Below are positions 1 through 64,000 of a stretch of 64,000 bases of DNA, piece by piece (positions within the stretch are counted from its first letter, which is position 1; each line of letters starts with the position of its first letter). Position numbers and translations under genes: made by a program. The notes below the pieces were generated by a model. It was not told the DNA's origin. It did no database searches and saw nothing but the letters and a program-made list of their open reading frames with translations. Origin of the DNA: Gluconobacter oxydans. GTDB lineage: Bacteria; Pseudomonadota; Alphaproteobacteria; Acetobacterales; Acetobacteraceae. The stretch is from the NCBI RefSeq assembly GCF_006539685.1, contig NZ_BJNM01000010.1, forward strand, positions 1-64,000, read 5' to 3'.

Positions 1-25
1 CCCATCAAACCCCGGGACCAAACAC

Positions 26-3000
26 CTAGCTATAAATCCTGAGCATAAAATTCAGGTCAGGGAGAGATTTTGTGTCGTGCAATAGCTTAGGAAAGCGGCA
101 ATGCCTTTTCTGAAGCATTGTGAGGAGCCAGTCCGAACTGCTGTTCCAGCATTGCACGATAGTGTTTCTGGCGGCTGATATGTGTTTCCGGAAGTGCCAG
201 GCGACTTGCCAGAAGGCGATGCATGTAGGCGACTTCGTCGATGTGGTTACGCCGGCTAAGTGTATGGGTGACTGAATCCCATGTCTCCGGTGCACATTGA
301 GTGGTTGAGCCAGATAGATGACCTCGACGTTTTTCTGCGTGAGCAGTTCAAGGTAAATGCGCCAGTCGCCTGCAACACGCAGGGTTTTCAGGTCTGTCTG
401 ACAACCATTGATCGCTGTCAGTAAATGTTTTTTTCGAAAAAGTGCACTACTGACGTTGAGGACAAGATTGCGTTCCGACAGGCAGCCCCGGAGAAAACTT
501 TCTCCTGTAAAATGACTGTCATTTTCCATCAGTAATCCTGCGCTCTCAGAGTAATAGGCCTGATAGGATGGAAAAATTGGAGCGCCGTCTTCGTCGACGG
601 CCCGGCTGTCCGTAAATGCCATGACGACAGCGGGCTTGTTCTTGATCCCGTCCAGAATACGTTCAAGAAATTCCGGTTCGCAGAAATCGTCCGCCTCGGC
701 AATCCAGATCCAGTCGCCACGTGCGATCCTGACGGCTTTGTGCCACTGCTTGAAGACCGAGCCTGAGGGGACAGTACTCTCGATGCAGATGGTTTCCCGA
801 TCCCAGTCTTTTGCCGTCTGTCGGGCAATTTCGAGGCTGTTATCGTCTGAGGCGTCGTCGAGCACGATGATCTCGAAGACCGGTACCGTCTGCGCAAAAA
901 TCGAAGAAAGGCGGCGGCTCATATAGTGAGCGTAGTTGTGTGAGGGGATGACGACGGAAATTTTCGGGATTGCGGGAAGGGCGAGGCTCAGAAGTTCCTG
1001 GGCATAATGTCTGAAGCTGAAGCGTTGTGCAGCCGCGCGAGCAATTTTCTGTCGTTCGCGGCGCGAGCGTTCTGCGGACCATGCCGCCAGTTTGTTTGCC
1101 GCGTTCGCCATCGCGGGTATATCCGCAAAGGGAACGATACTGTTGCGATGATCTGTTTCAGAAGTGATCTGTTGCAGGAGATCCGGAATTCCGCCGGTTT
1201 CCTCGAATGCAACACATGGTAGGCCGGCCGCCAAAGCTTCCAGGACGACTGATGGATACGGATCTTCGCGTGACGTGAGAGCAAAGACGTCTGCCGCAGC
1301 CAGCCATGCCGGCACATTGTCGACCCTGCCAGGCATGTGAAATGTGCCACTGGAGAGGGCGCCGTTCAGTTCGACATGCAGGTTGTTCTTCAGGGACGGG
1401 TCGATATCGCCCAGCCAGACACAGTGGACTGCGCCCTGCATTTTGCGCCAGAGCTGAAGGAAAAGGTCAAAGCCTTTACGCAGGTCTGCATAGCCGGCAC
1501 CGATAATGATCCGGTCAACTGTCCCAAGACCCATTTCCCTGCGGATTGTCAGTCGTGCCTGCAGTGAAAATGGCATCTCAGTGTAGAGACCCTGCGGCAG
1601 GATCTTCAGGTTGTTCAGGGGTGCCAGATCAAGTCTTTTCGCTACACTTTGCGCCGGTGCAATGACATGGCGTGCCAGCGTACAGGCCTTTTCCATGGGG
1701 GCGTGCAGGTTACGACTGCGTAGGAGCGCGGGAAGCTCATGAATGAGGAATAGAAAGCCGATATCCGCTTCCGCAAGGTGGGGCGCCAGGGCTGAACTGG
1801 CCGCACTGTTGAGGATTGCCGACTGAAATCCTTGCCGGCGGAGATACTCCAGACGCGCCGTAGTGGTTTTTGACTCCACCGTAACGATCTCTGTGGGTGC
1901 CACGTTACGATATTCGTCGAGGAGGGCGCCTCCGTCGAGGAGGAGAAACTGGATTTCAGCGCCAAAGCAGTGCTGCAGCGTGCGGCCGATTTCGAGCAGC
2001 AGCCGCTGTGCGCCTGCGGGAAACGCGTCATGTCCAATCAGAAGGATTCCGGATCGCGAGCGGTTTTTCCCGGCGCCGGTACAGGCGCGTGCCGTTGCGT
2101 TGAGATAGGCGCTTCCGAAATGCTGGTCCGGCTCCAGATAGGCGCCCTCGGCCCATTCATTCCAGGCGTTGATGCAGACGACCGGGTCTCCGAAAAACGT
2201 GCGGGACTGAGCCTGTTCGATCAGGCCGCTGAGCCAGCGTTCATAGAGTTCCGGTGTTGATCCATGCAGAACAAGGCCTTTGCCCTGCCGACGTGCATCA
2301 TTATCCCATGAAGGCGCTGCGGTCCTGATCAGGGGGAACGGTGTTCTGGGCTGGGCGAGGGCTTTATCCACCACTTCGCCGTAGTCATAGACCTGACCGC
2401 TGAAGTCATTATCGAACAGCGTGATTTCGTCATTGATCAGGTTGCAGTTCGAGACAACCTTGTGGGGTGGAAACTCGATGGCGCCATCCAGACCGAAGAG
2501 ATCGGGGTTCTCGTCACCGAAAGCCTGTCCCATGACAAAAAGCGGATCCAGCCCATGGCGGGTGCGAAACAGCTTACGCCACCGCACGAAGGCGGCTGGA
2601 GCATCGGGGATGGTCCCGGGCCGATAAACCATGAGCACTGGTCGGCCATCAAAATGGATGTAGCGTGCATCACGCAGATACCGGGCAAAGCAGTCCACGA
2701 GGGCCTCGTCGTCCTCGGAACGGTAATCCTGCGCGATCAGCAGGTCATCGGCTGATCCATCCCAGCGGCGGCTCCAGTTCTCGTTGGCCCACATAAGGCA
2801 GAACGGAAGATCGATCTGCGGGTTGGACAGCAGAATTTCCAGAGGCTGGTCCAGCAGGCGTTTGCGGTTGAACCAGTAGAAATAGAAAATGAAGCCTTCG
2901 ATCCCCGCGGCCTGAGCCATCGTAGCCTGCCGCTCGAGGATTTCGGGTGTGTTCAGGGTATAATGCCCCAGATCCCGTGGAATACGGGGCTGGTAATGGT

Positions 3001-3868
3001 CCGAAAAGCGCGGAATCCCTCGGGGCAGGTTGGTCCATTCCGTGAAACCTTCGCCCCACCAGGCGTCATTTTCGGGAATGGTATGAAACTGCGGCAGGTA
3101 ATAGGCCAGAATACGGGCGCGGCGGATAGCGCTTCGGGGTAACGGACGTGCTTTTTCAAAAAGTGGTCCTGGCTTGCTCCGACGCTTGATTTCACCAAAA
3201 ACCGATATCTCGGTTTCGGGACTGCATGGATGAATATCCGGCCGGTTACGGTTTTCCAGATAATGCAGCAGCGGATTGCTGTCCGGAGAATGCCGAAGGT
3301 ATTTCCGCCTGTAATAAAGGGGATCAAACCCGTCGAAAGGTTTGCGGGCCTCGCGAAACCCCTGAACCATGTAGTGCTCAAGCGCATCAAGGCCGGCTTT
3401 GGCGACGTCGGGATAGGCGCGCAGATAGAAGTCCGGATCGAACTCCGGGATCGGGCGTAGCGGCGTGTTGTGACGGTTCTTCAGGTAATGGGCGAGGGCC
3501 AGCATCCGTTCCGGGACGTGGTAGATCCGCGCGTACCACACCGGATCGAACCAGGCGATCGGACGGCGCCCCTCGCGTTCCCCGTGCAGGATATAATGCA
3601 GCAACGGATCACCGATGACGTCGCGGTTCTTGCTGAGATACCAGTGCGGATCAAAAAAGGGATTGGGTTTGCGACCCTCCCGCCATCCATGCTGATGATA
3701 ATGCCGGAGAACGGCGGTTCCGAGCGTGTGCAGGTCCGGGTTGGATTTCAGATAATAAAATGCGTCAAAAATGCCGGAATGCCCGAGAATCTGCAGGGGA
3801 GAGGCGTCAGCCGGAAACGGCGATATCCGTGAATCTTCAACAGAGGAATGTGAGAACGGATGCGGCAT
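26..3868 (-). CDS. Multidomain glycosyltransferase: FD repeats, GH99/WbsX-like, GT4 and GT2; probable 3' frameshift
   Basis: A 1280-residue open frame, likely acting in extracellular or O-polysaccharide assembly. Residues 34-215 hold five repeats of about 36 residues, each opening FD(P)xxY and usually closing HYxxxGxREGRxP. Residues about 251-595 are a WbsX/GH99-like domain (AYYLPQFH, WWGEGFTEWTN, WANENWSRRW, NAWNEWAEG). Residues about 606-960 resemble a GT4 glycosyltransferase (DVFALTSREDPYPSVVLEALAAG), and about 969 onward a GT2 domain (ISVVIPSHNYAHY, WIAEADDF). After the conserved HRRHG (about residue 1197) the open frame turns into atypical Trp/Cys-rich sequence, while another frame continues with a normal GT2-like tail and stops at 87-89. 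One base missing from the C run at 278-280 explains this. The intact protein would be about 1260 residues. Substrates are not predictable. The gene stands alone and is divergent from metX. Confidence 0.85.
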   Translation of the reverse strand: MPHPFSHSSVEDSRISPFPADASPLQILGHSGIFDAFYYLKSNPDLHTLGTAVLRHYHQHGWREGRKPNPFFDPHWYLSKNRDVIGDPLLHYILHGEREGRRPIAWFDPVWYARIYHVPERMLALAHYLKNRHNTPLRPIPEFDPDFYLRAYPDVAKAGLDALEHYMVQGFREARKPFDGFDPLYYRRKYLRHSPDSNPLLHYLENRNRPDIHPCSPETEISVFGEIKRRSKPGPLFEKARPLPRSAIRRARILAYYLPQFHTIPENDAWWGEGFTEWTNLPRGIPRFSDHYQPRIPRDLGHYTLNTPEILERQATMAQAAGIEGFIFYFYWFNRKRLLDQPLEILLSNPQIDLPFCLMWANENWSRRWDGSADDLLIAQDYRSEDDEALVDCFARYLRDARYIHFDGRPVLMVYRPGTIPDAPAAFVRWRKLFRTRHGLDPLFVMGQAFGDENPDLFGLDGAIEFPPHKVVSNCNLINDEITLFDNDFSGQVYDYGEVVDKALAQPRTPFPLIRTAAPSWDNDARRQGKGLVLHGSTPELYERWLSGLIEQAQSRTFFGDPVVCINAWNEWAEGAYLEPDQHFGSAYLNATARACTGAGKNRSRSGILLIGHDAFPAGAQRLLLEIGRTLQHCFGAEIQFLLLDGGALLDEYRNVAPTEIVTVESKTTTARLEYLRRQGFQSAILNSAASSALAPHLAEADIGFLFLIHELPALLRSRNLHAPMEKACTLARHVIAPAQSVAKRLDLAPLNNLKILPQGLYTEMPFSLQARLTIRREMGLGTVDRIIIGAGYADLRKGFDLFLQLWRKMQGAVHCVWLGDIDPSLKNNLHVELNGALSSGTFHMPGRVDNVPAWLAAADVFALTSREDPYPSVVLEALAAGLPCVAFEETGGIPDLLQQITSETDHRNSIVPFADIPAMANAANKLAAWSAERSRRERQKIARAAAQRFSFRHYAQELLSLALPAIPKISVVIPSHNYAHYMSRRLSSIFAQTVPVFEIIVLDDASDDNSLEIARQTAKDWDRETICIESTVPSGSVFKQWHKAVRIARGDWIWIAEADDFCEPEFLERILDGIKNKPAVVMAFTDSRAVDEDGAPIFPSYQAYYSESAGLLMENDSHFTGESFLRGCLSERNLVLNVSSALFRKKHLLTAINGCQTDLKTLRVAGDWRIYLELLTQKNVEVIYLAQPLNVHRRHGIQSPIHLAGVTTSTKSPTCIAFWQVAWHFRKHISAARNTIVQCWNSSSDWLLTMLQKRHCRFPKLLHDTKSLPDLNFMLRIYS

Positions 3869-4016
3869 GTATAACTTTTTTACGTTTTTTTAACTTTATT
3901 CAAGGTGTTAATTCATCGTCAATCCAAAAGGGGATTTGATCGTATCGGCAGGCAGTGCCATACCGTGGCGCCCGGGAGGCATGAGGCCTCAGTGTGGCAT
4001 CAGGGGTGTATCTGGG

Positions 4017-5207
4017 ATGGACATCAGCGCGTCACCGAGTATCGCGGATGGGCCGGTCTACACACATCAGACCGTGCGGCTGGACAGCGGTCTCGATCTG
4101 GAATGTGGCGTGCATCTGGCGCCGCTGGAGGTCGCCTACTGCACCTACGGCACGCTCTCACCAGCACGGGATAATGCGATCCTGGTCTGTCATGCCCTGA
4201 CGGGGGACCAGTACCTGGCGGAACGCAATCCCCTGACCGGCAAACCTGGCTGGTGGAGCAGGATGGTTGGGCCGGGGCTTCCGATCGATACGGATCGTTA
4301 TTTCGTCGTGTGCTCCAACGTCCTTGGCGGCTGCATGGGCACGACGGGACCGCGATCGATCTGTGCTGAGACGGGAAAGGCGTGGGACAGTGAGTTTCCG
4401 CCAATCACGATGCATGACATCGTGGCCGCGCAGGCGAAACTGATCGATCATCTGGGCATAGACCGTCTTTTCGCGGTCATCGGCGGTTCGATGGGCGGAA
4501 TGCAGGCGCTGACCTGGGCGGCGGATTTCCCGGACCGCGTGTTCGCTGCCATGCCGATCGCAACGTCGCCCTTCCATTCGGCCCAGAACATCGCATTCAA
4601 TGAAGTCAGCCGGCAGGCCATCTTTGCCGATCCGGACTGGCATGATGGCCATTACAGGGATTTCGGTGCCATTCCTGCCCGCGGACTGGGGGTGGCGCGC
4701 ATGATGGCGCATATCACCTATCTGTCCGAGGAAGCTCTCAGCCGCAAATTCGGACGGCGGGTCCGGCATGACGCGGCAACAGCGGTGCCCGCGTCCAGCA
4801 GTCCGTCGCTGTTCGGGGAAATGTTCGAAGTGGAGAGCTATCTGCGCCACCAGGGCTCATCGTTCGTGCGGCGCTTTGATGCCAATTCGTATCTGACGAT
4901 CACCCGGGCGATGGATTATTTCGATCTGGCCGCAGAACATGACGGTGATCTGGCCAACCCGTTCCGGAAATCGCAGACCCGTTTCTGTGTCGTGTCGTTC
5001 AGCTCGGACTGGCTGTTCCCGACGTCACAGTCCCGCCTTCTGGTGCGGGCACTCAACCGGGCAGGGGCGAACGTCTCTTTCGTGGAAATCGAGAGCGACC
5101 GCGGGCATGACGCCTTTCTGCTGGAGGAGCCGGACTTCGACCGGACCATCCGGGGTTTCATCGCAGGTGCGGCCGAACATGCGGCCCTTAAGGCGGGAGA
5201 ACGCTGA
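4017..5207 (+). CDS. metX: Homoserine O-acetyltransferase
   Basis: Cytosolic alpha/beta-hydrolase-fold enzyme that acylates homoserine with acetyl-CoA (some family members prefer succinyl-CoA), the first committed step of methionine synthesis. The 396-residue product has the family nucleophile elbow GGSMGGMQ with Ser at about 158, the early [12 protein letters not shown] and GGCMGTTGP stretches, and the catalytic Asp/His region [11 protein letters not shown] near the C terminus. The frame stays open upstream to 3936, but I start at the ATG at 4017 because homology-like sequence begins soon after it and an AGGGG lies about ten bases upstream. The ATG at 3981 is an alternative. The stop codon overlaps the start of metW, the usual metXW pairing. 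No SAM riboswitch was recognised in the leader. Confidence 0.93.
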
Positions 5208-5812
5208 TGCGCGTGGACCAGCGGCTCATTGCCGAAATGATTGCGCCCCGTGCCCGTGTCCTTGATGTCGGAAGCGGTGATGGCACGCTGATCGATTACC
5301 TGTACCGCACGCGGTCCTGCGATGCGCGGGGGATCGAGATCGACATGCAGAACGTGACGCAGTCCGTCGCGCATGGCCTGCCTGTCATGCATGGAGACGC
5401 CGATCACGATCTGGCGGACTATCCCGATGACACGTTCGATTACGTCGTACTGCAAAGAACGCTTCAGGCCGTCGAACGCCCGCGCGAGGTTCTGAGGCAG
5501 ATGCTCAGGATCGGGCGTCATGCCATTGTATCCTTTCCCAATTTCGGTCACTGGCGGCTGAGGCTTCAGCTTCTGACGACCGGGCGGATGCCGATGACGC
5601 CCGTGTGGAATACTCCCTGGTATTCCACACCGAATATTCATCCCTGCACGATCCGGGACTTTCTCCTGCTCTGCGAGGAAGAGGGTTATGTCATTCAGCA
5701 GTGGCTGGCGATCGATGAGGATGGTGCCCGTGCCCCGTGGCGTCGTTCCATCCGGCTGGCCAATCTGTTCGGTGAACAGGCCATGTTCCTGCTCAAGCGT
5801 GCGGGACACTGA
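5207..5812 (+). CDS. metW: Methionine biosynthesis protein MetW
   Basis: Class I SAM-dependent methyltransferase-like protein of 201 residues that accompanies MetX in many proteobacteria and is needed for, or stimulates, homoserine acylation. The glycine-rich motif VLDVGSGDGTLIDYL sits at about residues 18-32, followed by an acidic strand end (GIEIDMQNV) and the motif-IV-like DYVVLQRTLQ. The start overlaps the metX stop by one base (TGATG), so translation is probably coupled. No second conserved catalytic feature is visible, in keeping with a partner or regulatory role rather than a defined methyl transfer. Confidence 0.92.
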   Translation: MRVDQRLIAEMIAPRARVLDVGSGDGTLIDYLYRTRSCDARGIEIDMQNVTQSVAHGLPVMHGDADHDLADYPDDTFDYVVLQRTLQAVERPREVLRQMLRIGRHAIVSFPNFGHWRLRLQLLTTGRMPMTPVWNTPWYSTPNIHPCTIRDFLLLCEEEGYVIQQWLAIDEDGARAPWRRSIRLANLFGEQAMFLLKRAGH

Positions 5813-5941
5813 CCGCGCTATTTTGATGGGCCCGTTTTCATATTTCGCAACCTTCGCTCTGCGGTACGGTTAAACCTTGAAGCCGGAGTATGCTTTTCGC
5901 AGGGTCCGGGTTGATAACCGTCAGAGTGGAGTTGCCGATTC

Positions 5942-6550
5942 ATGAGCGAAATTCTTCAGGCCATCGCATCCCGGCGCGCGACCAAGCATTTTGATCCGGA
6001 ATATCAGATCCCCGAAGCCGAACTGACGGCCATCCTCGAAGCCGCCCGTCATGCCCCCACTGCATTCAATATCCAGAATTATCGCTTTCTGGTCGTGCGG
6101 GACCGGGAGCAGCGCCGTCGTATCCGTGCCGCAGCCTGGGACCAGCCGCAGGTCGAGGACTGTGCCGCGCTGATTGTCATGTGTGCTGACATCAAGGCCT
6201 GGGAGAAAGATCCGGCCCGCTACTGGAAAGATGCGCCCGAGTCCGTGCGCGAGGGCTATGTCGGCATGATCCGTTCCTATTACGAAGGACGGGAGCAGGT
6301 GCAGCGGGACGAGGGGATCCGGTCCTGTGGTCTTGCGGCCTATGCGCTCATGATGGCGGCATCGGCGCATGGCCTTCAGACCTGCCCTATGGATGGTTTC
6401 GACTTCGGTCAGGTTGGGGAGATCATCAATCTTCCAGTGGATCATGAAATTGTGATGTTCGTCGCGCTTGGACGTGAGGCATCATCGCCTCGACCCCGTG
6501 GCGGGTTTTTGCCTCTTGATGCAGTGGTTCAGTACGACTGCTTCTCTTGA
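5942..6550 (+). CDS. Nitroreductase family protein
   Basis: FMN-dependent nitroreductase-fold oxidoreductase of 202 residues. The N-terminal RRATKHFDPEYQIPEAEL and the HAPTAFNIQNYRFLVV stretch are the usual FMN phosphate and isoalloxazine contacts. Later PMDGFDFGQV and the C-terminal VALGREA fit the family. The physiological substrate is unknown; members reduce quinones, nitroaromatics or flavins with NAD(P)H. It follows metW in the same direction after 129 bases that hold no other gene, and a strong terminator lies 154 bases downstream, so it probably has its own promoter or reads through from metXW. Confidence 0.88.
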   Translation: MSEILQAIASRRATKHFDPEYQIPEAELTAILEAARHAPTAFNIQNYRFLVVRDREQRRRIRAAAWDQPQVEDCAALIVMCADIKAWEKDPARYWKDAPESVREGYVGMIRSYYEGREQVQRDEGIRSCGLAAYALMMAASAHGLQTCPMDGFDFGQVGEIINLPVDHEIVMFVALGREASSPRPRGGFLPLDAVVQYDCFS

Positions 6551-6849
6551 TTGCAAAATTTCAAGAAATACCAATGGCTTTTTTCAGCTAAGGGTCCCTG
6601 TCTCCTTGCAATGGGACAAGTGTTGTCCTACATCCCACGGGCACTTCAGGGCCAGTCTGCTGAAGTGTGATGATGACTTCATAACCCGCCGGTTCTGTTC
6701 TGTCCGGGCCTGTTTCAGGCCCGGTTTTACAGGTGAGGCAGGGTGGAAATGGGGTCGCTTGCCATAAATGCCTGCGGCCAGTTGGTCAGGCAGGGGATAT
6801 AACGGTGCGGTTGCCTGAGCATGACCTTGCCGTCTCAAAGGAGAGGTCC
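6551..6849. other. Intergenic region holding a terminator and a structured helicase leader
   Basis: Nearly 300 bases between the nitroreductase and helicase genes. The first part shows no gene. A strong terminator lies at 6704-6728. The last 90 bases form a leader with complementary hexamers TGCCTG (6769-6774), TCAGGCA (6786-6792) and TGCCTGA (6812-6818), so the middle segment can pair with either flank. No credible small ORF with a ribosome binding site was found. Confidence 0.5.
6704..6728 (+). terminator. Rho-independent terminator after the nitroreductase gene
   Basis: A perfect 9-bp GC-rich stem (CCGGGCCTG / CAGGCCCGG) with a TTT loop is followed directly by TTTT. It ends the nitroreductase transcript before the helicase leader. 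Confidence 0.85.
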
Positions 6850-8145
6850 ATGACCAGTTTCGCCGAACTCAAGCTTGCCGAGCCAATTCAGAAGGCTCTC
6901 GCGGAAGAAGGCTACACCACGCCGACCCCGATTCAGGCAGGTGCCATCCCTTATCTGCTCGAAGGTCGCGATCTTCTCGGTCTGGCCCAGACCGGAACCG
7001 GCAAGACGGCAGCATTCGCGCTTCCCATCCTGAACCATATCTTCACGAATCGTCGCCCTGCGCCGCCGAAGGGCGTCCGTGCCTTGGTTCTTGCGCCCAC
7101 GCGTGAACTGGCGTCGCAGATCGGTGAGAGCTTTGCCGCTTATGCGCGACACATGAAGTTCTCCTATGCTGTCGTGTTCGGTGGGGTCGGGCAGGGACGC
7201 CAGATCGAGACCACCCGTCGCGGTGTGGACGTCCTCGTGGCCGCGCCCGGCCGTCTGCTTGATCTGATCGGGCAGAAACATATCGATCTCTCCACTCTGG
7301 AAATCCTCGTTCTCGATGAGGCCGACCGGATGCTGGACATGGGCTTCGTGCGCGATATCCAGCGCATCATGGCCCTGCTTCCCAAGCAGCGTCAGACCCT
7401 GCTGTTTTCGGCAACCATGCCGCCGTCCATCAGCGATCTGGCCCATTCGCTTCTGAAGAACCCGGCAACGGTTCAGGTCACGCCTGAATCGAGCACGGTT
7501 GATCGCATCAATCAGGCTGTCATGTTCGTTGACTCGGGCAGCAAGAAAGATGCGGCTCTCATGCTGCTGGAAAGCCCGAGCGTTGCCCGGGCTGTGGTTT
7601 TCACGCTGATGAAGCATGAAGCCAACAAGGTTGCCGAGTTCCTGAACAAGAACGGGATCCGCGCGGAAGCCATCCACGGCAACAAGTCCCAGGGTGCCCG
7701 TGAGCGCGCTATGGCCGGTTTCCGCAGTGGCGCCATCAAGGCTCTGGTGGCAACCGACATCGCGGCCCGCGGTATCGACGTGGACGAGGTCAGCCACGTC
7801 TTCAATTACGATCTGCCGAATGTACCGGAATCCTACGTTCACCGTATCGGCCGTACGGCCCGGGCAGGGCGTGAGGGTTGCGCAGTCTCCCTGTGTGACG
7901 CTGAACAGCGCGCATGGCTCAAGGATATTGAGAAGAAGATCGGCAAGCCCATTCCGGTTGTAACGGATCATCCCTTCCATTCCGAAGAGGCTCGACTGTC
8001 CACGCAGCGTCCGCCGGTTCTGGGCGGTGGTCGTGGTGGCGGCGGTGGCGGACGCCGTCGCTCGGGACCGCCCTCGGGTGGTCGCCCAGGTGGCGGCCGT
8101 GGTGGCGCCCCGGGTCGTGGTGGTCCCCGCCCAGGCGCGCGCTGA
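6850..8145 (+). CDS. rhlE: DEAD-box ATP-dependent RNA helicase, RhlE type
   Basis: Cytosolic RNA helicase of 431 residues, probably for ribosome assembly or RNA turnover. It carries the full motif set: Q motif (TPTPIQAGAIP), Walker A AQTGTGKT at about 46-53, PTRELA, DEAD in VLDEADRMLDMGF, SAT, the ATDIAARGID stretch and HRIGRTARAGR. The C terminus is a low-complexity Gly/Arg/Pro tail of about 45 residues (RGG-like), typical of RhlE-type helicases and used for RNA contact. The frame is open from 6733, but the ATG at 6850 has an AAGGAGAGG ribosome binding site and starts the conserved sequence. A bidirectional-looking terminator follows at once. Confidence 0.92.
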   Translation: MTSFAELKLAEPIQKALAEEGYTTPTPIQAGAIPYLLEGRDLLGLAQTGTGKTAAFALPILNHIFTNRRPAPPKGVRALVLAPTRELASQIGESFAAYARHMKFSYAVVFGGVGQGRQIETTRRGVDVLVAAPGRLLDLIGQKHIDLSTLEILVLDEADRMLDMGFVRDIQRIMALLPKQRQTLLFSATMPPSISDLAHSLLKNPATVQVTPESSTVDRINQAVMFVDSGSKKDAALMLLESPSVARAVVFTLMKHEANKVAEFLNKNGIRAEAIHGNKSQGARERAMAGFRSGAIKALVATDIAARGIDVDEVSHVFNYDLPNVPESYVHRIGRTARAGREGCAVSLCDAEQRAWLKDIEKKIGKPIPVVTDHPFHSEEARLSTQRPPVLGGGRGGGGGGRRRSGPPSGGRPGGGRGGAPGRGGPRPGAR

Positions 8146-8165
8146 TCTCATTCAAATGCTTACTG

Positions 8166-8202
8166 AAAAGCCCGTCTCTGCAAATGCAGGGGCGGGCTTT
8201 TT
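8166..8202 (+). terminator. Rho-independent terminator after the RNA helicase gene
   Basis: AAAAGCCCG (8166-8174) pairs with CGGGCTTTT (8193-8201), with further pairing of CTCTGCA and TGCAGG inside, and ends in a T run. The A-rich 5' arm means it could also end the tRNA-Ser transcript arriving from the right. Confidence 0.85.
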
Positions 8203-8280
8203 GCATTCCAGACTGACAGCACGCAGTAAAATAATGCGTCCCGAGCGCGGTGGCGTGTTCGGAATTTTTTACGGGGAATG

Positions 8281-8370
8281 TGGCGGAGAGGGTGGGATTC
8301 GAACCCACGATACGCTCTCACGTATGGCGGTTTTCAAGACCGCTGCCTTAAACCACTCGGCCACCTCTCC
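8281..8370 (-). tRNA. tRNA-Ser (UGA)
   Basis: Read on the minus strand, a complete 90-nt type II tRNA with a long variable arm. The acceptor stem is GGAGAGG/CCTCTCC, the anticodon loop CTTGAAA has anticodon UGA, the T loop is TTCGAAT, and CCA is encoded (8281-8283). It decodes UCA and neighbouring serine codons. No integrase or repeat flanks it. Confidence 0.97.
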
Positions 8371-8415
8371 ATCCGGCAGGCTTCATTTCTGAAGGATTCT
8401 GCCTGGATCGGATGC

Positions 8416-8444
8416 TTCATGCGACGGGAAACTTCTGCCGTCAA
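8416..8444 (-). promoter_or_regulatory. Possible promoter of tRNA-Ser
   Basis: On the minus strand TTGACG (8439-8444) and CATGAA (8416-8421) are 17 bases apart, about 45 bases before the mature tRNA. The -10 element is poor, so this is a tentative call. Confidence 0.3.
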
Positions 8445-8588
8445 GGGGCCGTGTTACATAGGGGTGGGGGGGCTTACTTTTTGAAACGCAGAAGGGGGCG
8501 GTCAGCAACATTGAAACGTGCCATCTAGAAACGTATGGAGGCGTTTTGTGCGTCTCCGGCTGCCATAACCTCCAAGGATATGACGTCC

Positions 8589-9119
8589 ATGACGATCTTT
8601 CGTCCCGCTGCTTTTCTTGCTGTCATCGCTGCCCTCGGTCTGGTGGTGGCTCCTCTAGCGGCTTCTGCCGAGGGGCATCATGGGTCTGATGGCCATCGTC
8701 CCCCGCCGGGTGGTGCGTCCTATGGCGGCCCGGGCTTCATGATGCCGCGCATCCCGCCTGGCATCACGCTGACCACGGCGCAAAAGGCAAAGCTCAAGAC
8801 CATTTTTGAGAAGTCCCATCAGGACGAACATGCGCTGCGTCTTGAAGGGCGCGCCATTGAGGGCAAGATTCACGATGCTCTCAGCGTGGCTGGTGATCTG
8901 GATCGCGCCGCGCTGGCGGATCTGGGCAAGCAGGAAGACGAGGTCAAGGCCAAGGTCTCCGCGCTTCACCTCGACACCATGGAGCAGCTTCACGATCTGC
9001 TAACCCCGGCTCAGCGCCAGCAGGCCAAGGAAACCATGGACAAGATCAAGGCGCTCCATGAGCAGATGAAGGCCCTGATGGGTCCGCCGCCGGAAGGCGA
9101 CCCGGACGATATGCCCTGA
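8589..9119 (+). CDS. Periplasmic Spy/CpxP-like protein
   Basis: A small secreted helical protein of about 176 residues. After a signal peptide (hydrophobic run PAAFLAVIAALGLVVAPLAASA, cleavage near ASA-EG) comes a Gly/Pro/His-rich linker, then helical sequence with LTTAQKAKLKTIFEKSHQ and LTPAQRQQAKETMDKIK. The latter is the repeated LTPxQ-type motif of Spy/CpxP ATP-independent chaperones and metal-sensing LTXXQ proteins. I choose the ATG at 8589 because AAGGA lies ten bases upstream; an ATG at 8580 in the same frame sits too close to it. The function is inferred from architecture only: binding unfolded envelope proteins or metal. Confidence 0.72.
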   Translation: MTIFRPAAFLAVIAALGLVVAPLAASAEGHHGSDGHRPPPGGASYGGPGFMMPRIPPGITLTTAQKAKLKTIFEKSHQDEHALRLEGRAIEGKIHDALSVAGDLDRAALADLGKQEDEVKAKVSALHLDTMEQLHDLLTPAQRQQAKETMDKIKALHEQMKALMGPPPEGDPDDMP

Positions 9120-9187
9120 AAACTGCTGATTCTGCCTCTATCGCTTGACGCTTCGGCACCAAGACGATAGAGCAGTCCTGTTTCCGG

Positions 9188-9229
9188 ACACGCCACCTCG
9201 CGAAGACTCGCGCAGTGGCGTGTTTCTGT
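9188..9229 (+). terminator. Terminator between the Spy-like gene and ffh
   Basis: ACACGCCAC (9188-9196) pairs perfectly with GTGGCGTGT (9215-9223), with inner pairing of TCGCG and CGCGC, and is followed by the T-rich TTCTGTTT. It separates the Spy-like gene from the ffh operon. Confidence 0.7.
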
Positions 9230-9247
9230 TTGCTTTAAGGTGACCCG

Positions 9248-10675
9248 TTGTTCGAACAACTCTCAGGCAAGATGTCCGGTGTCCTCGATGGGCTTTCCAA
9301 GAACGGGAAGCTTTCGGAGGCTGATGTCACCGAGGCCATGCGTGAAGTACGTCTCGCCATGCTGGAGGCGGACGTTGCGCTGCCTGTGGTGCGGGACTTC
9401 GTCAACAAGGTCCGTGAGCGCTCTGTCGGGCAGGAAGTGCTGGAAAGCGTTTCTCCCGGTCAGGCCGTCGCCAAGATCGTCAATGATGCACTGATCGACG
9501 CGCTTGGCGGGGCAGGGGCTGTTCCGCTGAACCTGTCCGCCAATCCGCCGGTCCCGGTGCTGATGGTGGGTCTGCAGGGTTCGGGCAAGACGACGACGTC
9601 CGGCAAGATCGCCCTGCGTCTGTCCGGTCGCGAGAACAAGAAAGTCCTTCTGGCCAGCCTCGACGTCCAGCGTCCGGCCGCGCAGCTCCAGCTCCAGCAG
9701 CTGGCCGAGCGCGTCAACGCCAAGACGGGCCGCGTTCAGGCTTTGCCGATCATCTCCGGGCAGTCTCCCGTTCAGATCGCAAAGCGTGCGCTCGAGACGG
9801 GACGTCTTGAGGGCTATGACGTCGTCATCCTCGATACGGCAGGCCGTCTGTCGATCGACGAGGCGCTGATGGATGAAGTGCGGGAAATCCGCACGCTCAC
9901 CAAGCCGGCCGAGACGCTGCTGGTCGTCGATGCGATGACCGGTCAGGACGCTGTGAATACGGCCAAGGCCTTCAACGAGGCTGTCGGCATCACCGGCGTT
10001 GTCATGAGCCGTATGGATGGCGATGCCCGCGGTGGCGCGGCCCTGTCCATGAAGGCCATCACCGGCGCGCCGATCAAGCTGACGGGTTCGGGTGAAAACC
10101 TCGAAGCGCTTGAAGAATTCCATCCCGAGCGTGTTGCCGGCCGTATTCTCGGCCTGGGTGACGTGGCCGGGCTGGTGGAACGTGCAGCCGAAACCCTCGA
10201 TCACGAGGAAGGCGAGCGCGTCGCCAAAAAGATGCTCGCGGGCAAGTTCGACCTGGACGACTACGTCTCCCAGATCGACCAGATCAACCGCATGGGCTCG
10301 ATTTCCGGCATTCTCGGTATGATGCCGGGGCTGGGAAAGATCAAGGATATGCTGGGTGACAAGGAGCTCGATACGTCGATCTTCAAGCGTCACAAGGCCA
10401 TCATTTCCTCGATGACGAAGCAGGAGCGCAAGACGCCCGAGATCATCAAGGCGTCCCGCAAGAAGCGCATCGCGGCGGGCTCGGGAACTACGGTTCCGGA
10501 GATCAACCGTCTGCTCAAGCAGTTCAACGACATGTCCACCATGATGAAACGCATCAGCAAGATGGGCCTTGGTGGCCTGATGCGCGGCATGGGTGGTGCA
10601 GGAGGTCTGGCGGATCTGATGAAGGGCATGGGCGGCCCCGGGGGTAAGCCCGGTGGACGCCCGCCTTTCGCCTGA
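9248..10675 (+). CDS. ffh: Signal recognition particle protein Ffh
   Basis: GTPase of the signal recognition particle. It binds 4.5S RNA and signal sequences of membrane proteins and docks on FtsY. The 475-residue product shows the N domain, the G domain with [22 protein letters not shown] and the TGQDAVN stretch, and a Met-rich M domain ([16 protein letters not shown], then [19 protein letters not shown]) ending in a Gly-rich tail. The start codon is TTG, supported by an AAGG about nine bases upstream and by the conserved MFEQLSGKM-type beginning. It heads a run of co-directional genes: rpsP follows 40 bases after its stop. Confidence 0.96.
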
Positions 10676-10715
10676 TCCGTCCCGTTTTTACAAGTCTGTC
10701 TCTCAGGAGTATTTC

Positions 10716-11063
10716 ATGAGCCTCAAGATCCGCCTTGCACGTGCAGGTGCCAAGAAGCGTCCTTACTACCACATCGTTGTCGCCGACAGCCGCAGCCCGC
10801 GCGACGGCCGTTTCATCGAGAAGGTTGGTTCCTACAACCCGATGCTGCCGGCTGACCACGCTGACCGTATCCGTCTGGTTGACGAGCGCATCAAGCACTG
10901 GCTGTCCAACGGCGCCCTCGCCACGGACCGTGTTGCCCGTTTCCTCGGCAACGCTGGCCTGGCTCCGAAGCCGACCTACAACGAGCAGCCGAAGAAGTCC
11001 GCTCCGAAGGCGAAGGCTCAGGAGCGCGCCAAGGCCGCTGCTGACGCTGCTGCCGCGGCCTGA
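10716..11063 (+). CDS. rpsP: 30S ribosomal protein S16
   Basis: Small-subunit ribosomal protein that binds 16S rRNA during early assembly. The start [19 protein letters not shown] and the segments [17 protein letters not shown] and [10 protein letters not shown] are strongly conserved. The product has 115 residues, with an Ala/Lys-rich tail of about 30 residues common in alphaproteobacteria. The ATG at 10716 follows CAGGAG at the right distance; the frame is open upstream but that part is not S16-like. It sits in the conserved ffh-rpsP-rimM-trmD-rplS order. Confidence 0.97.
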
Positions 11064-11091
11064 TTGAGCCGCTTTTAAGGAAGCCCGAGAC

Positions 11092-11634
11092 GTGCCCCGC
11101 TTCAACCCTGACAGTGATGTCCTGATTGCTACCGTCGGTCGCCCGCACGGTGTTCGCGGTCTGGTGCATCTTCATGCTGCCACCGACGATCCGGCTTCGG
11201 TCGAGACGCTGGGTGCGCTGCATGACGAACAGGGCAGGGCATGGACGGCACGCTGGATTTCAGCGGGCGTGGCGGCGCTCACGGATGCCGATGGTCAGGA
11301 CCTTCCTGACCGTACGGCTGCCGAGCGGCTGGTCAACGTCAAGCTGTATGTCCCGCGTGCGGTCCTGCCCGAGACCGGAGATGACGAGTTCTATCATGCT
11401 GACCTGATCGGCATGACGGCGGTCTCCGAAGACGGAGATGTCCTGGGAACGGTTTCGGTCGTTCACGATTACGGCGCAGGCGTCAGCCTCGAAGTGGATC
11501 GTGGTCTGATCGTGCCATTCACGCTGGCCTGTGTGCCCCGAGTAGACCTTGCGAAACGGGAAGTGGTTCTCATCCCGCCCGTTGAAGTCGAGGTCGAGGG
11601 GGATCTGGCTGGTGAGGTCCAGGTGCGGGCATGA
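11092..11634 (+). CDS. rimM: 16S rRNA maturation factor RimM
   Basis: Assembly factor that binds S19 and helps mature the 30S head. The 180-residue product has the N-terminal beta-barrel domain ([19 protein letters not shown]) and the C-terminal PRC-barrel region ([27 protein letters not shown]). The start is GTG at 11092, with AAGGAAG upstream. The stop overlaps the trmD start by four bases (ATGA), suggesting coupled translation. Confidence 0.94.
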
Positions 11635-12335
11635 GCTGGCGCGCGGACATCCTGACCCTTTTCCCGAACATGTTCCCGGGGCCGCTTGGGTTTTCCCTCG
11701 CGGGCCGGGCGCTGGAGCGGGGGATCTGGTCCTGTGAGGCGCATGACCTGCGCCAGCACGGGCTGGGACGTCACCGGGCCGTGGATGACACGCCGTTCGG
11801 TGGCGGGGCCGGTATGGTGATGCGGGCAGACGTTCTGGATACGGCCCTCTCGGCGCTTCCCGCGCTGGATGGCCGCCCGGTCGTCTATCCGACACCGCGG
11901 GGACGGCGCATATCGCATGAAGATGCGGAGCGCCTGTCGTCCGGTCCGGGGGTCGTCGTTCTCTGCGGTCGCTTCGAAGGGGTGGACGAACGCGTTCTGG
12001 AAAAGCACGATATCGAACAGCTCTGCATGGGCGATGTCGTACTGTCGGGAGGGGAAATTCCCGCCCTGACGCTTCTGGATGCCTGCGTCCGTCTTCTTCC
12101 CGGCGTCATGGGGTCGGACGTCAGCGGTCAGGACGAAAGCTTCGCCGACGGGCTTCTTGAATATCCACAGTACACCAAGCCGGCAGTGTGGGACGGGCGG
12201 GACGTGCCCGACATTCTTCTCTCCGGCAACCATGGTGCCATCGCCCGCTGGCGCCATGAACAGTCAATCGCCGTCACGAAGGCGCGCCGCCCGGACCTCT
12301 GGGATGCGTATCTGGCACGACAGCAGGTCCATTGA
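11631..12335 (+). CDS. trmD: tRNA (guanine-N1)-methyltransferase
   Basis: SPOUT-class methyltransferase that makes m1G37 next to the anticodon of Leu, Pro and Arg tRNAs and so prevents frameshifting. Conserved stretches in the 234-residue product are [41 protein letters not shown], and the knotted SAM site [19 protein letters not shown]. It overlaps rimM by four bases and is followed by rplS. Confidence 0.96.
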
Positions 12336-12359
12336 AGTTTTGTTTTCAGGAGTTTGATC

Positions 12360-12752
12360 ATGAACATTATCCAGCAGTATGAGGCGCGCGAGATCGAGCG
12401 TCTTTCCGGCGTCCGCGCTGTTCCCGAGTTCATTGCAGGTGACACGGTTCGCGTTGGCGTCCGCGTTGTCGAAGGCACGCGTGAGCGTGTGCAGAGCTTC
12501 GAAGGCGTTGTCATTGCCCGTTCCAACAAGGGCCTGAACAGCAACTTCACGGTTCGCAAGATCTCCAACGGTGAAGGCGTGGAGCGCGTGTTCCCGCTGT
12601 ACGCACCGTCGATCGCCAGCATCGAAGTCGTGCGTCGCGGTAAGGTCCGTCGCGCGAAGCTGTATTACCTGCGTGGCCGTTCGGGTAAGTCCGCCCGTAT
12701 CGCAGAGCGTCCGCGCGATCTGCCGAAGGCTGACAGCATGGCCGCTTCCTAA
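12360..12752 (+). CDS. rplS: 50S ribosomal protein L19
   Basis: Large-subunit protein at the subunit interface. The start [15 protein letters not shown] and the core [40 protein letters not shown] and [19 protein letters not shown] are typical. The product has 130 residues. The ATG at 12360 has AGGAG seven bases upstream; a TTG two codons earlier is less likely. Only 21 bases separate it from leuC, which makes leuCDB part of the same transcript unless a promoter lies inside rplS. Confidence 0.96.
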
Positions 12753-12773
12753 ACCGTCCGGAGTAGAGACAGG

Positions 12774-14201
12774 ATGCCCGTTACCAATTCGCCCAGAACC
12801 CTTTTTGACAAGATCTGGGACGATCATGTCGTCGAACGTCTCGAGGACGGGACGTGCATCCTCTACATCGACCGGCACCTCGTCCACGAGGTGACAAGTC
12901 CGCAGGCTTTCGAAGGCCTGCGGATGTCCGGGCGCCGCGTGCGTCGTCCGGATGCCACGGTGGCCGTGGCGGACCACAATGTCCCCACGTCCGACCGTTC
13001 CAAGCCGATCGAGGAGCCGCAGAGCCGCCTCCAGATCGAAACGCTTGAGAAGAATGTCGCCGAATTCGGCGTCCCCTATTTCCCGCTGCGCTCCGCCTCT
13101 CAGGGCATCGTGCATGTTGTCGGGCCGGAGCAGGGCATTTCCCTGCCAGGCATGACGATCGTCTGCGGCGACAGCCACACCTCCACGCATGGCGCGCTCG
13201 GCTCGCTGGCGTTCGGGATTGGTACGTCCGAAGTCGAACACGTGCTGGCGACGCAGACGATCCTGCAGAAGCCCGCGAAGAACATGCGTGTCTCCGTCGA
13301 GGGCAAGGTCGGTCCCGGCGTGACGGCGAAAGACATTATGCTGGCCATCATCGGCCGGATCGGTACCGCTGGCGGCACCGGTCATGTCATTGAATTTGCA
13401 GGATCCGCGATCCGTGGTCTGGACATGGCCGGCCGTATGACGCTGTGCAACATGTCCATCGAAGCCGGCGCGCGTGCCGGTCTGGTGGCACCCGACGAAA
13501 CCACCTTCGCCTATGTGAAGGGCCGTCCGTTTGCACCGAAGGGCGAAGCGTTCGAGCAGGCCTGCGACTACTGGCGCAGCCTTGCCTCTGACGATGGCGC
13601 CTATTTCGATACGGAAGTCACGCTCGCCGCTGAAGAGATCATCCCGTCTGTCACCTGGGGCACCAGCCCGCAGAACGTGCTGCCGATTGATGGTTCCGTG
13701 CCGTCCCCGTCCGATGAGCCCGATCCGGCTCGTGCAGCCCAGATCCAGCGGGCCCTGGATTATATGGGCCTTGAAGCCGGGCAGAAGATCGCCGGGACGC
13801 CGGTGGATGTCGTGTTCATCGGCTCCTGCACGAACAGCCGTCTGGAAGACCTGCGCGCTGCTGCGGACGTGGTCCGCGGACGGCATGTCGCGGAAGGCGT
13901 TCGCGCCATGATCGTGCCGGGCTCCGGTCTGGTGAAGCATGCGGCTGAGGCTGAAGGGTTGGACAAGGTCTTTCTGGATGCCGGGTTCGAATGGCGTGAG
14001 GCGGGATGCTCGATGTGTCTGGGAATGAACCCGGACCGTCTGACGCCGGGCCAGCGCTGCGCCTCGACATCCAACCGCAACTTTGAAGGACGTCAGGGCC
14101 CGGATGGCCGGACACATCTGTGTTCGCCCGCCATGGCGGCCGCAGCCGCTGTCACGGGACGTCTGTGCGATGTGCGTGAACTGGTGAAGGAGACCGTCTG
14201 A
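12774..14201 (+). CDS. leuC: 3-isopropylmalate dehydratase large subunit
   Basis: Aconitase-family subunit that, with LeuD, isomerises 2-isopropylmalate to 3-isopropylmalate in leucine synthesis. The 475-residue product carries the [4Fe-4S] cysteines in [11 protein letters not shown] and CSMCLGMN, plus [28 protein letters not shown] and the arginine-containing [13 protein letters not shown]. The length is normal. The stop shares one base with the leuD start. Confidence 0.97.
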
Positions 14202-14827
14202 TGGACAAGTTCACGGAACTGACCGCCATTGCGGCGCCGATGCCGACCGAGAATATCGATACGGACCAGATCATTCCGGCGCGCTTTCTCAAGACCATCC
14301 AGCGGACGGGTCTGGGAAAGAACGCTTTCGCGGCCCAGCGCTATGACGCGGACGGCAATGAAAAGCCGGATTTCGTGCTCAATCAGGAGCCTTACCGGCA
14401 CGCTGAAATCCTGATCACGTATGATAATCTGGGATGCGGATCCTCGCGTGAGCATGCGCCTTGGGCGTTGCTGGATTTCGGAATCCGCTGCGTTATTGCG
14501 CCCAGCTTTGCCGACATCTTTTTCAATAACTGCTTCAAGAACGGCATTCTCCCGATCCGTCTGCCGCGCGAGATCTGTGACGAACTGATGGATGATGCCC
14601 GTCAGGGAGCGAATTCGCGCCTGACGGTGGATTTGGAGCGTCAGGTGATCGTACGCCCGAACGGGGAGGGCATTCCGTTCGATGTCGATCCGTTCCGCCG
14701 TCACATGCTGCTCGAAGGTCTGGACGATATCGGGCAGACCATGGCGCATGATGCCGAGATCACCAGTTTCGAGCATCGTCCGAGCCGTGCCTGGGTGCCG
14801 TCAATTACCATAGGGACTGTGAAATGA
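14201..14827 (+). CDS. leuD: 3-isopropylmalate dehydratase small subunit
   Basis: Swivelling-domain partner of LeuC, 208 residues. The typical segments are the start [36 protein letters not shown] (substrate-contacting loop) and [19 protein letters not shown]. It overlaps leuC by one base (TGATG) and leuB by four bases (ATGA), a tightly coupled three-gene unit. Confidence 0.97.
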
Positions 14828-15933
14828 GCGACGCATACAAGCTTCTGGTTCTGGCCGGAGACGGGATCGGTCCAGAAGTCATGCGCGAAGTCGCGCGGAT
14901 CGTGCACTGGATGAGTGCGCATCGCGGGCTGAAGCTTGAAATTACGGAAGAACTCGTCGGTGCGGCTTCTCTGGCCGTCCATGGCGTGCCGATCCGTGAT
15001 GAGGTCATTGAACTGGCCCGTCAGTCTGACGCGGTGCTGTTCGGCTCGGTGGGCGATCCGGCTTGGAGCCATGTGGGCTTCGACAAGCGTCCCGAAGTGG
15101 CGATCCTCAAGCTCCGCAAGGAACTTGAACTGTTCGCCAATCTGCGTCCCGCCAAGCTGTTCGATGCCCTGATCGATGCCTCTGCGCTGAAGCCTGAAGT
15201 GGTGCGCGCGCTGGACCTGATGATCGTCCGTGAGACGGTCGGGGGCATCTATTTCGGTGAGCCGCGTGGGATCGAGACGCTGCCCGATGGCTCGCGTCGT
15301 GGCATCAACACGGAAGTCTACACGACGTCCGAAATCGAGCGTGTGGCACGGGTTGCTTTCGATCTTGCCCGCAAGCGCGACAACCGCGTGTGTTCGGTCG
15401 AGAAGTGCAATGTCATGGAAAGCGGCCTTCTGTGGAAGGAGGTCGTGACCGATGTCCACAAGCGTGAATATCCGGACGTCCAGCTGTCTCACATGCTGGC
15501 GGATAACTGCGCGATGCAGCTGGTCCGCGACCCGAACCAGTTCGACGTTATCGTTACGGGCAACCTGTTCGGCGACATCCTGTCCGATCTGGCCTCCATG
15601 CTGACGGGCTCGCTCGGCATGCTGCCTTCGGCCACGCTTGGCCCGGTTCGCGCGGATGGCAAGCGCAATGCCCTGTACGAGCCGATCCATGGCAGCGCAC
15701 CGGACATCGCGGGCAAGGGGATCGCCAATCCGCTGGCCCAGATCCTTTCGTTTGCCATGCTGCTGCGTTACTCGCTCAATCGTGCCGAGGATGCCGACCT
15801 GATCGAGATGGCGGTTTCGAATGTCCTGGCTTCGGGTCTGCGGACCGGCGACATCATGTCACCGGGAATGGCTCGAGTCGGCACCGAAATGATGGGGCAG
15901 GCGGTACTTCGCGAAATGGAAAAGCTGGCCTGA
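14824..15933 (+). CDS. leuB: 3-isopropylmalate dehydrogenase
   Basis: NAD-dependent oxidative decarboxylase giving 2-oxoisocaproate, the keto acid of leucine. The 369-residue product shows [11 protein letters not shown] near the start, the substrate-binding region around RPAKLFD and [16 protein letters not shown], the conserved [30 protein letters not shown] region, and [18 protein letters not shown]. It is the last gene of the ffh-to-leuB run and is followed by a strong terminator. leuA is not in this window. Confidence 0.97.
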
Positions 15934-15969
15934 TTTTCCCACGACTGGCTTTCCCGCATTGTCGGCCTC

Positions 15970-16001
15970 AAGGCGCCTTCCTCAGGGAAGGCGCCTTTTT
16001 T
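15970..16001 (+). terminator. Rho-independent terminator after leuB
   Basis: A perfect 12-bp stem (15970-15981 with 15986-15997, AAGGCGCCTTCC and its complement), a four-base loop and a run of six T. This is the clearest terminator in the window and closes the ffh-leuB series. Confidence 0.93.
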
Positions 16002-16084
16002 GTTGCCCAAAGCCCGCCCACCTGTGGTCAAAACTGCCTGAACATGTCTAGGATCGCGACATCGAAATGATCCGGAAACCTGTC

Positions 16085-17287
16085 ATGTCCTTTATTGCCG
16101 ACCGTCTGAACCGTATCCTTCCCAGCCAGACGATTGCCGTGACCCAGAAAGCCCGCGCTCTGAAGGCAGAAGGCCGTGACATTATCAGCCTTTCCGCAGG
16201 TGAGCCGGATTTCGATACGCCTGACTTCATCAAGCGGGCGGCCATCCGGGCCATTGAGGCCGGCAAGACCAAATATACGGACGTGGCAGGCACACTCGAA
16301 CTGCGCAAGGCCGTGGCGGCGCGTCTGAACGCTGATTTCGATCTTGATTATAAAGCCGAGGAAATCTGCGTCTCCACGGGCGGCAAGCAGGTCATTTACA
16401 ATGTCATGGTTTCGACCCTGAATGCAGGGGATGAGGTCATCATTCCGGCTCCTGCCTGGGTTTCCTATCCCGACATCGTGACGCTGGCCGATGGTACGCC
16501 CGTCATTGTCCAGACCGACCCGGAAAACGGCTTCCGTCTGACGGCTGAGCAGCTTCGCGCCGCAATCACGCCCCGGACAAAGTGGCTCTGTCTGAATTCG
16601 CCCTGCAATCCGACAGGCGCGGCTTACGATACCGAGGCTCTCAAGGCGCTGACGGATGTGCTGTTGGACTATCCGGATATCTGGATCCTCACAGACGATA
16701 TGTACGCCAAGCTCCTGTATGACGGGGCTGTTGCCAAAACCGTGGTTCAGGTCGAGCCGCGTCTGCGCTCGCGCACCGTGACGATGAACGGTGTGTCCAA
16801 GGCCTATGCCATGACAGGCTGGCGCATCGGATTTTCGGCAGCGCCCGTTGAACTTACGCGACAGCTCGTCAAGCTCCAGGGGCAGAGCACTAGCAATCCG
16901 TGCTCCATTGCCCAGGCCGCCGCACAGGAAGCTGTCTCCGGACCGCAGGACTTCATTTCCGAAATGGTCGCGGTGTATCAGGAGCGGCGCAATCTCGTGA
17001 TCGGGATGCTGAATGAGGCGCCGGGTCTGTCCTGCGCTCTTCCCGAAGGCGCGTTCTATGCATTTCCGTCTATTGCCGGAACACTGGGTAAGACGAGCAA
17101 AGGCGGTCGCCTGATCGATGGGGACGAAGCCTTCGTGACGGCTCTGCTTGAAGAAACCGGTGTGGCGGCCGTGCATGGCACGGCGTTCCTGACGCCGGGC
17201 TATTTCCGGATATCCTATGCGACCAGCACGGAGCTTCTGAAGGAAGCCTGCACCCGGGTCCAGAATTTCTGCCGAGGGCTTTCATGA
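16085..17287 (+). CDS. Class I/II aminotransferase, aspartate aminotransferase-like
   Basis: PLP-dependent transaminase of about 400 residues with the AspC Ib (alphaproteobacterial) pattern: SLSAGEPDFDTPDFI, the PAPAWVSYPD segment, LNSPCNPTGA, and the PLP lysine in MNGVSKAYAMTGWRIGF. The C-terminal FRISYATS contains the carboxylate-binding Arg. The probable substrates are aspartate and 2-oxoglutarate, though prephenate or aromatic acids cannot be excluded. The start is taken at 16085; an in-frame ATG at 16067 would add six residues. Its last four bases overlap the next, paralogous gene. Confidence 0.9.
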   Translation: MSFIADRLNRILPSQTIAVTQKARALKAEGRDIISLSAGEPDFDTPDFIKRAAIRAIEAGKTKYTDVAGTLELRKAVAARLNADFDLDYKAEEICVSTGGKQVIYNVMVSTLNAGDEVIIPAPAWVSYPDIVTLADGTPVIVQTDPENGFRLTAEQLRAAITPRTKWLCLNSPCNPTGAAYDTEALKALTDVLLDYPDIWILTDDMYAKLLYDGAVAKTVVQVEPRLRSRTVTMNGVSKAYAMTGWRIGFSAAPVELTRQLVKLQGQSTSNPCSIAQAAAQEAVSGPQDFISEMVAVYQERRNLVIGMLNEAPGLSCALPEGAFYAFPSIAGTLGKTSKGGRLIDGDEAFVTALLEETGVAAVHGTAFLTPGYFRISYATSTELLKEACTRVQNFCRGLS

Positions 17288-18495
17288 GTTTCACCATCGC
17301 ATCCCGTCTGGCTGATCTTCCCCGTCCCGCAACCATTGCAATGGCGGCACGCGCGCGTGAACTGAAGGCGCAGGGGGCGGATGTCATTTCGCTCGCACTC
17401 GGTCAGCCCGACTTTCCGTCGCCGCCCGAAGCGATCGAAGCCGCTTATGCCGCTGCGAAAGCTGGGGATACCGGTTACCCGCCGATCCCCGGTCAGAAGC
17501 CGCTGATTGACGCCATTATCCGGAAGTTCCGTCGTGATAACGCTCTGGACGTTACGTCTGACCGGATCATGGTTGCGAATGGTGGCAAGCAGGTCATTTT
17601 CAACGCGCTGATGGCGTCTCTTGAAGTCGGCGACGAGGTCATTGTGCCCGCGCCGTACTGGGTCAGCTATCCGCTGATTACCCGGATGTTGGGCGGAGTT
17701 CCGGTCGAGATCCGCTGCCGGGAAGAGAATGGCTTCCGCCCTGACCCTGAAGCGATCCGTGAGGCCATTACGCCGCGGACGAAATGGCTGGTTCTGAATT
17801 TCCCGAACAATCCGACCGGTGCCATTCTTGAGCGTCAGAATCTTGAAGCCATCGCAGATGTCCTGCGCGAAGCGCCGCATGTCCTCGTGATGAGCGACGA
17901 GATCTATGAGCATCTGACGTTTGACGGGAAGAAACACCTCTCCCTGCTGAGTGTCGCGCCGGATCTGGCGGACCGTATCCTGATCGTAAACGGGATGGCC
18001 AAGGCCTATGCCATGACGGGCTGGCGCGTGGGGTTCGCCTGTGGCCCGGTCCCGCTGATCCAGGCCATGATCGCGGTGCAGGGCAATTCCACGTCCGGCG
18101 TGTGCACGCTCGCACAGGCCGGATCGGTCGCGGCTCTGGATGGAGACGCTGACGGGATCGCCCGGATGCTGGAAACCTATGAGCGCCGACGCGGTCTGGT
18201 CGTGGGGGCCTTGCAGCAGGTCCCGGGTCTGACCTGTGTGATGCCGGATGGTGCGTTCTATGCCTATCCGGGGGTTGCGGCCCTGATTGGTGGCACATCG
18301 GGGCAGGGACGGTTGCTCGACACGGATGTGGCTTTTGCGGAGGCACTTCTGGACGAAGCGCATGTCGCGACCGTGCCGGGCTCGGCGTTCGGATACAGCC
18401 CGTATCTGCGCCTGTCTTTTGCTGCTTCGCATGAGCAGCTGGTCGAAGCCTGCCGTCGTATCACACAGTTTGTGGGCGATATCCGGACCGTTTGA
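17284..18495 (+). CDS. Second class I/II aminotransferase, tandem paralogue
   Basis: A 403-residue transaminase clearly homologous to its upstream neighbour (SLALGQPDFPSPPEAI, VPAPYWVSYPLI, LNFPNNPTGA, PLP lysine in VNGMAKAYAMTGWRVGF, LRLSFAAS). It overlaps that gene by four bases (ATGA), so the two are translated as a pair. The copies have clearly diverged, which suggests different amino donors, for example aspartate versus aromatic acids or prephenate. I cannot assign them from sequence alone. Confidence 0.9.
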   Translation: MSFTIASRLADLPRPATIAMAARARELKAQGADVISLALGQPDFPSPPEAIEAAYAAAKAGDTGYPPIPGQKPLIDAIIRKFRRDNALDVTSDRIMVANGGKQVIFNALMASLEVGDEVIVPAPYWVSYPLITRMLGGVPVEIRCREENGFRPDPEAIREAITPRTKWLVLNFPNNPTGAILERQNLEAIADVLREAPHVLVMSDEIYEHLTFDGKKHLSLLSVAPDLADRILIVNGMAKAYAMTGWRVGFACGPVPLIQAMIAVQGNSTSGVCTLAQAGSVAALDGDADGIARMLETYERRRGLVVGALQQVPGLTCVMPDGAFYAYPGVAALIGGTSGQGRLLDTDVAFAEALLDEAHVATVPGSAFGYSPYLRLSFAASHEQLVEACRRITQFVGDIRTV

Positions 18496-18536
18496 CAGGC
18501 ATGGACGCAAGCGCCGGGGAATGGCAGAATTATGCC

Positions 18537-20225
18537 ATGACGAAGACAATCCCTCCCTTTTCCGAACTGTCTTTCCCCCGGCCTGACGAACAGTCTCTCA
18601 AGGCCCGTTATGATGCCATCGCGTCCCTGCTTGATGCCGGTGACCGTGTGGAAGCCCTGCACGCTTTTGATGCTGTCCGGCGCGAGTATGAGTCGTGGGC
18701 CTCGCATGTGCATCTGCAGTTTTCGCGCAATACGCAGGATGAAGCGGCGAAGGCTGATCGTGACTATGCCGACCGGCTGTCCCCGGTCGCGACCGATCAT
18801 GAGGTGACGGTCAAAAAACGCCTTCTGGCCGATCCTGACCGCGAGGGGCTTGAAGCCATCGTGACGCCGCATGTGGTGCGGCTCTGGGAATCTGATACGA
18901 CGACCTTTGATCCGCGCATCAGCACGGATCTTGAGGAAGAAGCACGGCTTGCGGGGGAATACACGGCGCTTCTGGCAGCCGCGAAAATTCCTTTCGACGG
19001 CAAGACGCTCAACCTGTCGGGACTGGTGCCGTATCTTCAGGGAATGGACCGGGATGTCCGTCATGCTGCCGAGGCGGCGCGCTGGGCGTTTTTTGAGGAA
19101 AACGGTGCCGAGCTGGATGCCCTTTACGGCAAGCTCGTCGCCCTGCGCGACCGGATGGCAAAGACGCTCGGTTTCGAGAACTATATCGAACTTGGGTATC
19201 GCCGGATGCGGCGGACGGATTATGGGCCCGAGCAGGTCGCGGCTTTCCGTGAGAAAATCCTGGCCTATGTCACGCCACTGATCAGTTCGCTGGTCGAACG
19301 CCGACGCCTGAAAATGGGCTGGGACAAGGTGATGGCGTGGGATGAGGCGCTTATCGACCTTCAGGGGAATCCCGGGCCGGCGGGGGATCATGATCTTCTG
19401 GTCGCGCGTGCGGAAGGCATGTTCCGCGATCTCGATCCGTCAGGCGAGATGGCCGATTTCTACGCCCAGATGCGGGATCAGGGCTATCTTGATCTGAAGA
19501 ACCGTGAGGGCAAGGCCGGGGGCGGGTTCTGCACGTCTTTTCCGACAGTTGGAACGCCTTACATCTTCGCCAATTTCAATGGCACCCATAACGATATCGG
19601 CGTTTTCACCCATGAAATGGGTCATGCTTTCCAGAACTGGAAAAGCCGTGACCTGCCGTGGATTGACCAGCTCTGGCCGACCATGGAAGCGGCTGAAATC
19701 CATTCCATGGGGCTGGAGTTCCTGACCTGGCCGCAGATTGGCGCTCTGGTCGAGGATGGTGCGGCGGACCGGTACCGTCGGATGCATCTGATCGACGCGC
19801 TGTCATTCTTCCCGTATGGCGTTTGCGTGGATCACTTCCAGCATGAAGTTTACGCCCGTCCGGAGATGACACCGGAAGAGCGTCATCAGACCTGGCAGCG
19901 ACTGGAGAAGCTTTATATGCCGTGGCGGGACTGGGGCGATCTGGCCTATCCGGCGAAGGGCGGACGCTGGCAGGCGCAGCTGCATATTTACCGGCTGCCG
20001 TTCTATTACATCGATTACGCGCTGGCCCAGTGCTGCGCATTGCAGCTCTGGCTGGGTTCGCGTCTGGACCGGGAAGGAACGCTCGAAACCTATCGCAGGC
20101 TTTGCGCTGAAGGAGGCTCAAAACCTTTCGCGCAGCTTGTGTCCGAGGCCGGGCTGACCTCTCCGTTCGAGGCCGATGTTCTGGCGGAAGTCGTGCATGA
20201 GGCCGAGCAGGTTCTCGCCCTCTGA
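18537..20225 (+). CDS. M3 family oligoendopeptidase (zinc metallopeptidase)
   Basis: Cytosolic thimet/PepF-type peptidase of about 562 residues that cleaves short peptides. The zinc-binding HExxH is in NDIGVFTHEMGHAFQNW, with the third ligand Glu downstream in EAAEIHSMGLEFLTWP; the C-terminal HIYRLPFYYIDYALAQ is conserved in the family. The start is uncertain. The ATG at 18537 begins the conserved sequence, an ATG at 18501 is also possible, and the frame is open back to the end of the aminotransferase gene. No signal peptide is seen. Confidence 0.88.
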   Translation: MTKTIPPFSELSFPRPDEQSLKARYDAIASLLDAGDRVEALHAFDAVRREYESWASHVHLQFSRNTQDEAAKADRDYADRLSPVATDHEVTVKKRLLADPDREGLEAIVTPHVVRLWESDTTTFDPRISTDLEEEARLAGEYTALLAAAKIPFDGKTLNLSGLVPYLQGMDRDVRHAAEAARWAFFEENGAELDALYGKLVALRDRMAKTLGFENYIELGYRRMRRTDYGPEQVAAFREKILAYVTPLISSLVERRRLKMGWDKVMAWDEALIDLQGNPGPAGDHDLLVARAEGMFRDLDPSGEMADFYAQMRDQGYLDLKNREGKAGGGFCTSFPTVGTPYIFANFNGTHNDIGVFTHEMGHAFQNWKSRDLPWIDQLWPTMEAAEIHSMGLEFLTWPQIGALVEDGAADRYRRMHLIDALSFFPYGVCVDHFQHEVYARPEMTPEERHQTWQRLEKLYMPWRDWGDLAYPAKGGRWQAQLHIYRLPFYYIDYALAQCCALQLWLGSRLDREGTLETYRRLCAEGGSKPFAQLVSEAGLTSPFEADVLAEVVHEAEQVLAL

Positions 20226-20236
20226 ACACAGGGTAA

Positions 20237-20258
20237 GGCTCCGGAAAAAGCCGGAGCC
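20237..20258. terminator. Hairpin between convergent genes
   Basis: A perfect 8-bp stem GGCTCCGG/CCGGAGCC with loop AAAAAG lies between the convergent peptidase and thioredoxin-like genes. There is no T run on either side, so it may be a weak or Rho-assisted terminator. Confidence 0.45.
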
Positions 20259-20266
20259 TCAGGGAC

Positions 20267-20806
20267 TTAGCCGCGTTTGTTCCAGCTGGAAATGAGGTCC
20301 AGAACAGCCTGTGGTGACATGCTGCGGGCATTGCCCAGAGCCGTGGAGCCGTCGCTGTTCAGGGCGTGGCCGTCCGGTGTCACGATGATGACGGTCGGGA
20401 CGGCCTTGATGGTCACGCCATAGCGTGCGGCCAGATCAAGATTGGTATTGATGCGCCCCACATTGACCGGGACGACGACGAACTGGCTGTCCAGCCAGTG
20501 TGCCGCGTCGGGCAGGGCGAAAATGCCGCTGAGCATCTTGCAGTCCGGGCACCAGTTGCCACCGAAATCGAGCAGAACCTTGCGATGCGTCTTCTGCGCC
20601 AGAGCGAAGGCCTGCGCCACCTGATCGTGGGCGACTGTCGTGTCCGGATAGGGCGTGGCGACGGGGGGCGCCGACGTTTCAGTCAGTTGCGGAGCAGGTG
20701 TCGGGGTCATTTCCGTGGACGCGGCATGAGCGGGAAGGGTTGCGGTAAGCGCCAGACCGAGGCCGGCAGCGGCAAGAAGGGAACGGCGCATGAAAAAGGC
20801 TTTCAT
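20267..20806 (-). CDS. Exported thioredoxin-fold protein
   Basis: A secreted 179-residue thioredoxin-like protein. The signal peptide is RRSLLAAAGLGLALTATLPAHAA. The active site is GGNWCPDCKML, a WCPDC variant of the thioredoxin CGPC, with the cis-Pro in KAVPTVIIVTPDG. It would act as a periplasmic disulfide reductase or thiol protein in envelope oxidative defence or protein maturation. The start at 20806 is supported by AGAGGA eight bases upstream; the frame is open six codons further. It is divergent from the small membrane protein gene that follows. Confidence 0.85.
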   Translation of the reverse strand: MKAFFMRRSLLAAAGLGLALTATLPAHAASTEMTPTPAPQLTETSAPPVATPYPDTTVAHDQVAQAFALAQKTHRKVLLDFGGNWCPDCKMLSGIFALPDAAHWLDSQFVVVPVNVGRINTNLDLAARYGVTIKAVPTVIIVTPDGHALNSDGSTALGNARSMSPQAVLDLISSWNKRG

Positions 20807-20880
20807 TGATGTTGTCCTCTGCATGCCATAACGCAGAACGACGGGAACAGATGATTAAAGCCCAGTTTTGACGAAAGGTC

Positions 20881-21213
20881 ATGCGTTTGAAAAAAACACC
20901 ATCACGCCCGGACGTGACGTCTCCGCGCGAGATCAGCGTTGCGGAAACCCTGATCCGGACCGTAATTCTCGTGGCATTGACGCTCGCCTTCGCATCGGTG
21001 TTCCGCTTCTGGCAGCCGGCGATCAAGCTTGCGCAGCATGTGGCGGGAACATCCGCCTGGCAGGAGCTCTACAGCCTATTTCATATTGAATCCGGTCTTG
21101 GACGCGAACAGCTTATCCTGACGGGGATCATGATTGCCTGCTTCCTTCTGGCGCTTGGCGTGCAGGCAATTGGTCTGCTGATTTTTCAGCGAATCAGAAA
21201 AAACCGCGTCTGA
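20881..21213 (+). CDS. Small two-helix inner-membrane protein of unknown function
   Basis: A 110-residue protein I do not recognise. A basic, Pro-containing N terminus precedes one hydrophobic helix (VAETLIRTVILVALTLAFASVF). A soluble loop of about 40 residues with WQELYSLFHIESGLGRE follows, then a second helix (LILTGIMIACFLLALGVQAIGLLIF) and a basic end. The predicted topology puts both termini in the cytoplasm with a periplasmic loop. It starts 74 bases from the divergent thioredoxin-like gene, so the two may share a control region. The frame and hydrophobicity pattern support a real gene. Confidence 0.6.
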   Translation: MRLKKTPSRPDVTSPREISVAETLIRTVILVALTLAFASVFRFWQPAIKLAQHVAGTSAWQELYSLFHIESGLGREQLILTGIMIACFLLALGVQAIGLLIFQRIRKNRV

Positions 21214-21219
21214 CAGGAC

Positions 21220-21651
21220 TCAGTCCTGGAACGGACGCCGCAGGGCGGATGCCGCGGCCAGGCACCAGGCGATCATGAGCATCGTCCCGCCATAAGGGGC
21301 GATCCGTCCTACGGACATAGGGCCAAGTTTCAGATTGAACAGGGCGAGCAGTGTGACCGGCACGCAGAACAGCACCATGCCCACCGCCATGCACAGACAG
21401 GACAGGCGGATCAGTTTCGGCGAGAGACGGGATGCGTTCAGGGACAGTACGCAAAGGCCCAGCGCATGCCACATCTGGATCTCGACTGCGGAATGCAGCA
21501 TGGCCCGTCCACCCGGAACAGCAAAAAGCCTGTCCGGAAGATGGGCGGACAATGCGCCGAGCATGACGCCGGAAGCCGCCGAAAGGGTGGCGAAAATGAA
21601 ACTTCCCCGGAGCGGATCGGGCAGACTGGCGCGGACAGGATTTGCGGACAT
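21220..21651 (-). CDS. DUF423 family membrane protein
   Basis: A 143-residue inner-membrane protein of the DUF423 (YgdD-like) family. Four hydrophobic segments are visible. The diagnostic N-terminal ATLSAASGVMLGALSAH and AVEIQMWHALGLCVLS match the family pattern of a conserved Gly/Ala-rich first helix and a HxLGL second helix. The function is unknown. It ends six bases from the convergent two-helix gene and is divergent from the DUF4142 lipoprotein gene. Confidence 0.83.
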   Translation of the reverse strand: MSANPVRASLPDPLRGSFIFATLSAASGVMLGALSAHLPDRLFAVPGGRAMLHSAVEIQMWHALGLCVLSLNASRLSPKLIRLSCLCMAVGMVLFCVPVTLLALFNLKLGPMSVGRIAPYGGTMLMIAWCLAAASALRRPFQD

Positions 21652-21767
21652 GCCGTGAATGTATCATGTGTTGTCTGAACAGCGAATGAGAGACTGTCAT
21701 GAGTGGAGTGTCAGTCTGTCGCGGCCTGTCCTTTTGAAGGCAGGTGCGTTTGAAAAAGGAAGCTTCG

Positions 21768-22358
21768 ATGACTGTTTCGTATCTCCGTCTGTGCCTGTCC
21801 GCCGGCCTTCTTGCCGGTCTGGCCGCCTGTAATGCTCCGGATGCGCCGCCGGCTCCTGCTCTTCCGAGCGTGGCATCCACATACAAGCTGACCACGGCGG
21901 ACGCGGCCTTCATCCAGCAGATTGATGAGATGGACCAGACGCAGATCGCCATTGCGACACTTGCCGCCACGCACAGCAACAGCGACGTGATCAAGGCATT
22001 CGCCTCAACCGTTCAGGCGGATCACACGACCAATCAGAAGGCCGTCGCCAAGATCGCCTCGGATGGCAACCTGACCGTGGCGGCCAAGATCGATGCGGCC
22101 GATCAGGAGCATGTCGATTCGTTCTCGCATCTCTATGGGGCAGCGTTTGATCGCATGTTCCTGCGTGATGTTGTGAGCACCCGCACGGCAGACCTGACCA
22201 AGGCGATTACGACGGCCAAGGCTTCGGGCGGTACGGCGGATGTGAAGACCCTTGCTTCGGATACGGACAAGATGCTGACGGATCACACGTCCCGTGCGCA
22301 TGACCTGATGGGCGATCGCACGATCAGCCATCACGCCAAGCATAAAAGAAGCCGCTAA
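21768..22358 (+). CDS. DUF4142 lipoprotein
   Basis: An outer-envelope lipoprotein of about 196 residues with signal peptide and lipobox (GLLAGLAAC, Cys about residue 20), then a Pro/Ala linker. The helical domain fits DUF4142: ADAAFIQQIDEMDQTQIAIA, IKAFASTVQADHTTNQKAV, AAFDRMFLRDVV and LTDHTSRAHDLM. DUF4142 proteins are ferritin-like four-helix bundles of unknown, often stress-related role. The ATG at 21768 has AAAAAGGA seven bases upstream; a GTG at 21744 in frame is not needed. It precedes the cobalamin adenosyltransferase gene by 16 bases and is probably co-transcribed with it. Confidence 0.8.
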   Translation: MTVSYLRLCLSAGLLAGLAACNAPDAPPAPALPSVASTYKLTTADAAFIQQIDEMDQTQIAIATLAATHSNSDVIKAFASTVQADHTTNQKAVAKIASDGNLTVAAKIDAADQEHVDSFSHLYGAAFDRMFLRDVVSTRTADLTKAITTAKASGGTADVKTLASDTDKMLTDHTSRAHDLMGDRTISHHAKHKRSR

Positions 22359-22374
22359 GCAGCAGGATCAGGGC

Positions 22375-22947
22375 ATGAGCATCCGCATCGACAGGATCGT
22401 GACCCGTGGCGGAGACGGGGGACAGACGTCACTTGGAGACGGGACACGCGTGTCCAAGTCGTCTGACCGTATCGAAGCGATGGGGACTGTTGATGAACTC
22501 AATGCCCAGCTTGGTGTCCTGTGCTGTTACATGGCACAGGACACCCGGACTTCCGGTCTTGAAGAAGAAGTCCGGCAGATCCAGTCCTGCCTGTTCGATC
22601 TCGGCGCGGATCTCTGTCTGCCCGATCCGGACCGCGCTCCCAGCCTGACTGCGGAAGCCAGTCTCTGGCTTGAAGACCGGCTGGAGGAGATGCGCCAGTC
22701 CCAGCAGGAACTCAGAAGCTTTGTCCTGCCCGGGGGAAGCCTCGTCGCAGCGCACGCGCATCTGGCCAGAACCGTCGCGCGGCGGGCCGAACGCCGGGTG
22801 GCTGTGCTCGAACAGGTGCCTGCAGAAACACTTCGTTTCCTGAACAGACTGTCCGATTACTTCTTTGTTCTTGCCCGTCACGCCAATAATCATGGTGCAA
22901 CGGATATTCTCTGGTCTCCGGGACGCTGGCACCAGAAGAAAATATAA
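22375..22947 (+). CDS. Cob(I)alamin adenosyltransferase, PduO type
   Basis: ATP:cob(I)alamin adenosyltransferase of 190 residues that makes the upper ligand of adenosylcobalamin. The N-terminal ATP loop TRGGDGGQTSLGDGTRVSK, the following DRIEAMGTVDELNAQLG, the FVLPGGS stretch, the AHLARTVARRAERR helix and the terminal LNRLSDYFFVLAR all fit the PduO/ATR family. It lies 16 bases after the DUF4142 gene. No cobalamin riboswitch was seen upstream. A small AT-rich hairpin (22944-22959) follows the stop. Confidence 0.93.
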   Translation: MSIRIDRIVTRGGDGGQTSLGDGTRVSKSSDRIEAMGTVDELNAQLGVLCCYMAQDTRTSGLEEEVRQIQSCLFDLGADLCLPDPDRAPSLTAEASLWLEDRLEEMRQSQQELRSFVLPGGSLVAAHAHLARTVARRAERRVAVLEQVPAETLRFLNRLSDYFFVLARHANNHGATDILWSPGRWHQKKI

Positions 22948-23163
22948 GCCTTCGCTTATTGTCCTGATGACAGAATGCCGGTGAAGTGCTAGGAAACTCG
23001 CGTCAGAACGCTGGAGTTCCTCCAGACGAGTCGACTTTTCATATCCTTGTCAGGGCAAGTCGTTGCTGGGTGGGCCGAGGTCCGGTCAGCTTTTCTGTCT
23101 TTTTGGCAGGCCTGTCCGGCAGGGACGAAATCTACAAATATCATATTGGTTGAAGAATACAGA

Positions 23164-23721
23164 ATGCAGGACGAGCATCAGGTTAACGAAGAAGACAAGC
23201 TGCGACAGGCTCTGGCCCGTCTGGGGGCAGGAGCCTCCTCCCGCTCTTCCAAGCCCCGGCCTCTCACACCCACTCCCGAACGTCGCCGGCGTTTCGTCCG
23301 TGACGGACAGGTTGTGGTCGAACATCAGGGAGGCCGCGGAATTGCCGCGCGCAATCCCAGTCAGGAAGACCAGGAAGAAATCGAGCGCCTGCGTCAGTCG
23401 GTCAAGCGCGAGCAGCGCCGCTGGGAAGAAGCCGAGCGGAGCCTGATGGAAGTCCGCTCCCAGCTCAAGGCGTTCGAGACGCGCGAAGCCCATGCGAAAA
23501 TCCAGATCACCGAACTGAACCGCGAACTGCGTGAAAACCAGGATGCGATCCAGACGCTGAAGGCATGCCTGCATCAGGCCCGCGAACAGGCTGCCGAGGC
23601 TGCACGTCGTGCGCCCCGTCCTGTCGGCCGCCCCCGCAAGGAAGCCGCTCCCGCAGCCGCGGAAATGGCAGAGATGGAAGTGGCCGAGCAGGAGCCGGTA
23701 CAGTGGTGGGTGAAAGCCTGA
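23164..23721 (+). CDS. Coiled-coil protein with an AT-hook-like motif, unknown function
   Basis: An unrecognised 185-residue, highly charged protein. The first 60 residues are basic and Ser/Pro-rich (KPRPLTPTPERRRRF). Residues about 65-150 form a long heptad-rich coiled coil (EIERLRQSVKREQRRWEEAE through AIQTLKACLHQAREQAAEAA). Then comes RRAPRPVGRPRKEAAP, containing GRPRK as in AT-hooks, an acidic Ala/Glu segment and a terminal EPVQWWVKA. The ATG at 23164 is chosen because the sequence before it lacks this composition, though the frame is open from 23047; the ribosome binding site is weak. DNA binding and oligomerisation are plausible but inferred. Confidence 0.65.
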   Translation: MQDEHQVNEEDKLRQALARLGAGASSRSSKPRPLTPTPERRRRFVRDGQVVVEHQGGRGIAARNPSQEDQEEIERLRQSVKREQRRWEEAERSLMEVRSQLKAFETREAHAKIQITELNRELRENQDAIQTLKACLHQAREQAAEAARRAPRPVGRPRKEAAPAAAEMAEMEVAEQEPVQWWVKA

Positions 23722-23744
23722 TCCCGGGCTTCACCCGGCTGAAC

Positions 23745-25628
23745 TTAGTCTGACTGTCTGACCTGCCGTCCGAACCAGAGCAGGACGCCACAGAAAACTG
23801 CCCATCCCAGCCCTGCATTCAGCAGGGTCGGGACAGGAAGCGCCAGTGTATCGGCGCTTCCTGTCGCGCCCGCCATGGCAGCGAGCGCCACGCCGATCAG
23901 GCTCTCTCCCACAATGAAGCCTGACGCGATCATCGTTCCCTGTTCCTTGGGGAAGCGACGCAGCAGCCATCCCAACCCCGCACCAATTCCGATGGTGACC
24001 GAGACATCTGCCGGAAGATAGATGCCCATCCCGACCGCCAGCGGCGGAAGGGCCAGATTGCGCCGGTGCAGCACGACATCCAGAACGACCAGAAGCACGC
24101 CAAGGGCCGCTCCGATTTCCAGCATAAGCCAGTCAAGCTGGTGGGTCAGGATACCGGTGGCGATGGCGGCCATCAGCGCAGGCTGCGGCGCGGCAAGCGC
24201 GCGTGACGGGTCCATGCCCTCACGCGGCATGGCTCCGGCAAAGCCATAGGCCTGATACAGAACCTGAAGCACCCAGGGGATAACGATCGCCCCGACCACA
24301 CAGCCGATCAGCAGGGCAACTTCCTGCCTCCAGGGCGCCGCACCGACAAGCTGACCGGTCTTGAGGTCCTGCAGGTTGTCATTGGAAACAGCTGCCGAGG
24401 CCGTAATGGCAGACAGCACGAAAAGCCCGAAGGCAATGGCCATGGGGCGCTGTTCTACGCTCAGCAGTCCAGTGCTTTCCAGCCCCCACAGGGCGACCGA
24501 AATGGCAATGATGGCAATGATTCCTACGCCGGAGATGGGCGAGGACGAAGATCCGATGATCCCGGCCATGTAGCCGCAGGCGCTGGCGACCAGAAAGCCC
24601 AGCCCGAAGCAGGCGACCAGACCCAGCAGGATCAGGGTGGCCAGCGCACCCCCATGCGGCATGACAGGCCACAGGAAATAGGCGAACAGTCCTGCCAGCA
24701 GCACCGCGAGGCCTGCACACAGGGCAATCAGCGTCCGGGGCGTCAGATCGCGGTCGCTGTCATCTCCCGTTGCCAGATGAGTGACGGAGAGCGCTTCCTT
24801 CAGCCCCTGGGCCACGGGCTTCGCGAGGGCCAGCAGGGTCCAGATCGCGGCAACTGCAATGGTGCCAGCGCCGATGAACCGCACCTTGTGCAGCCAGAGG
24901 CCCGTTGCGTCTGCCAGTGGGGTGGCTGAAGGGGCGAGATGGCCCAGAACCGGCACCATGATGCCCCATGCCAGAAACACACCGAGCAGCATGGCAATCC
25001 CGCCACCGATCCCGACCAGATAGCCCGTTCCCAGCAGGGCCAGTGAAAAGCTGCCATTCAGCCGGAAAGCGGACGATCCCACGACGGTTGCGGCTGAGAA
25101 CCCGTCTGACAAAAGACGTAGCCCCGAGGTTGCGAAGGCAACGGCACCTGAAACGATGGTGCCGAGGGTGAGGGATCTCAGGCTCCGGGCATCACCTTCA
25201 GGGGAGGAGGCGCGCAGGATTTCCGCGCAGGCCGTGCCTTCGGGGTAGGGCAGATCGGAGTTGCTCACGAGCGCGCGTCGCAGCGGAATGGTAAAGACAA
25301 CGCCCGTCATGCCACCCGCCATCGTCAGCAGAAGCGTGATGACATAGGGAAATTCATGCCAGTATCCGACCATGATCAGGGCCGGGAGCGCAGCGAACAC
25401 ACAGGACAGGGTTCCGGCTGCGGAAGCCTGGGTCTGGACCATGTTGTTTTCCAGCATGGTCCCACCGCCCATAAGGCGCAGAACGGCCATCGAGATGATC
25501 GTGGCGGGAATGGACGAGCCGAAAGTCAGGCCGATCTTGAGGCCCAGATAGACGTTCGCTGCCGTAAAGACGACCGTGATGAGGGCTCCGAGAATAATCC
25601 CGCGGAGGGTCAGTTCGCGACTGTCCAT
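23745..25628 (-). CDS. OPT family transporter
   Basis: A polytopic inner-membrane protein of about 627 residues from the oligopeptide transporter (OPT) superfamily. The start RELTLRGIILGALITVVFTAANVYLGLKIGLTFGSSIPAT is the family signature, followed by about 14 hydrophobic segments, an internal NDNLQDLKTGQLVGA stretch and a C-terminal GSADTLALPVP region. Bacterial members are proposed to import peptides or metal chelates; the substrate cannot be read from sequence. I start at 25628 (GGAA upstream). The frame is open to an ATG at 25691, which would add 21 polar residues with no clear ribosome site. A 7-bp dyad lies upstream at 25702-25721. Confidence 0.88.
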   Translation of the reverse strand: MDSRELTLRGIILGALITVVFTAANVYLGLKIGLTFGSSIPATIISMAVLRLMGGGTMLENNMVQTQASAAGTLSCVFAALPALIMVGYWHEFPYVITLLLTMAGGMTGVVFTIPLRRALVSNSDLPYPEGTACAEILRASSPEGDARSLRSLTLGTIVSGAVAFATSGLRLLSDGFSAATVVGSSAFRLNGSFSLALLGTGYLVGIGGGIAMLLGVFLAWGIMVPVLGHLAPSATPLADATGLWLHKVRFIGAGTIAVAAIWTLLALAKPVAQGLKEALSVTHLATGDDSDRDLTPRTLIALCAGLAVLLAGLFAYFLWPVMPHGGALATLILLGLVACFGLGFLVASACGYMAGIIGSSSSPISGVGIIAIIAISVALWGLESTGLLSVEQRPMAIAFGLFVLSAITASAAVSNDNLQDLKTGQLVGAAPWRQEVALLIGCVVGAIVIPWVLQVLYQAYGFAGAMPREGMDPSRALAAPQPALMAAIATGILTHQLDWLMLEIGAALGVLLVVLDVVLHRRNLALPPLAVGMGIYLPADVSVTIGIGAGLGWLLRRFPKEQGTMIASGFIVGESLIGVALAAMAGATGSADTLALPVPTLLNAGLGWAVFCGVLLWFGRQVRQSD

Positions 25629-25701
25629 GTGTTTCTGTTCCGAAATGATAGCCGGCACGGAACATTCCGCCGTGTCCGTATGCCGGGCCATTCGCGGCAG
25701 T

Positions 25702-25721
25702 CCGTTATAATGAAATAACGG
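25702..25721. promoter_or_regulatory. Inverted repeat upstream of the OPT transporter gene
   Basis: CCGTTAT and ATAACGG form a perfect 7-bp dyad separated by six bases in the short gap between the lipoprotein stop (25761) and the OPT gene. Neither side has a T run, so an operator is a better reading than a terminator. The binding protein is unknown. Confidence 0.4.
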
Positions 25722-25760
25722 GCTGTCGCCTGTGTCTGAAAGGCTGACCCGGCGTTCTGG

Positions 25761-26354
25761 TTACTGTGTGTGGCTGTGGAAGGAGACCGGTGCGAGATGC
25801 TCGCGGTTATACCCGAGTTCGCCATGCGTCAGCTGGTAGCCGATCTCGAGCGTGTAAGGATTTTCCTGCGTCATGTTGTCCGTGGCAGGAAGATCGATCA
25901 GGCGCAGGTTCGTCCGCACCGATTGCGTGCTGACATTGGCCGGGAAGCGGAAGCTGTCGGTGAAGACCTTCTTGTCCACGATCTTGCCGTCACGCATGAT
26001 GACGATGAAATACGGCACGTCGATCGTGCTGCTGGTCGCAGCCGGACCACGGGTCAGGTTCATCGCAAGGCTCAGGCGCGTGCGGACCGTCTGATGACCG
26101 TGCGGACCATCCGGACCACGTTCGCAGTCCCCGGAGAGGGAGGCGATCTGGGCATGGCTGACGAGACTGCCGATATCCGCGCTCTTGCCGTCATAGACGA
26201 ACTGGTCCGCTGCCGAACCCGGGATATCGAGCGTCGGGCAGGCAGGTGCGAAGAAACTCGGGTTGGATTCGTCGCAGCCGGCCAGACTCGAAAGCGCCAC
26301 AAGGGCAAAAGCCGGAGCAAACAGGGGCGAGGCGAGGCGCCGGATGGCTGGCAT
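25761..26354 (-). CDS. Putative lipoprotein of unknown function
   Basis: A 197-residue envelope protein with a signal peptide and lipobox ([11 protein letters not shown]). The mature part begins [19 protein letters not shown] and contains an immunoglobulin-like run of beta strands ([45 protein letters not shown]), ending in a His-rich tail. No family is recognised. The start at 26354 fits the signal peptide; an upstream ATG at 26405 would add 17 residues. It is divergent from ispH, about 100 bases away, and upstream of the OPT gene. A long open frame on the other strand is a shadow. Confidence 0.68.
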
Positions 26355-26456
26355 CAGCTGAAGAAACTCCCAACAAAGCGGCCCGGACGTTGCGACGAGA
26401 GGCAATCCGGTCGATACTGGTCCTACATATCGAACTCCGCCCGCTTGGGGAACACC

Positions 26457-27467
26457 ATGTCAGAACAGACGACTTTCGCTCCTTCCCGCACCGACGGTGT
26501 GGAAGCCCATAAAACCCTTCGCGTCCTGCTCGCCGGTCCGCGTGGATTCTGTGCCGGTGTGGACCGTGCCATCCGTGTTGTGGAAGAGGCGCTGCGCCGT
26601 TATGGCGCTCCGGTCTATGTCCGTCACGAAATCGTCCATAACCGGACCGTCGTGGAAGGACTGGAAGCCAAGGGCGCCATTTTCGTCGAGGAACTGGACG
26701 AGGTTCCCGAAGACGGACATGTCGTTTTCTCGGCTCACGGCGTTCCCAAGGCGGTCCCGGCCGAGGCCCAGCGCCGCAATCTGCTCTATCTGGATGCGAC
26801 CTGCCCGCTGGTCTCGAAGGTGCATCGTGAAGCCGAGCGTCATTTTGCCGGCGGTGGCCCGGACCAGCGTCACATCCTGATGATCGGCCATGCCGGCCAT
26901 CCGGAAGTCGTGGGCACGATGGGGCAGCTCCCGCCGGGCGCCGTTACGCTCATCAACGATGCGGAAGAAGCCCGCACGATCCAGCCGGAAGACCCGACGA
27001 AGCTCGCCTTCATCACGCAGACGACGCTTTCGGTCGATGACACGGCCGAAATCGTGGACATCCTGCGCTCGCGTTTCCCGCTCATCGAGGGCCCCAAGCG
27101 CGAAGACATCTGCTATGCCACGACCAACCGTCAGGAAGCCGTGAAGGCGATTGCGCCTGAGAGCGATCTGGTGATCGTGATCGGCTCACCCAATTCGTCC
27201 AACTCGCAGCGTCTGCGGGAAGTCGCCGAGCGCTCCGGCGCGCGTCGTGCCCTGCTGGTGCCGAAGCTCGAAAACCTTGACTGGAGCGTCCTCGAAGGCG
27301 TGGAGACGCTGGGCATCAGTGCCGGTGCGTCCGCTCCCGAGAGCCTCGTGCAGGAAATGGTGACGGCTCTGGCCGGGAAGTACACGCTCAAGATCGAAGA
27401 GCGGATCGTCAAGGAAGAGAACATCAACTTCCGTCTGCCCGGTCCGCTGGCTGGCGAGGACGACTGA
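26457..27467 (+). CDS. ispH: 4-hydroxy-3-methylbut-2-enyl diphosphate reductase
   Basis: Last enzyme of the MEP isoprenoid pathway. Its 4Fe-4S cluster reduces HMBPP to IPP and DMAPP. The 336-residue product holds the three cluster cysteines in [21 protein letters not shown] and [10 protein letters not shown], with the substrate-binding motifs [26 protein letters not shown] and the [13 protein letters not shown] stretch. The frame is open far upstream (to 25770), but the ATG at 26457 begins family-like sequence after a short variable leader. thrB starts 6 bases after its stop and rnhA overlaps thrB, the ispH-thrB-rnhA operon common in alphaproteobacteria. Confidence 0.96.
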
Positions 27468-27473
27468 TCTCTC

Positions 27474-28424
27474 ATGGCCGTCTACACGGAACTGGCGGCC
27501 GAGACGCTCGAGGCGTTTCTTGGCACTTACGATATCGGGACGCTGGTCTCGTTTCATGGCATCGCCGAGGGTGTCGAAAACAGCAACTTCCTCCTCCGGA
27601 CGACGGAGGGGGATTTCATTCTCACGCTGTTCGAACGGCGTGTGAATGCTCGTGAACTTCCATGGTTTCTGGGGCTCATGCAGTATCTGGCGGGCAGGGG
27701 GCTGAACTGCCCGCTTCCCGTATCGGACCGGAGCGGGACTGCCCTGCGCAGCCTTGCAGACCGTCCCGCCGCTATCACGACATTTCTTCCCGGCGTTTCC
27801 GCAACGCAGCTTGACGCGAACCTGTGTCTCGAACTCGGCAAGGTGCTGGCCCGGCTGCATATCGCTGGTGAAGGGTATGATGCCGTCCGGCCCAATGCCC
27901 TGTCTCCGGCAGCCTGGGGGCCGCTGCTCGACAGTTGCGGCGAGAGTGGAGACGAGCTTTCACCCGGTCTGACTGCTGAAGTCCGCAAGGCGCTTCAGAA
28001 CGTCGAGGCTGCATGGCCGGCAACAGCCGATCTGCCGCGCGGGCAGATCCATGCGGACCTGTTTCCGGACAACGTTTTTTTCCAGAACGGGCAGGTCTCG
28101 GGGCTGATCGATTTCTATTTCGCCTGCACGGATTTTCTGGCCTACGATCTGGCGATCTGCCTGAATGCCTGGTGTTTCCGGGACGAAAAGACATTCGAGC
28201 CGTCTTTCGCCGCCGCCATCATGCAGGGGTACGAGAGCGTTCGTCCCTTGAGTGACGCGGAAAAAGCCGCGCTACCGACCCTGTGTCAGGGCGCTGCGAT
28301 CCGCTTTCTGCTGACACGGCTTTACGACTGGATCAACACCCCCGCTGATGCCCTGGTGACCCGTAAGGATCCGCTGGCCTATCTGCGGCGCCTGCGTCAT
28401 TTCCAAAGCGCGTCTCATGTCTGA
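27474..28424 (+). CDS. thrB: Homoserine kinase, ThrB2/APH-fold type
   Basis: Phosphorylates homoserine on the path to threonine. This is the aminoglycoside-phosphotransferase-fold type found in alphaproteobacteria and pseudomonads, not the GHMP-kinase type. The 316-residue product starts [16 protein letters not shown] and shows GVENSNFLL, the catalytic loop [14 protein letters not shown], the metal-binding [19 protein letters not shown] and the C-terminal FLLTRLYDW. It overlaps rnhA by eight bases. With metX nearby, the window holds two enzymes that compete for homoserine. Confidence 0.94.
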
Positions 28425-28869
28425 GGCGTCTGGAGAACGTCCCCGGGTCGAAATCTGGACGGATGGGGGATGCAAACCCAATCCGGGCCCCGGTGGATGG
28501 GGAGCGCTTCTGGTCTGCCGCGGTCAGGAAAAGGAACTTCTGGGCGGCGACCCGGAAACCACCAACAACCGCATGGAACTGACAGCCGCAGCCGAGGCGC
28601 TCGAAGCGCTCAAACGTCCCTGCATCGTGACGCTGCATACGGACAGTGAGTATCTGCGCAACGGCATCACCCGCTGGCATACGGGCTGGGTGCGCCGGAA
28701 GTGGCGCAATGCGGCAGGCGATCCCGTGGCCAATATGGATCTGTGGCAGCGGATCCTGGAAGCCGCGAAACCGCATGAGATCGACTGGCTCTGGGTCAAG
28801 GGTCATTCGGGCGACGAGAACAACGAACGCGTGGATCAACTCGCGACCCGGGGGCGTGAAGAGCTCTGA
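28417..28869 (+). CDS. rnhA: Ribonuclease HI
   Basis: Removes RNA from RNA-DNA hybrids. The 150-residue product has the four acidic catalytic residues: Asp in [19 protein letters not shown], Glu in [13 protein letters not shown], Asp in LHTDSEYL and Asp in [19 protein letters not shown] supplies the conserved His loop. The ATG overlaps the end of thrB by eight bases. The gene ends about 70 bases before the tRNA-Asn promoter elements, with no clear terminator. Confidence 0.96.
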
Positions 28870-28937
28870 AAAATGACGGTTTTTCTCAGGTCTTTGAAGA
28901 GAAACGAAAAAATCGACAAAAAAGTTCATTTAGGGGC

Positions 28938-28966
28938 TTTACCGACCCCGACCATTTGGCTACATA
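28938..28966 (+). promoter_or_regulatory. Promoter of tRNA-Asn
   Basis: TTTACC (28938-28943) and TACATA (28961-28966) are 17 bases apart. The predicted transcript start is about six bases before the mature tRNA 5' end at 28979, the short leader expected for a tRNA gene. Confidence 0.6.
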
Positions 28967-28978
28967 CCACCTCGCCGG

Positions 28979-29054
28979 TCCCGAATAGCTCAGTTGGTAG
29001 AGCAAGCGACTGTTAATCGCTGGGTCGTAGGTTCGAGTCCTACTTCGGGAGCCA
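28979..29054 (+). tRNA. tRNA-Asn (GUU)
   Basis: A 76-nt tRNA. The acceptor stem is TCCCGAA/TTCGGGA, the D arm includes AGCTCAGTTGGTAGAGC, the anticodon arm GCGACTGTTAATCGC has anticodon GUU, the T loop is TTCGAGT and CCA is encoded. It has its own promoter and is followed by a terminator. Confidence 0.97.
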
Positions 29055-29088
29055 GCCTTTCCTTTGGGAAGCTGCTTCGGCCGCAAAC

Positions 29089-29112
29089 AAAGCTCCCTCT
29101 CGGGAGCTTTTT
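29089..29112 (+). terminator. Terminator after tRNA-Asn
   Basis: A 9-bp perfect stem AAAGCTCCC/GGGAGCTTT with loop TCTC and a run of T. The 5' A run on the other strand means it may also end the convergent MFS transcript. Confidence 0.85.
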
Positions 29113-29124
29113 GCGTTTCTGGGC

Positions 29125-30351
29125 TTACTGCTCTTCCGGAAAGATGTCTTCCAGACGGTCGAGCGCCCACAGGCGCGGGAAGAAGCGGGTCCAGACCGCC
29201 GCCACCAGAATAGTCCCAATGCCACCAGCAATGACGGCGGCTTCCGGTCCGATCGCGGTTGCGAGCATGCCGCTCTCGAATTCGCCGAGCTGATTGCTGG
29301 AGCCGATGAACAGCGTGTTCACCGCCGAGACCCGCCCGCGCATCGAATCCGATGTGGCCAGCTGGATCAGTGAGGAGCGGATCACCACGCTGATGACGTC
29401 CGAAGCTCCGAGAACCATCAGGGCTACGATCGAGAGCCAGACCGTGTGGGATGCGCCAAAGACGATCGTCGCAATGCCGAACATGACGACAGCCATGAAC
29501 ATGATGAGGCCGGTGCGCCCCTTCAGCGGATAGCGTGACAGGCCCCAGGACATCAGAAGCGCCCCAACGGCTGGAGCCGCACGCAGCAGCCCCAGACCGA
29601 TCGGTCCGACACGCAGGATACCGTCTGCATAGACGGGCAGCATGGCTGTCGCGCCCCCCAGCAGCACGGCAAAGAGGTCGAGGGTGATGGCTCCCAGAAG
29701 GTCCCGGCGGCGATTGAGGAAGGACAGACCCGCAAAGACCGAAGCAAACGTGATCGGTTCCTTGGCCGGAACGGTATGAAGCAGTCTGAGCGAGAATGTT
29801 CCGGCAAAAGCCACTGTGAACCCAGCCGTGGAGAGCCCGTAGCACACGACCGGTCCGATGCCGTAGAGCAGACCGCCCAGGCTTGGCCCGACAATGGAGG
29901 AGGTCATGAACAGCGACGAAAGCATGGCCTGCGCCCGGGGCAGAAGGGCAGGCGGCGCGATTGCGGGCAGGAAAGCCTGCTGGCACGGCATCTCGAAGCT
30001 TCTCAGAACACCGTAGAACGCCCCGAACGTATAAATGGCGCCTGTTGTCAGCAGATGAAACGCGGCCCCGAAGGCCAGTGTCGCAGTGGCCAGGATTTCG
30101 CAGACCTGACAGATCAGGACGATGCTGCGACGGTTGAAGCGGTCCGCGACATGACCGGCGACAAAGGTCAGGGGCACCATGGGCAGGAACTGCGCCAGCC
30201 CCAGATAGCCCAGAGACGCTACGTCATGTGTCAGCGCATAGACCTGCCATCCGATGGCGATCGTCATGGTGGTTGCTGAGAGCTGTGAGAAAATTCTTCC
30301 GACAATCAGGGACGGAAGGCCGGGGAGAGAGCGCAGGGCCGGATCGATCAT
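29125..30351 (-). CDS. MFS transporter, EntS-like exporter
   Basis: An inner-membrane major facilitator of 408 residues with about 12 hydrophobic segments. The loop after the second helix carries the MFS motif A-like GHVADRFNRRSIV. The start MIDPALRSLPGLPSLIVGR and the overall pattern match the MFS_3/enterobactin exporter-like group, in which members export siderophores or drugs. The substrate is unknown. It is convergent with tRNA-Asn and divergent from the phosphoribosyltransferase gene. Confidence 0.86.
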   Translation of the reverse strand: MIDPALRSLPGLPSLIVGRIFSQLSATTMTIAIGWQVYALTHDVASLGYLGLAQFLPMVPLTFVAGHVADRFNRRSIVLICQVCEILATATLAFGAAFHLLTTGAIYTFGAFYGVLRSFEMPCQQAFLPAIAPPALLPRAQAMLSSLFMTSSIVGPSLGGLLYGIGPVVCYGLSTAGFTVAFAGTFSLRLLHTVPAKEPITFASVFAGLSFLNRRRDLLGAITLDLFAVLLGGATAMLPVYADGILRVGPIGLGLLRAAPAVGALLMSWGLSRYPLKGRTGLIMFMAVVMFGIATIVFGASHTVWLSIVALMVLGASDVISVVIRSSLIQLATSDSMRGRVSAVNTLFIGSSNQLGEFESGMLATAIGPEAAVIAGGIGTILVAAVWTRFFPRLWALDRLEDIFPEEQ

Positions 30352-30421
30352 TGCGGCACTTTAGGCATTTCCGTCGCTCAAGTTTATTGCAAAATTACGA
30401 GACGGAAGGCAGAGGAAGACC

Positions 30422-30928
30422 ATGACAGCCAATCAGACCCCCCAAACCGTTCATTATGCGACCGTCACCTGGGACCAGCTCCATCGTGACGCGCGTCTTC
30501 TGGCCGCAACCCTCATGCAGAAGCATGGTCCTTTCCGTGGAATCGTCGCCATTACCCGTGGTGGCCTGATCCCCGCCGCAATTCTCGGGCGCGAAATGGG
30601 CTGCCGCCTGATCGAGAGCGTCTCGGTCATCAGCTATGCCGGCGAGGAAGGCACGCAGCACGAGCCGAAGGTCGTCAAGCCGCCTGTTGCCGCCGGCGAT
30701 GGTGAAGGCTTCCTGATCGTGGACGATCTCGTGGATTCGGGTGTCACCGCCCGTATCGTGCGTGAACTGCTGCCCAAGGCCGTGTTCGCCTGCCTCTACG
30801 CCAAGCCCGAAGGCAAGCCCTTCACCGATCATTACGTGACGGAAGTCGCTCAGGACACCTGGGTCCTGTTCCCGTGGGATACGGCGCCGCTTTTCGTGCC
30901 TCCGCTCGTGAGAAGTGAAGGCGAATAA
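30422..30928 (+). CDS. gpt: Xanthine(-guanine) phosphoribosyltransferase
   Basis: Purine-salvage enzyme that transfers phosphoribosyl from PRPP to xanthine, guanine and perhaps hypoxanthine. The 168-residue product has the PRPP-binding loop [17 protein letters not shown], an upstream [15 protein letters not shown] and the C-terminal [10 protein letters not shown] typical of Gpt. A single gene, it starts at the ATG at 30422, with AGAGGAAGACC just upstream, and is followed within 50 bases by the tRNA-Pro gene. Confidence 0.92.
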
Positions 30929-30937
30929 AAAACCCCC

Positions 30938-30966
30938 TTGCCTCGACCGGTCAGACATCCTAGGTT
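30938..30966 (+). promoter_or_regulatory. Promoter of the tRNA-Pro/tRNA-Arg pair
   Basis: TTGCCT (30938-30943) and TAGGTT (30961-30966) with a 17-base spacer. The expected start is a few bases before mature tRNA-Pro at 30977. The geometry matches that of the tRNA-Asn promoter. Confidence 0.5.
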
Positions 30967-30976
30967 CCGGCCGGTT

Positions 30977-31053
30977 CGGGGCGTGGCGCAGCCTGGTAGC
31001 GCGCTTGTTTTGGGTACAAGAGGCCCCCGGTTCGAGTCCGGGCGCCCCGACCA
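30977..31053 (+). tRNA. tRNA-Pro (UGG)
   Basis: A 77-nt tRNA with acceptor CGGGGCG/CGCCCCG, anticodon arm CTTGTTTTGGGTACAAG (anticodon UGG), T loop TTCGAGT and encoded CCA. Only 18 bases separate it from tRNA-Arg, so the two share a precursor. Confidence 0.97.
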
Positions 31054-31071
31054 GTTAATGGCATCATTGAT

Positions 31072-31148
31072 GCGCCCTTAGCTCAGCTGGATAGAGCAAC
31101 AGCCTTCTAAGCTGTGGGTCACTGGTTCGAATCCAGTAGGGCGCGCCA
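31072..31148 (+). tRNA. tRNA-Arg (UCU)
   Basis: A 77-nt tRNA with acceptor GCGCCCT/AGGGCGC, anticodon arm ACAGCCTTCTAAGCTGT (anticodon UCU), T loop TTCGAAT and encoded CCA. It decodes the rare AGA/AGG codons in this GC-rich genome. Confidence 0.97.
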
Positions 31149-31185
31149 GCCATTCCCCAGGCTCAACTGGCGCCTGATTTCCTTT
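31143..31185 (+). terminator. Possible terminator of the tRNA-Pro/tRNA-Arg unit
   Basis: GCGCCAG (31143-31149) can pair with CTGGCGC (31167-31173), followed by a T-rich stretch. The 5' arm lies in the tRNA 3' end, so this is tentative. Confidence 0.35.
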
Positions 31186-31189
31186 AATT

Positions 31190-31600
31190 TCAGTCTGATG
31201 GATTATTATCCTGATAGGCTTTGAGAAGAACCTTCTGCATGGCTGCGTCCGGTGCGCCCAGAAAGTTCTGCCTGAGAGATCTCTCGTCCTTGAGGCTCAG
31301 AAGGCCCCAGGCTGCTGAATGATCCTTCGCGAATACGACTTCCAGTTGCTCCGCGGCACAGTCATGGGGGCGACACATATGGCCCAGAATGTAAGGCTTG
31401 CCCCCGAGGCTGAAGGTGCTGACGGGTACGGACGTCGCTTGCGCTGTCGTCACCCATGACGGAAGGGTCAACATGGCCTGATAGGCCTGTCTGAACCCGT
31501 TTTCGCCCACCAGTTCAGCCGTTGTCGGTGGTGTCGCAGCCGAGACTGTCCGGAGTGTCGCAAGTGCGAGAATGACAGGAAGCACTCTGGTTATCCGCAT
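31190..31600 (-). CDS. Ivy-like C-type lysozyme inhibitor
   Basis: A small exported protein of 136 residues. A signal peptide (RVLPVILALATLRTVSAA) is followed by a domain with ELVGENGFRQAYQAML and, in the middle, the loop GHMCRPHDCAAEQLEVVF. That loop matches the Ivy protein motif CKPHDC, with a Lys-to-Arg change; in Ivy this disulfide-closed loop plugs the lysozyme active site. WGLL and FLGAPDAAMQKVL also fit. It would protect peptidoglycan in the periplasm against host or self lysozyme-type enzymes. It sits 11 bases after the nicotinamidase gene on the same strand, with no obvious functional link. Confidence 0.78.
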   Translation of the reverse strand: MRITRVLPVILALATLRTVSAATPPTTAELVGENGFRQAYQAMLTLPSWVTTAQATSVPVSTFSLGGKPYILGHMCRPHDCAAEQLEVVFAKDHSAAWGLLSLKDERSLRQNFLGAPDAAMQKVLLKAYQDNNPSD

Positions 31601-31611
31601 TGTTCCGACCT

Positions 31612-32184
31612 TCAGAAAGTGTTCAGGCTTTTGAGCAGAACACCCTGTTTTTCAAGTTTTTTCAGCGCATCGCCGGGGTCTGGTGCGATACCCCTGCAGG
31701 CTTGTGGAACCACATCTGTGCGATAGCCGCACTTCACGGCATCCAGCGCAGTGGCCGTTACGCAGTAATCAAGGGCGAGGCCGCAGATCACGACGTGCTC
31801 TATGTCCAGCCCCTTCAATAACTCGTCCAGCCCGGTCGAGGTTGCACGGTCATTATCGAGAAAGCCTGAATAGCTGTCCCGTCCCTGGAGCACGCCCTTG
31901 CGGATGATATGCGTCACAGGCTCCGGCAGGAGCGTTTGTGGGAAATCCGCGCCATGAGTTCCGGCAACACAGTGAACGGGCCAGGGACCGCCCTGCGTGC
32001 GGAAGGAACAGTGTCGGGGAGGATGCCAGTCCTGCGTCGCGATGACCGCCCTGAACGGATGTCTGGCAAGCGCATTGACGGCTTCAAGAATACCATCTCC
32101 GTCCGGAACGGCCAGAGCGCCGCCGGGCAGGAAGTCATTCTGGATATCGACAAGGATGAGAGCGGAGCGGCTGAGATCGGTCAT
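31612..32184 (-). CDS. pncA: Nicotinamidase
   Basis: Hydrolyses nicotinamide to nicotinate for NAD salvage. The 190-residue product has the catalytic Asp in LILVDIQNDFLPGG, the Lys in IIRKGVLQGRDSYSGF and the nucleophilic Cys in GLALDYCVTATALDA. Metal ligands are Asp and His in TQDWHPPRHCSF. All catalytic residues are present and the length is normal. The Ivy-like gene follows at 11 bases, so the pair may be co-transcribed. Confidence 0.94.
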   Translation of the reverse strand: MTDLSRSALILVDIQNDFLPGGALAVPDGDGILEAVNALARHPFRAVIATQDWHPPRHCSFRTQGGPWPVHCVAGTHGADFPQTLLPEPVTHIIRKGVLQGRDSYSGFLDNDRATSTGLDELLKGLDIEHVVICGLALDYCVTATALDAVKCGYRTDVVPQACRGIAPDPGDALKKLEKQGVLLKSLNTF

Positions 32185-32220
32185 GGTATGATCTAAGCAG
32201 TCTCCGCTAAGGACTGGAAG

Positions 32221-33570
32221 TCAGTTCAGTCGTGTGACCAGCAACTGGTTGATTCTGAAGCCTTCCACGTCAACGACTTCAAAGCGGAAGCCCGAAGACT
32301 GCACACTGTCCGCCTTGCGGGCCATGCGGCGCAGACGGTTCATGACGAAGCCGCCAACCGTGTCGAAGTTCTGGGCATCGTCGAACATGGGAATGTCCAG
32401 TTCGCGGATGACGTCGCCGATGGGGGCGGCGCCGTCGATCAGCCAGGATTTATCATCGCGGCGGACGATGGCCTGCTCTTCAAACGGGCTGACCAGACCG
32501 TCCATCAGCGCGCCCATGATGTCCTTGTAGGTGATGAGACCCACAACCAGACCATATTCATTGACGATCAGCGCGAAGCCGGCGGAGTGGGCTTCGAACT
32601 GGGCCAGGGTTTCCCACAGGTTCAGCGTGTCGGGCAGGGACAGGACATCACGCCGCATCTTGAAAATCTGGCTGGCTACGGGTGCCAGACCGGTGCTTTT
32701 GGGCTGCGGTTCGTCCACGACAGCGACCAGCACGTCTTCGGCACGGATGGAGCCGATGACCTTGTCCAGACCGCCATCGCACAGCGGATAGCGCGAATAG
32801 GGACGGACCCGGACCTTGTCGCGCTGGCTTTCCGGGCTTTCCTGAACGTCGAGGAACACGATTTCATCGCGCGGGGTCATGGCGGACGTCACGGCGCGGT
32901 CCTGAAGGCCCAGAACGTTCTGGATCATCTGGTGTTCTTCTTCCAGAAGCACACCCGAGGCTGTTCCTGCCGCGAGAATGGCCCGCAGGTCTTCAGGTGT
33001 TACGGGCTCAACGGTGGCCGCGGCCGGGATCTTGAGGAGCTTGAGAAGCCAGTCGGAAATCTTCGAGAATACCAGAACGGCCGGATAGAGAACCTTGAGG
33101 GCGACGGCCGGGAACCAGCCGACCTTGAGTGCGATCCGGTCCGGCGCGTTCATCGCGATGCGCTTGGGGAGCAGATCGGCAAACAGGACGAACAGGCCGG
33201 TGATCAGGATGAACGAGCAGGCGGAGCCGAGCTTGCTGGCGAGTGACGGGCCCGTGCCCAAGGCACGGAAGCCTTCCGCAATGGGGTCACTCAGCATGGA
33301 TTCGCTGATGATACCGCCCAGAACACCGACGGCATTGAGGCAGATCTGAAGGACCGTGATGACCTGACCGCTGTTGCGGCGCAGCTTCAGGAACGCAACG
33401 GCCCGTGGGTCGCCCGCTTCCGCCCTTGAGCGCAGCCGCACGTCGCGCGCTGCGGCAAAGGAGATTTCGGACAGCGAGATCAGCACGGAGACGCCAATCA
33501 GCGCGACCGTGGCGACAAGGCCCAGCAGGAGAAGAACGATCTGGTGCTGGGAGGAAGGGGAGACTGACAT
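32221..33570 (-). CDS. CNNM/CorC-HlyC family membrane protein with CBS domains
   Basis: A 449-residue inner-membrane protein. The N-terminal DUF21 (CNNM) domain has three or four hydrophobic helices and LISLSEISFAAARDVRLR. Then come a paired CBS region (AMTPRDEIVFLDVQES to FALIVNEYGLVVGLITYKDIMGAL) and the C-terminal CorC_HlyC domain (FDTVGGFVMNRLRRMARK). Often annotated as hemolysin, the family is better linked to Mg2+ or Co2+ transport and homeostasis. It lies downstream of ligA on the same strand after a probable terminator. Confidence 0.87.
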   Translation of the reverse strand: MSVSPSSQHQIVLLLLGLVATVALIGVSVLISLSEISFAAARDVRLRSRAEAGDPRAVAFLKLRRNSGQVITVLQICLNAVGVLGGIISESMLSDPIAEGFRALGTGPSLASKLGSACSFILITGLFVLFADLLPKRIAMNAPDRIALKVGWFPAVALKVLYPAVLVFSKISDWLLKLLKIPAAATVEPVTPEDLRAILAAGTASGVLLEEEHQMIQNVLGLQDRAVTSAMTPRDEIVFLDVQESPESQRDKVRVRPYSRYPLCDGGLDKVIGSIRAEDVLVAVVDEPQPKSTGLAPVASQIFKMRRDVLSLPDTLNLWETLAQFEAHSAGFALIVNEYGLVVGLITYKDIMGALMDGLVSPFEEQAIVRRDDKSWLIDGAAPIGDVIRELDIPMFDDAQNFDTVGGFVMNRLRRMARKADSVQSSGFRFEVVDVEGFRINQLLVTRLN

Positions 33571-33590
33571 GCGGAAGGCGTTATACCCTG

Positions 33591-33614
33591 AAAAAGTGGG
33601 ATGTTACCAACTTT
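33591..33614 (-). terminator. Probable terminator after ligA
   Basis: On the minus strand AAAGTTGG pairs with CCCACTTT (one mismatch) and is followed by T residues, 27 bases after the ligA stop. It would end the long division and repair series. Confidence 0.5.
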
Positions 33615-33640
33615 CTCAGCGTTCCGGTTTTGCAGTTCTG

Positions 33641-37410
<3,770 letters not shown>

Positions 37411-37455
37411 GACAGCAATGTTGGGAGCATGTCGTCCCGTTTCAAAGAGACGATA

Positions 37456-38316
37456 TCAGAAGACGCTGTGCCAGACGCGGGAGAAGAAGCCACGGTGAGC
37501 CTGCTGCTCCGGGTGAATGACCGGCTTTTTGAGGTCGCTCTTGAGCAGGTGGTTTTCCCGAAGATCATTATAGGCATAACGATACCACTGGCTGTCGGGA
37601 TAGTTATAGCCCAGAACGGCGGCGGTCTGGTGCGCCTGATCCTTCAGGCCAAGAGCCAGATAGACCTCCACGAGACGCTCGAGCGCTTCAGCGACGTGGT
37701 TGGTCGTCTGGTAGTCCTGCACGACGCGCTGGTAGCGGGTCATGGCGGCTTCATAGTTGCGCTGCTGCTGGTACCAGCGGCCGACCAGCATTTCCTTGCC
37801 CGCCAGATGGTCGCGGCAAAGATCGATCTTCAGCTGGGCGTCACGGGCGTAGGATGTCTGCGGGAAGCGGGTGATGACCTCTTCCAGCGCATCCAAGGCT
37901 TCAACGGTGCCCTGCTGGTCACGCTCGACGTTTGCGATCTGCTCGTAATAGCAGAGCGCGCGCAGATAGAAGGCATAGGCCGCGTCCGGGCTGGTTGGAT
38001 GCAGCTGCAGATAGCGTTCGAGCTGCTGGACCGAAAGCGCGTATTCGCCCTGAAGGTAGTAGGCATACCCTTCCATCAGCTCGGCGTTACCCGTGAAGCC
38101 GGAATAGGGGTAGTTCTGCTGCAGCAGCTCGAATTCACCGCCGGCTAGTTCGTAATGGCCCGTGTGCAGGGCATCGATCCCGTAATTGTACAGGGTCTCG
38201 GCATCGGCGGTTTTGGGAATCGCGGGCTTTTCATGCTGGTGCGAGAACAGCGAACAGCCGGAAAGCAGCAGAAACCCGCTGACAGCCGCAGCTCTCAGAA
38301 TGAAACCACCATTCAT
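37456..38316 (-). CDS. bamD: Outer membrane assembly lipoprotein BamD
   Basis: Essential lipoprotein of the BAM complex that inserts beta-barrel proteins in the outer membrane. The signal peptide ends in a lipobox (GFLLLSGCSLF), followed by TPR repeats: AETLYNYGIDALHTGHYELA, FELLQQNYPYSGFTGNA, YLQLHPTSPDAAYAFYLRAL, DALEEVITRFPQTSYARDA. The product has 286 residues from the ATG at 38316; the frame is open to 38418, but only this start gives a proper signal peptide. Confidence 0.94.
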   Translation of the reverse strand: MNGGFILRAAAVSGFLLLSGCSLFSHQHEKPAIPKTADAETLYNYGIDALHTGHYELAGGEFELLQQNYPYSGFTGNAELMEGYAYYLQGEYALSVQQLERYLQLHPTSPDAAYAFYLRALCYYEQIANVERDQQGTVEALDALEEVITRFPQTSYARDAQLKIDLCRDHLAGKEMLVGRWYQQQRNYEAAMTRYQRVVQDYQTTNHVAEALERLVEVYLALGLKDQAHQTAAVLGYNYPDSQWYRYAYNDLRENHLLKSDLKKPVIHPEQQAHRGFFSRVWHSVF

Positions 38317-38423
38317 GACCGATGCTTCAAAATGACGCTGAGTGCTGCTTGTCATACCTGCTCTTCCCGTGGAAGCTCGTCTTATATCACGGGAATGCGC
38401 TGACGAAAGACCTGCCATGTGTC

Positions 38424-39455
38424 TCAGGCAGCAACGCGCGCGCGCAGGGCCTTGGGAACGGCTCGCGATGAGCCCGTTGGGACGAAACGCCAGTTGGCGG
38501 CATCGGAAAAAACCGCCCGCAGAAGCCTGTTATTGAGCGCATGACCGGATTTGTGACCAATAAATCCGGCCTGCATCCGGTGGCCAGCGCAATAGAGATC
38601 GCCAATTGCATCAAGTAGTTTGTGGCGGGCGAACTCGCGCTCGATTTTCAGGCCTGCCGGATTGAGGATATTTTCTCCATCCACGACGACCGCCGTTTCC
38701 AGGGAACCACCGCGCGCCAGTCCGATACTCTGCAGATACTCGATGTCCTTGCGGTTGACGAAGGTGCGGCAGAACGCGAGTTCTTCCATGAAGCGACGTT
38801 CATCAAGCTGGATGGCGTAGCGCTGGTTTCCAATGGCCTGAGCCGGGAAGCTCAGTGAAATGGCAAGGGAGAGTCCGCGCTGAGCAGGGCGCAGTTCAGC
38901 AAAGGCGCCGTTCTCGCCTTCGACCCGGACATTGCGCAGGATCTCGATGACCTGACGGGACTTGTCCAGCGTTTTGCGGCCGGCGCAGCGGATCAGGAAG
39001 GCAAAGGCATCCGACGCACCATCGAGAACGGGCAGTTCGGGGTCACTGACCGCCACGAGGATATTGTCGATCTCGCAGGCGTTGAGGGCCGCCATGAGAT
39101 GCTCGATCGTAGCAACACGCAGGGAGGGATCGGTGGGGCAGCCGACAACCGTTGAAAGACGGGTGTCCACGATATGGTCGTAGAGCGCGGGAAAGGAGGG
39201 GGAGCCCTCGATGTCCGAACGCTGGAACCTGACGCCGGTATCCGCGGGGGCGGGGGAGAGAACCAGATCAACGGTTACGCCACTGTGCAGGGCGATGCCC
39301 TGACAGTGAATGGGGTTGGCAAGGGTTGTCTGCAGGTTTTTCGAGCTGTCGCGCTCCGGGCGGGAAGGCGTTCCATCGAGGGCAGAGACCGTCTCCGGCT
39401 GTGCTGCCTCAACGCCTTTCGCCGTGCTGCCGCCATGCGTTGGCGTAACCTGCAT
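38424..39455 (-). CDS. lpxC: UDP-3-O-acyl-N-acetylglucosamine deacetylase
   Basis: Zinc enzyme of the first committed step of lipid A synthesis. Core motifs in the 343-residue product are CQGIALHSGV, TIEHLMAALNACEIDN, EFARHKLLDAIGDLYCAG and the C-terminal IGHKSGHALNNRLLRA; the zinc ligands are His/His/Asp within these. It is about 35 residues longer than usual at the N terminus, with a Ser/Thr-rich leader. No internal Met offers a shorter start, and GGAGG precedes the ATG. A promoter-like sequence and a hairpin separate it from ftsZ. Confidence 0.95.
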   Translation of the reverse strand: MQVTPTHGGSTAKGVEAAQPETVSALDGTPSRPERDSSKNLQTTLANPIHCQGIALHSGVTVDLVLSPAPADTGVRFQRSDIEGSPSFPALYDHIVDTRLSTVVGCPTDPSLRVATIEHLMAALNACEIDNILVAVSDPELPVLDGASDAFAFLIRCAGRKTLDKSRQVIEILRNVRVEGENGAFAELRPAQRGLSLAISLSFPAQAIGNQRYAIQLDERRFMEELAFCRTFVNRKDIEYLQSIGLARGGSLETAVVVDGENILNPAGLKIEREFARHKLLDAIGDLYCAGHRMQAGFIGHKSGHALNNRLLRAVFSDAANWRFVPTGSSRAVPKALRARVAA

Positions 39456-39492
39456 AAAGCCTCCGAAAAATCTGATTCCGAGGACTAGAAAA

Positions 39493-39519
39493 CAGATACC
39501 GGGCGTCAGTTCCAGTCAA
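39493..39519 (-). promoter_or_regulatory. Possible lpxC promoter
   Basis: On the minus strand TTGACT (39514-39519) and TATCTG (39493-39498) are 15 bases apart, which is shorter than ideal. It lies 38 bases before the lpxC ATG and just downstream of the ftsZ hairpin. Confidence 0.3.
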
Positions 39520-39535
39520 CGATTGTTGCCGGATA

Positions 39536-39566
39536 TTTCCCCCTCATGGTGTGCATGAGGGGGAAA
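39536..39566. terminator. Perfect 13-bp hairpin after ftsZ
   Basis: TTTCCCCCTCATG and its exact complement flank a five-base loop. The hairpin begins six bases after the ftsZ stop. No T tract follows in the ftsZ direction, so it may be an imperfect terminator, an mRNA 3'-end stabiliser or a processing site. Confidence 0.5.
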
Positions 39567-39571
39567 GACGA

Positions 39572-41104
39572 TCAGCGGCGCAGGTAGGTCGGAATATCCA
39601 GGTTGGAATCGTCAGCATTGCCGGACGGCTGTTCCTGCTGCTGCGGTGCCTGCTGGGGGTATCCGTCGCGGGTGCTGGGCTCCGTCCGCTGGGTGGTCTG
39701 CGGGGGCTGCTGCGGCTGGGGCGGACGGCTGCGGAAGGCGCCCGTGACCATGCCGAACAGGCTCCGCGGCGCTTCGGGCTGCAGCGGCGGGGCATGGCGG
39801 GACGGATCGGAGAACAGACCGGCCCGGGGGGAAGGCTGGTGGGTGTTTTCCTGACGGGGCGTCTGGGTTTCAGTGGCCGCAGGCTGGGTCGCCGGAGCTT
39901 CCTGCTGCGGCTGTGGGGCTGTATTCTGAGCCGGCTGCTGCTGGGGATCAATCGCGAAATTCGGGCGCGGCGGGCCCCCGGCATAGGTCGAACCCGGCTG
40001 GAACGAGGATGCTGCAGCGCGGGTCCCGGCGCTTTCGCGCGGAGCTGCCGTTCCGGCGTTCGTCTGCGGCGCAGCGGCCTGACGGGTTTCCGCGCTCGGA
40101 GCCGAAGGATCCTGACGCGGCTGTGTGTCGATGCCGGTTGCCACGACGGACACGCGAACACGACCGTTCAGCTTTTCGTCGATCAGCGCGCCGAAGATGA
40201 TGTTGGCGTCGTCGGCCACTTCCTCACGGATGCGGTCCGCAGCAGCGTTGACTTCGTACAGCGTCAAGTCTTCGCCGCCGGTGATGTTGATGAGCAGGCC
40301 ACGCGCACCTGCCATTGACGCGTCTTCCAGTAGCGGGTTGGAAATCGCGCGCTCGGCTGCGAGCACGGCCCGGTCTTCCGCATCTTCCTCGCTGGAGGCT
40401 TCGCCTGTCCCCATCATGGCTTTGCCCATCTCTTCCATCACGGCCTTGACGTCCGCGAAATCGAGATTGATGAGGCCCGGGGAGACCATGAGGTCCGTAA
40501 TGCCGCGAACGCCCATGTTCAGGACATTGTCGGCCATCCGGAAGGCTTCGCGGAAGGTCGTGTTCTGCGTTGCCGAATTGAACAGGTTCTGGTTCGGGAT
40601 GACGATCAGCGTATCGACATGCTTCTGCAGCTCGGCAATGCCGTTTTCTGCGGCAGTCGTGCGACGGCGGCCTTCAAAATTGAAGGGCTTGGAAACAACG
40701 CCGACCGTCAGGACGCCGCGCTCACGCGCCATGCGCGCGATGACCGGAGCCGCACCCGTGCCCGTACCGCCGCCCATGCCGGCCGTGATGAAGACCAGAT
40801 TCGCGCCTTCGAGCTGACGGTCGATTTCCTGTGCGGCTTCTTCGGCGGCTTCGCGACCGATTTCCGGCTTTGCACCTGCACCCAGACCGCGCGTCAGATG
40901 CGGGCCAAGTTGGACGCGGCGTTCGGCCTTGGAGTGGGCAAGCTGCTGGGCGTCGGTGTTGGCAACGACGAATTCCACGCCCTTGAGTTCAGACGCGATC
41001 ATGTTGTCGACGGCATTCGTGCCGCCGCCGCCAACGCCGATCACGGTAATCCGTGGCGCCAGCTCAACGTGGGAATTGGGAGTAGGAGTAAGGTTCAGCG
41101 TCAT
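39572..41104 (-). CDS. ftsZ: Cell division protein FtsZ
   Basis: Tubulin-like GTPase that forms the Z ring. The 510-residue product has the signature [19 protein letters not shown], the N-terminal [14 protein letters not shown], the T7 loop with [16 protein letters not shown], and a C-terminal conserved peptide ([13 protein letters not shown]) for FtsA and other partners. Between the core (to about residue 320) and that peptide lies a Gln/Pro/Ala-rich linker of about 175 residues, long even for an alphaproteobacterium. It lies 57 bases after ftsA, last of the dcw division genes. Confidence 0.97.
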
Positions 41105-41161
41105 GATCTGGTCCGGAACTTCATGAAAGCGACAGGTGTGGGCGTTGTGATCTGTAGTAGA

Positions 41162-42559
41162 CTACACATTGTTGCGTATGAAGCCTACGAGACGTTTAAC
41201 AAGTCCGCGAGGTTTGGGTTCAGGAACGGAAATATCTCCGAAATCCCGATCCGCACCCGCTGCCCAGGCCAGAAGCCCCGCAGCGGTTGAAAATCCTGCC
41301 GAAGCCGCGGCTGTCTCGGGCAGGCCGTAAATGTTCTGGGGTTTTCCCATCCGGACAGGCCGGCCAAGAATACGCGTTGCGACGGGCACGATTCCCTCAA
41401 GAAGCGATGCACCACCGGTCAGCACAACCCGACCATTGGCCAGGCGCCCCAGTCCCGCATTATCGAGCGACTGCCGCACGAGTTCGAGCGTTTCCTCGAT
41501 CCGGGGCTGGATGACGGAAATGACCTTGGAGCGCTGAAGGCGGACCAGCCGGTCGCTGTTCTCGCCGATCAGCGGCACAGAGAGGATTTCCCGCTGGTCG
41601 TCCGAGCCCATCTGGGCGGCGCCATACATCGTCTTGAGACGTTCAGCCGTCTCCAGAGACGTCGAGAGCACGCCGGCAATGTCGCGCGTGACATGCAGGC
41701 CGCCGACGCGGATCTGGGCGGTGTGGAGTAGCTTGCCTTCACAGAAAACGGCCAGGGACGTCGTGCCGCCACCCATTTCCACGACGGTCACACCCAGTTC
41801 GCGCTCTTCGGCGGCCAGGACTGAGACGCCGGAGGCAAAGGGACTCGCGACCAGCCCGTCCAGCTTCAGTTCGGCGTGCTGCAGGACGGCATCCAGAGTG
41901 CGCAATGCGCTGGAATTCATGTCCACGACATGCATCCGGGTGGCCAGTTCTTCGCACTGATGGCCAATCGGATCTGCAATTCCCGGAATGGAATCCACGA
42001 CATATCCGATGGGAAGCGTATGGATGACTTCGCGGCCTTCCATCCAGGCGCGGGCCTGTCCTTCGGCGATCAGGCGCTGCACGTCACCGGCGGTGACTTC
42101 GCGGCCGCCGATGGGGATCTGCGCGTCTACCAGACGGCTCAGCGGGCGCCCGCAGGACAGGTTGACGACGAGCGAGTCCATGCGCCGCTCGGCAGCTTCC
42201 TCAGCCTGTCCGACGGTGGCACGGATTGCAGCTTCGGCCTCGCGGATATCAACGATGGACCCCGAACGGATGCCGTGGGAACGGCGCCATCCATGGCCCA
42301 GAACCTGAATGGATCCATCCGGTTCGCCCTTGCCGATCAGGCAGGTCATTTTCGTCGTGCCGATGTCCAGCGCACCGAAAATGCCCGGACGCCAGCTGAC
42401 GTTCCGCTGGGTATCCTCGGGGGGAAGCGGCAGGATGTCACGCGGGACGCGGTTGACGCTGACGTCACGTTCGCCGCCGACGGGAATGAGGGACCGGCCC
42501 CTGAGACCGCCCCGGCGCCGGAATGCCGGAAGATCTGACATGGAGTTGTGGTCGTTCAT
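41162..42559 (-). CDS. ftsA: Cell division protein FtsA
   Basis: Actin-like ATPase that tethers FtsZ to the membrane. The 465-residue product has the phosphate-1 motif FGALDIGTTKMTCLIG, the 1C domain region AEEAAERRMDSLVVNLS, VVEMGGGTTSLAVF, the adenosine motif VVLTGGASLLEGI and an amphipathic C-terminal helix (RGLVKRLVGFIRNNV). The N terminus is about 50 residues longer than in E. coli. It overlaps ftsQ by four bases. Confidence 0.95.
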   Translation of the reverse strand: MNDHNSMSDLPAFRRRGGLRGRSLIPVGGERDVSVNRVPRDILPLPPEDTQRNVSWRPGIFGALDIGTTKMTCLIGKGEPDGSIQVLGHGWRRSHGIRSGSIVDIREAEAAIRATVGQAEEAAERRMDSLVVNLSCGRPLSRLVDAQIPIGGREVTAGDVQRLIAEGQARAWMEGREVIHTLPIGYVVDSIPGIADPIGHQCEELATRMHVVDMNSSALRTLDAVLQHAELKLDGLVASPFASGVSVLAAEERELGVTVVEMGGGTTSLAVFCEGKLLHTAQIRVGGLHVTRDIAGVLSTSLETAERLKTMYGAAQMGSDDQREILSVPLIGENSDRLVRLQRSKVISVIQPRIEETLELVRQSLDNAGLGRLANGRVVLTGGASLLEGIVPVATRILGRPVRMGKPQNIYGLPETAAASAGFSTAAGLLAWAAGADRDFGDISVPEPKPRGLVKRLVGFIRNNV

Positions 42560-43491
42560 GGCTGCTTCGTGCTGTCTGCTGGTGGTGTCGGTGAGGATGG
42601 GTCAGGCTTTGCGCCATCCGGTGGCGGAGCTGCCTGAGGCGGCTGGTGGACGACCATCCGGTCCGGAAGGCGCAGATCGATCGACTGGACCGGCCGCTCC
42701 AGCAGACGCATGCTCTGCTGATAGCGGGCCAGACGGGTGAATGCCGCAGCTTCCTCGCCCTCAGGCAGCATCACGGTCGTGCCGTCCTTGAGCGTGGCAT
42801 TCCAGCGTCGGTTGCCCACCCGGATCAGGGCCGTGACCTGGTTTTTGACCAGCGGCTCCTTGTTCAGGGCGTCGATCACACTGGCGGCTGCCGTATTGGC
42901 ACTTTCACCCACCACGAGGGGCAGTTGCAGAAAAGCCTGTGCATTTTTCCCGGTTAGGCCCTGATCGGAGACTTCCTCTCCCGCCCGGTTGATGAGCATG
43001 AAATGCCCGCGATCCTGCCAGACGGCGATCGGCGTGCGCTCCACAAGCGTGATGATGACGGTATCGGGCATGTGCCGTTCGACCGTTGCATGGTCGATGA
43101 ACGGCAGTTCATCCAGCCGCTGACGGGCTGCTTCAACGGAAAATCCAAAGATCGGACGTCCGACAGATGTGCCCAGCGCTTCCTGGATGGAGGCTTCGCT
43201 GGTCATGCCGCGACCGTTGATGACGATGTGACGGATGGGCAGTGGCTCCATTTCGACCAGCCGTGCCCGCAGCGGGGCGAAGCGCTCTTCGGAGGCTGCA
43301 TCATACAGAAGGCGCCCGGCCGCCCCGGCAATTCCCATCACAACCAGAAACACGATCGCAGGCCGGACCAGCCGCCGTTGCCGGCGCCAGAACAGCTTTG
43401 CCCGTGACGGACGATCTTCCTGAGGCGGGAGGCCCCCGGAATAGCGTTCCCGGACAAAATCGTCTCTCTGAAAGGACGGATCCTCCCGCAT
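42556..43491 (-). CDS. ftsQ: Cell division protein FtsQ
   Basis: Bitopic divisome protein linking cytoplasmic and periplasmic stages. The 311-residue product has a charged cytoplasmic N terminus, one membrane helix (RPAIVFLVVMGIAGAAGRLLY, about residues 42-62), a POTRA domain (PIRHIVINGRGMTSEASIQEAL) and the FtsQ beta domain (RTPIAVWQDRGHFMLINRAG). The C terminus is Pro/Ser-rich. It shares one base with ddl and four with ftsA. Confidence 0.93.
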   Translation of the reverse strand: MREDPSFQRDDFVRERYSGGLPPQEDRPSRAKLFWRRQRRLVRPAIVFLVVMGIAGAAGRLLYDAASEERFAPLRARLVEMEPLPIRHIVINGRGMTSEASIQEALGTSVGRPIFGFSVEAARQRLDELPFIDHATVERHMPDTVIITLVERTPIAVWQDRGHFMLINRAGEEVSDQGLTGKNAQAFLQLPLVVGESANTAAASVIDALNKEPLVKNQVTALIRVGNRRWNATLKDGTTVMLPEGEEAAAFTRLARYQQSMRLLERPVQSIDLRLPDRMVVHQPPQAAPPPDGAKPDPSSPTPPADSTKQP

Positions 43492-44402
43492 CAGCGCGCC
43501 AGTGCCTCCCGGACCATCCAGTCACACAGTTCCGGATAGGAAATCCCGCAATAGGCGGCCTGTTCCGGCAGCAGGGATGTCGGTGTCATGCCGGGCTGTG
43601 TGTTGACCTCGAGGATGACCAGCGTGTCGGTGCCCTCATCGTAGCGGAAATCCGTGCGGCTGGCCCCCTGACAGCCCAGTGTCTGATGGGCGCGCAGGGC
43701 GTAATCAAGCGCACGGTCTGTCACCGCCTGCGGAAGCTCCGCAGGGACCACGTGCCGTGAGCCGCCAGCCTTGTATTTGGCCTCGAAATCATAAAACGCA
43801 GCCGTTTCGCTGGGCAGGATGTCCGTAACGGCCAGAGCCCGGTCGCCCATAACGCCTGCGGTCAGCTCGCGACCGGGAATGAAGCTCTCGACCAATGCCT
43901 CTTTCCCGAAACGCCAAGTCCGCGCGATTTCGGCGCGACGGTTGTCTCCCGTCCGCACGATCTCGACACCGACGGAGGAACCTTCTGCGACCGGCTTGAT
44001 GACATAGGGTGCGGGGAGCGGATCGGCTTCGGCCAGCTCTTCAACCGTCACGACACGTCCTTGCGCCACGGGCAGACCGGCGGCGGCCAGAAGGATGCGG
44101 GTTGCGCCTTTGTCCATTGCCACGGCCGAGGCGCGGATGCCGGAATGGGTGTAGGGCAGGCCAAGCCATTCCAGAACGCCCTGAATGGCACCGTCTTCGC
44201 CACGGGGGCCGTGCAGGGCGTTGAAAACGACGTCCGGTGCGGCGGCTTTCAGGCTGGCGATGGTCGTTGCGATATCCGGTCCGACATCGATCGGGGTGAC
44301 GTCGTGTCCCTTTTCGCGCAGGGCCTCGATTGCGGCCTCGCCACTGACGAGACTGACAGGCCGCTCACTGGATGTTCCCCCCAACAGGACTGCGACCTTC
44401 AT
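43491..44402 (-). CDS. ddl: D-alanine--D-alanine ligase
   Basis: ATP-grasp enzyme making the D-Ala-D-Ala end of the peptidoglycan stem. The 303-residue product begins [18 protein letters not shown] and contains NALHGPRGEDGAIQGVLE, YVIKPVAEGSSVGVEIV, FRYDEGTDTLVILEVNTQPGMT and TSLLPEQA. The start at 44402 is fixed by the conserved N terminus and by the four-base overlap with murB; the frame is open further upstream only by chance. Confidence 0.96.
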   Translation of the reverse strand: MKVAVLLGGTSSERPVSLVSGEAAIEALREKGHDVTPIDVGPDIATTIASLKAAAPDVVFNALHGPRGEDGAIQGVLEWLGLPYTHSGIRASAVAMDKGATRILLAAAGLPVAQGRVVTVEELAEADPLPAPYVIKPVAEGSSVGVEIVRTGDNRRAEIARTWRFGKEALVESFIPGRELTAGVMGDRALAVTDILPSETAAFYDFEAKYKAGGSRHVVPAELPQAVTDRALDYALRAHQTLGCQGASRTDFRYDEGTDTLVILEVNTQPGMTPTSLLPEQAAYCGISYPELCDWMVREALAR

Positions 44403-45319
44403 ACCGTCTGTTCTCCTTCGGATTTGCGCCCGATACGTTTGATTTCCCAATGCAGGTCCACGCCGCTCTGGGCCAGCACTTTTTCGCGCACGGTTTCGCC
44501 CAGCGTTTCCAGATCCGCGCTGCTGGCCTGTCCCAGATTGAGCAGGAAGTTGCAGTGCTTTTCGCTGACCTGCGCATCCCCGATCTGAAGACCACGGCAC
44601 CCGGCTTCGTCAATGAGCTGCCAGGCCTTGTGGCCGTCGGGGTTGCGGAAGGTGGAGCCGCCGGTTCGTGCCCGCACGGGCTGCGAGGCCTCGCGCGAGG
44701 CCCGGATATCCGCGATGCGGCTGCGGATGGCATCTGCGTTGTCCGGTGTGCCGCGCAGGCTGGCGCGGATGACCACACTGCCTTCGGGAAGCTCCGAATG
44801 ACGATAGGCAAAGCCGAGCTCGTCATGGGACAGACGACGGAGTTCGCCTTCGGCTGTCAGGATGTCTGCCCATTCGAAAACGGCGTTGATATCTGATCCG
44901 TAGGCGCCCGCGTTCATGCGGACAGCACCGCCGATCGATCCCGGAATGCCAGCCAGGAACTCCAGCCCTGCCAGACCGGCAGCGGCGGCATGTTCAGCCA
45001 CGGTGATGTCGAGCGCGGCTGCGCCCACGATCATGCTGTTGCCCTGAACGGTGATGTCCGCAAAGCCGCGCGCCAGACGGATAACCGTGCCGGCAATGCC
45101 ACCGTCGCGGATGATGACGTTCGAGCACGCGCCCAGAACCGTAACCGGCATGGTGGCCGGCTTTTCGCGCAGGAAAAGGGCCAGATCGTCCTGGTCTTCG
45201 GGAACGAACAGCCAGTCCGCCGGACCGCCCACGCGGAACCAGGCGCGGGGGCCGAGCGGGGCGTTCGGGGTCAGTCTGCCGCGCAGGCCTTTGACAGGAA
45301 AGTCGCTGCTACCCGTCAT
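44399..45319 (-). CDS. murB: UDP-N-acetylenolpyruvoylglucosamine reductase
   Basis: FAD enzyme that reduces enolpyruvyl-UDP-GlcNAc to UDP-MurNAc. The 306-residue product has [22 protein letters not shown]-binding [42 protein letters not shown], and the catalytic [21 protein letters not shown] near the end. It overlaps murC and ddl by four bases each. Confidence 0.96.
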
Positions 45320-46749
45320 GCCGCGCCTTCGGTTGCGGGCTGGCGGTTCAGGGCTTCGAGCTGGGCGGGAAGGGCCTGCGCCCACTGGGTGATGGTGCCG
45401 GCGCCAAGGCAGACGACGTAATCGCCCGGCTTGGCGATGGCGTTGATCATTTCCGCCAGATGGGCCGGATCGGGGAGCGGCACGACGGAGCGGTGGCCGC
45501 GGTCACGCAGGCCTTCAACGAGCGCATCGCGGCCTGCACCCTCGATCGGCGTTTCGCCCGCGGCATAGACATCGGCCACGATGACCGTATCGGCGTCGTT
45601 CATGCAGGTGCAGAACTCGTTGAACAGGACCTTCAGGCGCGAATAGCGGTGCGGCTGCATGACGGCGATGACGTTGCGCGCACCGGCCTGACGGGCGGCT
45701 TTGAGCACGGCGGCGATTTCAACCGGGTGATGGCCGTAATCATCGACGATGGAGATGCCGTTATACTCGCCCGTGCGCGTGAAGCGGCGCTTGACGCCCT
45801 TGAAGGTCGTCAGGGCGGACGCGATTACGGAATCGCTGATTTCCATTTCAAGCGCGACGGCGATGGCGGCGAGCGAGTTCAGGACGTTGTGGTGTCCGAG
45901 CATCGGCAGGCGGAACGGACCGGCGCGGCGCGAGCGGTTGCGCTGGCGGTTGGTGACCACGACCTCGAATGTCGCGCCGCGTTTGTCCATGACGACCTTC
46001 TCGGCGCGGATATCGGCCTGCGGGCTGAAGCCGTAGGTGATGACACGATGATCGGACAGGCGCGGGATCATCTGCTGCACCTGCGGGTGATCCACGCACA
46101 GGACGGCAAAGCCGTAGAACGGAATGTTCGAAACAAACTGGTCGTAGCCGGCCTGCATGGCCTCTTCAGTGCCCCAGTGATCCAGATGTTCCGGATCCAT
46201 ATTGGTCACGACGGCGATCACGGCGGGCAGGCGCAGGAAGGACCCGTCGCTTTCATCGGCCTCGACGACCATCCAGTCGCCCGAACCCATACGAGTGTTG
46301 GTGCCGTAAGCCTCGATGATGCCGCCATTGATGACGGTCGGGTCCAGACGGGCATGTTCGAGCACGCAGGCCACGAGGCTGGTGGTCGTCGTCTTGCCAT
46401 GTGTGCCGCCGATGGCGACGGACCAGCGCAGGCGCATCAGTTCGGCCAGCATTTCCGCACGCCGCACGACCGGGATGAGCTTGGCACGCGCGGCCACGAC
46501 TTCCGGATTGTCCTTTTTCACGGCCGTCGAGGTCACGACAACCTGTGCGTCGCCCAGATTGGCGGCGTCATGGCCGATATGCACGACAATCCCGGCCTGG
46601 CGCAGGCGCTGCACATTGGCACCTTCGGCAATATCGGAACCCTGCACCTTGTAGCCCAGCATGTGCAGGACTTCGGCGATGCCGGACATGCCGATGCCGC
46701 CGATACCGACGAAGTGAATGGTTCCGATGTTCAGGGGCAGGGCGCGCAT
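45316..46749 (-). CDS. murC: UDP-N-acetylmuramate--L-alanine ligase
   Basis: Mur ligase adding L-Ala to UDP-MurNAc. The 477-residue product has the N-terminal Rossmann motif [17 protein letters not shown], the ATP loop [27 protein letters not shown] and the C-terminal [20 protein letters not shown] with FQPHRYS-like MQPHRYSR. All catalytic regions are present. It lies 39 bases after murG. Confidence 0.97.
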
Positions 46750-46788
46750 GGGGCAGGTACTCTTGGGCAGGAACGATAAAAACAGGGA

Positions 46789-47886
46789 TCAGGACCGCAG
46801 GGCGGATTCAATCAGATCAGCGACTTTTGCGGCAGCATGAGGGCGCGCGCACAGATGAGCGGCTTTTGCTGCGTTTTCGAGCTTTTCTGGATGGGAAAAC
46901 AGGTCTGTCAGCAGAGCCGTCAGGGCTGCGGCCGTGAAATCGGGCTGTCGGATCATCCAGGCTGCACCGGCATCCACGAGCGCCTGACCATTCGCACCCT
47001 GTTCATCGGATGCCGCGATGGGCAGCGGCACCAGAATGGATGGCAAACCGGCCATGGCCAGTTCCGCAACCGAAGAGCCGCCTGCGCGTCCGATCACGAG
47101 ATGGGCGTTTTTCAGACAGGCCGGAACATTCGTGAAGAAGGGGGCAGCCTCGACTTCGATCCCCGCATTTTCGTAAATGGCGCGGACGCGCTCCAGATCA
47201 TCGGCCTTGATCTGCTGCGTGACTTTCAGGCGTTTGCGGAAGTCTTCGGAAAGGGCAGCCAGCGCCTGTGGCACGATTTCGGAGAACACGCGTGCGCCCA
47301 GGGAGCCACCCCAGACCAGAAGATTGATCCTGTCTTCGGGCGGGGCATAGACATGACCGAACAGGGCCTCGATGCCTTCACGGACGGGCATGCCGGTCAG
47401 GGTTGTCCGGGCATTTTCAGGAAGACGGGCGACCTTCGCGTAGGACGTGGCGATCAGCGGAGAAAAGCGGGACAGGAAGGCATTGGCCTGTCCGAGCACG
47501 GCATTGCCTTCGTGAATGACCATCTGCGGACGCTTTGCGGAAGGCAGAAGGCGTGACGCAGTCAGAGGCGGGATAGACGGATAGCCACCGAAACCCACGA
47601 CCGCCGCGGCATCAAGCGAAGCGAGAATACGGCGGGCTTCCATCATGCCGCGCAGCAGGGCCAGCACACCATGGACTTTCCCGCTAAGACCCTTGCCAGC
47701 AACACCTGCGCCGTCCAGCACGTATTGCGGACGGTCCTTGAACAGGCCGGTTTCGCGTCGTCCGTGCCGGGCGTCCGTCATCAGGACAAGGTCGTGACCC
47801 CGTTCCGCAAGTACGGTTGCGACGGCTTCGGCCGGGAAGAAATGTCCGCCCGTGCCACCGGCGGCGATAACGATGGGGCGGTTCAC
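46789..47886 (-). CDS. murG: Lipid II synthase MurG
   Basis: Peripheral inner-membrane glycosyltransferase (GT28) that adds GlcNAc to lipid I. The 365-residue product has the glycine loops AAGGTGGHFFPAEAVA and LVWGGSLGARVFSEIVP, VVGFGGYPSIPP, and the donor-binding HLVIGRAGGSSVAELAMAGLPSILVPLP. It overlaps ftsW by four bases. Confidence 0.96.
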   Translation of the reverse strand: MNRPIVIAAGGTGGHFFPAEAVATVLAERGHDLVLMTDARHGRRETGLFKDRPQYVLDGAGVAGKGLSGKVHGVLALLRGMMEARRILASLDAAAVVGFGGYPSIPPLTASRLLPSAKRPQMVIHEGNAVLGQANAFLSRFSPLIATSYAKVARLPENARTTLTGMPVREGIEALFGHVYAPPEDRINLLVWGGSLGARVFSEIVPQALAALSEDFRKRLKVTQQIKADDLERVRAIYENAGIEVEAAPFFTNVPACLKNAHLVIGRAGGSSVAELAMAGLPSILVPLPIAASDEQGANGQALVDAGAAWMIRQPDFTAAALTALLTDLFSHPEKLENAAKAAHLCARPHAAAKVADLIESALRS

Positions 47887-49076
47887 GGCGCGTTCCTCTC
47901 AAACAGTGGTCCCTGGCCGTAAGGCGCAGAGGTTCTCTGACCAATCCGGCTCTGGCCGACGTGATGACGTGTCAGCGCCAGAACCATACCCATGGTCAGG
48001 GCCACCGACATTGCCGAACTGCCGCCATAGGAAATGAAGGGCAGGGTCATGCCCTTTGTCGGGATCAGATGCAATGTCGAACCCATGTTGACGAAGGCCT
48101 GAAGTCCAAATCCCGTCACCAGTCCGGCAGCGGACACGATGACGAACGGGTCGTCCTCATGCATCAGCTTGAGCAGGGTACGCAGGACGATGATCCCGAA
48201 CAGCAGGATGATCCCGATGCACAGGATCAGACCGTATTCTTCACCCGCGACCGCAAAGACGAAGTCGGCATGGGCGTCGGGCAGCAGATCCTTCACGCGG
48301 CCTTCGCCAGGCCCGCGGCCCAGCAGGCCGCCATTTCCGAACGCCCGCAATGCGGTGTCAATCTGGTAGTGGTCACCGACATCAGGATGCAGGAAGCGCT
48401 GCACGCGGGACTGCACGTGCGGAAAGACGATATAGGCGACCGCAAAGGCCCCCGCCATGCCAGCCACGCACAGCCCAACCCAGTAGAGCTTGAGGCCGTC
48501 CACGAACAGCTGGGTCATGAAGACCATCGTGATGACGGACAGCATTCCGATATCGGGCTGGGATTTCAGCAGGATCAGAATGACCCCGAAGCACAGGAAG
48601 GCAATCAGCATGCCGGGGAAGGCGATATTGCCCCACATCACGACGGAACGGCGCGCCGAGAGCAGCCAGCCGGTCACGACCGCAAAGCAGGGCTTGAGGA
48701 ACTCCGAGGGCTGGACCGACATCATCGGCAGCGCAATCCAGCGGCGCGCGCCCTTGATTTCCATGCCGTGCACCAGCGTCATGGCGGTGGCGCCGAGCGC
48801 TATGATGCCGCCGATAATCGCGAGTTTCTTGATGGCCTGCCGGGACAGGTAGGACGTCCCAAGCACGATCGCTCCGGCCAGCGCCAGAAAGATCACCTGC
48901 TTGAGAATGAACATATTGCGCGAAGCGCCGATACGGGATGCCACGGCAGGACTGGCCGCCAGCATCAGGACATAGCCCAGGCCGATCAGCAGACCGACGC
49001 AGGCCAGCGTCACACGGTCCAGGTTCCGCCACCAGCGGGCAACCGCAGAAGTATCGACACGGGACAGTCCCGACAT
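47883..49076 (-). CDS. ftsW: Peptidoglycan glycosyltransferase FtsW
   Basis: SEDS-family septal peptidoglycan polymerase that pairs with FtsI. The 397-residue product has about ten membrane helices. The SEDS signature is visible as GLVTGFGLQAFVNMGSTLHLIPTKGMTLPFISYGGSS, and the loop with SRVQRFLHPDVGDHYQID is typical. It starts four bases after the murD stop and overlaps murG. Confidence 0.95.
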   Translation of the reverse strand: MSGLSRVDTSAVARWWRNLDRVTLACVGLLIGLGYVLMLAASPAVASRIGASRNMFILKQVIFLALAGAIVLGTSYLSRQAIKKLAIIGGIIALGATAMTLVHGMEIKGARRWIALPMMSVQPSEFLKPCFAVVTGWLLSARRSVVMWGNIAFPGMLIAFLCFGVILILLKSQPDIGMLSVITMVFMTQLFVDGLKLYWVGLCVAGMAGAFAVAYIVFPHVQSRVQRFLHPDVGDHYQIDTALRAFGNGGLLGRGPGEGRVKDLLPDAHADFVFAVAGEEYGLILCIGIILLFGIIVLRTLLKLMHEDDPFVIVSAAGLVTGFGLQAFVNMGSTLHLIPTKGMTLPFISYGGSSAMSVALTMGMVLALTRHHVGQSRIGQRTSAPYGQGPLFERNAP

Positions 49077-49080
49077 GGTG

Positions 49081-50427
49081 TCAATCCTCCTGTTTCTGCG
49101 TGGGGTTGGTGCCCGAATGGCCTGATTTTACGATATTATCGCAAATCTGAAGGAAGTGTGAACCTCGATCCTCGAAACTGCGAAATTGATCGAAACTTGC
49201 ACAGGCGGGTGAAAGCAGGACGACAGGAATGTTTTCGTCGAGAGCGGCTTTGAAGGCTGCCGGAACAGCCTTTTCCAGCGTTCCGCACTGCTGGAAGGGT
49301 ACGCCATGCGTTTCCAGCGTCGCGGCCAGGACATCCGCGTCCTGTCCGATCAGAAAAGCCTGTGCGATGTGACGGAAAAAGGGCGCGAGGCTTTCGATAC
49401 CGCCGGCTTTTGCAACACCGCCCGCAATCCACATGACTTTGTCATAGGCGGCGAGAGCCTTTGAGACGGCTTCGGCGTTCGTGGCCTTGCTGTCGTTGAT
49501 GAAAGAGACGCCATCGCATTCCGCGACTTTCTGCAGGCGATGCTCCAGGCCTGGGAATGATTTCAGGCCGGTCCGGATTGCCGCCTCATCAAGGCCGAGA
49601 TGGCTCGCGATGGTCAGGGCCGCGCCGACATTCTGGGCATTATGCCGTCCGGGAAGGGCCGGGCCGTCGTAAGGTGGCAGGGCGTCTGCGTCCAGTTCAA
49701 CGACCTGTACGCCGCGTGATGCGACCTGTGAGGCGATGGCGCGGCACCAGTCATCATCCATACCGATCACGGCCAGATCGTCCGGGCCCATATTATCGAA
49801 GACATGCGCTTTGGCGGCGGCATAGCCCGCCATGTCGCCATGCCGGTCCAGATGGTCGGGGGTCAGGTTCAGCAGGCAGGCGGCGTTCGCGTGGAAGCGA
49901 TCCAGCCGTTCGAGCATGTAGGACGACATTTCGATGACGTAGACGCCGTCATCGGGCAGGAGCGGCAATGCCAGCGATGCCGTACCCAGATTGCCACCCG
50001 CCGCGCAGGGACGTCCGGCTGTCGTAAAAAGATGGGCGATCAGCGCCGTCGTCGTCGATTTTCCGTTCGTTCCGGTGACGGCGATGAACGCGGCTTTTGA
50101 GCCAGACTTACGGACGGCGCGATACAGGATCTCGGCATCGGACAGGATCTGGATCCCCTGTGCCCGGGCGAGGTCCGCGACGGGATGGGCCTTGGGGAGC
50201 AGATGAGGAATGCCGGGGGACAAAATCAGGGCTGTCATGCCGGACAGGTCGGTCAGAGGAGCAACCGTCAGGTTCGGCTGCGCGGGAAGATCGGCATTGC
50301 GGTCATCCCAGGCCTGAACCTCTGCGCCCATCCCGAGCAGCGCCTGCACAACGGCTGTGCCATTGCGCCCCAGACCGCAGACGGCATAACGCTCGCCTGC
50401 GAGGAGGTCGGACGGAAAGCCGCTCAT
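49081..50427 (-). CDS. murD: UDP-N-acetylmuramoylalanine--D-glutamate ligase
   Basis: Mur ligase adding D-Glu. The 448-residue product has [20 protein letters not shown], the ATP loop [65 protein letters not shown] and [21 protein letters not shown]. The start at 50427 overlaps the mraY stop (ATGA); the open frame before it is not MurD-like. Confidence 0.96.
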
Positions 50428-51515
50428 CGCAGTTTCAGCGTCGCCAGACCGCACAGGCCCAGCACGATGGAGACGATCCAGAACCGGATCACGATTTTCG
50501 GCTCCTGCCATCCCTTTTTCTCAAAGTGGTGGTGCAGCGGTGCCATCAGGAACACGCGCCGGCCCGTCCGCTTGAACCAGAAGATCTGGATCACGACCGA
50601 CAGGGTTTCGGCAACGAAAACGCCGCCCACGATGCACAGGACGAGTTCATGCTTGGTGGCGACGGCCACGGCTCCGAGAGCCCCGCCGAGGGACAGGGAG
50701 CCGGTATCGCCCATGAAGACGGCGGCTGGCGGAGCGTTGAACCACAGGAATCCGAGGCCTGCGCCGATCAGGGCCGCGCAGAACACTGCGAGTTCGCCCG
50801 TACCCGGAACGGGATGAAGCTGCAGGTAGTCGGCGAAGACGTGATTGCCGACCAGATAGGAAATCAGGGCGAAGACCAATGCGGCGATCACGACCGGGAC
50901 GATAGCCAGACCGTCCAGCCCATCCGTGAAGTTCACGGCGTTGCCGAAGCCCGTGATGGTGATCATCGCAAAGATCGGGAAGGCATAGCCCAGCGGAAGG
51001 AGCACATCCTTGACGAACGGAAAGGCGACCATGTTGCGAAGTTCCGGCGGCGTCAGGGACTGGAGCCAGATGCCAGCGATCAGCGACGCCAGAAACTCGC
51101 AGCCAAGCCGGGTACGCTTGGAGACGCCAGTCGTGTTGCGCTTAGAGAGCTTCAGGTAGTCATCGGCAAAGCCAACCGCCCCGAAGGCTGCCGTGGTCAG
51201 CATGACGGCCCAGACAAACCCGTTCGTCAGATCGGCCCAGAGCAGCGTGGCCGAGAACAGCGCAATCAGGATCAGCATGCCGCCCATCGTGGGCGTGCCA
51301 GCCTTTTCCAGAATATGCCGCTCGGGCCCGACGGTGCGGATTGGCTGGCCTTCGCGCTGGATGCGTTTGAGCTGCGCGATGAAGGGGTTGCCCAGTGCCA
51401 GCGAGATGACCAGCGCCGTCAGGCAGGCGCAGCCCGAACGGAAGGTCAGGTAATGGAACAGGTTGAAGAACCCGCCATGGGACGTGTCATGGGCGGCGAT
51501 GAGATTGAAAAGCAT
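50424..51515 (-). CDS. mraY: Phospho-N-acetylmuramoyl-pentapeptide transferase
   Basis: Polytopic inner-membrane enzyme that makes lipid I from UDP-MurNAc-pentapeptide and undecaprenyl phosphate. The 363-residue product has [11 protein letters not shown], the Asp-rich [51 protein letters not shown] and the C-terminal [21 protein letters not shown]. It shares one base with murF and four with murD. Confidence 0.97.
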
Positions 51516-52888
51516 CAGGCAGAAACCGGGCTGGAAGCGTTGTCGAGGACTGAGATCACGTCACGCATCCGGCTGCCGAAGCTGCCTTTCACGAGCAGGA
51601 GATCACCGGGGCGAAGGGCTTTGAGCAGAAGAGGCGCCAGAGACGCGGCGTCAGCGGCGTATCCGCCCTGAAGCTCGGAGGGAAGCGCATCATAGAGTGC
51701 GCGCATATGGGGGCCGCAGCAGAAGGCAATGGCTTTGGCGTTCTGAACGGCGTCTGCGAGCGAACGGTGTTCGGCATCGGCGAAGGTGCCGAGTTCGCGG
51801 ATGTCCCCGAGGGCCGCGATGTGCCGCTGGGCCGGAAGCAGCGCGAGGGTTGCCAGTGCCGCGCGGACGCTGGGCGTGGACGCATTATAGCTTTCGTCCA
51901 GAAGGCGCACGTCGTTCAGGATCGTGCGCATCTGTCCGCGTCCTGCACCCGGCACGAAGTTCTGGAGTGCGGTGGCTGCAACAGCGACGTCTTCGCCAAG
52001 AGCCGCAACCGCGCCGAGGGCCAGAGCGGCATTGCGGGCGAGATGCTCTCCCGGCGCCGTCAGCGTCACGTTCTGAATGCCAGATGGCAGATGTAGCGAA
52101 AAATGGCTGCCTTCTGCCGAGCAGTGCAGATTTTCGATCCGGAGCTGTGCCGTCTCGGAGAAGCCCGAACGCCACAGGGCACATCCTGCGGGTAGGGCTG
52201 TCTGGAAATGCTCCTGACCGGCTGCGTCGTCGGGGACGATGGCAATTCCCTTGTCCGAAAGAGCGCTGAACAGGTCGGATTTTTCCTGCGCAATCGCCTC
52301 GATGCTGCCCATATGCCCGAGATGTGCTGTGCCGATCGTGGTGATGATCGCAACATCGGGTCGGACCTGAGCAGCGAGGGGAGCAATTTCCCCGATATGG
52401 TTCATGCCGATTTCGCTGATGCAGAACCGGGCGTCCTGCGGCAGTCGGGCCAGCGTCAGGGGCACGCCCCAGTGATTGTTGTAGGAGGCGACCGCAGCGT
52501 GCGTCGGGCCGATGGCGGACAGCGCGACTTTCAGCATGTCCTTGGTCGTCGTCTTGCCGACACTTCCGGTGATGGCGACGACTTTTCCGCGAAAACGCGC
52601 GCGCGCATTACGGCCCAGATCTACAAGGGCAGTCATGGTGTCGGGGACGATCAGAAGGCGCGGATCGTCCAGACCAGCCGTGTCATGCACAAGCGCGCAG
52701 GAGGCACCCTTGTCCAGAGCCTGCTGCACATGGGCGTGACCGTCGCTCGTCTCGCCTCGCAGGGCGATGAACAGATCGCCCGGCGTCAGTGTCCGGGTGT
52801 CGATTGAGATGCCTGTGACCTGGACGTCAGCATTCAGTGTTCCGCCTGTCGCGGCCCGAAGGTCCGCACTGTTCCACAGAACGCTCAT
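51515..52888 (-). CDS. murF: UDP-MurNAc-tripeptide--D-alanyl-D-alanine ligase
   Basis: Mur ligase adding D-Ala-D-Ala to the stem. The 457-residue product has [18 protein letters not shown], the ATP loop [49 protein letters not shown] and [20 protein letters not shown], ending [15 protein letters not shown]. It overlaps murE by four bases (52885-52888). Confidence 0.96.
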
Positions 52889-54348
52889 GCCACACCTGCC
52901 AGTTCACGAATGACGAGACGGTCATCGAAGGGAAGAATTTCCGTGCCAACGATCTGACCCTGCTCATGTCCCTTGCCGGCCACGACAAGGATATCGCCGG
53001 GCTGCAGAGCCTCAAGTCCCGCTGCGATGGCGCTACGACGATCCGCGATTTCGAGCGCGTCTGGACAGGCCGCCAGGATTTCGGAGCGGATGGAAGAGGG
53101 CTCTTCCGTGCGGGGATTATCGTCCGTCACGATCGCCAGATCTGCCATTCGCGCAGCGACTGCTCCCATGAGCGGGCGCTTGCCGCGGTCACGGTCGCCA
53201 CCCGCGCCGAAGACCACGACCAGACGCCCTGTTGTATGCGGTCGCAGGCTGGATAGGACGCAGTCGAGCGCATCGGGGGTGTGGGCATAATCGACATAGG
53301 CGGCAGCACCGTTGGGCAACGCAACAGCCCGCTCGCACCGGCCGTGTACACCCGTCAGGCGCGGCAGAAGGGCCACAACCTGCCGGGTGTCGGCATCATC
53401 TTGCCAGCACATGGCAGCCGCCAGCATCACGTTGTCGGCCTGAAAGCGCCCGGGCAGCGAAAGGGAGATTTCGGGCAGTTCCTCGCCATGCAGGGCCAGA
53501 CGCAGGATCTGCCCTGACGGCGTGGGACGGGCCTCGATCAGTCGCAGCGTGGTGCCATTGCGCCCGACGCTGCGGAGTTTGAGGCTCCGACGGGCTGCAA
53601 TGTCCTGAAGGGCGGAGAAGGTCTCGCTGTCCATGTCCGCATTGACTGCCGCGATGCCCCCCGTGGGAAGCACCTCGTCAAACAGGCGCAGTTTTGCGGC
53701 GCGATAGGCTTCCAGCGTCAGATGATAATCGAGATGGTCGCGCGTCAGATTGGAGAAGCCGGCTGCCGTCAGTGTGACGCCGTCCAGCCGATGCTGCTCC
53801 AGTCCGTGCGACGAGGCTTCGAGGGCGACATGCTCCACGCCGTTGCGGGCCAGCGCGGCCAGGGTCTGGGACAGCGATACGGGGTCCGGTGTGGTCAGGC
53901 TAGGTGGAGCTGGCACGTCCGTATCGGAAATGAGGCCCAGCGTTCCAAGGCTGGCCGCCCGGTTTCCCTGAAGGATCCAGAGCTGGCGCAGGAAATCGGC
54001 CGTGCTGCTTTTGCCGTTCGTCCCCGTGATCGCCGCGATGCAAGAGGGCTGCGGACCGGCAAGCGCGGACGCCATGCAGGCGAGCAGATGCTTGGCATCG
54101 GGCCGTACGATCACGGGAACTGCGCTATCCGGGCGCGCGGTTTCCTGATCCACGATCACGGCTGCGGCCCCCTGCGATATGGCCTGCGGGATGAAGGCGC
54201 TTCCGTCCTGTTTCGCGCCGCGCAGGGCAAAGAAGAGCGTCCCCGGGCCGGCCCGGCGGCTGTCGGCGGTCACGGCCAGAATGTCGGGATCGTCTGTCAG
54301 GGACTGCGACGTGCCGCAAAGGGCGAAGAGCTGGGAGAGGCGCATCAA
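52885..54348 (-). CDS. murE: UDP-MurNAc-L-Ala-D-Glu--meso-diaminopimelate ligase
   Basis: Adds the third stem residue. The 487-residue product has GTLFFALRGAKQDGSAFI, the ATP loop CIAAITGTNGKSSTADFL, NLTRDHLDYHL, VDYAHTPDALDCVL and VVFGAGGDRDRGKRPLMG. The motif DNPR in IVTDDNPRTEEPSSI marks meso-diaminopimelate rather than lysine as substrate. It starts five bases after the ftsI stop. Confidence 0.97.
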   Translation of the reverse strand: MMRLSQLFALCGTSQSLTDDPDILAVTADSRRAGPGTLFFALRGAKQDGSAFIPQAISQGAAAVIVDQETARPDSAVPVIVRPDAKHLLACMASALAGPQPSCIAAITGTNGKSSTADFLRQLWILQGNRAASLGTLGLISDTDVPAPPSLTTPDPVSLSQTLAALARNGVEHVALEASSHGLEQHRLDGVTLTAAGFSNLTRDHLDYHLTLEAYRAAKLRLFDEVLPTGGIAAVNADMDSETFSALQDIAARRSLKLRSVGRNGTTLRLIEARPTPSGQILRLALHGEELPEISLSLPGRFQADNVMLAAAMCWQDDADTRQVVALLPRLTGVHGRCERAVALPNGAAAYVDYAHTPDALDCVLSSLRPHTTGRLVVVFGAGGDRDRGKRPLMGAVAARMADLAIVTDDNPRTEEPSSIRSEILAACPDALEIADRRSAIAAGLEALQPGDILVVAGKGHEQGQIVGTEILPFDDRLVIRELAGVA

Positions 54349-54353
54349 ACGGT

Positions 54354-56339
54354 TCAGTGCTGTGTTCGGGAGGTCGGGGTCTTGGAGGCGCGGGCCTGAT
54401 TGCGCGGATCGCCCGGATCGTTACCGGGCCCCAGGGCGCGGTAGCCGGGAGGCACGGGCGGGTTCATCGGAATGGCCAGAGACGCGTCGATCGCATCCTT
54501 GTTCGCCAGATCCGGGAACTGGTTCAGGATCGGGCCGACACGCGAGATGATCTTCTTGACGGTCGGCGCGGCGTTCCAGGCAGCCGTCGTCCAGCCATGC
54601 GTCGCCACCGTGCCCTGCGGGCTGTCGAGCATCACATAGACGGCGTAATGCGGGTTGTTCATCGGGAACACGCTGGTGAAGGCCGAGACGTTGACGTGCT
54701 TCAGATAGCCGCCATGCGCGCCGATCTTTTCTGCCGTGCCGGTCTTGCCGCCGACATAATAGCCCGGCACTTCGGCGGACTTGCCGCTGCCCATCGTGAC
54801 GTCAAGGCGCAGCAGTTTGCGCAAAAGCGCTGAGGTCTGCTCGGACAGGACGCGCGTGCCCACCGGCGTTTCGGCTCCGATCTCGTCGGTGTCCGTACCC
54901 GGTCGATAGGCCACGGGCCGGACCTGGGCCGCATCGGCATCCGGTGCCGACTTGCTGTCGTCCTCGGTATCGCGTGCCACGAGGGTCGGCTTGAGCAGGA
55001 TACCACCGTTCACGGTCGCTGCCGTGCCGCGCACGATGGCCAGCGGCGGTTCGGCAACACCGTGACCGAACCCGACCGTCATGACCGTGGAAATGCCCCA
55101 GTTGCGCGAGGCGGGAACGAGAGGCCGTCCGGCTTCGGGCAGTTCGACCGGAACACGGTTGAAAAAGCCCATGTTCCGCAGCCAGTCCTGCTGACGTGTC
55201 GCGCCGACATCAAGCGCGATATGCGCCGCTGCCGGGTTGGACGAATAGGCCAGAACGCCGGGCAGGGAGAGCCAGGGGGCGAAATGGTCGGTCTTCATGT
55301 CGCGGATGGTGAAGCGGCCGACCTTGATGGGAATGGTCGAGAAGCGGTCCCACAGATGGACGATCCCGAGTTGCAGGCCCATGGCCGCCGTCTGGAGCTT
55401 GAAGGTCGAACCCGGTTCGTACATGCCGGTAACGGCCCGGTTGAAGCGGGCGTCGTTGGGCGCGTGACCGAAATCGTTGGCATCGTAATCGGGCAGGCTG
55501 ACCATGGCCAGGATCTCGCCCGTGCGGACGTCCATGACGATGGCGCTTGCGCCAATCGCCGAGAACTCATCCTTCGCAGCCTGAAGCTCGTCATGCGCCA
55601 CGGTCTGCACGCGCACGTCCAGCGACAGGCGCAGCGGTGTGCGGTCGGAGTTCAGGCGCTTGTCGAAATACCGCTCCACGCCTGCAATGCCGTGATCGTC
55701 GATATCGACGCTGCCCATGATCTGCGCGGCCGTGCGGCCCAGCGGATAATGGCGGCGTTCGCCTGCTTCGAAATAAATGCCCGGAATGCCCAGATTGTTG
55801 ATGGCGATTTCCTGAACAGGCGAAATGTCACGCGCCAGATAGACGAACTGCTTTTTCAGCGACAGGCGGCGGATTGTCTCGTCCCGGTCGAGCTGCGGCA
55901 GCACTTTGCGGAGCTTGTCGGCGGCATCCGCCGGATCAATCAGCTCCATCGGGTTGGCATAGACCTGCGCGACAGGCAGCGAGAGCGCCAGAGCCTGACC
56001 CGTGCGGTCGGTAATGGTCGCGCGCTTGACGGTGGGCAGGACGAAATCGCCTGACATTTCCCCGCGCGGATCGCTCTTGGGGATTTCCGGAACCTGAGGC
56101 GCGATCTGGCGCTTTTCCGGCTCCATCGGCATCAGGACGGTGGCAACGGTCGCCTTGAGCGCCACGGCGCCATAAATCGCGAGAAATCCCATCCCGACGC
56201 CGAGCAGGCGTCCGTGCATCTGGTCAAGATTAAGCCTGCGGAACCCTCGCGGCGTGCCGCCCCGCCGGAAACGCCCTGACGGCACATCCGGACGCTCGGG
56301 ACGCTGTGAACCGGAAGAAGGTGGCACGTCCTGGGGCAT
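54354..56339 (-). CDS. ftsI: Peptidoglycan transpeptidase FtsI (PBP3)
   Basis: Class B penicillin-binding protein for septal cross-linking. The 661-residue product has a cytoplasmic Arg/Pro-rich start and one membrane helix (about residues 44-69). The transpeptidase motifs are STFK in YEPGSTFKLQ (about residue 312), SSN in YSSNPAAAHI and KTG in GGKTGTAEK. The C-terminal extension is Pro-rich. It lies 81 bases after ftsL. Confidence 0.95.
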   Translation of the reverse strand: MPQDVPPSSGSQRPERPDVPSGRFRRGGTPRGFRRLNLDQMHGRLLGVGMGFLAIYGAVALKATVATVLMPMEPEKRQIAPQVPEIPKSDPRGEMSGDFVLPTVKRATITDRTGQALALSLPVAQVYANPMELIDPADAADKLRKVLPQLDRDETIRRLSLKKQFVYLARDISPVQEIAINNLGIPGIYFEAGERRHYPLGRTAAQIMGSVDIDDHGIAGVERYFDKRLNSDRTPLRLSLDVRVQTVAHDELQAAKDEFSAIGASAIVMDVRTGEILAMVSLPDYDANDFGHAPNDARFNRAVTGMYEPGSTFKLQTAAMGLQLGIVHLWDRFSTIPIKVGRFTIRDMKTDHFAPWLSLPGVLAYSSNPAAAHIALDVGATRQQDWLRNMGFFNRVPVELPEAGRPLVPASRNWGISTVMTVGFGHGVAEPPLAIVRGTAATVNGGILLKPTLVARDTEDDSKSAPDADAAQVRPVAYRPGTDTDEIGAETPVGTRVLSEQTSALLRKLLRLDVTMGSGKSAEVPGYYVGGKTGTAEKIGAHGGYLKHVNVSAFTSVFPMNNPHYAVYVMLDSPQGTVATHGWTTAAWNAAPTVKKIISRVGPILNQFPDLANKDAIDASLAIPMNPPVPPGYRALGPGNDPGDPRNQARASKTPTSRTQH

Positions 56340-56420
56340 CGTGCGGGGGTGCGTCCTGTTGAAGGGCTCGCCCTAAGCTATCCGAGAATGCTGAACGAGC
56401 GGTTAACGATGAGAAGGCTT

Positions 56421-57212
56421 TCAGTTAGCCAACGGCACCGGCGCGGGCAATGCGTCATTCGCATTTCCCAGAGCGGAAAGTTGCGTGTGATGCGTGCGGG
56501 GCGGCTCTTCGGCCAGACGGGTCGAGGCTGCGCTGTGGCTGACATGCACGGTCTGGGGGTGCCAGGCGGCAACCATGAGCGGAGCAGGATGGCTCTCACG
56601 ATAGTTGACCAACCGGACGCTGGGCGCGCTGTCGGCATGGGCGTGAACCGGCGCCGAAACCGTGCGCGGCGCAGCAGACGCGATCTGCATATCCGCGCTG
56701 CGGGCATGGGAGACATGCGCAGGGGCGGCGGCCGGCTTCGGCGCCGCAGCGGGATGGGACGACATGGCGACAGCCACCGGACGCGGAGCCGGCGTCGGCT
56801 GGGCGGGGGCAGGAGCATGTACGACAGCCTGCGGAGCGGGCAGGGGCAGGTGAGCGGCTTCGGCAGCGCGGTTCACAACCTCATGCAGTCCTTCGCGCGG
56901 ATCGGCCGGCTGCGCCTTCGAGCCCGGAGCGGGAAGGCGTGCTTCGAGCGAGGCCATACGGATGAACTGGTCCGGCTCCATCGGATGCAGGGCGGGGACA
57001 AAGCGGGCCGCCAGGGTTTTCAGGCGGTCCGGCTGGTTCAGCAGGGCCCATTCCGTACGCAGCATGGCGGTCTGGCCACGCACGCGCTGCGTCTCCTGCA
57101 CGATCTTGGTGATCTTCTGGTCCAGAACCGTGGTCTCATGCTTCTTGGTATAGAGAAACAGGCCGGATCCTGCGGCGAGGACAGCGCAGGCGACGGTGAA
57201 GGGCCGGATCAT
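56421..57212 (-). CDS. ftsL: FtsL-like cell division protein with a long Ala/Pro/His-rich tail
   Basis: Positioned between rsmH and ftsI, where ftsL belongs. The first 95 residues are FtsL-like: a short N terminus, one membrane helix ([17 protein letters not shown]), then a leucine-zipper-like coiled coil ([20 protein letters not shown]) and the conserved [18 protein letters not shown]. Residues about 96-263 form a low-complexity tail rich in Ala, Pro and His (about 14 His), in place of the usual short end; FtsL normally has 90-130 residues. The start at 57212 overlaps the rsmH stop by four bases. The tail would be periplasmic. Confidence 0.85.
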
Positions 57213-58180
57213 GAGGGCATTCCTGAGACGGGCATCTTGGGGGCGGGGTTGCAAACCAGTGCGCGCAGGCGGGCGCTGCGGGCGCGGGGGTTTTCCCGGG
57301 ATTCCTCATCCGTGGCGGAGAGGGGACGGGAATAAAGAAGGGAAAAAGCCGGTGCTTCCTGACGGAGCGGCGCCGGTTCGTAACGGGAAGGATTTCCCGT
57401 CCGGCCTGCAAGGACGGCCATGGCACGTTTCGCCAGGCGATCTTCCAGGGAATGGAATGTTACGACAACGAAAATGCCGCCGGGAGCCAGAAGACGCGGC
57501 GCGGCTTCCAGCGCCCGCTCCAGTTCGCCCAACTCGTCGTTCACGGCAATCCGCAGCCCCTGAAAGCTGCGGGTGGCCGGATCGATATTGGCGCGGTCGC
57601 GGGGGACGCAGCAGCGGATGATATGCGCGAGCTGGCCGGTCGTCGTGATCGGGGCCTCGGCGCGGGCAGCCACGATGGCGCGCGCAATGCGGCGGGAGAG
57701 CTTTTCCTCGCCGTAGCGGTAAAGGATGTCCGCGAGCTCGGCTTCCTTGCACGTATTGACCAGATCAGCCGCCGAGGGGCCATCCGAGCCCATCCGCATG
57801 TCCAGCGGGCCGTCATTACGGAACGAAAAACCACGCTCGGCCTGATCGATCTGGAAGGACGAGACGCCCAGATCCAGAACGATGCCGTCGAACGGTCCTT
57901 CTGCTCCGGCCAGGGCTTCCATGTCGCCAAACGTGCCCTGATGCATCCGCAGCCGTCCGTTGGCCTGAACGGCCATGGCGTTTCCGCGCTCGATGGCGGC
58001 CGGGTCACGGTCGATCGCATCGAGCGTGCAGTCGGCCGCATTCAGGATGGCGCGGGCATAGCCGCCGCCACCGAACGTGCCGTCCAGATAGCGTCCGCCA
58101 GCGCGAGGGGAGAGCGCTTCGAGAACCTCGTGCAGCATGACCGGAACATGGCCGGAATGGACCAGGGTTATCGCGTTCAT
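57209..58180 (-). CDS. rsmH: 16S rRNA (cytosine-1402-N4)-methyltransferase
   Basis: SAM-dependent methyltransferase (MraW) acting at the ribosomal P site. The 323-residue product has [65 protein letters not shown] and [14 protein letters not shown]. It overlaps mraZ and ftsL by four bases each and is the second gene of the dcw cluster. Confidence 0.96.
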
Positions 58181-58671
58181 TCCGCTGCTCCCGCTGTGTT
58201 GCCGGCGGCTGGCGCGCTGGCAGGGCGGCGGCTGGTTGCGAGGGTTCTGGCGCGGCTGCGGGCGGCCTGACGCCGTTCTGCCGCAGCTTCGGGGTTCCAG
58301 ATCTGGAATGTGCGGCCAAGCCCCATGAAGGAGACTTCGTCGGTCAGCGCTGCGTGGGTGCGCAGGTTTTCGGGAAGAATGATGCGGCCTTCCTTGTCGC
58401 TGTCCAGCGGATAGGCGTCCGCATAGAGGCTGGCGGCCAGATCTTCATGATCTTCCGAAAAGGGATCGTATTCGTCGAGCGGCGTCGCAAGCGACGCGAA
58501 AGCGCCGACCGTCCAGCCTTCGATGCAGGGATGGAGATGGGACGGGCGCAGGATGACCAGTGGATCTCCCGGCTGGGCCTGTGATTTCAGGGCGGCGCGG
58601 AAAGATGCAGGAATGGAAACACGTCCCTTGGCATCGAAACGGTTCTGATGCGTGCCGAGGAACATGCTCAT
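58177..58671 (-). CDS. mraZ: Transcriptional regulator MraZ
   Basis: First gene of the dcw cluster. It encodes a 164-residue protein with two AbrB/SpoVT-like half-domains ([19 protein letters not shown] and [16 protein letters not shown]), each with the DxxGR core. MraZ forms rings and represses its own promoter in E. coli. The C-terminal 25 residues are basic and Ala-rich, longer than in E. coli. Three TGGGA boxes lie 70-95 bases upstream of the ATG. Confidence 0.95.
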
Positions 58672-58740
58672 GGATGATGTGCCTCCTTCCTGCGCTCAGA
58701 GCCGGTAATGCGGCTTCTGGTTATTTGGCTTGGTCTTGAC

Positions 58741-58775
58741 TGGGATATCATGGGATTTCATGGGACGTCAAACAG
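58741..58775 (-). promoter_or_regulatory. mraZ promoter with three MraZ-type TGGGA boxes
   Basis: TGGGA occurs on the plus strand at 58741, 58751 and 58761, each separated by five bases, as in known MraZ operators. On the minus strand a -35-like TTGACG (about 58766-58771) is followed 17-18 bases later by ATATCC/TATCCC, so the boxes cover the promoter spacer. The -10 is weak and the promoter call is tentative; the box array is clear. Confidence 0.7.
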
Positions 58776-58929
58776 ATATCGTCAGAAAACCGCAGAAAAC
58801 TGCGACATTTTCAAAACTGGAAATGTGACGGAAATTTTTGCGGTTTGTTAGGGTTTATCAGGGATAATCGCTCAGGCGGATCTATACCTGCCGTTATTTG
58901 TTCTGTTTTTGTTCTTCTTTGGTGAGGGG

Positions 58930-58960
58930 AACAATTACTGGAAGAACAGATTTTTCCAGA
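58930..58960 (-). terminator. Possible terminator of rnpB
   Basis: Just beyond the RNase P RNA 3' end, CTGGAA and TTCCAG can form a 6-bp stem on the minus strand, followed by TAATTGTT. It is weak, and some read-through into the mraZ region is possible. Confidence 0.4.
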
Positions 58961-58961
58961 G

Positions 58962-59383
58962 GGTGCCAGACGGCCTGTAAGCCGGGTTCTGTCCGCCCGA
59001 AAGCGGGACGATCATTCCTCTGGGACCTGCATTGCTGCAGGCCTCACGCAACCAACCCGAACGACGGGGCGAGAAACCCCCGGTTTCCTTGCGGAAACCT
59101 GCCGTTCCTATTCGGTCTTGCTCCCGGTAGGGTTTACCATGACCATCGCCGTTGCCGGAGATGCGGTGCGCTCTTGCCGCACCGTTTCGCCCTTACCCGC
59201 AACATGTTCCCCCGCGAATGAACGCATGAGGCACAGTCCGGCGGGCGGTCTGTTTTCTGTGGCACTGTCCCTGGGGTCGCCCCCGCCGGCAATTAGCCGG
59301 TACCGTCTTCCCATGGAGCCCGGACTTTCCTCCCTGTATGCGATCCTCATCGCACACACAGCGATCGTCCAGCCGTCTGGCGG
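58962..59383 (-). ncRNA. rnpB: RNase P RNA (class A)
   Basis: Catalytic RNA that matures tRNA 5' ends, about 420 nt on the minus strand. Helix P1 is formed by GCCAGACGG (59373-59381) and CCGTCTGGC (58965-58973). Near the 5' end is the conserved P4 segment GAGGAAAGTCCGGGCTCC, and near the 3' end the universal ACAGAACCCGGCTTACAGGCC. CCGGCTAATTGCCGG and CAGGGACAGTGCCACAGAAA are also typical. End positions are estimates from P1. Confidence 0.95.
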
Positions 59384-59388
59384 CGCAG

Positions 59389-59417
59389 ACACTGCTCCGG
59401 GACGCCTGCGGGGTCAA
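59389..59417 (-). promoter_or_regulatory. Promoter of rnpB
   Basis: TTGACC (59412-59417) and CAGTGT (59389-59394) are 17 bases apart on the minus strand. The predicted start, near 59382, is exactly at helix P1. The -10 is weak but the position fits. Confidence 0.5.
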
Positions 59418-59455
59418 GGGCAGACTTTTGGGCATGATCCCGGCATAATGGTGAA

Positions 59456-60451
59456 ATGCGCCCGACCCTGACATTACGGATCTTCCTGTCCTGGCTGGCC
59501 TGGCAGAGCCGGAGACGCGGCGTTACGCCGCGTATGATCGCCCTGGAAGAGATCCCGCCCATTCCCGCCGCGCCACCCGCCGCACCGATCCTGAAGCAGA
59601 TCCGGCGTATCACGGGGCGCCCGAGTTTTCCTGTAGCCCTGTCCTCGCTGCGGATCCGTCGATGGCGTGAGATCCGTGTGCCCGGAGCCGATGGCTTCCG
59701 CACCGCGCGCCTTTACCGGCCGCGCGGAAAGGTCCGGGGTGTCGTTCTCTTCCTGCACGGTGGCGGATTCGTTCATTGCGATATGGTCTCCCATCACGGG
59801 ATCTGCTGCCGTCTTGCGGCTGCGTCCGGCGCGATGGTGGTTTCGCTGGATTACCGTCTCGCACCCGAGCACCGCTTTCCGGCAGGGCTGGAAGATGCCA
59901 AGGCGGCGCTGGACTGGATTTTCCGGACCGTTGGCGAGGATGTGCCAGTTGCGGTTGCGGGAGACAGTGCAGGGGGCAACATGTCCGCGGCGCTCACGCA
60001 GTGGGTGCGGGAAAAGGGCCTGCGTCCACTGAGTGCGCAGCTTCTTTATTACCCTGCTCTGAGCGGTCCGTTCATTCCGCCTTCACGTCAGGCCTATGCC
60101 GAGGGCTACATGCTGAGTGCGGAACTTCTGTACTGGTATTGCGGCCAGACGCTGCGCAGCCCCGAGCAGCTTTTCGATCCGGCATTTTCGCCCCTTCTGG
60201 CGGAGGACTTCCAGGACCTTCCGCCGGCCATGATCGTGACCGCGGGCTTTGATCCGCTCAGGGGAGAGGGCGAGCTCTATGCCCGGTGCCTCGATGAGGC
60301 AGGTGTGCCGGTTCGGCTGAAGAACTTTCCGCGCATGATTCATGGTTTCCTGAACGGCTATGCGCTGTTCCGGGACGGACGTCAGGCGTTGCGGGAAGGG
60401 GGGATGTTCCTGCGCGAAGTCTTTGCACAGAAGAACGGCGGAGCCTGCTGA
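59456..60451 (+). CDS. Alpha/beta hydrolase, HSL-type esterase
   Basis: A carboxylesterase or lipase of the hormone-sensitive-lipase group (family IV), 331 residues. The oxyanion motif HGGGF is in LFLHGGGFVHCD, the nucleophile Ser in VAVAGDSAGGNMSAAL, the Asp in IVTAGFDPLRGEGELYA and the His in FPRMIHGFLNGYALF. The N terminus is basic, with no signal peptide. The natural substrate is unknown. It is divergent from rnpB; its stop codon lies inside the terminator stem that follows. Confidence 0.9.
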   Translation: MRPTLTLRIFLSWLAWQSRRRGVTPRMIALEEIPPIPAAPPAAPILKQIRRITGRPSFPVALSSLRIRRWREIRVPGADGFRTARLYRPRGKVRGVVLFLHGGGFVHCDMVSHHGICCRLAAASGAMVVSLDYRLAPEHRFPAGLEDAKAALDWIFRTVGEDVPVAVAGDSAGGNMSAALTQWVREKGLRPLSAQLLYYPALSGPFIPPSRQAYAEGYMLSAELLYWYCGQTLRSPEQLFDPAFSPLLAEDFQDLPPAMIVTAGFDPLRGEGELYARCLDEAGVPVRLKNFPRMIHGFLNGYALFRDGRQALREGGMFLREVFAQKNGGAC

Positions 60452-60467
60452 CAGGCTCCGCCTTCTT
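60437..60467 (+). terminator. Terminator after the esterase gene
   Basis: A perfect 11-bp stem GGCGGAGCCTG/CAGGCTCCGCC with a four-base loop, followed by TTCTT. The loop contains the esterase stop codon. It may also serve the convergent zwf unit. Confidence 0.75.
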
Positions 60468-60475
60468 GAAATGTC

Positions 60476-60946
60476 TTAAAGAGGCAGGTCGTGGAACGCG
60501 CCGGGTGTTCCCGCATCTGTCTGCACGGTCCGCTCCGAGCGGTTGATCTTCAGGCTGAACAGCTTGTCCGCCGAAGGTGTCGTGCCGGGGCAGCCATTAC
60601 CGTGCCGTCCCAGGACATCCATCGTCGGCGTATTGTCCGCCGCATTGCCGTTGACCACGAAAACGAGGCAGTTGCGCGGCAGGTCCGTCAGGTTGTCTCT
60701 CACGACCGCCAGGCGGAGATGCTCCACCAGGGCCGTGTTGTCGAACCAGCTCAGCTTGCTGAACGTGATCTTGTCATAGGACATGTCCAGCAGACCTGTC
60801 CGGACCGCGATGAACATCAGCAGAAAAGCCGGGATGACGACCAGAAGCCGCCGCAGAAGGAGCTGTTTGAAGCTGCGGGGCTGCCGGCGCGTGCCCCGGC
60901 CCGGAGTGCGACCCAGGCGGGGCGTTGCGCTTTTATCGTCGCTCAA
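60476..60946 (-). CDS. Unknown single-pass membrane protein downstream of zwf
   Basis: A 156-residue protein I do not recognise. The first 30 residues are basic and polar, then one membrane helix (LLVVIPAFLLMFIAV, about 34-48) leads into a probable periplasmic domain with DNTALVEHLRLAVVRDNL, LPRNCLVFVVNGNAADNT, and HGNGCPGTTPSADKLFSLK. The two cysteines there could form a disulfide. It starts six bases after the zwf stop on the same strand, so co-transcription with zwf is likely. The link may be only positional. Confidence 0.65.
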   Translation of the reverse strand: MSDDKSATPRLGRTPGRGTRRQPRSFKQLLLRRLLVVIPAFLLMFIAVRTGLLDMSYDKITFSKLSWFDNTALVEHLRLAVVRDNLTDLPRNCLVFVVNGNAADNTPTMDVLGRHGNGCPGTTPSADKLFSLKINRSERTVQTDAGTPGAFHDLPL

Positions 60947-60952
60947 ATGCGG

Positions 60953-62422
60953 TTACTCCGACGCTTCATGCCAGGTGTCGCCATGGCTGGCGAGCAGTTG
61001 TGTTGCCTGTTCCGGCCCATAGGAACCCGCACTGTAGGTCTGCATGGGCGCCTTGTCATGTTTCCAGGCCTCAAGGATGGGCTCGACCCAGCGCCATGCG
61101 GCCTCGACCTCGTCGCGGCGGATGAACAGTACCGGATCACCCCGCACGGCATCCAGAAGAAGCCGCTCATAGGAATCCGGGAAGGGCAGGCCGCCTTCCA
61201 TGCGGATGGAGGTATCAAGATCCGCCGTCCGCAGGTTGAAGACATCCAGCGCAGGGTTCTTGACGTTCAGACGCAGGTCCACGCCTTCGTTGGGCTGGAT
61301 GCGCAGGACCAGCCTGTTGCTGGCCGGGGTGGCGCCGAACATGGTGGTCGCAGCCGGGCGGAACGTCACGACGATCTCGCTGACCTTCTTGCCGGACCGC
61401 TTGGCCGTGCGGATGTAGAACGGCACGTTCTTCCAGCGCGGCGTGTCCACCCAGGCGCGGATTGCGGCATAGGTTTCCGTCGCGCTGGGCTTGCCGAGCT
61501 CTTCAAGATAACCCGGAACATTCTCGCCATCGACCACGCCTGCCGTGTACTGCGCGCGCACCGTCTCGGTGGCGGCTGTGGCATCCGTGATGGGGCGCAG
61601 GGCGTTCAGGACGGCCAGTTTGGCGTTGCGGACGGCATCGGCCTCAAGGGAATCGGGGGCTTCCATCGCAACCAGACACAGTACCTGGAGCAGGTGGTTC
61701 TGGATCATGTCGCGAAGCGCGCCAGACGTGTCGTAATAGGCCGCACGACCTTCGACGCCCACGGTCTCGACCGCCGTGATCTGCACGCTCTCGATATGCT
61801 CGCCGGACCAGGCAGCGTTCATGAGCGGGTTTGCAAAACGCAGGGCGAGAACGTTCTGGACCGTCTCTTTCCCGAGATAATGATCGATCCGGTAGATCTG
61901 CTTTTCCGGAAAATACTGGCCGACCCCGTCATTGATGGCGGTGGCGGTGGCCATGTTCGTACCGATCGGCTTTTCGAGAACAACCCGCGACGTGGGGGTG
62001 ATCAGCTCGTAGCGGTTCAGGTTCTCGCAGATGCTGCCGTAAAGCTGCGGTGCGGTTGCGAAATAATAGACGCGCACCCGGTCAGGCTGTGCCTTGGCCA
62101 GCAGGGACTTCAGGGCGTCCCACTGCGGGCCCTCGCGGCTGCTGTCCAGCGTCACGTAATCGAGACGGGCGAGGAAACGCTCGACCAGCCCCGGGCCCAG
62201 GATGTCTGAGGGAAGAAACCGCTCAAGGGCGTCTCGGGCCCGCGCGACATAGGCCTCCCGGTCCAGCTCCGTACGGGCGGCTCCGATGATGCACGCATCA
62301 TCCGGAATCTGGCCCATCCGAAGGCGGTTGTAGAGCGCGGGCAGCAGCTTGCGCATCGTGAGATCGCCAGTGGCACCGAAGATGACATAGTCGAAAGGCT
62401 CGACCTGCTGGAAATGTTCCAT
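60953..62422 (-). CDS. zwf: Glucose-6-phosphate 1-dehydrogenase
   Basis: Opens the oxidative pentose phosphate pathway by oxidising glucose 6-phosphate to 6-phosphogluconolactone with NADP or NAD. The 489-residue product has the Rossmann motif VIFGATGDLTMRKLLPALY, VVLEKPIGT, the active-site RIDHYLGKETVQNVLALRF and GALRDMIQNHLLQVLCLVAME. All key residues are present. The neighbouring pgl and edd genes are absent here. A perfect -35 TTGACA lies upstream. Confidence 0.97.
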   Translation of the reverse strand: MEHFQQVEPFDYVIFGATGDLTMRKLLPALYNRLRMGQIPDDACIIGAARTELDREAYVARARDALERFLPSDILGPGLVERFLARLDYVTLDSSREGPQWDALKSLLAKAQPDRVRVYYFATAPQLYGSICENLNRYELITPTSRVVLEKPIGTNMATATAINDGVGQYFPEKQIYRIDHYLGKETVQNVLALRFANPLMNAAWSGEHIESVQITAVETVGVEGRAAYYDTSGALRDMIQNHLLQVLCLVAMEAPDSLEADAVRNAKLAVLNALRPITDATAATETVRAQYTAGVVDGENVPGYLEELGKPSATETYAAIRAWVDTPRWKNVPFYIRTAKRSGKKVSEIVVTFRPAATTMFGATPASNRLVLRIQPNEGVDLRLNVKNPALDVFNLRTADLDTSIRMEGGLPFPDSYERLLLDAVRGDPVLFIRRDEVEAAWRWVEPILEAWKHDKAPMQTYSAGSYGPEQATQLLASHGDTWHEASE

Positions 62423-62496
62423 GGAAGACTCTCTGACCTCTCGAACCCGCAGACCGGGAAAAAAGGGTTAGGGTTCAGGCCTTTTCAGGCACCGTC

Positions 62497-62525
62497 TAGT
62501 TCCCTGTCAGGGCCCTTCCTGTCAA
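62497..62525 (-). promoter_or_regulatory. Possible zwf promoter
   Basis: On the minus strand TTGACA (62520-62525) is followed after 17 bases by GAACTA (62497-62502). The -35 is perfect, the -10 poor. The leader before the zwf ATG would be about 70 bases. Confidence 0.4.
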
Positions 62526-62600
62526 GGGACGGGCCCTGCACGACCTCGGGAGAAAAGCTTCGTCATCTTCACGCGTTCATGAAACGTGCACATAATTCCG

Positions 62601-62628
62601 TTGACCGTCTGGCCCTCATCACGATAAG
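62601..62628 (+). promoter_or_regulatory. Probable gapR promoter
   Basis: TTGACC (62601-62606) and GATAAG (62623-62628) are 16 bases apart on the plus strand, about 75 bases before the gapR ATG, in the divergent region with zwf. Confidence 0.5.
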
Positions 62629-62703
62629 CCGCGCGGCGGATGCTGTGTTCGTGCAGCGCCGGAAAATACAGCCAAGACTTACGCCTCAGGAAGGAAACCG
62701 GAC

Positions 62704-62970
62704 ATGGATGCAGAAAGCAAAAGCGAAGGCGCTGCCACAGGCGGGATCGCTGCGGACCGTCTGCGCTCCATCATCGAGCGCGTCGAGCGTCTGGAAGAGG
62801 AGCGCAAGGCTCTGGCCGGGGACATCAAGGATATTTTTTCCGAAGCCAAGTCCGCCGGATTTGACGTAAAAGTCATCAAGCAGATCATCCGTCTGCGCAA
62901 GCAGGAGCCGGCCGAGATCGAGGAGCAGGAGACCCTGCTCGATATCTATCGCCGTGCCCTCGGTATGTAA
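62704..62970 (+). CDS. gapR: GapR-like DUF2312 nucleoid protein
   Basis: An 88-residue all-helical protein of the DUF2312/GapR family. The core IAADRLRSIIERVERLEEERKAL, DIKDIFSEAKSAGFDVKVIKQIIRLRK and EEQETLLDIYRRALG is nearly the whole family pattern. In Caulobacter, GapR binds AT-rich, overtwisted DNA ahead of forks and polymerases and aids topoisomerases. The GGAAGGAAACC before the ATG is a good ribosome site. It is divergent from zwf. Confidence 0.92.
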   Translation: MDAESKSEGAATGGIAADRLRSIIERVERLEEERKALAGDIKDIFSEAKSAGFDVKVIKQIIRLRKQEPAEIEEQETLLDIYRRALGM

Positions 62971-63039
62971 TTGCGGGGCATGTAATTCCCGCCTCCGGAT
63001 ACCCGAACGCGCCATCTTCAGACTGGACCAGGCCTCCTT

Positions 63040-63636
63040 ATGATGTCTGATTTTTCATGGCTGCCGGGCTGGGCCTTCGGGTGCCTGGCCGTGGTGGCCG
63101 CCCTGTTTGCGCTGGCGCTGCTCTGCATGCCCTTCGCCGTTTTCGGCACCAAGCCGCGGTTGCAGGAACTGGAGTTCCAGATCGCGGAACTGCGGGCGGA
63201 ACTGCGGGCGCTCAACATGCGGCTGGCCGTTTCGACACGGCCTGACAGTGTGCCTGCCGGACCCGACAGACAGACCGTTGCGGCTGTTGAACCGCGTGCG
63301 GCTCATTCAGCTCCGAGCCTGCCGGATGAGGATTATCTCATGCCGGCGCGAAGCCTGCGTTCCGATCTGCCGTCCTATGAAGATGGTCCGGGAGCAGGGG
63401 ATCCTGAAACCCTGCCGCGTCGCGGTCAGTCCTCCCAATCCGCCCTGCGGGAGGAGATGTCCGACGTCACCGAACGCGCCTGGGCCCGGGCGCCCTGGGA
63501 AAAGGATGTCTCGACGACGGGACGACAGCCCCTTGGTCGCAGCATGGACAGGAAGCAGGGCAACAGACCGGTCGTCGAAGAAGACGCCTACCGGCCTCGC
63601 TCCGAACCCAAGCTCCGCTGGCCGCCCAGAGACTAG
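63040..63636 (+). CDS. Unknown single-pass membrane protein with coiled coil
   Basis: A 198-residue protein of no recognised family. The N-terminal helix (WAFGCLAVVAALFALALLCM) anchors it in the membrane, followed by a short coiled coil (LQELEFQIAELRAELRALNMRL) and a disordered, Arg/Pro/Asp-rich C-terminal half ending KLRWPPRD. It starts at 63040, with a second ATG immediately after. It lies 69 bases behind gapR on the same strand and is convergent with proB. A role as an envelope or scaffold protein is speculative. Confidence 0.6.
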   Translation: MMSDFSWLPGWAFGCLAVVAALFALALLCMPFAVFGTKPRLQELEFQIAELRAELRALNMRLAVSTRPDSVPAGPDRQTVAAVEPRAAHSAPSLPDEDYLMPARSLRSDLPSYEDGPGAGDPETLPRRGQSSQSALREEMSDVTERAWARAPWEKDVSTTGRQPLGRSMDRKQGNRPVVEEDAYRPRSEPKLRWPPRD

Positions 63637-63660
63637 CCAGCGGCGCGCAGGGCCGACCCG

Positions 63661-64000
63661 TCAGGGAAGATCGAGCGCCAGATCATCCCGATGGATCAGG
63701 GCATCACGTCCGCGATATCCCAGAAGCTGTTCCATCTCGCCGGAGCGATGGCCAATCAGCTTCTGGCTCTCCTCGGAATCATAGGCGATCAGACCGCGCC
63801 CGATAATGCTGCCGTAAGCATCACGGATGAGTACCAGGTCGCCGCGCCCAAAACTGCCCTCAAGGCCGGTCACGCCTGCTGGCAGAAGGGATGCGCTCTC
63901 TTCAAGAGCACGACGGGCGCCGGCATCGATCGTAAGTGTCCCCTTGGGCTGAAGGCTGCCACCGATCCAGCGCTTGCGGGCTGAGCCGGCATCGGTCTGC
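63661..64000 (-). CDS. proB: Glutamate 5-kinase, C-terminal part (cut by window edge)
   Basis: The 3' end of proB, first enzyme of proline synthesis (glutamate to glutamyl 5-phosphate). The visible 113 codons cover the end of the kinase domain (SARKRWIGGSLQPKGTLTIDAGA) and most of the PUA domain (GVTGLEGSFGRGDLVLIRDA, GRGLIAYDSEES, LGYRGRDALIHRDDLAL). The stop is at 63661-63663. The start and kinase active site lie beyond base 64000. Confidence 0.88.
   Translation of the reverse strand, partial: QTDAGSARKRWIGGSLQPKGTLTIDAGARRALEESASLLPAGVTGLEGSFGRGDLVLIRDAYGSIIGRGLIAYDSEESQKLIGHRSGEMEQLLGYRGRDALIHRDDLALDLP

Follow-up and report, generated by a model that had tools for sequence, protein, structure and literature searches.

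Polysaccharide genes of acetic acid bacteria are known to acquire spontaneous frameshifts (PMC13068021) and to be inactivated by transposon insertion (PMC5553594). Multidomain glycosyltransferases of the WbsX/GT4/GT2 type (PF14307, PF13692/PF00534, PF00535) are also encoded on Bradyrhizobium plasmids, where they are annotated 'glycoside hydrolase family 99-like domain-containing protein'. The gene described here lies at one end of the window, i.e. the whole stretch of DNA that was analysed, comprising the first 64 kb of contig C10 of a draft genome of 2.7 Mb in 107 contigs. The window copy resembles these proteins over most of its length, homologues being 48% identical over residues 9-1217, but differs from its kin in being frameshifted at the C terminus, whereas every one of the 24 others in the genus is in frame.

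Domain make-up and reading frame of the glycosyltransferase gene

The features referred to below are as follows, with domain positions given for the 1280-aa product:

26..3868, minus strand: giant glycosyltransferase open reading frame as it stands, 1280 aa
aa 253-592: WbsX domain
aa 795-928: GT4 domain
aa 971-1093: GT2 domain
278..281, minus strand: one-base difference in DNA alignments; the window reads CATGGGATTC, the nearest species carry an extra base (GGAGAC or GGGGAC)
26..277, minus strand: shifted-frame tail, aa 1198-1280, stop TAG at 28-26, with no native-frame counterpart in any relative
87..278, minus strand: ancestral C-terminal coding segment, DSVTH...LPLS, stop TAA at 89-87, now out of frame and still conserved
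1..29, plus strand: end of an IS481-family element at the contig break, comprising the final transposase codons (..HQTPGPNT, stop) and the junction CTAG

WbsX, GT4 and GT2 all scored above the gathering score (PF14307, 424.5 bits; PF13692, 65.7 bits; PF00535, 86.0 bits), and by these Pfam assignments the predicted product of 3868..26 is a WbsX/GT4/GT2 multidomain glycosyltransferase. The catalytic GT2 core is intact and lies upstream of the frame change. In a PDB search carried out with this core only, it was aligned with chondroitin synthase, the best match (query 5-147 of 304), and with other proteins; the matches span the core alone, and no solved structure was informative about the role of the lost tail.

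The motif HRRH occupies residues 1193-1196 and is followed by one G and then by 83 residues in a changed frame. The first-pass annotation, which was made from the letters alone, had described a shift after HRRHG into a Trp- and Cys-rich tail ending at 26, and the composition bears this out, with 4.8% Trp and 3.6% Cys in the tail compared with 2.1% and 1.2% in the core. It had also placed the true tail in the other frame, which reads ..DSVTHTLSRRNHIDEVAYMHRLLASRLALPETHISRQKHYRAMLEQQFGLAPHNASEKALPLS up to the TAA stop at 89-87, and comparison of the C termini with homologues agreed with this assignment. Of the 26 congeneric genomes searched, the window genome included, 25 carry the gene, while the sole genome without it (G002) gave only weak matches to other glycosyltransferases. 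After HRRH, all 24 same-genus homologues from the other genomes follow the ancestral frame, an agreement far beyond chance, and none uses the frame that stops at 26. None of them has lost the pattern HRRHxxSx(T/S)(H/Y), even where identity in the GT2 domain falls to 47%; the L012 homologue leaves its contig before the stop codon. In the two nearest species (L010 and L011, with proteins 96% and 95% identical) the tails are nearly identical to the tail that is out of frame in the window. The segment HRRHxxSxTH...HxxE, a feature of the congeneric orthologues and not of the Pfam families, can still be read in the window DNA, though no longer in frame past HRRHG. The ancestral tail, 64 codons after HRRH that carry the SxTH...HxxE motif, is thus replaced by 83 unrelated residues. 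In the distant homologues L031 and L033 the motif region is kept although the tail after HRRH measures just 25 and 30 residues, so that the far end of the tail is dispensable in some relatives.

DNA alignment with six relatives contained a single gap at 278-281, in the window only. The site reads GGGGAC in L010, GGAGAC in L011 and L014, GGAGAT in L012 and GGGAT in the window, where the C run at 278-280 has three bases; more distant relatives read GCTGAT, GCCGAT and others. The proposal in the first-pass annotation that one G be added to the G run therefore holds in that one base is short at 278-281. Because the relatives read GGA-GA(T/C) or GGG-GAC, however, the missing base may be A or G, and G is only one of two equal readings.

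The IS481-family element at the contig end

At least 16 contigs of the window genome, C10 included, end in bases 1-29 (CCCATCAAACCCCGGGACCAAACACCTAG), whole or nearly so, and exact copies occur in Acetobacter pasteurianus LMG 1262 and Brytella acorum. In Brytella acorum the 29-base end supplies the final codons of a transposase, which scored 282.5 bits against the IS481 model (NCBIfam NF033577, cut-off 224); the model was run on this copy (L041), which has the identical end, the body of the window's own element being off the contig. The likeness to the IS481 family consists of this transposase score and of the CTAG at the window junction, a tetranucleotide seen at this end of the element in all eight contigs inspected; the difference from other family members is that the window holds the terminal 29 bases only, one end of its copy being on the contig. 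The break of the contig at window base 1 is explained by this multicopy element. The sharing of the 29-base end by at least 16 contigs and by the two other species suggests that the element is active or has spread horizontally in acetic acid bacteria. The far flank of the element was sought on contig C53 by way of the gene that lies downstream in G012. C53 matches G012 from 0.9 kb past this downstream gene, and no IS end was found at the matching edge, which lies inside the contig.

Disruption of the gene by the element was rejected, as about 58 bases separate the ancestral stop from the junction beyond it and the gene is uncut. The TAG that ends the shifted open reading frame (28-26) is located within the CTAG at the junction, about 60 bases past the old stop. 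CTAG is the usual pre-existing target of IS481. If it was so here, it predates the insertion, and the stop of the shifted frame need not come from the element.

Candidate origins of the missing base

In the ancestral frame, comparison of the tail with L047 (genome G012) gave 18 synonymous and 6 non-synonymous changes, for a dN/dS of 0.07, and comparison with L048 (genome G017) gave 12.5 and 8.5, for a dN/dS of 0.18. These ratios rest on small change counts and are similar to those of the remaining part of the gene (0.12 and 0.11, respectively). This shows that the abandoned tail is still under purifying selection, with no sign of decay, and therefore that the shift is either recent or not real, i.e. 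an isolated error. A recent one-base deletion, producing an ordinary loss-of-function frameshift in a WbsX/GT4/GT2 gene of an IS-rich genome, is probably the right explanation, judging from the comparisons made here.

Under the second reading the missing base would be an isolated artefact of the draft assembly and the gene of the living strain would be intact. A tail without decay in the ancestral frame fits such an error equally well, the contig ends within a multicopy IS 280 bases from the site, and the genome, the one of its species compared, is a draft of 107 contigs. To set against this, all 64 kb were aligned to the two nearest species, with which the window is almost fully collinear at 94-96% identity, and every non-triplet indel was listed. 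Indels in the same direction relative to both species occurred at five sites, the contexts of 3994, 8472, 28918 and 58695 being assigned by position and domain content:

279/281: within the glycosyltransferase gene
3994: ahead of the likely ATG of the metW-adjacent alpha/beta-hydrolase gene, probably metX
8472: in a G run between genes
28918: between an RNase H gene and an MFS gene
58695: upstream of mraZ

Only the indel at 279/281 is gene-internal, the other four being between or upstream of genes. On these alignments a systematically indel-prone assembly is excluded, because 64 kb hold no other gene-internal, window-specific frameshift, which argues for a low error rate. Also, the run has only 3 nt, and indel errors are uncommon in runs as short as this. 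An isolated error is accordingly considered rather unlikely, although it is the most serious competitor of the deletion.

The same alignments yielded some further observations. The listed start of the open reading frame 3936-5207, a TTG at 3936, is probably too far upstream, and the indel at 3994 precedes the likely true ATG. The intergenic run at 8466-8472 is the longest G/C run in the window, with seven G in the window, six in G012 and five in G017. At 8278-8294 collinearity with both G012 and G017 is lost; in G012 some 11 kb separates the flanking blocks, which in G017 fall on separate contigs, and about 11 kb of G012 is missing from the window at this point.

The first-pass annotation had named mutation, sequencing error and a phase-variable homopolymer as causes. 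Mutation and an isolated sequencing error are both still in play, but the third gained no support. Reversible slippage in the G run, turning the glycosyltransferase on and off, would be in keeping with the spontaneous and sometimes interconvertible colony types to which surface-polysaccharide genes of acetic acid bacteria give rise (PMC5553594), and the near species G017 has GGGG at the site. The run is, however, 3 nt long in the window, where 1562 G/C runs of this length occur, and at most 4 nt in any relative, most of which read GGAG, GCTG or GCCG, and all other genomes examined are in frame. A contingency locus would be marked by a long homopolymer or tandem repeat at the indel, conserved among strains or relatives; the locus has a 3-nt run that is not conserved. 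Phase variation was rejected on these grounds and is regarded as highly improbable.

A functional alternative C terminus or a programmed frameshift, with both frames in use, appears more improbable still. The shifted product is near normal in length, and in the two nearest species the shifted frame is open for 97 and 122 codons. In more distant relatives, however, the ancestral frame is the conserved one and the shifted frame runs for 3-50 codons (79 in L013) before a stop. Relatives reach the conserved tail without any shift, so that no recoding site is implied. A conserved alternative tail was rejected because the shifted frame closes in most relatives; its openness in the two nearest species is, as far as these alignments go, a matter of close descent and not of a conserved protein. 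That selection keeps the longer shifted C terminus, through a changed acceptor or localisation, or that the locus flips between frames, is likewise given very little credence.

Predicted consequences and relation to known systems

If a recent deletion is accepted, one base would have been lost in the last part of the WbsX/GT4/GT2 glycosyltransferase gene. Translation would be normal up to HRRH(G), residue 1197, after which 83 unrelated residues would displace the conserved 64-codon C terminus of the GT2 domain, and the shifted reading would end at a chance TAG in the CTAG of the IS481-family junction. As the lost SxTH...HxxE segment is conserved, the third, GT2 activity would probably be impaired or lost. 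The WbsX and GT4 domains might still be made, and the surface glycan could be shortened or absent.

The annotation needs correcting: family sequence does not extend into the final 83 residues of the predicted protein, and the gene is best regarded either as a probable pseudogene or as carrying a base to be re-checked. A real mutation may leave the strain with an altered surface glycan, a point relevant to comparisons of its physiology with that of its neighbours. No new mechanism is involved. The locus differs from the bcs genes of Komagataeibacter and gumD of Kozakia in that the IS of the window lies past the old stop and not in the gene, and in that the case is known from sequence alone; it resembles them in that, within the same bacterial group, a small indel or a mobile element damages a surface-polysaccharide gene (PMC13068021, PMC5553594).
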